Of a stretch of 33,655 nt of DNA, positions 1 through 33,655 are shown one piece after another. This DNA comes from Sedimentibacter sp. (GTDB lineage Bacteria; Bacillota; Clostridia; Tissierellales; Sedimentibacteraceae). The stretch is from assembly GCA_017995755.1 (NCBI GenBank), contig JAGOIH010000006.1, forward strand, positions 1 to 33,655. Direction: 5' to 3'. The position numbers and the translations under genes are program-made. How positions within the stretch are numbered: position 1 is the first letter of the stretch; every line of letters starts with the position of its first letter. A model generated the notes under the pieces. That model saw only the letters and a list, made by a program, of their open reading frames with translations, did not search any database and had not been told where the DNA came from.

Positions 1-25
1 GTTAGGTGATTTGTTTGCTGCCTTC

Positions 26-685
26 TTAGCTGGGGCCCTTTTTGCCTCTTTTTTTATAATCTTCATCAATTTTGGATTTCCAGCTTGAGTCCACCTTTTT
101 ACCCATCCGCATCTCACTTACAAAAGTGCTTACAGCGCTGTAATTTAAATTAATACCCTGGCCGTCTGCACAAAAGTTTGATGCCCTGTCTTCATCGATG
201 CCAAAATCTGCTGCTGTTTTTACCGCATCAATATTTGCACCGAGAAATACAAATTCCCAGGAATATTTTGTTTTCTGATGTTCAACCATTCTTTTTACCT
301 TCGCTTTTGAAAATTCATGGCTGGAATTTTCCATACCGTCGGTTATGATTACAAATATTACCTTGCCAGGGTGGTCATCTTCCCCTGTGTCTGAAATTGA
401 TTTTCCAATATAGTTGATAGTTCTACCCATGGCATCCAAAAGTGCTGTGGAGCCTCTTACAAAGTATTCTTGTTCACTTATTTCATCCACATTCTTGATT
501 TTTTCCCTGTCATGAAGCATTTCATAATCATGATCAAAGAGTACAGTTGTAACAAGAGCATCCCCCGGCTCGCTTTTCTGCTTTGCAAGCATTGAATTGA
601 ATCCGCCTATGGTATCTTTTTCAAGGCCTGACATTGAGCCGCTTCTGTCAAGAATAAACACTAATTCCGTTAAATCTTTTTTCAT
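26..685 (-). CDS. von Willebrand factor A (vWA) domain protein
   Basis: A 219-residue single-domain vWA protein. The metal-ion-dependent adhesion site is complete: D13-x-S15-x-S17 near the N-terminus, T80 in the RGSTALLDAMG segment, and D116 in the IITDGMENSS strand, so divalent-metal-dependent ligand binding is expected. There is no signal peptide or membrane segment, so it is probably cytoplasmic, and the C-terminus is lysine-rich. The start is supported by GGAGGG about 6 bases before the ATG. It lies 75 bp downstream of the macro-domain gene on the same strand, so the two are probably co-transcribed. vWA proteins of this size often act as scaffolds in stress or ADP-ribose-related operons; the exact role is unknown. 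Family call is firm, function is not. Confidence 0.85.
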   Translation of the reverse strand: MKKDLTELVFILDRSGSMSGLEKDTIGGFNSMLAKQKSEPGDALVTTVLFDHDYEMLHDREKIKNVDEISEQEYFVRGSTALLDAMGRTINYIGKSISDTGEDDHPGKVIFVIITDGMENSSHEFSKAKVKRMVEHQKTKYSWEFVFLGANIDAVKTAADFGIDEDRASNFCADGQGINLNYSAVSTFVSEMRMGKKVDSSWKSKIDEDYKKRGKKGPS

Positions 686-760
686 ATTAACCCTCCATTC
701 TTATTGAACAAAGGATAACATTTATTTAAAATATTATGGTCGCTTTAAATGCGACAAATT

Positions 761-1756
761 TTAAAGACCTAAAAGAGGCTGTTCAAAAGCAAACAAAGCT
801 TCATTAATCTCAAAAATATTATAGATTTTTTCTTCCAAAAAGAACTCAACTATTAAATCAAACTTACTGCTGCGGGACAGGGCATAACCTGCTTTTTCGA
901 GCAAATCCCTTGTTTCGTCCACATTTAATTCCAGAGCCACTGCGAATGCCAATGCTGTATTTTTCCTGGGTTTGTAATTTTTATCCGTCCGTATTTTTGA
1001 AAAAAGCTTTCTGTCAATATTGGCCTTCTTGTATGTTTCCACATCGGTCATTCCTTTTTCGTCAATCAGCCGAAGAAGCATTTCAGAGAATGTTTCATCC
1101 AGCTGTTTTACCACATCCTCCAAGCTTCTGGCTTTTTGCTCTTTAACACTTTTTAAGGATGGAGCCGCCGCATAATTGAATTCATATTCCTGCAATACTC
1201 TTCCTCTGTCCAAAAGCTTATGGTCTTCCACATACTTGTCATCAATGTATTTTCTTATTTTGCTGAAAAGCTTCTCACTGAAGGCAAAAGCTTTGGTGTC
1301 AAACATAACAAGGTAGACCGTCATTTCATTTTCCAGCAAAAATTCGCTGATTGCAGAAATTGCAACCTTTAGTGCTTCATCCTTGGGGTATCCGTAAATC
1401 CCCGAAGAAATCAAGGGAAAAGCAATGGATTCAAGTTTATGGTCTTTTGCAAGCTTCATTGAATTTAAATAGGCATTTTTTAAAAGCTCCTCTTCATTGC
1501 TGTTTCCTCCATTATAAATGGGCCCCACAGTATGTATGATGTATTCGGCAGGCAGCTTGTATCCTTTAGTGATGACAGCTTCTCCGGTATTGCAGCCGCC
1601 TATCTTATCACATTCAGCCTGAAGGTCTTCTGCCCCTGCGGCCCTGAAAATTGCTCCGCACACTCCCCCGCCCATCTTAAGGGCTGAGTTGGCAGCATTT
1701 ACAATAGCATCTGCCTTTACCCTGGTTATATCATTTCTTATTATTTCAAACGGCAT
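761..1756 (-). CDS. Macro domain protein with C-terminal helical/HTH-like domain
   Basis: A 331-residue two-domain protein. Residues 1-170 are a macro (ADP-ribose-binding, Appr-1''-p/ymdB-like) domain: DAIVNAAN at 16-23, the GGGV loop at 29-32 and SSGIYGYP at 118-125 are the expected ligand-binding segments. Residues 215-331 form a separate helical domain with the pattern [28 protein letters not shown]...AGYALS, resembling an XRE-type helix-turn-helix, ending in EQPLLGL. The family binds or hydrolyses ADP-ribose derivatives; coupling to a helical DNA/protein-binding domain suggests an NAD-metabolite-responsive regulator (inference). The start is supported by AAAGGGGGATAGGCA before the ATG. 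It has its own promoter (TTGATA-17-TATAAT) and a hairpin-containing leader, and leads into the vWA gene. Confidence 0.85.
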
Positions 1757-1808
1757 TGCCTATCCCCCTTTATCATTCTTTATCTTTATGATAGTTATAA
1801 GTTTTCTC

Positions 1809-1825
1809 ACGTCATAAAATGACGT
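1809..1825. promoter_or_regulatory. Perfect palindrome in the macro-gene leader
   Basis: ACGTCAT-AAA-ATGACGT is a perfect 7-bp dyad. Given the macro-gene promoter at 1848-1876, it sits about 20 bases into the predicted transcript, so it could be an operator or an RNA hairpin. A second dyad, TATCAT(1771-1776)/ATGATA(1788-1793), lies next to the ribosome binding site. Confidence 0.5.
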
Positions 1826-1847
1826 TCAGATTTTTTATCATAATCTT

Positions 1848-1876
1848 ATTATAATATCTTCAGGATTTATTATCAA
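1848..1876 (-). promoter_or_regulatory. Promoter of the macro-domain/vWA operon
   Basis: On the minus strand TTGATA (1871-1876) and TATAAT (1848-1853) are separated by exactly 17 bases, a near-consensus sigma-A promoter. It points to the macro gene 90 bp downstream, leaving a long leader with two dyads. It is back-to-back with the permease promoter. Confidence 0.75.
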
Positions 1877-1892
1877 GGGCTTTGACTTATTG

Positions 1893-1921
1893 TTGATTTT
1901 TCACTAATTATTTCATATAAT
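1893..1921 (+). promoter_or_regulatory. Promoter of the DUF401 permease gene
   Basis: TTGATT (1893-1898), 17-base spacer, TATAAT (1916-1921). The predicted start of transcription falls near 1928, just upstream of the GGAGGGG ribosome binding site. Confidence 0.75.
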
Positions 1922-1947
1922 AATATTAGTGTGTGCGGAGGGGACCT

Positions 1948-3174
1948 ATGGCTCAATTATTTGTTGTTCTTATTGTTTTTTTGTTAATTCCTTTGTTAGG
2001 CAGGTTTAAACTCAAATTATCTTATATACTGTTGATATCATGCGGAGTTTTAGCTCTTTTTTCGGGAATGGGAGCTCAGGCTGCATGGCAGTCGGTGACA
2101 AATATCTTTACTGATTTTTCATCGTTAAACACTATACTTTCAGTTATGATGGTGAGTATTTTAGGCGGTTTAATGAAGAATTACAAAATCCTTGACAGAA
2201 TAGTCAGCTCAATTTATCAGATAATTCAAAACAAAAAGATTATATTGATGATTCTTCCTGCTTTGATAGGTATACTGATCGTTCCCGGAGGAGCTCTTTT
2301 ATCCGCCCCCTTTATATATGAAATGGGCGAAGAATTGAATATTCCCGCCCCCAGGCGTGCAGCAATAAATTTGGTCTTCAGACATTTTTCAATGTTTGTA
2401 ATGCCTTATTCAACGGGGCTTTTGATTATTTCTGCAGCTATGCCGGAAATTAACATATCAAGGCTTATAATATTGAATTTGTTTTATGTTGTTCCCCTAT
2501 TTGTTGCAGGATATTTCCTTTTAATTAAAAATATTGAATACAGCAACAGGGTAAAAACCAAATTCACAGGAAAAAATTTGTTTGACCTTTTATTGTACAC
2601 ATCACCTATATATATCAGCGTAATTATCAACGGCATAACCGGTCTTCCCTTTTCAGCTGCTTTGATTTTCAGTGTGTTATTTGTTTATTTCTTGAGTGAT
2701 AAAAAGTATTTCTTAAGCTATTTGATTAAATCCATAAATTATCACACTGTTTTAATGATTATAGCAATTTTAATTATGAAAGAAATGATTCTGAAAATGG
2801 ATGATCTTCTCATTCTTTTTAACTCTATGTTGAATACAGAAAGCAGCATGCTGTCAATTTTATTGATATTTTTCATATCCTCCATATTTTTTGGATTTGT
2901 TACCGGAAATCAAACAGCTACTCTGGCAATTATTCTCCCTATGGTTTTCCAGCTTGATGTATCCATTAACATGGTTTACATCTATTTATATTTTGCATTT
3001 GCATGTACATATTCAGGCTACTTTTTTTCACCAATCCATTTATGCCAGGCTTTCACTCTTCAGTATATGAATGTTGCAACCATGGACCTTTACAAGGAAT
3101 ATAAGATATATGTGCCTCTTTCAATTGCTATACTGTTTGCCTCAGTGTATTTGATAAAATTTTTATTTGTTTAG
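1948..3174 (+). CDS. DUF401 family multi-pass membrane permease
   Basis: A 408-residue integral membrane protein with about ten hydrophobic segments, resembling the DUF401 family of putative transporters. The conserved-looking stretches are VPGGALLSAPFIYEMG, the RRAAINLVFRHF segment and FGFVTGNQTATLAIILP near the C-terminal third, typical of the repeated re-entrant motifs of ion-transporter-like permeases. I choose ATG 1948 because GGAGGGG ends 5 bases before it; the in-frame GTG at 1933 overlaps that ribosome binding site and lies almost at the predicted transcript start. The gene is alone on the plus strand, with its own promoter and a terminator on its stop codon. The substrate is unknown. 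Confidence 0.8.
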   Translation: MAQLFVVLIVFLLIPLLGRFKLKLSYILLISCGVLALFSGMGAQAAWQSVTNIFTDFSSLNTILSVMMVSILGGLMKNYKILDRIVSSIYQIIQNKKIILMILPALIGILIVPGGALLSAPFIYEMGEELNIPAPRRAAINLVFRHFSMFVMPYSTGLLIISAAMPEINISRLIILNLFYVVPLFVAGYFLLIKNIEYSNRVKTKFTGKNLFDLLLYTSPIYISVIINGITGLPFSAALIFSVLFVYFLSDKKYFLSYLIKSINYHTVLMIIAILIMKEMILKMDDLLILFNSMLNTESSMLSILLIFFISSIFFGFVTGNQTATLAIILPMVFQLDVSINMVYIYLYFAFACTYSGYFFSPIHLCQAFTLQYMNVATMDLYKEYKIYVPLSIAILFASVYLIKFLFV

Positions 3175-3195
3175 GATTCAAATCCTGATTTTTTG
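3173..3195 (+). terminator. Terminator of the DUF401 permease gene
   Basis: AGGAT-TCAA-ATCCT followed by GATTTTTTG. The stem is short (5 bp) but sits exactly on the stop codon and is followed by six T residues. Confidence 0.6.
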
Positions 3196-3369
3196 TACGC
3201 ACATTGAGTTCCCGGTATGTATCCCTATGCTTTGCGGACTGACAGCGGAATCTTCCGTATTGAACTTGGAATTTTTGTTTAATATTAGATACTACCCCTG
3301 GAGTTCTTTGGAGTTTAAGATGGAGTATCAGGTAGAAGCCTTGGATTCCGGTGGGTTTTTGGACTAGCT

Positions 3370-4485
3370 TCAGGGTTTAGGAAATCGCTGAATATTGATG
3401 TAGATTTTATCGGCGCTTGCCTTTACGGCGCCCTTCATTTCCAGCAAAGTTAAATTTCCCAGCAATCGACCGGTTTCCATTTTTGTTGCCCGGCTTATTT
3501 CATCAATTGTGTTTTCCCCGGTTTCAAGGCAGCCTATTATTGATACTTCGTCGTCAGTAAATGTGCTTAAATCAAGAGATGTATTTTTAAGTCTGACTTT
3601 TTCTTTTAATTCCATGATTTCTTCCACGATATCATCAATAGACATGGTTATTTTAGCTCCGTCTCTTATGAGGGCATTTGTTCCCCTGCTGTAGAGGCTG
3701 TCAATGTTTCCGGGAACCGCAAAAATTTCTCTTCCTTGATTGGCTGCGTGTCCTGCTGTTATCAATGTGCCGCTTTTTTCCTGGGCTTCAATAACCAGGA
3801 CTCCCTCTGCAAGACCGCTAATAATTCTATTTCTTTCATGAAAATTAAATGCAACAGGCTGTATGTCAAAAGGATACTCTGTAATTACAGCTCCATTGCT
3901 TTCTGATATCTGATGAAAAAGCTCCAGGTTTTTCTTTGGATATACAACATTTATGCCGCAGCCTATTATACCGTAGGTTGACGCCTTGTATTTTAAAGCT
4001 GTTTTATGAGCAATTGTATCGATTCCGACTGCCAGACCGCTGATTATATTTACACCGATTTCCGATAGTTCTTTTACCAGCTTTTCTGCAGCCCATTTAC
4101 CGTAGGTCGTAGCCTTTCTTGACCCTATGACTGCAATTGATATGTTGTTTATGTCATTTAAAGAGCCCTTGTAGTAGAGCAAATTTGGAGCACCTTCAAT
4201 CTGCTGCAGCTTGGATGGATACTCATCATCAAAAATAGTAACTATCCTTGCCTTTTCTACATTTAATTTCTCCAGCAATTTCTCTTCAAAAAAATTTTTG
4301 CTTTCAGAAAGCTCGTTTATTGTTTCTGTCTTAAGCATGGATAAATTATGTTTTTCTATTTCAAAGTTATCCCATAGGTCCTTCGGTGATCCGAAACAAT
4401 CAAGGACTTTTGTTATCCTTCCGTTTGAAATTCCCCCCGATGACAGCCACAGTAAAGTCTTTTGATTGATATTTAAATTGTTCAT
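3370..4485 (-). CDS. dprA: DNA processing protein DprA
   Basis: A 371-residue DprA/Smf protein, which binds incoming single-stranded DNA and loads RecA during natural transformation. The Rossmann-like core is clear: AVIGSRKATTYGKWAA at 118-133, SGLAVGIDTIAH at 149-160, YGIIGCGINVVYP at 171-183, FHERNRIISGLA at 215-226 and SGTLITAGHAANQGREIFAVPG at 238-259. An N-terminal helical region (1-100) and a C-terminal winged-helix-like segment (about 300-371) match the usual family layout and length. Its ATG lies 1 base after the comM stop codon and its ribosome binding site GGAGGTAG is built from the last comM codons, so translation is probably coupled. Confidence 0.95.
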   Translation of the reverse strand: MNNLNINQKTLLWLSSGGISNGRITKVLDCFGSPKDLWDNFEIEKHNLSMLKTETINELSESKNFFEEKLLEKLNVEKARIVTIFDDEYPSKLQQIEGAPNLLYYKGSLNDINNISIAVIGSRKATTYGKWAAEKLVKELSEIGVNIISGLAVGIDTIAHKTALKYKASTYGIIGCGINVVYPKKNLELFHQISESNGAVITEYPFDIQPVAFNFHERNRIISGLAEGVLVIEAQEKSGTLITAGHAANQGREIFAVPGNIDSLYSRGTNALIRDGAKITMSIDDIVEEIMELKEKVRLKNTSLDLSTFTDDEVSIIGCLETGENTIDEISRATKMETGRLLGNLTLLEMKGAVKASADKIYINIQRFPKP

Positions 4486-4486
4486 G

Positions 4487-6013
4487 CTACCTCCAGTATT
4501 TCCGGTCTAAATTTCTGTACTGAATTGCTTCAGCTATATGCTTTGTTTCAATATTTTCGTAATTTTCCAAATCCGCTATTGTTCTTGCAACCTTTAGTAT
4601 TTTATTGTATGCCCTGACACTTAAGCCTAAAAGTTCAAATGCATTCTTAAGCAATACTTCAGATTCCTTATTAACCTTACAGAATTTTGATACAGCCTTT
4701 GTTGAAAGCTCTGAATTAGTCAGGATACCCATATCCTTGTATCTTTCCCTCTGGATATTTCTTGCTTTTACAATCCGTTTTTTAATTTCCTCTGAAGTTT
4801 CTTCCACTCTTTCATCCTTCAGCTCATTATATTTAACCGGCAGTACTTCTATTTGAATATCAATCCGGTTAAGCAGAGGACCTGAGATTTTCCCCAGGTA
4901 TTTGTCAATCTGCCCTTGGCTGCAGGAGCACTCATGGTTTGGGTCCCCCAGGTATCCGCATGGGCAGGGGTTCATTGAAGCAATCATCATAAACTTTGCA
5001 GGAAATGTAAAGGAGCCGCTGGCTCTTGATATGGAAATTTTACCGTCTTCCATAGGCTGACGGAGAACTTCGATAACATTTTTAGGAAATTCGGGAATTT
5101 CATCTAAAAATAAAACTCCGTAGTGAGAAAGGGATACTTCTCCGGGACGGGGTTTTGACCCTCCCCCTGCCATGGAGGTGCGGGAGGAAGTATGGTGGGG
5201 TGAACGGAAAGGTCTTTTTGCCATCAAACCCTTCTTGTCCAAAAGACCGCATATACTGTAGATTTTTGTAACTTCCAGGGATTCTTCGAATGTCAGGTCC
5301 GGCAGGATAGTCGGTATTCTTTTTGCAATCATTGTTTTGCCGGAACCGGGACTTCCTAAAAGGAGAATGTTGTGCATCCCCGCTGCTGCTATTTCAACTG
5401 CCCTTTTCATGGCAGGCTGTCCCTTTATTTCTGAAAAATCTTCACTGTAATAATCTTGTTTGAGAGAAAAATCATACTTGTATATAAAGGGGTCTATGGC
5501 CAATTCTTCGTTTAAATAACTTACTAACTGGCTTATGCTTCCGACAGGAATTATATCTATGCCTTCAATGGCGCCGCATTCTTCCTTATTGTCTTCCGGC
5601 ACAATTACTTTCTTAAAAGTCTTGTTCCTCATGGAAATAACCATGGGGAGGGCCCCGTCAATTGCGGTTATCCTTCCGTCCAGAGATAATTCACCGATAA
5701 TGCATGTTTTTTCATCCACAGGCTTATATATTGCCTTGGAAGCAGCAAGTATACCGGCTGCAATAGGAAGGTCTATCTGGCTTCCTTCCTTTTTCAAATT
5801 TGCCGGTGCAAGATTTACGGTAATGCGGCTGACAGGAAAATCAAATCTGCTGTTTTTAATAGCAGACCTAACTCTTTCCTTTGACTCTTTAATTGAAATA
5901 TCAGGCAGGCCTACAATATTAAAATTAGGGAGACCTCCTGATAAATCTGTTTCCACATCAACTTCATAACCTTCAAGTCCGTAAAGGACACATGTTTTAA
6001 TTTTGGAAAGCAT
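4487..6013 (-). CDS. comM: YifB/ComM family Mg-chelatase-like AAA+ ATPase
   Basis: A 508-residue protein of the ComM/YifB family, a hexameric helicase-like ATPase implicated in branch migration during integration of transforming DNA. The N-terminal Lon-protease-fold-like domain (1-170) is followed by the ATPase: Walker A GSPGSGKT at 220-227, Walker B LFLDEIPEF at 301-309, and the cysteine-rich MNPCPCGYLGD segment typical of the family. The C-terminal Mg-chelatase-associated domain includes LSVRAYNKILKVARTIADL. The start is supported by GGAGGGG upstream. It is the first gene of the comM-dprA operon and has a clear promoter. Confidence 0.95.
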   Translation of the reverse strand: MLSKIKTCVLYGLEGYEVDVETDLSGGLPNFNIVGLPDISIKESKERVRSAIKNSRFDFPVSRITVNLAPANLKKEGSQIDLPIAAGILAASKAIYKPVDEKTCIIGELSLDGRITAIDGALPMVISMRNKTFKKVIVPEDNKEECGAIEGIDIIPVGSISQLVSYLNEELAIDPFIYKYDFSLKQDYYSEDFSEIKGQPAMKRAVEIAAAGMHNILLLGSPGSGKTMIAKRIPTILPDLTFEESLEVTKIYSICGLLDKKGLMAKRPFRSPHHTSSRTSMAGGGSKPRPGEVSLSHYGVLFLDEIPEFPKNVIEVLRQPMEDGKISISRASGSFTFPAKFMMIASMNPCPCGYLGDPNHECSCSQGQIDKYLGKISGPLLNRIDIQIEVLPVKYNELKDERVEETSEEIKKRIVKARNIQRERYKDMGILTNSELSTKAVSKFCKVNKESEVLLKNAFELLGLSVRAYNKILKVARTIADLENYENIETKHIAEAIQYRNLDRKYWR

Positions 6014-6042
6014 ATAGCCCCTCCAATAATTCAGGTTATAAA

Positions 6043-6071
6043 ATTATACTATAATTTTCCATTTTATACAA
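6043..6071 (-). promoter_or_regulatory. Promoter of comM-dprA
   Basis: On the minus strand TTGTAT (6066-6071), 17 bases, TATAAT (6043-6048), about 30 bases before the comM ATG. No competence-type or other operator is evident. Confidence 0.7.
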
Positions 6072-6107
6072 TCGATAATAAGGCTTTAAGGCCTTTGAAT
6101 TTACAAC

Positions 6108-6148
6108 AAAAATCTCCCCTTTTCGCAAAACGCAAAGGGGAGATTTTT
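6108..6148 (-). terminator. Strong terminator after the rubrerythrin-like gene
   Basis: A 15-bp stem, AAAAATCTCCCCTTT (6108-6122) pairing with 6134-6148, around an 11-base loop. It lies 6 bp after the stop codon of the rubrerythrin-like gene. A- and T-runs on both sides make it potentially bidirectional. Confidence 0.9.
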
Positions 6149-6154
6149 CATCAT

Positions 6155-6715
6155 TTAAAATGGTGCGAATTGTTGTTCTGCCCACCATTCTTCCTTCAAC
6201 ATATTGTATTGATTGGTGAATTGGTCTAAGTGAACATTTTCCCATTTAATCAACAAGTCGAATAAGTCTTTTACTGGCTGGGAGCCTGATTTTTGTTTAG
6301 CATCCTCGTAAAAATCTATGGAGCTCTTCTCCATTTGCATTCCTATGCCGAATATGGACATTCCCAGTGTTGCATATGCTTTATCGACCTTGTCCCATCG
6401 GTAAATTTCCGGCGAAGGTATATCAATTCCCGAAGACATTATTTCTTTAATTTTTATTTCTCCTCCGTCACTGAGTATGGTCCATAATTTCTTTAAGTAT
6501 TCTGCATGCTTTATTTCTTCCTTTGCCAGATGTGCGAATGCTTCCTTGTTTCCCTGTGTTTTTGCCTGTTCACCTGCCATCTTATAGAACTCGTAGCCTT
6601 CCATTTCATTTAAAACAGCCTGGGAAATAATCGCCAGCTCTTCTTTATACATATCTTCCTCCTGGTTTGATAATTTTGAAGAATCCCTGTACTCAGAGTA
6701 CTCTTCTTTGTTCAT
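6155..6715 (-). CDS. Rubrerythrin-like ferritin-family diiron protein
   Basis: A 186-residue protein with two helical-hairpin repeats of the ferritin/rubrerythrin type. In the first, NEMEGYEFY is followed by KEEIKHAEYL; in the second, MEKSSIDFY is followed by WENVHLDQF. These E...ExxH repeats are the ligand pattern for a diiron site, so peroxide reduction or iron handling is likely. There is no C-terminal rubredoxin domain, and the tail ends in EEWWAEQQFAPF. The open frame extends 27 codons upstream, but I choose the ATG at 6715 because AAAGGA lies about 9 bases before it and a promoter lies immediately upstream of that. It is monocistronic. Confidence 0.85.
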   Translation of the reverse strand: MNKEEYSEYRDSSKLSNQEEDMYKEELAIISQAVLNEMEGYEFYKMAGEQAKTQGNKEAFAHLAKEEIKHAEYLKKLWTILSDGGEIKIKEIMSSGIDIPSPEIYRWDKVDKAYATLGMSIFGIGMQMEKSSIDFYEDAKQKSGSQPVKDLFDLLIKWENVHLDQFTNQYNMLKEEWWAEQQFAPF

Positions 6716-6743
6716 GATAACAAATCCTTTATTGTATAATACT

Positions 6744-6773
6744 ATTATACCACCCGGAAACTTTCCTAAACAA
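6744..6773 (-). promoter_or_regulatory. Promoter of the rubrerythrin-like gene
   Basis: On the minus strand TTGTTT, 18 bases, TATAAT, with the -10 ending roughly 30 bases before the chosen ATG at 6715. This supports the shorter start, since the upstream codons would be untranscribed promoter DNA. Confidence 0.6.
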
Positions 6774-7020
6774 TTATTCTTTATTTTCGAGAGCATTCTT
6801 TACTGCAGCACTTCTTCTTTTTTCAATGGCTTTCAACTCTTTTTTTTCTTCTGCAATTATTTTTTCTCTTTCAATACCTAACTCTTCAGACAATATTTCA
6901 ATGAATTTCCCTTATATAATCCTCACGATTTTCAAATTTTTTTAAAATATATGTGCCTTCATGGTCAACAATTCGAAACACATGGTTTCTCTTGCTTGTT
7001 AGTTTTATCTTTTTATGCAT
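6774..7020 (-). pseudogene. Degenerate gene remnant (phosphotransferase-like N-terminus, lysine-rich tail)
   Basis: An ATG at 7020 overlaps the end of mobB by 16 bases and has GGAG about 10 bases upstream. It opens a 40-codon frame (to a stop at 6898-6900) whose segment FRIVDHEGTYILKKFENRED looks like the N-terminal lobe of an aminoglycoside phosphotransferase/CotS-like kinase. A second frame, open from 6911 to the stop at 6774, encodes a helical, charged tail of about 45 residues (EELGIEREKIIAEEKKE and beyond). The two are joined by a frame change and no kinase core is present, so this is probably an internally deleted, frameshifted gene. The kinase resemblance is from pattern only; the tail may come from an unrelated gene. 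Confidence 0.45.
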
Positions 7021-7751
7021 ACTTCAATATCTCCGCTTTCAGTGTAGCCGGATAATTCCTTTGAAACTGCTTCCACGGCATTTTTTAAAATATTCTGAAC
7101 AAAGGGAACCATGATAATTTCCTTGCCGTTTATTTTTAGAATTACATCTTGCTTTGACAAAGCGCAGTCACCCATTTCTTTTTGGCCTCTTAAAATTTTA
7201 GAGCTTAACTGGCTGCATGTGTAACCGCACTTCCTGCAGCATTCATCCTTCATATCGGGAAGTCTGTCAAACACTTTTTCTTCTATCAGATCAACCAGTC
7301 TTTCTATTTCAGTTATTGAATTGATAACGGGAATTCCTTCAAATTCTCTCATGCCATTGGATATTTGTCCGGATATGAGAAAGGTTGTTTCATCCATCCT
7401 GTCTAAAATTCCTTCCACATCATAAGCTGTTACTATTTTTGGAGCACATGTATCCCTGACGCCTTCCATTACAACATAATCGTGATTGTAAAAATTCAAT
7501 AAATCATTTATGTCTAATTTTTCTTGAAACATTATATCCGTTTCATAAGCACCTCTTGCGGTTACCAGCTGTGAGCCTGCTATTTTGTGCCTGTGGGTGT
7601 TGGTTCCTTCCACATCCATTTTAAATTTCTTAAAATGTATTTCTTTTACGCTTCCAACAGTGTAACCACGTCTTCGAAGCTCACTTATTATGTTTTCTAT
7701 GGTGGTGGTTTTGCCGGACTTTGTAACCCCTATTACTGAAAAAACCTTCAT
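7005..7751 (-). CDS. mobB: MobB-type GTPase with cysteine-rich C-terminal extension
   Basis: A 248-residue protein. Residues 1-150 match the MobB family (molybdopterin-guanine dinucleotide synthesis accessory GTPase): P-loop GVTKSGKTT at 8-16, KEIHF at 36-40, the DVEGTNTHRHKIAGS segment at 46-60 and YVVMEGVRD at 92-100. The tail carries C171, C172, C175, C179 and C196 in a CCRKCGYTC...GDC arrangement, suggesting an iron-sulfur or zinc site, followed by a short beta-rich domain (KINGKEIIMVPFVQNIL). Typical E. coli-type MobB is only about 170 residues. No other molybdenum-cofactor gene is in the window. The start has AAGGA about 9 bases upstream. The gene symbol applies to the N-terminal domain only. 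Confidence 0.75.
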   Translation of the reverse strand: MKVFSVIGVTKSGKTTTIENIISELRRRGYTVGSVKEIHFKKFKMDVEGTNTHRHKIAGSQLVTARGAYETDIMFQEKLDINDLLNFYNHDYVVMEGVRDTCAPKIVTAYDVEGILDRMDETTFLISGQISNGMREFEGIPVINSITEIERLVDLIEEKVFDRLPDMKDECCRKCGYTCSQLSSKILRGQKEMGDCALSKQDVILKINGKEIIMVPFVQNILKNAVEAVSKELSGYTESGDIEVCIKR

Positions 7752-7937
7752 CTTAAGAATCCTTCCTCATCTTTATTGTAAAATATCATATCCTTCGACG
7801 CGGCTCGTTTACTTTGCTTTCATCAGCTGGTCACTTCCACTGATCCGTGTTGCCGTTACCATATCCGTCATTTTATTCTCGAATATGGGTAAAAAGCAGA
7901 TTGCAGAGAAACCATGAAAGCTATTAAATAGGAACAT
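7752..7937 (-). other. mobB upstream region with short coding-like remnants
   Basis: 186 bp separate the sir2 stop from the mobB start. The stretch is richer in G and C than its surroundings. On the minus strand 7809-7871 reads as a 20-codon frame, MTDMVTATRISGSDQLMKAK, with no ribosome binding site, and adjoining frames also read as protein-like. It could be a decayed gene or a structured leader of mobB. I could not match it to a known riboswitch. Confidence 0.3.
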
Positions 7938-8645
7938 TTATACTGAACTAAAAACCTTGCCAATGCTGTCATTAATAACTAAATCAGCCCGTCTGTCCAT
8001 AGATGTGGATGACTTGTTAATCAGCACAAGTTTGCTGCCCTTAAAATAATTAATAAGACCTGCCGCAGGGTAGACAACAAGAGATGTCCCCCCTACAATT
8101 AAAACATCTGCGTGTTCGATAAAATGAACAGACTTTTCAATAATTTCGCTGTCAAGACTTTCCTCGTACAACACAACATCCGGTTTTACAATTCCACCGC
8201 ACAGGCATTTTGGAATGCCCTTTGATTTTATAATAAAATTCACGTCATGGAATTTCCCGCATTTCATACAGTAATTTCTGTGTACTGACCCATGAAGCTC
8301 CAATACATTTCTGCTTCCGGCTTTCTGGTGAAGACCGTCAATATTCTGGGTTATAACAGCTTTTACCTTTCCTTCCTTTTCAAGTTCTGCAAGTTTCTTA
8401 TGGGCTGCATTGGGCATGGCATCGGGAAAAATCATTTTATTTTTGTAGAAGTCAAAGAACTCTTCAGTGTTAGTCTTGAAAAAACTGTGAGAAACCATCA
8501 CTTCAGGCGAATGCTTATATTTTGCGCTATATAATCCGTCTGAGCTTCTAAAATCAGGTATGCCGCTTTCTGTTGAAACACCTGCTCCTCCAAAAAATAC
8601 AATATTACTGCTTTTCGAAATTATTTCTTTTAGTTCAGAGTTCAC
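7938..8645 (-). CDS. NAD-dependent protein deacylase, Sir2 family (CobB-like)
   Basis: A 235-residue sirtuin that removes acyl groups from lysines using NAD+. The NAD-binding GGAGVSTESGIPDFRS segment spans 19-34, TQNIDGLH is at 99-106, and the catalytic histidine is H118 in LELHGS. A zinc site is formed by C126-x2-C129 and C147-x-C149. Length is normal for the bacterial class. The start codon is GTG at 8645, supported by GGGAGG about 6 bases upstream. It is upstream of mobB on the same strand, but the 186-bp gap argues against a tight operon. It is one of two NAD/ADP-ribose-related genes in the window, together with the macro-domain protein. Confidence 0.92.
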   Translation of the reverse strand: MNSELKEIISKSSNIVFFGGAGVSTESGIPDFRSSDGLYSAKYKHSPEVMVSHSFFKTNTEEFFDFYKNKMIFPDAMPNAAHKKLAELEKEGKVKAVITQNIDGLHQKAGSRNVLELHGSVHRNYCMKCGKFHDVNFIIKSKGIPKCLCGGIVKPDVVLYEESLDSEIIEKSVHFIEHADVLIVGGTSLVVYPAAGLINYFKGSKLVLINKSSTSMDRRADLVINDSIGKVFSSV

Positions 8646-8717
8646 AACAACCTCCCGTTTATTATATTCTTAAATCAATAATACCACATTCCCCTGGTTT
8701 TCTCAAACTAATCGCAT

Positions 8718-8744
8718 AAAAAGGGAGCAGTTCATGGCTGCCCC
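8718..8744 (-). terminator. Terminator after the polysaccharide deacetylase gene
   Basis: On the minus strand GGGGCAG and CTGCTCCC pair with one bulged base around a short loop and are followed by TTTTTATG. It separates the deacetylase gene from sir2. Confidence 0.6.
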
Positions 8745-8801
8745 GCTGATTTCATCCGTTGTAAGCAAAACATCTTATATTACAAGCAGATTTCTTTTTG
8801 T

Positions 8802-9896
8802 TTATTCGTAAATATTCACTATCCTGTCCCCCACAATATCCATGTTAAGATAATCGATATGCCTTTTAGGAATGGTTACCACGTCAGGATTACCGTCGCT
8901 AATGAATCTTTCCCTTTTATTATCCTCATACTGTTTTAAATAATCATATAAACCGCAATCATCCACATTAATTTCGCTTGCGGTCACCCGGTAAAGGCTG
9001 TTGAAATCTGTCAAGGTGTCAAAGGGTGAATAGGCAGGCCTCCAGCCTACGTCCAAAACAGCAATGGTCCGGTATTTATTGCCTTGATATTCTCCTTGAC
9101 GCACGGATTCCATAAACTCATCCCTCGGGTTGCTGCCTTGGGGAAGCGCCAAGGTTTCAACATCATAATCAGGCAGATATTGCTTTAGTATATTGTTTAT
9201 AAATCCTATTTCAATTTGAATTTCCAGTGAGTTTAATTTTCCCAAATCCTTGTGGCTGTATGTGTGGTTTCCCAAATCATAGCCATTGTTTATAAGCCAA
9301 TTAAGCTTTTGTTCTGTATATTCTTTTTGGCCGAAAGTGTTAGTGCCTAAAAAAAAGCTCGCTGTCACGTTATAATCAGGATATTTATTTTTAAACTCTT
9401 CTAAAATTCCGATGGCGCAATCAGGATCCAGCACCATTTCCCCTTTTTCTTCAATTAAATTAAAATTATTCCGCCTCCCATCATCAAAGGTCAGAATTAC
9501 GGGAGTAAATCCTGCTTCTGTCTTAATTTCTCCCCTGGCATAATCATTTAAGCTGATCATGCGGTAACCGTTTTGATACATGTATTCCAGGTCTTTGCGA
9601 AAATTATCCGGAGTTCTTTGCCATAATGATTCTTCCGGCCCTATTCCATGATACATCAATATCATAATTTCTCCCAGTTCATTAGGCTTATGAGACATAT
9701 CGATGGAAGCAATAATATCTTCTTCTCCAAGCTCTTTTGAATCTTCATTTTCTGTGACCTTATCATGTTCTTCATCTGAAGGCTCTTCCAAAACCGGTTC
9801 ATCTGCTTCAGGGGGGGTATCAAAAGATGTATCAGCTGCAGGGGCTGCACAGCTTGTCATTAGTAACAATGCAATCAATATAATTCCTTTTTTCAT
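8802..9896 (-). CDS. Polysaccharide deacetylase lipoprotein (CE4/NodB family)
   Basis: A 364-residue secreted lipoprotein. The N-terminus has a lysine-containing start, a hydrophobic core and a lipobox LMTSC with C16 as the lipidation site, followed by an acidic low-complexity linker (about 20-65). The catalytic region holds MYHGIG at 81-86, LTFDDG at 135-140 (metal-binding DD) and NHTYSH at 210-215 (two metal-binding histidines), as in peptidoglycan or polysaccharide N-deacetylases. It is therefore expected to be anchored on the outer face of the membrane and act on cell-wall polymers. It is monocistronic, with its own promoter and terminator. Confidence 0.9.
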   Translation of the reverse strand: MKKGIILIALLLMTSCAAPAADTSFDTPPEADEPVLEEPSDEEHDKVTENEDSKELGEEDIIASIDMSHKPNELGEIMILMYHGIGPEESLWQRTPDNFRKDLEYMYQNGYRMISLNDYARGEIKTEAGFTPVILTFDDGRRNNFNLIEEKGEMVLDPDCAIGILEEFKNKYPDYNVTASFFLGTNTFGQKEYTEQKLNWLINNGYDLGNHTYSHKDLGKLNSLEIQIEIGFINNILKQYLPDYDVETLALPQGSNPRDEFMESVRQGEYQGNKYRTIAVLDVGWRPAYSPFDTLTDFNSLYRVTASEINVDDCGLYDYLKQYEDNKRERFISDGNPDVVTIPKRHIDYLNMDIVGDRIVNIYE

Positions 9897-9920
9897 TTAT
9901 ACACTCCTATCTGCTCTTAT

Positions 9921-9949
9921 ATTCTATATTATTCAATAGTAAATGTCTA
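9921..9949 (-). promoter_or_regulatory. Promoter of the polysaccharide deacetylase gene
   Basis: On the minus strand TAGACA (9944-9949), 17 bases, TAGAAT (9921-9926), about 25 bases before the ATG. Confidence 0.5.
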
Positions 9950-9995
9950 TATGTAGTATTTTCAAATTTTTGTTTATTATCAGCACAAACTTTGA

Positions 9996-10001
9996 TATAA
10001 T
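9996..10001 (+). promoter_or_regulatory. Probable -10 element for the DUF4364 gene
   Basis: TATAAT preceded by TTTGA, but no good -35 is visible at the right distance, so the promoter may be weak or activator-dependent. The leader of about 85 bases contains two tiny frames (ATG at 10009 and ATG at 10049); the second ends on the TAG that overlaps the ribosome binding site. Confidence 0.4.
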
Positions 10002-10093
10002 GAATAAATGAACTTAGGCTGCCCCCTAAAAGATGAACAAAACTAAAATGGAAGGTGAAGACGGGAAAATCTTAACAATATAGGAGGAAAAAA

Positions 10094-10615
10094 TTGAAAA
10101 GCGACAATAGAAATGCACAGGATAAACTGAAGCTTTTATACATATTGGACTTTATAGACCTGCCTTTGACAAATGTTGAAATTACCAATTACATACTTGA
10201 ATACGGCATGATGGACTATTTCTCGCTGCAGCTTTTGTTAAGTGACCTGTGCGATGCTAAATTTACAACCATCAAGCCTTATAACGGAAATGAATACTAT
10301 TCGGTCTCAAAAGAAGGCAGGGATGCGCTGGAAATGTTCAAGAATAAACTGCCTGAATACTTTATTAATGAAGTAAAGACGAATTTTCCCCAAATAAAAA
10401 AACAAATAGAAAAACAAAGAGAAATATTCGGTCATTATTTCAAGAGAAAAGATGATGAATACATTGTATCCCTTCAAGTTACGGAAAATTCCGCAACCAT
10501 TTTTAACCTGAGCATAAATGTTACTGATGAAATTACGGCTAGAAACATAATTAAAAAATGGAAAAATGAACCGGAGGAAATATTCGGAAAAATCATAAAT
10601 GCACTGACAAATTAG
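10094..10615 (+). CDS. DUF4364 family protein (putative winged-helix regulator)
   Basis: A 173-residue protein of the DUF4364 type common in Clostridia. The N-terminal 85 residues (KLKLLYILDFIDLPLTNVEI... to the YYSVSKEGRDAL segment) have the helix-helix-wing pattern of PadR/winged-helix proteins; the rest is a helical linker (KKQIEKQREIF) and a small alpha/beta domain (about 113-173). The start codon is TTG, fixed by AGGAGG 6 bases upstream. Its stop codon overlaps the stop codon of the convergent beta-propeller gene. Regulatory function is inferred from the fold only. Confidence 0.75.
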   Translation: MKSDNRNAQDKLKLLYILDFIDLPLTNVEITNYILEYGMMDYFSLQLLLSDLCDAKFTTIKPYNGNEYYSVSKEGRDALEMFKNKLPEYFINEVKTNFPQIKKQIEKQREIFGHYFKRKDDEYIVSLQVTENSATIFNLSINVTDEITARNIIKKWKNEPEEIFGKIINALTN

Positions 10616-11502
10616 AGAATTGCTTTTATTAAATTCGGAGTAAAGCTTAGTTTTAATGAAGAGCTTAAAAAGTGCCTCTTTTTTTCTATTATATCAATTT
10701 GCTGCTTTTTGGAATTTGTAACATAAATATTTTTACTGCCTGAAGAAATGGATTCAGGATATCCTCCCAGGTATATTTTGTTAATGATATTTCTTAACAT
10801 GGCATCTGCTATATAAAGGTTTTTATCATCAATATTCAATATGTAGAGGATGCTGTTTTCATAATCAAGCAGGAAATCAGAAGCAAGCCCGTTTATGTTT
10901 ATTGTATCTTCGACATTTTTATTAATTAAATTTATAAAATTTATTTTTGTTTGAATTTCACCGTTCACAAAATAAGTCATAACAATAATTGTGTCCTTTA
11001 ACACATATAGGTGCATGGGTTTGCCGTCTGTTATAAATCTTCTTCTAATCCCTTTGTCAATACTGTATTCTACCACTTCATTCTCTTCGTAGCAGGATGT
11101 GTAAAGACACTTGTTTTTTTCTGAATAAATGACGTCATGAGCTTTTATGCCGGCAGGTATGGAGCCTGTCAATGTGAAAGAGGACAGGTCGATAATGGAA
11201 ATATTGTCCGATTCAAAATTTGCCACATACAGATTTTCTCTGTCAAAGCACATATGCCGGGGGTCTCTTCCAACATTTGTTTCAAAGAAATTATTGTTGT
11301 CGAATTTGTATATTTTGTTATTGTAGGAATCAGCCATATAGACTGCATTATGAAAATATTCTATGCTGTGAAGGTTAAATTTGTCCCCTGCCCCTAAATA
11401 AAAAGCTTTTTTAAAAGAATAATCTTCCCCTGACAGGTCTATGATAAACATAAATAATTTTCCCTGACTTATACCTGTTGTGACAATTTTTTCATCATAC
11501 AC
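10612..11502 (-). CDS. YVTN/YncE-like beta-propeller protein
   Basis: A 296-residue protein made of repeated four-strand blades. The repeats are visible as NLYVANFESDNISIIDLSS, CLYTSCYEENEVVEYS, ILYILNIDDKNLYIAD and NIYVTNSKKQQIDIIE, the pattern of YVTN/PQQ-like surface or cytosolic propellers. There is no signal peptide. The open frame runs to an ATG at 11538, but the sequence GGAGGTGAT falls inside it and is spaced 8 bases from a GTG at 11502, so I take that GTG as the start. The gene converges on DUF4364 with stop codons sharing 4 bases, and diverges from ferritin. The ligand is unknown. Confidence 0.75.
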   Translation of the reverse strand: MYDEKIVTTGISQGKLFMFIIDLSGEDYSFKKAFYLGAGDKFNLHSIEYFHNAVYMADSYNNKIYKFDNNNFFETNVGRDPRHMCFDRENLYVANFESDNISIIDLSSFTLTGSIPAGIKAHDVIYSEKNKCLYTSCYEENEVVEYSIDKGIRRRFITDGKPMHLYVLKDTIIVMTYFVNGEIQTKINFINLINKNVEDTININGLASDFLLDYENSILYILNIDDKNLYIADAMLRNIINKIYLGGYPESISSGSKNIYVTNSKKQQIDIIEKKRHFLSSSLKLSFTPNLIKAIL

Positions 11503-11569
11503 TCCAATCACCTCCATATAGTTTATGAAATTTATCATAATAAGTGATTAAATCACGTTTTAATTTTTT

Positions 11570-11598
11570 ACATTCGGGTATATATAAAATATATAAAT
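11570..11598 (+). promoter_or_regulatory. Promoter of the ferritin gene
   Basis: TTTACA, 17 bases, TATATA, about 20-25 bases before the start codon. No clear Fur or PerR box is visible. Confidence 0.45.
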
Positions 11599-11618
11599 TA
11601 TTTAAAAAGGAGAATACT

Positions 11619-12134
11619 ATGATTAATGAAAAAGTAGCAAAATTAATGAATGAACAAATCAACAAAGAATTATATTCGGCATATTTGTATCTGGATATGG
11701 CAAATTACTATATTGATAAGGGCTTGGACGGTTTTGCAAACTGGTTTAAAGTTCAGGCACAGGAAGAAAGAGACCATGCCATGCTGTTCATGCAGTATAT
11801 GCAAAACAACCAGGAGAAAGTCACACTTGAAGCAATACAGGCTCCGGATGTAAAATTTGACAGCTTCGCATCACCCCTTAACGAGGCATTAAAGCATGAG
11901 CAGTATGTAACCGCATCCATTAACAATATATATGCTGCCGCATATGAAATTAAGGACTTCAGGGCAATGCAGTTTTTAGACTGGTTCATTATGGAACAGG
12001 GAGAAGAAGAAAAAAATGCAGATGATCTGATAACAAAATACAATCTTTTTGGCACTGATTCAAAGGGTTTATATATGCTTAATTCAGAAATGGGGACCAG
12101 GGTGTATTCCCCTCCATCACTGGTATTGGATTAA
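11619..12134 (+). CDS. ftnA: Non-heme ferritin
   Basis: A 171-residue bacterial ferritin of the FtnA type that oxidises and stores iron in a 24-subunit shell. The ferroxidase ligands are present: E in NKELYSAYLYLD, then EERDHAMLFMQYM, and E in the KHEQYV and MEQGEEEKNA helices. The frame extends 25 codons upstream, but ATG 11619 is preceded by AAAGGAGA at 11606-11613 and the promoter lies in the upstream part, so this start is preferred. It is monocistronic with a strong terminator. The C-terminus (EMGTRVYSPPSLVLD) is longer and less helical than in E. coli FtnA. Confidence 0.92.
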   Translation: MINEKVAKLMNEQINKELYSAYLYLDMANYYIDKGLDGFANWFKVQAQEERDHAMLFMQYMQNNQEKVTLEAIQAPDVKFDSFASPLNEALKHEQYVTASINNIYAAAYEIKDFRAMQFLDWFIMEQGEEEKNADDLITKYNLFGTDSKGLYMLNSEMGTRVYSPPSLVLD

Positions 12135-12148
12135 TAATAAGATTAAAA

Positions 12149-12180
12149 AACACAGCAGTCTGCCTGCTGTGTTTTATTTT
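12149..12180. terminator. Bidirectional terminator between ferritin and the LysM gene
   Basis: AACACAGCAG and CTGCTGTGTT form a 10-bp stem around a 5-base loop. On the plus strand it is followed by TTATTTT, on the minus strand by TTTT, so it can serve both convergent genes. Confidence 0.9.
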
Positions 12181-12189
12181 GTATGATTT

Positions 12190-12888
12190 TTACGGTATGC
12201 ACACCCTTGTTCCTATAATCAAAAAGTTTGCCGGCCTCAAATGAGGATTTGCAATAAGTAATCCTGACGTTGTGAGGCCATTGGCTTCAGCCACTGTGGA
12301 AAGACTGTCCCCTGCCTTGATTACATATTCTCCCCTTGTTCCCTGAGGACATTGCATAAAAGCTTCCGGAGGTATGCATAATTGTTCCCCGGGTACAATG
12401 ATATTAGGATTGAAATTAGGATTTGTATCTCTTAATTCATTTAAGCTTAAATTGTAAGAAATGAGTATGTCGCTTAGCCTGGTTCCTTCCTGAATAGTCA
12501 CTACCGTACCGAAAGGACATCCTGCAGGAACATTTGGAATGCATATTTCCTGACCAACCTTCAAATCATATGGATTTGCTTCCGGATTTGCCTCCAGGAG
12601 CAGATTCAAAGGAATGCCGTATCTTTGGGCTAAATTATAAAAAGTATCTCCTTCCCTTATGGCATAATAGGCACCGTTAATGCAGGGCGGTCTTTCAGGA
12701 ACCTTTGGAACACAAATCATCATTCCTTCTGTTAACGACCTCAATCTCAATGTAGGATTCAGTTCAATCAGCCCCACTAAATTAGTTCCAAATCTCGTTG
12801 CAATGGAATTTAACGTATCCCCCGGGCGTACTTCGTACGGCATTGAATTTATATTAGGGCATAATTGCTGATTTTGTCTATAAATCAC
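12190..12888 (-). CDS. Four-LysM-domain protein without signal peptide
   Basis: A 232-residue protein built entirely of four LysM peptidoglycan/chitin-binding modules, each starting around (Y/T)xxxxGDTL..IA..(Y/F)G and ending in ICVP/ICIP/LCIP/VCIP. The modules are joined by Pro/Cys linkers such as PERPPCINGAYY and PAGCPFGT. There is no signal peptide and no catalytic domain. Such all-LysM proteins in spore-formers are often spore-coat or cortex-associated (inference). The frame extends to a GTG at 12897, but this overlaps the ribosome binding site GAGGTG, so I take the GTG at 12888 as start. It is followed by the shared bidirectional terminator. Confidence 0.8.
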   Translation of the reverse strand: MIYRQNQQLCPNINSMPYEVRPGDTLNSIATRFGTNLVGLIELNPTLRLRSLTEGMMICVPKVPERPPCINGAYYAIREGDTFYNLAQRYGIPLNLLLEANPEANPYDLKVGQEICIPNVPAGCPFGTVVTIQEGTRLSDILISYNLSLNELRDTNPNFNPNIIVPGEQLCIPPEAFMQCPQGTRGEYVIKAGDSLSTVAEANGLTTSGLLIANPHLRPANFLIIGTRVCIP

Positions 12889-12948
12889 TATAATCACCTC
12901 AATTATAATTTGTTAGTTTATAATATTCATGATATAGTGAATGTTTCC

Positions 12949-13395
12949 TTAATATGACTGTTCAAACTTTTTTCTTTCCTGAACAGCTAATTTGTCACAT
13001 CTTTCGTTATAGCTGTGACCCTGGTGGCCGGGAACATGAACAAACTTAACCTTGTGGCCGTCTGCAGCTTTTAAAAGTCTCCGCCATAATTCCTTGTTTA
13101 AAACTTTTTTGCCGTCAGATTTCTTCCATCCCTTTTCCTGCCATATATCAATCCATCCTTTGTTGAAGGAATCCGTAACATACTTTGAATCTGTTATGAT
13201 TGTAACATCACAGGGCTCTTTTAATGCCTCAAGTCCAACTATAACTCCCATAAGTTCCATTTGGTTGTTGGTTGTATTTTCTTCGCCCCCTGACAGCTCA
13301 GCTTCATGTCCTTTGTATTCCAATATCACTCCATAGCCTCCCGGGCCGGGATTGCCGCTGCAGGCTCCATCTGAGTAAATACTTACTTTTTTCAT
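12949..13395 (-). CDS. rnhA: Ribonuclease HI
   Basis: A 148-residue RNase H1, which cleaves the RNA strand of RNA-DNA hybrids. The motif IYSDGACSGNPGPGGYG carries catalytic D9, NQMELMG carries E47, IITDSKYV carries D69, and a final aspartate lies in ERCDKLAVQE. The VPGHQGHSYNERCD segment is typical of the bacterial type. It begins 5 bases after the serA-like stop codon with AAGGTG as ribosome binding site, so it is the second gene of that operon. Confidence 0.95.
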   Translation of the reverse strand: MKKVSIYSDGACSGNPGPGGYGVILEYKGHEAELSGGEENTTNNQMELMGVIVGLEALKEPCDVTIITDSKYVTDSFNKGWIDIWQEKGWKKSDGKKVLNKELWRRLLKAADGHKVKFVHVPGHQGHSYNERCDKLAVQERKKFEQSY

Positions 13396-13400
13396 TTGAT

Positions 13401-14573
13401 TTACACCTTATTTTTAATTAACATTACCCTTAATATACCATACTGGTCTTCCAGTTCTTTTAGCTTATCCTCATTGAACTCTCCGATTACGTCTATTATA
13501 TTGCATGCATAATCCCCTTTGGATTTATTGACCATACCTATTATGTTGACATTGTGAGATGCAAGGGCAGTTGTCATTTGACCTATCATGTTGGGAATAT
13601 TCTTATTCAATACAATAATCCTGTCTGTTCCCGGATACCTGTCCATGGAGCAGTCAGGAAAATTAACTGAATTTGTAATGTTTCCATTTTCCAAATATTC
13701 TGTAATCTGTGTAGCAGCCATTTCTGCACAGTTTTCCTCGGCTTCAATTGTAGAGGCTCCCAAATGAGGAATACACAGGGTATTTTTTGTTCTTAAAAGC
13801 CTTTCATTGGGCAGGTCTGAAACATGATAGTCTACCTTGCCATTTTCCAAAGCTTCTACTAAATCATCCTCGTTGATTATTCCATGGCGGGCAAAATTTA
13901 ATATTATTACGCCATCCTTCATGGATTTAATACTATCCCCATTTATTTTATTCTTTGTTTCATTATTGTAAGGTACATGAATAGTAATATAATCGCTTTT
14001 TCTATAAAGATCATTAATGTCAACTGTATAATGAACATCCCAGGATAATGCCAGGGCATTTTTTACGGAGATGTATGGGTCATATCCGACAACTTCCATG
14101 CCTAGTTTCACTCCCAGGTTTGCAACAAGGTGTCCTACGTCCCCAAGTCCTACAACGCCTAAGGTTTTTCCCTTGAGCTCCCTGCCCACAAATTGAGACT
14201 TTCCCTTTTCAACAGTTTCAACAATGTTGCTTTCTAATTTTTTTGTCCAGTCAATACTGTCTATTACTCTTCTTGAGCTCATTAAAAGCCCTAAAAAAGT
14301 CAATTCGCAAACTGCATTTGCGTTTGCTCCGGGGGCATTAAATACAACAATACCCTCTTCTGAGCATCTTTCAACAGGTATATTGTTTACACCTGCCCCT
14401 GCTCTGGCTATTGCCTTAAGCTGCTTGGAAAACTTCATACCGTTAATATCCAGGCTTCTCAGTATTATTCCATCTGCTTCTGATGTAACTTCCTTTATTA
14501 AACTGTATTTATCCTGGGGAAATAGATTTCTTGTCACCTGAGGTATATTACAAAATAGTGCTACCTTATACAT
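13401..14573 (-). CDS. serA: D-3-phosphoglycerate dehydrogenase with ACT domain
   Basis: A 390-residue D-isomer-specific 2-hydroxyacid dehydrogenase. The NAD-binding motif LGVVGLGDVGHLVANLG is at about 143-159, with the family signatures HVPYNNETKNKI, the catalytic arginine in NFARHG and the catalytic histidine in CIPHLGAS. A C-terminal ACT domain (about 320-390) suggests amino-acid (serine) feedback. This is the form that starts serine synthesis from 3-phosphoglycerate. The start is set by AGGAGG 9 bases upstream. Usual neighbour serC is absent; rnhA follows directly. Confidence 0.9.
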   Translation of the reverse strand: MYKVALFCNIPQVTRNLFPQDKYSLIKEVTSEADGIILRSLDINGMKFSKQLKAIARAGAGVNNIPVERCSEEGIVVFNAPGANANAVCELTFLGLLMSSRRVIDSIDWTKKLESNIVETVEKGKSQFVGRELKGKTLGVVGLGDVGHLVANLGVKLGMEVVGYDPYISVKNALALSWDVHYTVDINDLYRKSDYITIHVPYNNETKNKINGDSIKSMKDGVIILNFARHGIINEDDLVEALENGKVDYHVSDLPNERLLRTKNTLCIPHLGASTIEAEENCAEMAATQITEYLENGNITNSVNFPDCSMDRYPGTDRIIVLNKNIPNMIGQMTTALASHNVNIIGMVNKSKGDYACNIIDVIGEFNEDKLKELEDQYGILRVMLIKNKV

Positions 14574-14602
14574 TGGCTCGTCCTCCTGTTATATTAAGAA
14601 AT

Positions 14603-14631
14603 AGTATACCGCTTAAATTTTGTAAAATCAA
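14603..14631 (-). promoter_or_regulatory. Promoter of serA-rnhA
   Basis: On the minus strand TTGATT (14626-14631), 17 bases, TATACT (14603-14608), about 30 bases before the ATG. No T-box is visible in the short leader. Confidence 0.7.
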
Positions 14632-14771
14632 GCGTTAAGTTCCAAGCTTATATCTTATAATTCAGCGGTGCTTTAGAGGCAGGATATATAATATCGAAGC
14701 AGAAAATTAAGATAAGGGAATGCTAAATTTAATATAAATGCATCATTTAAGTGCCATGAGCTTGTTATATG

Positions 14772-14803
14772 AAGTTAACCGTTGATTTCTCAACGGTTAA
14801 CTT
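14772..14803. repeat. 13-bp perfect inverted repeat (hairpin)
   Basis: AAGTTAACCGTTG (14772-14784) pairs perfectly with 14791-14803 across a 6-base gap. The flank is TTTAC on the plus side, so it is a poor terminator; it may be an operator or RNA hairpin. It lies downstream of the 46-residue peptide gene. Confidence 0.6.
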
Positions 14804-14831
14804 TACTTGTAGCTGAATGTTCTTAAATCTC

Positions 14832-14852
14832 AACAGACATCTTTTGTCTGTT
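14832..14852. repeat. 8-bp inverted repeat after the small peptide gene
   Basis: AACAGACA-TCTTT-TGTCTGTT, 8 bases past the stop codon of the 46-residue peptide on the minus strand. There is no proper T-run, so a transcript-end role is uncertain. Confidence 0.45.
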
Positions 14853-14859
14853 ATAAGTA

Positions 14860-15000
14860 CTATCTGCAGCATCCTCCCCTACCGAAGAAACTGTCTCCTC
14901 CTAAAAGAAAAAATATAATCCCCAATATGATTAACCATTCAATCCAATCATTGCCTCTGTCATAGCAACCGAAATTTGCAGCTTTTACTTCATCTGACAT
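14860..15000 (-). CDS. Small membrane peptide, 46 residues
   Basis: A short frame with a very good ribosome binding site (AGAGGTGAG, about 5 bases before the ATG). The peptide has a polar N-terminus (MSDEVKAANFGCYDRGND), one hydrophobic helix (WIEWLIILGIIFFLLGG) and a short tail ending FFGRGGCCR. The layout recalls the tiny glycine-rich YjcZ-like sporulation peptides of Firmicutes, but the match is loose and I do not assign it. The start, ribosome binding site and membrane helix together make a real gene likely. It sits alone between thiI and serA. Confidence 0.65.
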   Translation of the reverse strand: MSDEVKAANFGCYDRGNDWIEWLIILGIIFFLLGGDSFFGRGGCCR

Positions 15001-15091
15001 ATAACTCACCTCTCTTAATTTATAATTCAATATATGTCAGATAGAAAAATATGTGATGACTTGGATTTCAGAAATTTTATTTTATTTTAAA

Positions 15092-16252
15092 TTAAAGAAT
15101 CTCTATGGTTGCATATACTTTTTCAATTAGTTCTGCAACATCTAATTTGCTTTCAGATTTTTTGATATTTTCAAGCTTAGGCTTCGTCAGAGGATGTTTT
15201 GGTGCAAAAACAGAGCAGCAGTCATCATAAGGCAGTATTGAAGTTTCGTAGGTTCCCACTTCCCTGGCTCTTTCTATTATTTCTGACTTGTCAAGACCCA
15301 CCAGGGGTTTGAGTACAGGCATATCAACTGCATTTTCAATAACTGCCATTGAACTCATAGTCTGGCTTGCAACCTGACCTAAGCTTTCTCCGGTAACTAG
15401 CATATCTATTTTATTTTCTTGTGCGATTTTTTCTGCAATTCGCATCATGAAACGTCTTGCTAATATAGTGGTTTCTTCTTCTTTGCAAAATTCTCTGATT
15501 GCTTTGTGAATTTCAAGTATATTTACGCTGTATAGTTTTATTTTGCCGCAGTATTCTTCAAGTATTTCCTTTAACTTCACCACCTTTTCATTTGCTCTTT
15601 CAGATGTAAAAGGATATGTATGAAAGTAAAGAGCACTTATTTCAACTCCTCTTTTAGCAATCATATATCCTGCAACCGGACTGTCAATTCCTCCTGACAA
15701 CAAAAGCAGGGCTTTACCGCTTGAACCTACAGGAAGTCCTCCCAGAGTTTTTATTTTTTCCGAGGATATATAGCAGGATTTTCTTATATCAATAAAGACT
15801 TCCACATCCGGCTTATGTACATCAACTCTCACAGAGCTGAAATTCTCAAGGATCTTACCTCCTATTAAAGCACTGAAATCCATTGATTTAAATGGAAAGT
15901 CCTTGTCGCTTCTCTTGGTGTTTATTTTAAATGTTTTTATGTCCTGCCTGCTTAACAGATATCCAAACAGTTCAATTGTTTTTTCAATAATCGTATCAAC
16001 ATCCTTTGTTGTTTTAACACAGGGGCTGATAATTGATATGCCGAAAACCTTTCTCGCCTTCTCAACTATTTTATCCATATCCCCTTCATTTTTGCTTTCT
16101 ATAAACACCTTGCCTGAATCTTTGTATACTGATACGTCCTTAAATTCTTTCAGAGCATATTTAATCTGGTCAATGAGTTTTTGTTCGAAAGAACCTTTGT
16201 TTTTTCCCTTTAAATATAATTCTCCAAAGCTTACTGCAGCAATATTGTACAT
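15092..16252 (-). CDS. thiI: tRNA 4-thiouridine synthetase ThiI (short form)
   Basis: A 386-residue ThiI, which adenylates U8 of tRNA and inserts sulfur to make 4-thiouridine; it may also supply sulfur for thiamine. An N-terminal ferredoxin-like plus THUMP region (1-165) is followed by the PP-loop ATP pyrophosphatase domain with LLLLSGGIDSPVAG at 182-195. The C-terminal rhodanese domain of the E. coli enzyme is absent, as in Bacillus, and the DDCCSVFAPKHP segment carries candidate sulfur-handling cysteines. Its ribosome binding site (AGGAGAGGAT) is inside the last codons of the cysteine desulfurase gene, so the two are translationally coupled. Confidence 0.93.
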   Translation of the reverse strand: MYNIAAVSFGELYLKGKNKGSFEQKLIDQIKYALKEFKDVSVYKDSGKVFIESKNEGDMDKIVEKARKVFGISIISPCVKTTKDVDTIIEKTIELFGYLLSRQDIKTFKINTKRSDKDFPFKSMDFSALIGGKILENFSSVRVDVHKPDVEVFIDIRKSCYISSEKIKTLGGLPVGSSGKALLLLSGGIDSPVAGYMIAKRGVEISALYFHTYPFTSERANEKVVKLKEILEEYCGKIKLYSVNILEIHKAIREFCKEEETTILARRFMMRIAEKIAQENKIDMLVTGESLGQVASQTMSSMAVIENAVDMPVLKPLVGLDKSEIIERAREVGTYETSILPYDDCCSVFAPKHPLTKPKLENIKKSESKLDVAELIEKVYATIEIL

Positions 16253-16254
16253 GT

Positions 16255-17397
16255 TTATCCTCTCCTGGTTATGCTTCTTATATCTTTCACTGATTGTTTG
16301 ATACTATCAATTACATATTCAACTTCTTCCAGGCTGTTAAAATGCCCCAGACTGATGCGTATTGTCCCTTCCCGGTATTCCCTGCCGAGATTAATTGCAT
16401 CCAATATTCTGTTATCTCTTGACTTCGAAGAGCAGGCAGAGCCGGTGGAAACGTAAATATATCTGTCCTCCAAATAATGGACCAATACTTCCCCGGGCAC
16501 GTTCTTAAAAGATACACTTATTATGTGAGGGGCTCCTTCTTCAGGGCTGTTTATTTTTATATCTTCAATTTCTTTAAGTCTTTCTACATATATTTTTTTT
16601 AAGCTGTAAAGCTTAATGGTTTCCTCTTTGAAACTATCATACAGTAATTCACAGGCCTTTCCAAAGCCCATAATCCCTGTTGTATTTTCAGTTCCCGGAC
16701 GGATTCCTCTCTCCTGGCCGCCTCCGAATACTAAAGGCCCTAACTTTAAGGGGCTTCTGATATACAATCCTCCCACACCCTTAGGCCCGTGAATTTTATG
16801 GCTGCTGAAGGACAATGTGTCAAGAGACAGCTTATTAACATCAATTTTAATTTTCCCGTAGGATTGAACTGCATCGACATGAAGCCTTGCATTTTTATTT
16901 TTTCTTTTTATGACTGCTGCAATTTCTTCCAGTTCCTGGACTGCACCTATTTCATTGTTAACATGCATAATTGATATAAGAAGAGTGTTCTCGTCTACCA
17001 TGTCACCAAGCTCTTGAATGTTTATCCTGCCCTTCTCATCCGTACCAAGATACTTAACCTGGCATTTATCCTCGAATTGTTTGAAAACATTGTAGACGGA
17101 GGGGTGCTCGATTTTAGTAGTTATAATATTATTTTGTTTGTTCAAGTTTGACAGATGTCCAAAAATTGCAATATTGTTGCTTTCCGTTCCCCCTCCGGTA
17201 AAATAAATTTCCTGTGGTTTTGCACCGATAAGTCTTGCTGCAAATTTCCTGGCTTCATTAATTTTCTTTTCGGCACTAAGTCCCATCCTGTGCAGTGAAG
17301 AGGGGTTCCCGTATAAATTTTCGTTTGCATCTGCTATTTCTTTCATTACTTCGTCTCTTATCTTTGTTGTTGCACTGTTATCCAAATATACTATCAT
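16255..17397 (-). CDS. Cysteine desulfurase (IscS/NifS family) dedicated to ThiI
   Basis: A 380-residue PLP enzyme that takes sulfur from cysteine as a protein persulfide. The PLP-binding lysine is K201 in SSHKIHGPKG, the cofactor contact HVDAVQS is at 173-179, and the active-site cysteine is C322 in STGSACSSKS. Its position directly upstream of and coupled to thiI matches the NifZ-ThiI pair of Bacillus, so it probably feeds tRNA thiolation rather than general Fe-S assembly (inference from context). GAGAGG provides the ribosome binding site, and a -10 TATAAT lies about 25 bases upstream. Confidence 0.92.
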   Translation of the reverse strand: MIVYLDNSATTKIRDEVMKEIADANENLYGNPSSLHRMGLSAEKKINEARKFAARLIGAKPQEIYFTGGGTESNNIAIFGHLSNLNKQNNIITTKIEHPSVYNVFKQFEDKCQVKYLGTDEKGRINIQELGDMVDENTLLISIMHVNNEIGAVQELEEIAAVIKRKNKNARLHVDAVQSYGKIKIDVNKLSLDTLSFSSHKIHGPKGVGGLYIRSPLKLGPLVFGGGQERGIRPGTENTTGIMGFGKACELLYDSFKEETIKLYSLKKIYVERLKEIEDIKINSPEEGAPHIISVSFKNVPGEVLVHYLEDRYIYVSTGSACSSKSRDNRILDAINLGREYREGTIRISLGHFNSLEEVEYVIDSIKQSVKDIRSITRRG

Positions 17398-17414
17398 ATT
17401 TACCTCTCAATAAA

Positions 17415-17444
17415 TTATACTGCTTTCATCTCAAAACAAAGCAG
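17415..17444 (-). promoter_or_regulatory. Promoter region of the desulfurase-thiI operon with a dyad
   Basis: On the minus strand TATAAT lies about 20 bases before the ATG. Directly upstream CTGCTTT (17420-17426 on plus) and AAAGCAG (17438-17444) form a 7-bp dyad spanning the promoter spacer, a possible operator. The -35 is poor, which would fit regulation. Confidence 0.45.
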
Positions 17445-17502
17445 GTGGCATAAAATACCAATGTTTATATGGTGTTTAGATGTCGAAATCTGTAAAAAAT
17501 GC

Positions 17503-17531
17503 TTGCATAATACTGTCTTGTTTGCTATAAT
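17503..17531 (+). promoter_or_regulatory. Orphan promoter of a candidate small RNA
   Basis: TTGCAT (17503-17508), 17-base spacer, TATAAT (17526-17531), with an extended -10 TG two bases upstream of the hexamer. It points right, away from the desulfurase gene, into a stretch with no coding frame. Confidence 0.75.
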
Positions 17532-17537
17532 TATTTT

Positions 17538-17631
17538 GGTTATCCCCCCCGATAACCGAATATATTCCCAATACCCCTTTTATGCATATTAATGCTTCAC
17601 AACAATGGCCTCAAGGCCATTTTTGTGTTTA
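17538..17631 (+). ncRNA. Candidate small RNA with C-rich hairpin loop
   Basis: Transcription from the promoter at 17503-17531 is expected to start at about 17538, the first base of a perfect hairpin: GGTTATC, loop CCCCCC, GATAACC (17538-17557). A largely unpaired middle contains a second C-rich tract, CCCAATACCCCTTTT, at about 17567-17581. It ends in a textbook terminator at 17604-17631. Total length is about 85-95 nt. C-rich loops in Firmicute small RNAs usually pair with Shine-Dalgarno sequences, so this would be a post-transcriptional repressor (inference). There is no open reading frame of note. Not assigned to a known Rfam family from memory. Confidence 0.65.
17604..17631 (+). terminator. 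Terminator of the candidate small RNA
   Basis: AATGGCC-TCAA-GGCCATT (17604-17621) followed by TTTTGTGTTT. Compact GC-rich stem with tetraloop and T-rich tail on the plus strand. Confidence 0.85.
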
Positions 17632-17739
17632 TGACCTACCCAATTTCTTCGACTGAAAGGAGAAAGAAATTGATGGTAGGTCAAACGCACAGAATGCCAA
17701 ATTTGTGCGACGCAAGGAGCGAACAAATTTGATGCATTC
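17632..17739 (+). repeat. Two-hairpin structured repeat, copy A
   Basis: Hairpin 1: TGACCTACC-CAATTTCTT, loop 17650-17663 (CGACTGAAAGGAGA), AAGAAATTG, bulge AT, GGTAGGTCA. Linker AACGCACA. Hairpin 2: GAATGC-CAAATTTGT, 16-base loop 17707-17722 (GCGACGCAAGGAGCGA), ACAAATTTG, bulge AT, GCATTC. Both hairpins share the same plan: 6-9 bp outer stem, 2-base bulge on the 3' side, 9-bp inner stem, and a loop with CGAC..AAGGAG. Related copies occur at 24745-24862 and 33561-33655. Confidence 0.75.
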
Positions 17740-17771
17740 CCCTGCGTTGCCTGTTTCATTGATTATGTACC

Positions 17772-18584
17772 TTACTGTTTTTCTATCTCTTTCCTGACTT
17801 CTCCCATATACAATCCCGATACCTTCTTCACAAGGTCATTTCCGGAAGAATTAAATTTTATATTGTCTATGCTTCTTATGGGCAGCACATCATTGGATGT
17901 GCCTGTTATAAACGCACCGTCAAAGCTCTCTAGTTCACTGAATTTAATTATCCTTTTTTCAACTTCAATTAAATTTTCCTCACACACACTTATAACCCTG
18001 CTTCTTGTAACACCTAAAAGAACCGCATAATCCGGTGACGTTACAAGTTTATCGCCCTTTACAAAAAATATATTTGATTTGCTGCCTTCACAGACTGTGT
18101 CGTCTTGATTCACTAAAATTGCTTCAAAAGCATTTTGTTCTTCTATGATCTTGGTCACCTTATCCTTAAATTCTTTTTGATATGATTTAACATTTGGATT
18201 TGCTCTCTCCATTTTCACTGTAACCGTATCTACCCCTTCATTGAATTCCTCCTGTGCAGGATAATAACTTTCAATAAAGTAGAATAAAGCAAAAGGCTTA
18301 TTGTCATAAAAATAAGAAACCCTTATATTTAAATTCTTAAAGGGGTTTTCTTTTATCAGCAATTCTGCAGAGCTTTTAAAGTCTTCATAACATAAGCTGC
18401 CCTTGATGCCGCTTAAGTGGATGCTTTCATTCATACGGTCGAAATGCTCCTTCAAGAATATGGCCTTCCTGTCAATAACCCTTATAACCTCATAAATCTT
18501 TGTCTGATTCAAAAGCTTCTCCGTTTCTTCTTTTGTTATAATTTTATTGTTCAATACATTTTTATCGGATACTATATTTAACAT
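17772..18584 (-). CDS. Class IV PLP aminotransferase/lyase (PabC/D-amino-acid aminotransferase fold)
   Basis: A 270-residue fold-type IV PLP enzyme. The central NAFEAILVNQDDTVCEGSKSNIFFV segment and LLGVTRSRVI carry the family's cofactor-phosphate and substrate-pocket signatures, and the PLP lysine is probably the one in SYQKEFKDKV. Members include aminodeoxychorismate lyase, branched-chain and D-alanine aminotransferases; the specificity cannot be read here. The frame extends 44 codons upstream into the helicase gene, but ATG 18584 has AAGGTAG upstream and gives a normal N-terminus (MLNIVSDKNVLNN). It follows the helicase by 41 bp and is probably co-transcribed. Confidence 0.8.
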   Translation of the reverse strand: MLNIVSDKNVLNNKIITKEETEKLLNQTKIYEVIRVIDRKAIFLKEHFDRMNESIHLSGIKGSLCYEDFKSSAELLIKENPFKNLNIRVSYFYDNKPFALFYFIESYYPAQEEFNEGVDTVTVKMERANPNVKSYQKEFKDKVTKIIEEQNAFEAILVNQDDTVCEGSKSNIFFVKGDKLVTSPDYAVLLGVTRSRVISVCEENLIEVEKRIIKFSELESFDGAFITGTSNDVLPIRSIDNIKFNSSGNDLVKKVSGLYMGEVRKEIEKQ

Positions 18585-18625
18585 CAGTTTTCTACCTTTC
18601 TTTTTTGAATTACATAATAACATCA

Positions 18626-20941
18626 TTATAAAAATTGTTTTACATCTTCTGCCGAGCTTACCTTTTTGAAATGTTTCCAGTGGTCGGGAAACAATTTCAA
18701 ATATGAAGGCTGACAAAGTCTTGAGTCAATTAATAAAACGGCTCCCTTGTCTTCCTCTGTTCTTATTACCCTGCCTGCTGACTGAAGAATTTTATTGAAA
18801 CCGGGATACTTGTATGCAAAATCGTAGCCGGAATTCTTTTTTTCATCAAAGAATGCTTTAATTATATTTCTTTCAAATGAAACCTGTGGTATCCCGGTAC
18901 CTATTATAACTGCTCCTATTAATTTTTCAAGGGGCAAATCAACTCCTTCAGAAAAAATACCCCCTACAACCGTAAACAGCACCACACCCCGTTCATTTTC
19001 AAACCTGTCTAATATATCCCTCTGTTCCTCCTCATTAAGCCCCTGATTTTGAACTGTTATACCAGTGCTGTCATATAATGATTCATATATTGAATAAACC
19101 TTGCTCATAAAATAATAGGAGGGAAAAAAGACCATGTAGTTTCCTTTTTTTTCTGTTATTAAAGCATTGATATATTCACATGCTTTTTCAATATTTGAAT
19201 CCCTCATTGTGTATTTCATGGATATATCCGAAGATATCATCAAGTTTAAATTTTCCCTCTCAAAAGGCGAGTTTAATTTTAATATGTAATCATCTTCATC
19301 TCCCCCCAAAATATATCTGAAATATTTCAAGGGAGTCAGTGTAGCAGAAAAGAAAACCGATGATTGGGCATTCTTTTCAATTTCCTTCAATATAGATGAA
19401 GGGTCTATCAAAAATAATTTCACCATAGTTTTATTGTTTGCTTTCTCAGCATAATAGCAAAAATTTTCGTCAGCAACTTCTGAAATCTTTATAAAAAAAG
19501 TAGTTTTAAAATATAGGTCTGTCAGTTCATCTGGAACTTTCTCATTTTTTTTGTCATTGAAATATTTCTCAGCCCTTGCAGCAAACTTTCTTAAAGCGTT
19601 TGTCAATTCTTCAGGAGGCTCATTTAATATTTGTGCTTCTTCAACAATCTTTTTTATATCTATGAATTTCTTATTTATGTTGAACAACTCTTTGCTTAAG
19701 CTTTTTTCGGACTTCATCATTTTATATACTTCATAAAATTCTTCTTTAATAATTTCAGGAGAATACATACTTCGTGCCCGGTCCTCCAGATTATGTGCCT
19801 CATCTATGAGTAGTATATCCTTGTCATTATTGAAAACGTCCTCCCTCTGAAGTGCAACTCTCGGGTCAAAATAATAATTGTAATCGCATATGACAATATC
19901 TGACATGTAAGCTAAATCAAGACTCAGCTCAAAAGGGCACAGCTCATGCTTTTTTCCTAATTCTTCAATAAAGTCACGGTCATAGAGGCAGTCATTTTTG
20001 ATTGTTTCCCTCAATGGAATATTCAGCTTATCATAATAACCTTTTGCATAGGGGCAGTATTCCGGTTCGCACTTTGTTTCATCCATGAAGCATATTTTAT
20101 CCTTGGCCGTAATAATTGTTGTCCTCAGCCTAAGGCCTTTTTCATACATCATTTTTACCGTGTTGAAGGCTATATTTTTTGTGGATGATTTGGCTGTAAG
20201 GTAAAATATTTTGGCGTTTTTTTCATACAGGGATTTTACTGCAGGAAATAATACAGATACTGTCTTCCCCACGCCTGTGGGGGCTTGAGCGAAGAGCTTT
20301 TTTCCTGACCTGATTGACAGGAAAACAGCAACTGCAAAATCTCTTTGTCCTTTTCTATAGTCATCAAAAGGAAAAATGGTTTCCTTAATTGTTTTATTTC
20401 TTTCCTTTTGAAGCTTTATGATTGTTTCTGCCCAGTCTATGTATGTATTTAGTAAATCATAGAAAAATGTTTCAAGTTCTTCTGTTGTAAATGTCTGTTT
20501 TATTATCTTTGTTTCATTGCTGTCAAGATTATAGTATCTAAGCTGCACGTTGAGTTTTTGCAGTCTGTTTATAAATCCGTACATATAGGCATAGCATTTA
20601 GCCTGTGCCATATGGGCAACCTTGTATTCATCATCGATATAACTTAAATCTGTATATGTTGATTTTATTTCATCGATTGTTATTTCATCCTCTTCAATTA
20701 TTATCCCGTCAGCCCTTCCTTCAATTGAAAAAACAATATCATTAAGAATGAATTCGCTTTTAAGATAGAATTCCTTCAGGTAGTTTTCACCCATTTGACT
20801 CTGGAGAATTTTATGAGCTTTGATACCATCCAATGCTCTGTCTGTACTTAAATTCTTAACGTTTATATCTCCGCTTTTATAAACAAATTCAACCAATTCC
20901 CTTACGGAAAGCTTTATGTTGTCCAATTTAAAACTCCTCAA
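18626..20941 (-). CDS. PD-(D/E)XK nuclease fused to XPD/DinG-like Fe-S helicase
   Basis: A 771-residue fusion. Residues 1-170 look like a RecB/Cas4-type nuclease: GRADGIIIEEDEITIDEIK gives D78, E91 and K93, and QAKCYAYMYG at 113-122 is the RecB-family motif. The helicase part has Walker A APTGVGKT at 220-227, DEAH box at 380-383, and four cysteines (C284, C291, C296, C335) expected to hold a 4Fe-4S cluster, as in XPD and DinG. SAT-like FFSATLTPL and the C-terminal SAGRVIRTEEDKGAVLLID motif VI are present. It probably unwinds and trims damaged or structured DNA 5' to 3'. No tight ribosome-binding-site alternative was seen; start ATG 20941. Confidence 0.85.
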   Translation of the reverse strand: MRSFKLDNIKLSVRELVEFVYKSGDINVKNLSTDRALDGIKAHKILQSQMGENYLKEFYLKSEFILNDIVFSIEGRADGIIIEEDEITIDEIKSTYTDLSYIDDEYKVAHMAQAKCYAYMYGFINRLQKLNVQLRYYNLDSNETKIIKQTFTTEELETFFYDLLNTYIDWAETIIKLQKERNKTIKETIFPFDDYRKGQRDFAVAVFLSIRSGKKLFAQAPTGVGKTVSVLFPAVKSLYEKNAKIFYLTAKSSTKNIAFNTVKMMYEKGLRLRTTIITAKDKICFMDETKCEPEYCPYAKGYYDKLNIPLRETIKNDCLYDRDFIEELGKKHELCPFELSLDLAYMSDIVICDYNYYFDPRVALQREDVFNNDKDILLIDEAHNLEDRARSMYSPEIIKEEFYEVYKMMKSEKSLSKELFNINKKFIDIKKIVEEAQILNEPPEELTNALRKFAARAEKYFNDKKNEKVPDELTDLYFKTTFFIKISEVADENFCYYAEKANNKTMVKLFLIDPSSILKEIEKNAQSSVFFSATLTPLKYFRYILGGDEDDYILKLNSPFERENLNLMISSDISMKYTMRDSNIEKACEYINALITEKKGNYMVFFPSYYFMSKVYSIYESLYDSTGITVQNQGLNEEEQRDILDRFENERGVVLFTVVGGIFSEGVDLPLEKLIGAVIIGTGIPQVSFERNIIKAFFDEKKNSGYDFAYKYPGFNKILQSAGRVIRTEEDKGAVLLIDSRLCQPSYLKLFPDHWKHFKKVSSAEDVKQFL

Positions 20942-20947
20942 AAATAA

Positions 20948-20968
20948 ATAAACACCGCAGTGTTTATT
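20948..20968 (-). terminator. Possible terminator after the RsbW-like gene
   Basis: ATAAACAC (20948-20955), loop CGCA, GTGTTTAT (20960-20967). On the minus strand it is followed by TTATTTTTG. It lies between the RsbW-like gene and the helicase start. Confidence 0.6.
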
Positions 20969-20997
20969 ATAGCAAATTTTGTAATTTATTTAAATGT

Positions 20998-21384
20998 TTA
21001 TTTTAAATATTGCACACAAGTAACGGTATTCCCATCAATATTTAACTTGTCGGAAAGTCCCTCCACCAGCATCAGCCCTCTGCCGGATTCCAGATAATCA
21101 TATTCTCCGCAATCTTTCAGGTCATAGCAAATGCCTGAGCCTTCGTCGGAAACCTCGATTATGACTCGTGATTTGTTAATGTAAACATTTATATTTATCA
21201 TTTTATTCAAGTCTCCACAATTACCGTGGATGACGCTGTTTATCATCAATTCATAAAGAATAAGCTTTGTATTGAAAAAAGTATCAGGGTCAAGTATTCC
21301 CTTAATATTTCTTAAGATTTCTTCAATAATCTTTTTACCGCATTTAATGTCGCTGTTGACTTTTCTTTGAACTACATAATGCAT
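20998..21384 (-). CDS. RsbW/SpoIIAB-like serine-kinase ATPase (HATPase_c)
   Basis: A 128-residue GHKL-type ATPase of the anti-sigma factor kinase class. The N-box ELMINSVIHGN (about 45-55), the G1 box VSDEGSGI (about 79-86) and the G2 box SGRGLMLVEGL (about 100-110) are complete. Such proteins bind and inhibit a sigma factor and phosphorylate a partner STAS protein. No anti-anti-sigma factor or sigma factor gene is adjacent, so its partner is elsewhere or its role has changed. AAGGAGG gives the ribosome binding site. It lies downstream of ysxC with a 98-bp gap. Confidence 0.82.
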   Translation of the reverse strand: MHYVVQRKVNSDIKCGKKIIEEILRNIKGILDPDTFFNTKLILYELMINSVIHGNCGDLNKMININVYINKSRVIIEVSDEGSGICYDLKDCGEYDYLESGRGLMLVEGLSDKLNIDGNTVTCVQYLK

Positions 21385-21482
21385 ACCTATTCCTCCTTAT
21401 TGTAATATACCCTTTTTTTATGTGCCTAAACAGCCAAATATATTAAAATTAAAGAGGAACATATTGTAATACAATGATTTGT

Positions 21483-22076
21483 CTAAATCTGCAGATTTAA
21501 AATATTTTCAATCAATATCCATATTTCTTCTGCTCCAAGCTTAGATGTTGAAGAAAATGGAAGGATTAAAGAGCTGTCATTTATCTGCATTGTCTTTTTA
21601 ATAAGACTTATGTTTTTTAATTGTTGAGACCTTGAAAGCTTATCAGCTTTTGCAGCTATAACATAACCTTTAAATCCAACACTTTTTATCCATTCATACA
21701 TCTGCAGGTCATTTTTCCCGGGTTCATGTCTTATATCTACAAGTAGAATAACTTCTTTAAGCTGCTGCCTTCCATGTAAATATGAATCAATCATGGCTGC
21801 CCATTTTAACTGTTCATTCTTTGATACTTTTGCATAGCCGTATCCGGGAAGGTCCACAAAATTGAACTCATCGTTAATATTGTAGAAATTCAAGGTTTGG
21901 GTTTTTCCGGGCTGGGAACTGGTTCTTGCCAGGCTTCTTCTGTTTAAAAGAGCATTTATCATGGAAGACTTCCCTACATTTGATTTGCCTGCAAATGCTA
22001 TTTCAGGAACTGTTGTGTCCGGATACTGCTGTTTCTTTACTGCTGAAATAATCATCTCAGCTTTCTTAATAATCAT
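21483..22076 (-). CDS. ysxC: Ribosome biogenesis GTPase YsxC/EngB
   Basis: A 197-residue TRAFAC GTPase needed for 50S ribosome assembly. G1 GKSNVGKSS is at about 30-38, G3 DLPGYGYAK at about 76-84, G4 AKAD and the final SSTSKLGAEE (G5) are in order. Length is normal. RBS AAAGGA lies 7 bases before the ATG. It is the last gene of the tig-clpP-clpX-lon-ysxC order, but a large hairpin of about 190 nt separates it from lon. Confidence 0.95.
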   Translation of the reverse strand: MIIKKAEMIISAVKKQQYPDTTVPEIAFAGKSNVGKSSMINALLNRRSLARTSSQPGKTQTLNFYNINDEFNFVDLPGYGYAKVSKNEQLKWAAMIDSYLHGRQQLKEVILLVDIRHEPGKNDLQMYEWIKSVGFKGYVIAAKADKLSRSQQLKNISLIKKTMQINDSSLILPFSSTSKLGAEEIWILIENILNLQI

Positions 22077-22176
22077 ATAAATCCTTTCTTTTACAATAAC
22101 AAACGAAAATGACTGTTTTAATATATGTATTTCACTTGTATTAGATAATAGTATCTAAGCTGCAAATTGAGATTAT
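22077..22176. other. ysxC upstream gap before the large palindrome
   Basis: About 100 bp with no gene. It contains a segment at 22142-22169 that matches part of the helicase gene (20524-20552) in 26 of 29 positions, including 17 consecutive bases (ATAGTATCTAAGCTGCA). No promoter of good quality is visible. Confidence 0.4.
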
Positions 22177-22366
22177 GAAAAATAATAAAAATATCGCTCA
22201 CGGTTTCGGACACGAATAATTCTAAAGCTCATTCCGGTCAAAAATCCTACAGCTTGCAAACTCACTATGTTCAAACAGTGCAAGCTGTTAACGGATTTTT
22301 GTCCTCCATCCGCTAAGAATTATAATCGTGTCCTGCAAATGTTCGCTTACATTTTTATTATTTTTC
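22177..22366. repeat. 190-nt interrupted palindrome overlapping the lon stop codon
   Basis: The ends are a perfect 16-bp inverted repeat: GAAAAATAATAAAAAT (22177-22192) and its complement (22351-22366). Moving inward, further paired blocks are GGACACGA, AATTCT, CAAAAATCC and ACAGCTTGCA, separated by mismatched patches; the apex lies near 22275. The 3' arm includes the last three codons and stop of lon. It resembles a MITE-like or large interspersed hairpin; it may also end or stabilise the lon transcript. Confidence 0.8.
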
Positions 22367-24703
22367 AGTTTCAGGCTGCTGTACTGCTTCTTTTACCACA
22401 TCATCTATTTTGTCTGCATATACTATTTCCATTGAACGGATTATCTTCGGGTCTACTTTTGAAACATCCGCCTTGTTCTTGGAACACAAAACAACCTTCT
22501 TTATACCTGCTCTCTTTGCAGCCAGAAGTTTTTCCTTAAGACCTCCAATGGGCAAAACTCTTCCTGTGATTGTAATTTCACCTGTCATCGCCACGTCCTT
22601 TCTAACAGGCTTCTTTGTCAAGGCTGATATTATTGCTGTTGCCATTGTTATTCCTGCAGAAGGTCCGTCCTTTGGAATTGCACCTTCAGGCACATGGACA
22701 TGTATATCCGTTTCTTTAAATATTTGATAGTCAATGCCGAATTTTTCCGCATTGGCCTTTATATAGCTTAAGGCAGCCATGGCAGATTCCTTCATAACAT
22801 CGCCCAGCTGACCGGTAAGCTGAAGTTTTCCGTCACCCTTCATCGTGTTTACTTCAACAAACAGTGTTTCTCCCCCAACTTGAGTCCAGGCCAGTCCAGT
22901 TACAACTCCAACCTGATCTTCTTCATAAGCAGTATCGTAATCGTACTTAGGTATGCCTAAGTATTTTTTGATGTTTGAATTATTTATGGAAACAGACTTT
23001 TTGTTTTTTTCAACAACTTGAACTGCTGCTTTTCTAATTAATTTGCCGATATTTCTTTCCAGGTTTCTGACTCCTGATTCCCTTGTATATCTTCCGATTA
23101 TTTCATCTATTGCATTTGTTGAAATATTAACCTGGTCTTCATTCAGCCCATGCTCGGAAAGCTGTTTTTTAATTAAATATTTTTCTGCAATATTCCTTTT
23201 TTCTACATCAGTATATCCTGATATTTCAATAACTTCCATTCTGTCCAGAAGAGGTCCGGGAATGGTTGCCGTGGTATTGGCAGTTGTAATAAACATTACA
23301 TTCTGCAAACTGAAGGGAGCTTCGATATAGTGGTCGGTAAATGTAGAGTTTTGTTCAGGATCCAGAGCCTCCAATAAGGCTGATGCCGGGTCGCCTTTAA
23401 AGTCGCCGTTCAGTTTATCTATTTCATCCAGCAAAAATACAGGATTATTCTCCTTTACTTTTGCGATGGAAGATATTATTCTTCCTGGTATTGCACCTAT
23501 ATATGTTCTTCTGTGTCCTCTGATTTCCGCCTCGTCCCTTACTCCTCCCAAAGAAATCCGCACATACTTTCTGTCCATAGCACGTGCAATTGATTTTGCT
23601 ATTGATGTTTTTCCTACTCCGGGAGGTCCCACAAAGCATAAAATGGGTCCCTTCATATCCTTTTTAATATGTTTTACAGCTAAATATTCCAGTATTCTTT
23701 CTTTGACTTCTTCCAGCCCGTAATGGTCTTCCTCAAGTATACTTCTTGCCTTTGACAGGTCCGTGTTATCCTTAGTCTTTTTATCCCAGGGCAGGTCTAT
23801 AAGCCAGTCAACATAGGTTCTTATTACTCCTGCATCCGGAGAGGAAGGAGAAATTTTCAAAAGCCTGTTTATCTCCTTCTCTGCTTTTTCTTTAACGTCC
23901 TTAGGCATATGGGCTTTTGCTATTTTTTGGAGGTACTCTTCCACTTCATAGTCAGTGCCTTCATCCTCACCTAATTCCTTTTGAATTGCTCTCATCTGCT
24001 CTTTTAAATAATAGTCCTTTTGAAATTCACTGACTTGTTTTTTTACAAGCTCGCTTATTTCATTTTCTATCTGGAGTACCTTAATTTCTTTTGCCAGAAG
24101 TTTATTTATTGATTCAAGTCTCTTATAGGGGTCAAATATTTCTAAGAGAGACTGTTTTTGGTTTGTTTTCAGATAAATATATGACGCAACAACGTCTGCC
24201 AGCTTATCTGGATTTTTTATTTCCTTTAATGATATTACTGCGTCCGGTGCTATTTTTGCATAGATTAAAGCATATTCTTCAAAATTGTTCAAGGTGAGGC
24301 GGACCATAGCCTCCAGATTATCATCCACCGGAAGGCTGTCATCATAAATATACTCATCCAGGACGACCTCAAAATAGGGGTCATTCTGAGTTATGGATTC
24401 AATTTTAGCCCTGTTTATGCCTTCAACCAATACTCTTATATTGTCCCCGGGCATTTTAATCATCTGCTTGATTTTGCAGATAACACCAACTTCATAAAAA
24501 TCATCTTCCTTTGGGGATTCCATGTCAGCAACTTTTTGCACAGTCAAAAAAATGTCTGAATCCTCGAGCATTGCTTCTTCCAGTGCGTTGATTGACTTTT
24601 CCCTTCCTATGTCAAAATGTATCACCGTATTCGGGAATATCCCTATTCCCCTTATGGGAATCAATGGAAGGTTTCTTCTCTCTATTATGTAATTGTTAAT
24701 CAT
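22358..24703 (-). CDS. lon: ATP-dependent protease Lon
   Basis: A 781-residue LonA. The N-terminal substrate-binding LON domain (about 1-200) is followed by the AAA+ module with Walker A GPPGVGKTS and Walker B PVFLLDEIDK, and the C-terminal protease domain with the Ser-Lys dyad (PKDGPSAGI serine; lysine in PIGGLKEKLLAA). It degrades misfolded and regulatory proteins. The frame starts nine codons upstream, but I choose ATG 24703 because AAAGGAG lies just upstream of it. It is downstream of clpX, separated by a terminator and a structured repeat, so it may be expressed from read-through or its own unseen promoter. Confidence 0.96.
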   Translation of the reverse strand: MINNYIIERRNLPLIPIRGIGIFPNTVIHFDIGREKSINALEEAMLEDSDIFLTVQKVADMESPKEDDFYEVGVICKIKQMIKMPGDNIRVLVEGINRAKIESITQNDPYFEVVLDEYIYDDSLPVDDNLEAMVRLTLNNFEEYALIYAKIAPDAVISLKEIKNPDKLADVVASYIYLKTNQKQSLLEIFDPYKRLESINKLLAKEIKVLQIENEISELVKKQVSEFQKDYYLKEQMRAIQKELGEDEGTDYEVEEYLQKIAKAHMPKDVKEKAEKEINRLLKISPSSPDAGVIRTYVDWLIDLPWDKKTKDNTDLSKARSILEEDHYGLEEVKERILEYLAVKHIKKDMKGPILCFVGPPGVGKTSIAKSIARAMDRKYVRISLGGVRDEAEIRGHRRTYIGAIPGRIISSIAKVKENNPVFLLDEIDKLNGDFKGDPASALLEALDPEQNSTFTDHYIEAPFSLQNVMFITTANTTATIPGPLLDRMEVIEISGYTDVEKRNIAEKYLIKKQLSEHGLNEDQVNISTNAIDEIIGRYTRESGVRNLERNIGKLIRKAAVQVVEKNKKSVSINNSNIKKYLGIPKYDYDTAYEEDQVGVVTGLAWTQVGGETLFVEVNTMKGDGKLQLTGQLGDVMKESAMAALSYIKANAEKFGIDYQIFKETDIHVHVPEGAIPKDGPSAGITMATAIISALTKKPVRKDVAMTGEITITGRVLPIGGLKEKLLAAKRAGIKKVVLCSKNKADVSKVDPKIIRSMEIVYADKIDDVVKEAVQQPETEK

Positions 24704-24744
24704 ACTTTCTCCTTTGTGCGCAGGCTTCATATCCTACATATGGG

Positions 24745-24862
24745 TGCACAGGGAAATTCACTAATTTATTTGATCCTTACGCTGCATAAATTAGGAATTT
24801 TGTGCGTTTGACCTACCAGCCATTCCTGCTTCGCTATCGCTTACAGCAATAAGGTTAAGTCA
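24745..24862 (-). repeat. Two-hairpin structured repeat, copy B
   Basis: In the minus orientation: TGACTTAACC ... GGTAGGTCA hairpin 1 (24809-24862), linker AACGCACA shared exactly with copy A, then hairpin 2 with AAATTC-CTAATTTAT, 16-base loop 24770-24785 (GCAGCGTAAGGATCAA), ATAAATTAG, bulge T, GAATTT. Compared with copy A the 9-bp inner stem is different in sequence but still fully paired, and loop length is the same. It occupies the leader between clpX and lon. Confidence 0.7.
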
Positions 24863-24869
24863 TAAAGGT

Positions 24870-24898
24870 TATTAAAACTGCCTGCTAAGGCAGGCAGT
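24870..24898 (-). terminator. Terminator of clpX
   Basis: ACTGCCTGC (24877-24885), loop TAAG, GCAGGCAGT (24890-24898). On the minus strand it starts one base after the clpX stop codon and is followed by TTTAATAA. Confidence 0.85.
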
Positions 24899-26158
24899 CT
24901 ATGAAGCATTCTCCTTCTTATCGGAAACAGGCTTCTTTGTTAATACTAATTTCGGCTCGCTGTTGTTTGTGATTGTATCCTTTGTGATAACACACTTTTT
25001 AATATCGCTTCTCGAAGGAATTTCATACATAACTTCATTCATTATGTTTTCAAGAATTCCTCTTAATCCTCTTGCACCTGTGTTTATTTCAAGAGCTTTC
25101 TCTGCTATTAATTCAAGGGCTTCCTTCTCTATTTCAAGCTCCACATTATCCATTTTAAACAATTCCTTATATTGTTTCAGCAAGGCATTCTTTGGCTCTG
25201 TCAAAATTGATATCAAGGCTTTCCTGTCTAATTTCTCCAAAGCTACCACAACCGGGACCCTTCCCACGAACTCAGGAATCATTCCATATTTCAGCAAATC
25301 CTGAGACTGAACCTGCTTGAGCAGCTTATCGGTATCCATTGCCGTATTTCCCGAAATGTCAGCGCCAAAACCAATGTTTTTCTTGCCCACTCTTTTCTGT
25401 ACGATTTTCTCCATGCCGTCAAAAGCTCCTCCAAGTATAAACAATATATTGGTTGTATCTATCTGGATAAATTCCTGATGGGGATGTTTTCTCCCTCCCT
25501 GGGGAGGAACATTGGCAACTGTCCCTTCAAGTATCTTGAGAAGCGCCTGCTGAACTCCCTCGCCGCTTACATCCCTCGTTATTGAAGGATTCTCAGACCG
25601 TCTTGAAATTTTATCTATTTCATCAATGTATATTATACCCTTTTCTGCTTTTTCCACATCAAAATCTGCAGCCTGCAATAATTTTAGCAATATGTTTTCC
25701 ACATCTTCTCCGACATATCCTGCTTCAGTCAAGGAGGTGGCATCAGCTATGGCAAAGGGTACATTTAATAATTTTGCCAGTGTCTGTGCCAGATATGTTT
25801 TTCCGCTGCCTGTAGGTCCAAGTAAGAGTATGTTGCTTTTTTGTATGTCTACGCCTTCGTCCTTAGCTTTGTAGTTTATTCTTTTATAATGATTGTATAC
25901 CGCAACAGCCAGGGCCTTTTTTGCATTATCCTGTTGAATTACATACTCATCCAATTTTTCTTTTATTTCTTTAGGCTTTGGCAGTTCTGTAAAATCATAT
26001 TCTTCAAATATATCAACATCTTCGTCTACGATGTTATGGCACAATTCTATGCATTCATCGCATATATAAACGTCCGGCCCGGCTATCAGTCTTCTTACCT
26101 GCTCCTGAGACTTGCCGCAAAACGAGCATTTAACATGTTTTTCATTTACTTTGCCCAT
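24899..26158 (-). CDS. clpX: ATP-dependent Clp protease ATP-binding subunit ClpX
   Basis: A 419-residue AAA+ unfoldase that feeds proteins to ClpP. The N-terminal zinc domain has CSFCGKSQ and CDECIELC; the Walker A GPTGSGKT, Walker [10 protein letters not shown] and sensor/pore segments (GYVGED, RGLRGI) follow. The nominal frame begins with a GTG at 26167 that overlaps the ribosome binding site AAGGAGTG, so ATG 26158 is preferred. It lies 12 bp after clpP and ends in a strong terminator. Confidence 0.97.
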
Positions 26159-26170
26159 TAAAAACACTCC

Positions 26171-26755
26171 TTATTTTCTTTTAACTATGATATCATCTAT
26201 TATGCCATAGATTTTAGCTTCCTCCGCAGTCATAAAATTATCCCTGTCTGTGTCCTGTTCAACCTTGGAAATGGGCTGACCGGTTTTTTCGCTGATTATT
26301 TTATTTAATGTATCTCTTATCTTTATAATTCTGTCAGCATGTATTTTTATGTCTGAAGCCTGCCCGCTCATTCCACCAAGAGGCTGATGAATCATAATTT
26401 CTGAATTAGGAAGAGCAAATCTCTTTCCTTTTTCTCCCGACAGGAGCAGAAATGCCCCCATGCTTGCTGCCATTCCAACGCAAATTGTTGATACATCGGG
26501 CTTTACTAACTGCATTGTGTCATAGATTGCCATGCCTGCAGTTATAGACCCTCCCGGTGAATTTATATAAAATTGAATATCCTTATCAGGGTCTTCCGAC
26601 TCCAAAAATAACATCTGTGCAACTACTAAACTAGCTGTCACATCATTGACTTCATCACTCAGTATTATGATTCTATCTTTTAAAAGTCTTGAATATATAT
26701 CGTAAGATCTTTCACCTCTGCCGGTTTGTTCGATTACATACGGTACTAATGCCAT
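26171..26755 (-). CDS. clpP: ATP-dependent Clp protease proteolytic subunit ClpP
   Basis: A 194-residue serine protease forming the tetradecameric barrel used by ClpX. The active-site serine is in [11 protein letters not shown] (about residue 98), the histidine in MIHQPLGG (about 123) and the aspartate in DTDRDNFM (about 172). Ribosome binding site AGGAGG is about 8 bases upstream. A -10-like TATAAT (26780-26785 complement) lies in the 69-bp gap after tig, so it may have an own promoter as well as read-through from tig. No CtsR or CIRCE operator is visible. Confidence 0.97.
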
Positions 26756-26824
26756 CTTCTTTCCTCCTATATTATATTCATTATACTTTAATTGTACTTA
26801 TTTTTCTTAAATTTATCTTAATCT

Positions 26825-28204
26825 TTATTCCTTGTCTTTTATATGCTCTGCTGCTCCTGCACTTTCAGCCGCTTCCACTGCTGCGTCAGTTTCAGTTTTT
26901 TCAGGGGCATCAACAAAAATAGCATTTTCCACAAGCATATCAATAGCTTTTCTTTTTTGAAGGGTTTCTTCAATATAGCTTTTGCTTGACTGCATTAATC
27001 CCTCTTTGAATGCTTCAAGTCTTTCTTCTTCAACATTGTATGACTCTGCTATTTTATTCACTTCTTCCTTGAATTCTTCCTCGGAAACAGAAATTTTTTC
27101 TTTTTTTATCAATGCTTCCAGTACCAGTTCAGCTTTAACATTGAACTTTGCCTGTTCCCTTGCTCCTTCCTTGTACTGCTTTACGAAATTCTCTATCAGC
27201 TCATCGTATTCTTTGCCGTTGAATCCCTGCTGACGGAACTGCTGTTCGTAATTTCTTCCAAGGAGGTCTACTTCTCTCTGGATTAAAACTTCTGGTATTT
27301 CCAGTTTTGTATCATTTACTAACTTTGTAACAACATTATTGTCATTGGAAATTTTAACCCTGTCAGCAGCCTTTTTCTCCAATACACTTCTTGTATCTGC
27401 CTTAAGTTCTTCAAGCGTGTCAAATTCACTCACATCTTTAGCAAATTCATCATCCGTTTCAGGAAGTTCTTTTACTTTAATTTCATGAATTTTCACATTG
27501 AAGACCGCATCCTTGCCCTTTAAATTTTCTGCATGATATTCTACAGGGAATGTTACATTTACTGTGACTTCTTCACCTTTGCTCTTTCCTATCAGCTGGT
27601 CCTCAAATCCCGGTATAAATGAATTAGAGCCTATTTCCAGTGTATGGTTTTCGGCTGTGCCCCCTTCGAATTGCTCATCACCCACAAATCCTGCATAATC
27701 AATAGTTAAAAAGTCGCCCTTTTGAACAGGTCTGTCATGAGCTTCTACTATTCGTGCATTTTTCTCCTGTACTGACTTTAATTCTCTTTCAACATCTTCG
27801 TCTGTTACTTTTATTTCTGTCTTGACTACTTCAATGCCTTTGTATTCCGGAAGCTCAACATCCGGCATCACTTCAACTTCTGCCTTGAATATTAAGTCTT
27901 CGCCCTCCTCAAATTTTTCAACATCAATTTTTGGGCTGTCGATTATATCCAGTTCCAGTTCTTTTACAGCAGCAGGATATGCTTCCTGTACTGCTATATC
28001 CATAGCATCATCATAAAAAATGCCCTTTCCATATTTTTTTTCGATAATATGTCTCGGAGCTTTTCCTTTTCTGAATCCCTGAACATTTATATTATTCTTT
28101 GCTTTTAAATATGCTTTATTCACAGCCTTTTCAAAGTCATCCTGCGATACTGTAAATTCCAAGGTTACAGTATTATTTTCCTTTTTTAGTACTTTTGAAC
28201 TCAT
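26825..28204 (-). CDS. tig: Trigger factor (ribosome-associated chaperone)
   Basis: A 459-residue trigger factor, which binds the ribosome exit tunnel and folds nascent chains. The N-terminal ribosome-binding domain carries the signature GFRKGKAPR (about residues 42-50), the central FKBP-type prolyl isomerase domain has GDFLTIDYAGFVGDEQFEGGTAE, and the C-terminal helical cradle is long, with a tail rich in glutamate and alanine (EKTETDAAVEAAESAGAAEH). Ribosome binding site GGAGGG is upstream of the ATG. It is the first gene of the tig-clpP-clpX block and has a promoter whose -35 lies inside the preceding GNAT gene. Confidence 0.96.
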   Translation of the reverse strand: MSSKVLKKENNTVTLEFTVSQDDFEKAVNKAYLKAKNNINVQGFRKGKAPRHIIEKKYGKGIFYDDAMDIAVQEAYPAAVKELELDIIDSPKIDVEKFEEGEDLIFKAEVEVMPDVELPEYKGIEVVKTEIKVTDEDVERELKSVQEKNARIVEAHDRPVQKGDFLTIDYAGFVGDEQFEGGTAENHTLEIGSNSFIPGFEDQLIGKSKGEEVTVNVTFPVEYHAENLKGKDAVFNVKIHEIKVKELPETDDEFAKDVSEFDTLEELKADTRSVLEKKAADRVKISNDNNVVTKLVNDTKLEIPEVLIQREVDLLGRNYEQQFRQQGFNGKEYDELIENFVKQYKEGAREQAKFNVKAELVLEALIKKEKISVSEEEFKEEVNKIAESYNVEEERLEAFKEGLMQSSKSYIEETLQKRKAIDMLVENAIFVDAPEKTETDAAVEAAESAGAAEHIKDKE

Positions 28205-28278
28205 TTTGCCCTCCGCTATCCTTAAGTTTATATGTAATTTTTATTTGATACTAACCAAATTTTAGAATTAACCACTAT

Positions 28279-28306
28279 ATTATACCACAAAACATCCTTA
28301 AAGCAA
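28279..28306 (-). promoter_or_regulatory. Promoter of tig
   Basis: On the minus strand TTGCTT (28301-28306), 16 bases, TATAAT (28279-28284). The -35 overlaps the last codons of the GNAT gene and lies within the ATCCTT/AAGGAT hairpin (28294-28310) that marks the end of that gene. Confidence 0.6.
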
Positions 28307-28858
28307 GGATTTTTTGTACTCATAGAGCCTGCATTTCATTATTATATTATTGCTGTTTAAATAAATTTGAGTTTTGTTCTTCACAAATTGCATGCCGGCT
28401 TTTTTCATAACTTTACCTGATGCTTCATTTCTTATGTCATGAAGAGCACAAATCCTTTCAAATCCTGCTTCCTGTGTCAGATAATTCAGGGTGCAGATTA
28501 ATACTTCCGTTGCAATTCCTTTATTCCACAGTTTTTTTGCTATTGTGTAACCTATTTCACAATATTTTTTTCTTTTTTTTATGTTCGATACTGTGACAGA
28601 ACCTATTACTTCATCTGTAACCTTGTCAGCAACAGCCCAGTGGTAGTAATCATTTTTTTTATAAAGACTTATCCACTCAGACAGATACTCTTTTGTTACT
28701 TCAATTGACGAATGGACCCTCCAGGCGTTATATCTGGCTGAATCCTCGTCGCTCAGCCAATTGGAATATATGTCATGTGCATCAGACATTTGAAATTTTC
28801 TGAGTAAAAATCTTTTTGTTTCCAGCTGAACAGTTCCTGAAAGCACTAATTTTTCCAT
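28298..28858 (-). CDS. GNAT family N-acetyltransferase (RimJ/RimL-like)
   Basis: A 186-residue acetyltransferase. The family features are ETKRFLLRKFQMSDAHDIY at the start, the YHWAVADKVTDEVIGSVTV strands, CEIGYTIAKKLWNKGIATE (acetyl-CoA-binding loop) and the C-terminal NEASGKVMKKAGM segment, typical of protein N-terminal or small-molecule acetyltransferases. The substrate cannot be told. RBS GGAGGATAT. It stands alone upstream of tig; its 3' end hosts the tig promoter and a small hairpin. Confidence 0.85.
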   Translation of the reverse strand: MEKLVLSGTVQLETKRFLLRKFQMSDAHDIYSNWLSDEDSARYNAWRVHSSIEVTKEYLSEWISLYKKNDYYHWAVADKVTDEVIGSVTVSNIKKRKKYCEIGYTIAKKLWNKGIATEVLICTLNYLTQEAGFERICALHDIRNEASGKVMKKAGMQFVKNKTQIYLNSNNIIMKCRLYEYKKSLL

Positions 28859-28928
28859 ATATCCTCCGCTATATACTAGTGATATTATAACTTTTATTGG
28901 TGTATTTGCATAGCTTTATTTTTATTAG

Positions 28929-28957
28929 TTGAATAATACCCAAAAAAATAGTATAAT
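28929..28957 (+). promoter_or_regulatory. Promoter of the orphan barrel gene
   Basis: TTGAAT (28929-28934), 17 bases, TATAAT (28952-28957), about 20 bases before the ATG. Confidence 0.75.
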
Positions 28958-28978
28958 AAACAAAAAAAGGAGCTGCAT

Positions 28979-29740
28979 ATGGGTGATAATATAGAAATTA
29001 TAATTGACAATTACAGTGAAGCTGTTAAAACAAATACTGAAGTCAAAGATAAAAAGTTTGTACCCACAATTGAATCTGTCCTTAAAAAGAAACATATACA
29101 AATGCCTCAGGAAATATACAATGCCAGCGGTATAAAAGTTTTCGGGAAAAGAATAAAATCATTGATTTATACTACTGATTTAGCAATAATAAAAAACAAT
29201 AATGCAGACGGAGTTATTGCGGTATACCCCTTTACCCCCCAAATAGCTATTAATCAGGCAATTATTGAGCTGTCTTCCACACCTGTATTCGTAGGTGTAG
29301 GAGGAGGTACCACAACAGGACAAAGGTCAATTGACATTGCCTTGAATGCCGAATTAACCGGAGCATACGGGGTAGTATTGAATGCACCAACTAAAAACGA
29401 ACTTATATCCGAAATGAAAGAGCGTTTGGATATACCGATTATAATTACCATAGTATCTGAAAAAGAGGACTTTGAATCGAGAATAAATGCCGGAATTTCA
29501 ATTTTCAACGTTTCCGGAGGAGCAAATACAGCAAGAATTGTAAGGCAAATCAGGGAAAAACATCCGAACTTTCCTATAATTGCAACAGGAGGTCCTACAC
29601 CGGATACAATCCTGGAAACAATACAAGCAGGCGCCAATACAATAACATACACACCCCCTTCAATAGGTGATATTTTCTCTGAAATGATGGAAGTATACAG
29701 ACATAGAATCATCGATGAATTAGATAAAAAAAATAAATAA
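28979..29740 (+). CDS. Putative ribulose-phosphate-binding (TIM) barrel protein, function unknown
   Basis: A 253-residue cytosolic protein, probably a TIM barrel. After an N-terminal helical section it alternates beta strands and helices: TPVFVGVGGGTTTGQRS, TGAYGVVLNAPT, IPIIITIVS, GISIFNVSGG, FPIIATGGPTPDTI and ANTITYTPPS. The GG and GGP turns suggest a phosphate-binding barrel like the indole-glycerol or KDPG-aldolase classes; I recall such genes being annotated loosely as hydrolase in Clostridia, which I cannot confirm. AAAGGAG precedes the ATG. It has its own promoter and terminator on the plus strand, opposite to its neighbours. Confidence 0.6.
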   Translation: MGDNIEIIIDNYSEAVKTNTEVKDKKFVPTIESVLKKKHIQMPQEIYNASGIKVFGKRIKSLIYTTDLAIIKNNNADGVIAVYPFTPQIAINQAIIELSSTPVFVGVGGGTTTGQRSIDIALNAELTGAYGVVLNAPTKNELISEMKERLDIPIIITIVSEKEDFESRINAGISIFNVSGGANTARIVRQIREKHPNFPIIATGGPTPDTILETIQAGANTITYTPPSIGDIFSEMMEVYRHRIIDELDKKNK

Positions 29741-29747
29741 TAAACTT

Positions 29748-29792
29748 ATAACCCTCCCGATATTTACAGTTTTCGCGGAGGGTTATTTTATT
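29748..29792 (+). terminator. Terminator of the orphan barrel gene
   Basis: ATAACCCTCC (29748-29757) pairs with GGAGGGTTAT (29777-29786), followed by TTTATTG. It also lies just past the stop of the convergent coiled-coil gene. Confidence 0.8.
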
Positions 29793-29798
29793 GATTAT

Positions 29799-30242
29799 TT
29801 ACATTTTTTTAAGTACGTCTCTGTTGTCTTCTATTATGTTATTTATTTCTTTGATTTTATCCTGGAGTCTGGACAATATTTCATCACTGTAATTATATGC
29901 CCCTGTCTTCATTTCGTTTGCTCTTTGCTGGGCTTCCTGAATTAATTCATTAGCATAATTTTTAGCTTGTCTTGTAATTTCGCTTTCTTCAATCAAATGC
30001 TTCTGCTGTTCTTTTACTTTGATAACCAGCTCATCTGCTTCTGTTTGAGCCTCATTGAGTATTCGCTGCCTCTCCTTGGCAACCCATGAAGCCCTGTTTA
30101 TTTCATCAGGCAGTTTCAATCTTATTTCGTTAATTACTTCCAACACTTCTTCTTTGTCAACCATAACCTTATTTGATAAGGGAAATTTAGAAGCATCTTC
30201 TATAATATCCTCTATCCTTTCCAATAAATTCAAAATATCCAT
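29799..30242 (-). CDS. Coiled-coil protein of unknown function (DivIVA/F0-b-like)
   Basis: A 147-residue, highly charged, largely helical protein with a predicted coiled coil over about 40-135 (AKERQRILNEAQTEADELV, KEQQKHLIEESEITRQAKN). There is no signal peptide or membrane segment. Such proteins downstream of coaD in Clostridia are sometimes labelled ATPase or DivIVA-like; the role here is unknown. The frame extends 14 codons upstream, but ATG 30242 has GGGAGGAAG directly before it and sits 2 bases after the coaD stop. It is the last gene of the recG-rsmD-coaD cluster. Confidence 0.7.
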   Translation of the reverse strand: MDILNLLERIEDIIEDASKFPLSNKVMVDKEEVLEVINEIRLKLPDEINRASWVAKERQRILNEAQTEADELVIKVKEQQKHLIEESEITRQAKNYANELIQEAQQRANEMKTGAYNYSDEILSRLQDKIKEINNIIEDNRDVLKKM

Positions 30243-30243
30243 T

Positions 30244-30723
30244 TTACTTCCTCCCGAGTAATCTATATATATTTTGTACAACATTTTCAGGAACTAAATC
30301 TTCGAAACGCCCTCCGTGTTCTGCCACGTCCTTTACCATGCTTGAGCTTAAAAATGAATATTGGGGTGTAGCAACCAGGAAAAAGGTTTCTAATTCTTTG
30401 CTTAAATGCTTATTAATGCTTGATATTGACAGCTCATATTCATAGTCAGACACTGCTCTGAGACCTCTCACTATAATACTTATGTCCTTCCTGGCACAAT
30501 AATCCACAACCAAGCCGCTGGTAAAATCAACCTCTACGTTAGTTAAGCCTTCAACTGCAGCTCTTACCATTTCGCATCTTTCTTCTATGGGAAACCAGTA
30601 TTTTTTTTCCTGGTTATTAAATACAGTAACTATAACCGTATCAAATTTTTTTGATATCCTTTTGATGATATCAAGATGTCCAACTGTAATGGGATCAAAA
30701 CTTCCCGTATACAATACTCTCAT
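30244..30723 (-). CDS. coaD: Phosphopantetheine adenylyltransferase
   Basis: A 159-residue nucleotidyltransferase that makes dephospho-CoA from 4'-phosphopantetheine and ATP. The N-terminal GSFDPITVGHLDI holds the HxGH-type motif, IVRGLRAVSDYEYE is the pantetheine-site signature, and the C-terminal LSSSMVKDVAEHGG corresponds to the ISSTxxR loop. Length is normal. Its ribosome binding site GGAGGG lies in the end of rsmD and the gap is 4 bp, so it is coupled to rsmD. Confidence 0.96.
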   Translation of the reverse strand: MRVLYTGSFDPITVGHLDIIKRISKKFDTVIVTVFNNQEKKYWFPIEERCEMVRAAVEGLTNVEVDFTSGLVVDYCARKDISIIVRGLRAVSDYEYELSISSINKHLSKELETFFLVATPQYSFLSSSMVKDVAEHGGRFEDLVPENVVQNIYRLLGRK

Positions 30724-30727
30724 TAAC

Positions 30728-31291
30728 TCATTTTCCCTCCAAAAGTCTTATTATGCTTATCTTTGTTCTTCCGTATATCTTCTCTTTGTATTCTACCACA
30801 TCTAAGGCCTCGTTATCAATTACTTTTTCTGATTTTTCACTTTCTATGACAAGAATCCCCCCGTATTTTAAAATACCGTTTTCAATAACAGCATTTAAGA
30901 TTTTATTGCCTAAGGTAAGCCCATAGGGAGGATCTGCAAAAATATAGTCAAACTTTTCCTTGTTATTTGATAAGTTTATTATCGTCTTTTCATAATCACC
31001 TGCTATTATTTTTGCTTTACCGGTAAAATTACACAAATCTAAATTCTTTTTCACATAGTATAAACTTTTTTTTGATATATCTACAAATGTGCAATGCTTT
31101 GCACCTCTTGCCAGAAATTCTATACCCATGCTTCCTGAGCCGGCAAATAACTCCAGAACAGTTGAATCTTCATCAATGGAACCTATAATGTTGAAAACCG
31201 CTTCTTTGATTTTATCGCCGGTAGGTCTTACCTCTTTTCCTTCAGGGGCATAGAGCCTCTTTCCCTTGTTTGTTCCTGATATAATTCTCAT
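30728..31291 (-). CDS. rsmD: 16S rRNA (guanine966-N2)-methyltransferase RsmD
   Basis: A 187-residue SAM-dependent methyltransferase that modifies G966 of 16S rRNA. It starts MRIISGTNKGKRL, has the family motif RPTGDKIKEAVFNII, the SAM-binding LELFAGSGSMGIEFLARGA (about 45-63) and the catalytic DPPYG (about 121-125). The rsmD-coaD order is typical of Firmicutes. GAGG precedes the ATG. It is 83 bp downstream of recG. Confidence 0.95.
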   Translation of the reverse strand: MRIISGTNKGKRLYAPEGKEVRPTGDKIKEAVFNIIGSIDEDSTVLELFAGSGSMGIEFLARGAKHCTFVDISKKSLYYVKKNLDLCNFTGKAKIIAGDYEKTIINLSNNKEKFDYIFADPPYGLTLGNKILNAVIENGILKYGGILVIESEKSEKVIDNEALDVVEYKEKIYGRTKISIIRLLEGK

Positions 31292-31374
31292 TTTATTTCC
31301 TCTTTATCAATGGTATGGGAAACAATACAGTTATGATTAGCCCTGGGGGTAAAAGCAATGTCCCGGATTATGCG

Positions 31375-33426
31375 TCAATTAAAAACTATGTCATCTTTGA
31401 ACAATTTCATTATTTCTAATTTTAAGTTAAGGTAGTCATCCCCTTTTAAACCGAGATTTTCAGCTATAAGCTCTTTTGACAAAAGCTGAACCTGCTCAAC
31501 AGTTTCAACATTATTAACTATACTTTGTAGTTCAAACTTTGATAATCCATGCTGCCTTACACCGAAGAAATCTCCCGGTCCCCTTGTCTTTAAATCTTCT
31601 TCCGCTATTACAAAGCCGTTGTTTGTACTCTTTAAAACATTCATACGGTCCTTTGATTTTTTGCTCCTGCTTTCATTTACCAGAATGCAGTAGGACTGAT
31701 GCATTCCTCTTCCAACCCTGCCCCTGAGCTGATGAAGCTGGGCCAGGCCGAACCTTTCAGCATTCAGAACAAGCATAACGGTTGCATTAGGTACATTTAC
31801 CCCTACCTCAACAACCGTGGTCGAAATAAGCACATTTATTTTCCCCTTATAAAATTTATTTATAACCTCTTCCTTTTCGCTGCTGGTCATTCTGCCGTGC
31901 AAAAGACCTAATTTATAGCTTGAAAAATACGAGGATTTCAATTCTTTAAAAATTTCAACAGCGGAATTTAAGTCTAGATTTTCAGATTCTTCAACCAGGG
32001 GCGCTACAATATATGCCTGTCTGCCGCTGTCAGCCTGTTTTTTTATAAAATCATAAGCTTTTTCCTTTTCCTTGCCGCTTATAATCGATGTTATGACCTT
32101 TTGCCTTCCGGGAGGCATTTCATCTATCAATGAAATATCCAAATCCCCGTAAATCATAAGAGCCAGTGTTCTTGGAATAGGTGTTGCCGTCATTATGAGA
32201 ATATGAGGAGCTTTTCCCTTATTTGACAGCCTTGCTCTCTGCCTTACGCCAAAACGGTGCTGCTCGTCTGTAACCACAAGCCCGATATTATTAAATTCCA
32301 CATTGTCTTCAATAAGTGCATGGGTCCCTACAATAATGTCAATTTCTCCGCTTTTCAGCTTTTGGAGTATTTCTTCTTTGTCCTTTGGCTTCACAGACCC
32401 TGTTAACACTTCAATTTTTACATCCAAATCTGCTTTTTCAATAAATTCTTTTATCGTTTCATAATGCTGGAGTGCTAAAATTTCCGTGGGTGCCATCATG
32501 GATGACTGATATCCTGAGGCTGCAGCCATAAGCATTGCATAGACAGCCACCACAGTCTTGCCTGAGCCAACGTCTCCCTGTATAAGTCTGTTCATTGTCT
32601 TTTGACTTTTCAAGTCTTCTTTTATCTGCGATATGACCTTCAGCTGTGCATTTGTAAGCGTGTATGGTATAGACTTGAGAAGCTTTTCTGAAAGCCCTGT
32701 GTTTCTTATTTCTATATGACTTACACCATTTGATAAATTATTCTTAATGTTAAAAAGACCAAGCTGCATTATCAATAATTTTTCAAAGGCGATAGTTCTT
32801 TTTGCCAGTGAATATTTCTTGTTGTCGCTTGGAAAATGAAGAGCTTTTACAGCAATTTTCTTTGAGGTAAGCTTGTATTTCTTTATTATTTCTTCAGGCA
32901 GAATATTTTTAATTTCATCATAGTATGTTTCTAAAGCAGTTTTTACCAGCTTGGTAATTTCATTGTTTGACAATCCATAAGTAAGACCGTAGACAGGCAT
33001 AATGTTTCCTGCCTTCCAATCCTTATCCACAGGTTCGATTTCAGGATTTACCGCTTCAAGTTTTCCGTAAGCTGTTTTAATATTACCGAAAATATAGTAG
33101 TACTCACCGGCAATAAGCTTATCCTTTAAAAAATCCTGATTGAAAAATGTAAGAGTGATAAAACCCGTATCATCCTTACATATTGCTTTTATTATAGTCA
33201 TCCCTTTTTTGATTCTTGAATATTTGGGTTTTTCAAAAATCCTGACTTTTAACAGGTATTTGCCCTGTTCACATACTTCGTTTATATTTTTTATTGTTCT
33301 TCGATCTTCATATTTAAGAGGAAAATAATTCAGCAGATCTTCCACTGTAAATATGTTTAACTTTTGTAGTTTTAAAGCTCTGGCCGGTCCTACTCCCTTT
33401 AAATATTGTATATCTGCATCTAACAT
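31375..33426 (-). CDS. recG: ATP-dependent DNA helicase RecG
   Basis: A 683-residue RecG, which rewinds and branch-migrates stalled forks and Holliday junctions. The N-terminal wedge/OB domain (about 1-200) binds the junction. Helicase motifs are in order: GDVGSGKT (Walker A), VVTDEQHRFGVRQR (DEQH form), TATPIPRTLAL, STTVVEVGVNVPNATVMLV and QLHQLRGRVGRG. Length is normal for the Firmicute protein. The ribosome binding site GGTGAAAT is weak. Upstream lies only the structured repeat copy C and the window edge, so the promoter is not seen. Confidence 0.96.
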   Translation of the reverse strand: MLDADIQYLKGVGPARALKLQKLNIFTVEDLLNYFPLKYEDRRTIKNINEVCEQGKYLLKVRIFEKPKYSRIKKGMTIIKAICKDDTGFITLTFFNQDFLKDKLIAGEYYYIFGNIKTAYGKLEAVNPEIEPVDKDWKAGNIMPVYGLTYGLSNNEITKLVKTALETYYDEIKNILPEEIIKKYKLTSKKIAVKALHFPSDNKKYSLAKRTIAFEKLLIMQLGLFNIKNNLSNGVSHIEIRNTGLSEKLLKSIPYTLTNAQLKVISQIKEDLKSQKTMNRLIQGDVGSGKTVVAVYAMLMAAASGYQSSMMAPTEILALQHYETIKEFIEKADLDVKIEVLTGSVKPKDKEEILQKLKSGEIDIIVGTHALIEDNVEFNNIGLVVTDEQHRFGVRQRARLSNKGKAPHILIMTATPIPRTLALMIYGDLDISLIDEMPPGRQKVITSIISGKEKEKAYDFIKKQADSGRQAYIVAPLVEESENLDLNSAVEIFKELKSSYFSSYKLGLLHGRMTSSEKEEVINKFYKGKINVLISTTVVEVGVNVPNATVMLVLNAERFGLAQLHQLRGRVGRGMHQSYCILVNESRSKKSKDRMNVLKSTNNGFVIAEEDLKTRGPGDFFGVRQHGLSKFELQSIVNNVETVEQVQLLSKELIAENLGLKGDDYLNLKLEIMKLFKDDIVFN

Positions 33427-33483
33427 ATTTCACCATTTATCATACAGCTTCATTTACCGATTGCATATTCAGGGACATTTATC

Positions 33484-33543
33484 ATGCCCTAAGATACCAA
33501 ATAGGGTTCGAAGGTAAATCCACCGGTTTATTTGTCAGGGCAT
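33484..33543 (-). repeat. 60-nt interrupted hairpin upstream of recG
   Basis: ATGCCCT (33484-33490) pairs with AGGGCAT (33537-33543). Inner matches AAATA/TATTT extend it. It adjoins repeat copy C and may be part of the same larger element. Confidence 0.5.
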
Positions 33544-33560
33544 CTCGCAGTCTCGCTGCA

Positions 33561-33655
33561 CAATCTTGTTTGCTCCTTGCGTCGCACAAAATTGGCGCTC
33601 GTTGCGAATGACTTACCGCTATTTTTTCTGCGCTTAGGCTTGAAAAAATAGGGTT
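33561..33655 (-). repeat. Two-hairpin structured repeat, copy C (cut by the window edge)
   Basis: In the minus orientation: hairpin 1 with 9-bp stem CTATTTTTT/AAAAAATAG (33619-33651) and 15-base loop, then GGTAAGTCA (copy A: GGTAGGTCA), CGCA, and hairpin 2: CAATTTTGT, 16-base loop 33570-33585 (GCGACGCAAGGAGCAA), ACAAGATTG, one G-T wobble. Loop 2 is nearly identical to copy A. The outer 5' arm lies outside the window. Confidence 0.7.

Follow-up and report, generated by a model that had tools for sequence, protein, structure and literature searches.

A locus of Sedimentibacter sp. is, on comparison of the sequences, a conserved gene of a small RNA (sRNA) family that spans the class Clostridia and apparently has gone undescribed so far. 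The gene lies in the window, by which we mean the whole stretch of 33,655 nucleotides analyzed, and its presence, its conservation, the Spo0A boxes at its promoter and the complementarity of its C-rich loop to the spo0A ribosome-binding site can all be read in the letters themselves. Given these features, we lean, if only slightly, towards a trans-acting sRNA of about 90 nt with a Spo0A-controlled promoter, the loop of which would block spo0A translation, so that the RNA and Spo0A would repress each other, and which would have further targets besides. The locus is laid out as follows.

17481-17487, plus strand: perfect Spo0A (0A) box TGTCGAA, 16 nt upstream of the -35
17503-17531, plus strand: putative extended sigma-A-type promoter TTGCAT-17-TATAAT, its position conserved in homologues
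17503-17508, plus strand: -35 element TTGCAT, read from the window letters
17514-17520, plus strand: degenerate 0A-like site TGTCTTG in the spacer, 5/7 match
17523-17525, plus strand: TGC extension of the -10 (extended -10 as a whole, 17523-17531)
17526-17531, plus strand: -10 element TATAAT, after a 17-nt spacer
17538-17627, plus strand: predicted sRNA of about 90 nt, its start placed from the -10 and its end from the terminator
17538-17557, plus strand: hairpin 1, 7 bp, GGTTATC (17538-17544) with GATAACC (17551-17557)
17545-17550, plus strand: hairpin 1 loop CCCCCC, predicted seed for G-rich Shine-Dalgarno sequences
17563-17581, plus strand: unpaired core TATTCCCAATACCCCTTTT, which holds the second C tract and is the most conserved stretch of the RNA
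17573-17581, plus strand: second C tract ACCCCTTTT, read from the window letters
17584-17595, plus strand: small hairpin GCAT-ATTA-ATGC, from the fold and weak by itself
17598-17627, plus strand: intrinsic terminator CACAA...TTGTG, extended form
17604-17621, plus strand: terminator core AATGGCC-TCAA-GGCCATT, followed by TTT

The promoter, the 7-bp hairpin from 17538, the six-C loop, the second C tract and the terminator agree base for base with an earlier note on this DNA. The open reading frames (ORFs) of at least 20 amino acids that overlap the sRNA region are short, the flanking frames fall outside the conserved pattern and a conserved reading frame is not apparent. The predicted RNA has a fold energy of -28.9 kcal/mol versus -11.7 +/- 2.6 kcal/mol for shuffled sequences (z = -6.7; 0 of 200 were as good). 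A scan for consensus promoters alone found 10 with 7.6 expected, the sRNA promoter being absent from that list; conservation, unlike the consensus scan, lifts the putative promoter above chance. A -10 element with at least 4 of 6 matches is found in 190 of 191 homologues, a generous count as the best of 10 positions was taken, and a terminator in 183 of 191 versus 2 of 191 shuffled tails. Hairpin 1 is paired in 98.2% of cells across 24 aligned sequences, and the stem, almost invariant, varies too little in that alignment for its covariation to reach significance. With a promoter and a terminator of its own, both conserved, the element has the make-up of a free-standing trans-encoded sRNA. Directly downstream of the terminator, at 17630-17765, is a dispersed repeat, about 118 bp long and containing an inverted repeat; it is also seen at 24749-24827 and 33557-33654, and the draft genome of the window has 45 matches to it. 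GACCTA..GGTAGGTC-like copies adjoin the sRNA in other Sedimentibacter, and the repeat looks like a MITE or REP-type element.

The spread of the family was followed by sequence search and by covariance model. With the 129 bases as query, blastn gave a single copy in the genome of the window and hit 38 of 61 relatives; a query shortened to 117 bases matched 83 of the 219 genomes of the order. The covariance model was built from 24 diverse sequences, a wider alignment (A2) being kept out of it as its C-run variants were misaligned in the stem. At E <= 0.01 it found the RNA in 94 of the 219 order genomes, matches weaker than about E = 0.001 being doubtful, and placed it in most of the Spo0A-bearing genomes of the order. 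Elsewhere in the class, strong matches occurred in families f20 (which includes Emergencia and Anaerovorax), f59, f69 (Romboutsia-like), f80 and f97; that in the Clostridium family (f52) was weaker but consistent, and what joins the Clostridium members to the family is not high identity but a common architecture and a score of 27 bits. About 190 homologues retain the hairpin, the core (CAATACCC), the promoter and the terminator. A scan of named genomes for hairpin plus core gave at least 119 stretches, and among the matches listed are Sedimentibacter saalensis, Tissierella and Soehngenia (both in f5), Anaerosalibacter, Schnuerera, Romboutsia, Alkaliphilus, Natronincola, Emergencia, Anaerovorax and many Clostridium. 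In 398 genomes across the phylum nothing convincing was found outside the class Clostridia. Weak model matches outside the class (L418, L419) and in G030, G036, G055, G200 and G222 were rejected, as they lack the conserved features. The earlier call of a regulatory RNA thus appears supported: the hairpin, loop and terminator, whose absence from close relatives was to count against it, are conserved there by a wide margin.

The earlier note could not place the RNA in a named family, and our searches led to the same result. Rfam 15 covariance models at the gathering threshold gave 0 matches to the window and to seven loci of several families, and at a relaxed threshold (E up to 10) nothing credible in the window. 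Text searches of the literature with the core letters listed unrelated matches, and those with the Clostridium version of the core listed none. A description of the family was not found in the literature on clostridial sRNAs, Tissierella and yabG, a search that most subscription papers lay outside. Some genomes carry two or three copies of the sRNA gene; extra copies are seen at L007 (G001), at L047-L051 and at L109 (G592). One Sedimentibacter genome has its copies in tandem at a distance of about 230 bp, others have them dispersed, and one member of f69 has a tandem pair.

The Tissierellales members follow the pattern TTGCA-N(about 6)-TGTCG-N(about 6)-TG[CT]TATAAT-N(5-7)-GTGGTTATCCCCCTGGTAACCTCAAATAAGATCTCTATTCCCAATACCCCTTTTGAACGG, then the small hairpin and the terminator. 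In the Sedimentibacter variant the C-run is longer and the linker shorter. The Clostridium variant, with the loop UGACCAU, retains the stem, CTCAATACCCTTTT, the terminator and TGTCG, the last about ten bases nearer the hairpin than in Tissierellales. Across the class the core is nearly invariant and more conserved than the loop. The f8 members (L397, L398) have kept the promoter box, the hairpin and the C-loop and have lost the second C tract, with CCCATTTATTAT in place of CCCAATACCCC. The Spo0A boxes, the class-wide spread and the second C tract as the more invariant part of the RNA are additions to the earlier reading.

Gene neighborhoods, for which gene names come from our reading of the sequences and not from a family scan, bear on whether the element could be a cis-acting leader or attenuator of a downstream gene. 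In many Tissierellales (61 loci) an asparaginase gene does follow in the same orientation. However, in the window the gene that follows is encoded on the opposite strand. Of 184 loci, 66 share this arrangement and 118 have the gene on the same strand as the element, and the neighbors change between families: nifS and an aminotransferase gene in Sedimentibacter, genes for a LUD protein and asparaginase in Tissierellaceae, and, in Clostridium, yabG or veg together with the gene for a SPOCS-domain protein. The upstream gene is divergent in 166 of 192 loci, and with more than 10 distinct neighborhoods the element is not tied to one downstream gene, as befits a free-standing sRNA. Since the neighbors differ by family and the downstream gene lies on either strand, the element is likely a stand-alone gene and not the leader of one operon; we rejected the leader reading on these grounds and consider it very improbable. 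In Clostridium loci L169, L221, L247 and others the sRNA lies between the SPOCS (DUF3794) gene and yabG/veg and is thus placed among sporulation genes.

The 0A box has the core TGTCGAA, in which Spo0A makes specific contacts at G2, C4 and G5 (PMC3485338). The genome of the window encodes Spo0A, the box at 17481-17487 is one of 3 perfect boxes on both strands of the 33.7-kb window, and a relative (G002) has a box at the same place; such a box at the promoter suggests that the gene belongs to the Spo0A regulon. Spo0A status was taken from Spo0A_C (PF08769), partial or degenerate matches being scored as Spo0A-negative, and the domain was present in 82 of the 219 genomes of the order, in 21 of 26 genomes chosen from the class and in 40 of 49 named genomes. 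Among the 147 homologues with a Spo0A status, related genomes being taken as independent and the TGTCG motif having been picked after inspection of promoters, TGTCG or CGACA lies no more than 80 bp from the hairpin in 93 of 122 from Spo0A-positive genomes versus 1 of 25 from Spo0A-negative ones, the former figure being conservative as the 122 include a few promoters with a misplaced hairpin start. For TGTCG in the spacer window alone the counts are 59 of 122 versus 0 of 25. The Spo0A-negative genomes belong to several lineages of the order, Soehngenia included, and to f20. G120 fits the rule that the box follows Spo0A, and G283, with TGTCGAA and no Spo0A match, is an exception.

The position of the box bears on the sign of control. 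Most Tissierellales relatives have TGTCG in the spacer where the window has TGTCTTG, and a box between -35 and -10 would imply repression by Spo0A. The Sedimentibacter members, that of the window among them, have a decayed spacer box and retain the upstream box alone. The sign of Spo0A control is therefore less clear in the window than in its relatives, the perfect box lying upstream of -35 and the spacer box being degenerate. Spo0A might instead activate the sRNA gene, at least in Sedimentibacter, and the RNA would then damp Spo0A synthesis in a negative feedback rather than a toggle. The upstream box of the window would suit activation, as would the boxes that several relatives have, in either orientation, just upstream of -35. 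However, the box is inside the core promoter in most Tissierellales and Clostridium, which fits repression, and we regard activation as improbable.

The proposal of pairing between the C-rich loop and ribosome-binding sites, made in general terms from the window alone, now has a specific and conserved candidate target in spo0A. In spo0A leaders taken from 80 genomes, GGGGG precedes the start in 65, versus 28 of 238 and 42 of 569 other starts (about 9%), and it is present in all 39 leaders of lineages with a CCCCCUG-type loop. For orthologues of genes near the sRNA, the controls, the counts are 0 of 38 (nifS), 2 of 35 (SPOCS) and 11 of 62 (asparaginase). In Clostridium with a loop that has no C-run, the spo0A G-run is found in 1 of 8. 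The letters flanking the run follow the loop as well. CA stands directly before it in 25 of the 39 leaders from CCCCCUG-loop lineages versus 4 of 73 other G5 leaders (Fisher p 3e-11, a value that overstates the certainty as related genomes were counted as independent), and in 2 of 12 from Sedimentibacter and near relatives, whose loop ends differently. This leader CA is complementary to the UG of the loop and lengthens the pairing; in G216 (Tissierellaceae) the leader CAGGGGGATAA is the exact complement of UUAUCCCCCUG. The median loop-spo0A duplex ranks within the best 3.6% of 807 starts, and that of the window genome (-16.0 kcal/mol) within the best 3.1%; about 3% of starts pair with the loop as well as spo0A does. 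In f20 the G-run is found in 4 of 9 spo0A leaders although the loop is C-rich. G-runs also occur in spo0A leaders of four genomes without a detected RNA (G200, G222, G052 and G036) and, without a C-loop, in the Clostridium G625. Many spo0A leaders (L285-L304, L335-L394) have TGTCGAA upstream, in line with spo0A autoregulation.

The RNA probably has other targets too, since it is kept in lineages without spo0A. The core showed no preference for the spo0A leader in the duplex comparison of 807 starts, which with this survival argues for further targets, and starts complementary to the core (AAGGGGTATT..ATG) in 61 genomes gave no recurrent gene among the 30 loci examined. In L028, L029, L044 and other Tissierellaceae, the LUD-type gene divergent upstream of the sRNA has a GGGGG Shine-Dalgarno sequence (for example, TAGGGGGATAAATATG) that is complementary to the sRNA loop. 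This gene is possibly a second target.

A Spo0A-controlled sRNA could also act as a general anti-Shine-Dalgarno RNA, largely through the invariant core, with spo0A not the main target and its G-run one instance among many or due to another cause. That the core is more conserved than the loop, that the sRNA persists in lineages without Spo0A, that GGGGG is found in the leader of the adjacent LUD gene in 20 of 47 loci and that it is not rare among starts at large would all suit such an RNA. The 39 G-runs in 39 leaders and their CA flank, however, mark spo0A beyond a generic G-rich start, and we judge a general role rather unlikely, if well short of improbable. The extreme conservation of the unpaired C-rich tracts might also reflect an RNA whose single strands mainly serve to bind a protein, such as one with a KH domain, and not to pair with messages. 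A matching spo0A G-run with its CA flank needs base pairing, however, and the protein-binding role is thus very doubtful.

RsaE/RoxS, a short sRNA of Firmicutes, acts on ribosome-binding sites through unpaired stretches rich in C. It belongs to the Bacillales (PMC4409812). The letters ACCCCTTT are similar in the RNA described here, but RsaE (RF01820, which we take to be its Rfam entry) had no match to the window with E up to 10, and we do not place the RNA in RsaE/RoxS. In Bacillus subtilis, SR1 affects sporulation initiation via inhibition of kinA translation and is a dual-function RNA encoding a peptide (PMC8501984); the predicted target of the present family differs, and no conserved reading frame is apparent in it. 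In Clostridioides difficile the sRNA SpoY (nc020), which favors G-rich sites resembling an RBS, represses the translation of spo0A at its RBS and is most abundant in early and mid exponential growth (PMC10267692). The C-rich seed of the window family is likewise complementary to the spo0A RBS, a likeness of predicted mechanism and not of membership. SpoY is 5'UTR-derived, with a start site common to CDIF630_00827 (PMC10267692), whereas the family member in the Clostridioides-like G471, whose identity as C. difficile is unproven, is divergent from nifS and has no same-strand ORF of at least 20 amino acids before the next gene, the two RNAs being compared by locus only. By analogy, SpoY is a precedent in the class Clostridia for sRNA repression of spo0A translation at the RBS.

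Under the mutual-repression scheme that we favor, we infer transcription, the sign of Spo0A control, the translational block and the behavior of the circuit as follows. The sRNA would be made from a sigma-A-type promoter under Spo0A control and would expose two single-stranded C-rich tracts, the core UUCCCAAUACCCCUUUU and the hairpin loop AUCCCCC(C). Pairing of this loop with Shine-Dalgarno sequences rich in G, notably the one of spo0A, would block ribosome entry, so that in growing cells the sRNA may hold Spo0A synthesis low. As sporulation begins, activated Spo0A, bound in most lineages to the 0A box between -35 and -10, would block RNA polymerase and shut the sRNA gene off. The two arms would form a mutual-repression loop between the sRNA and Spo0A. 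That such a double-negative switch operates class-wide, with repression by Spo0A through a core-promoter box and a loop co-adapted to the spo0A Shine-Dalgarno sequence, is a real possibility that we hold more tentatively.

Early genomic work suggested that Clostridia lack the classical phosphorelay (PMC11210211), and it has long been asked how they take the decision to sporulate without one of the Bacillus type. A conserved and so far unlisted sRNA, with links to Spo0A at its promoter as well as through its predicted target, offers a concrete circuit, testable in any tractable member, as well as a possible reason for an oddity of spo0A, its G-run Shine-Dalgarno sequence. The covariance model can be used to annotate the sRNA in many genomes. 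If the proposed circuit is true, much of the Clostridia would have an unnoticed post-transcriptional toggle at the entry into sporulation.
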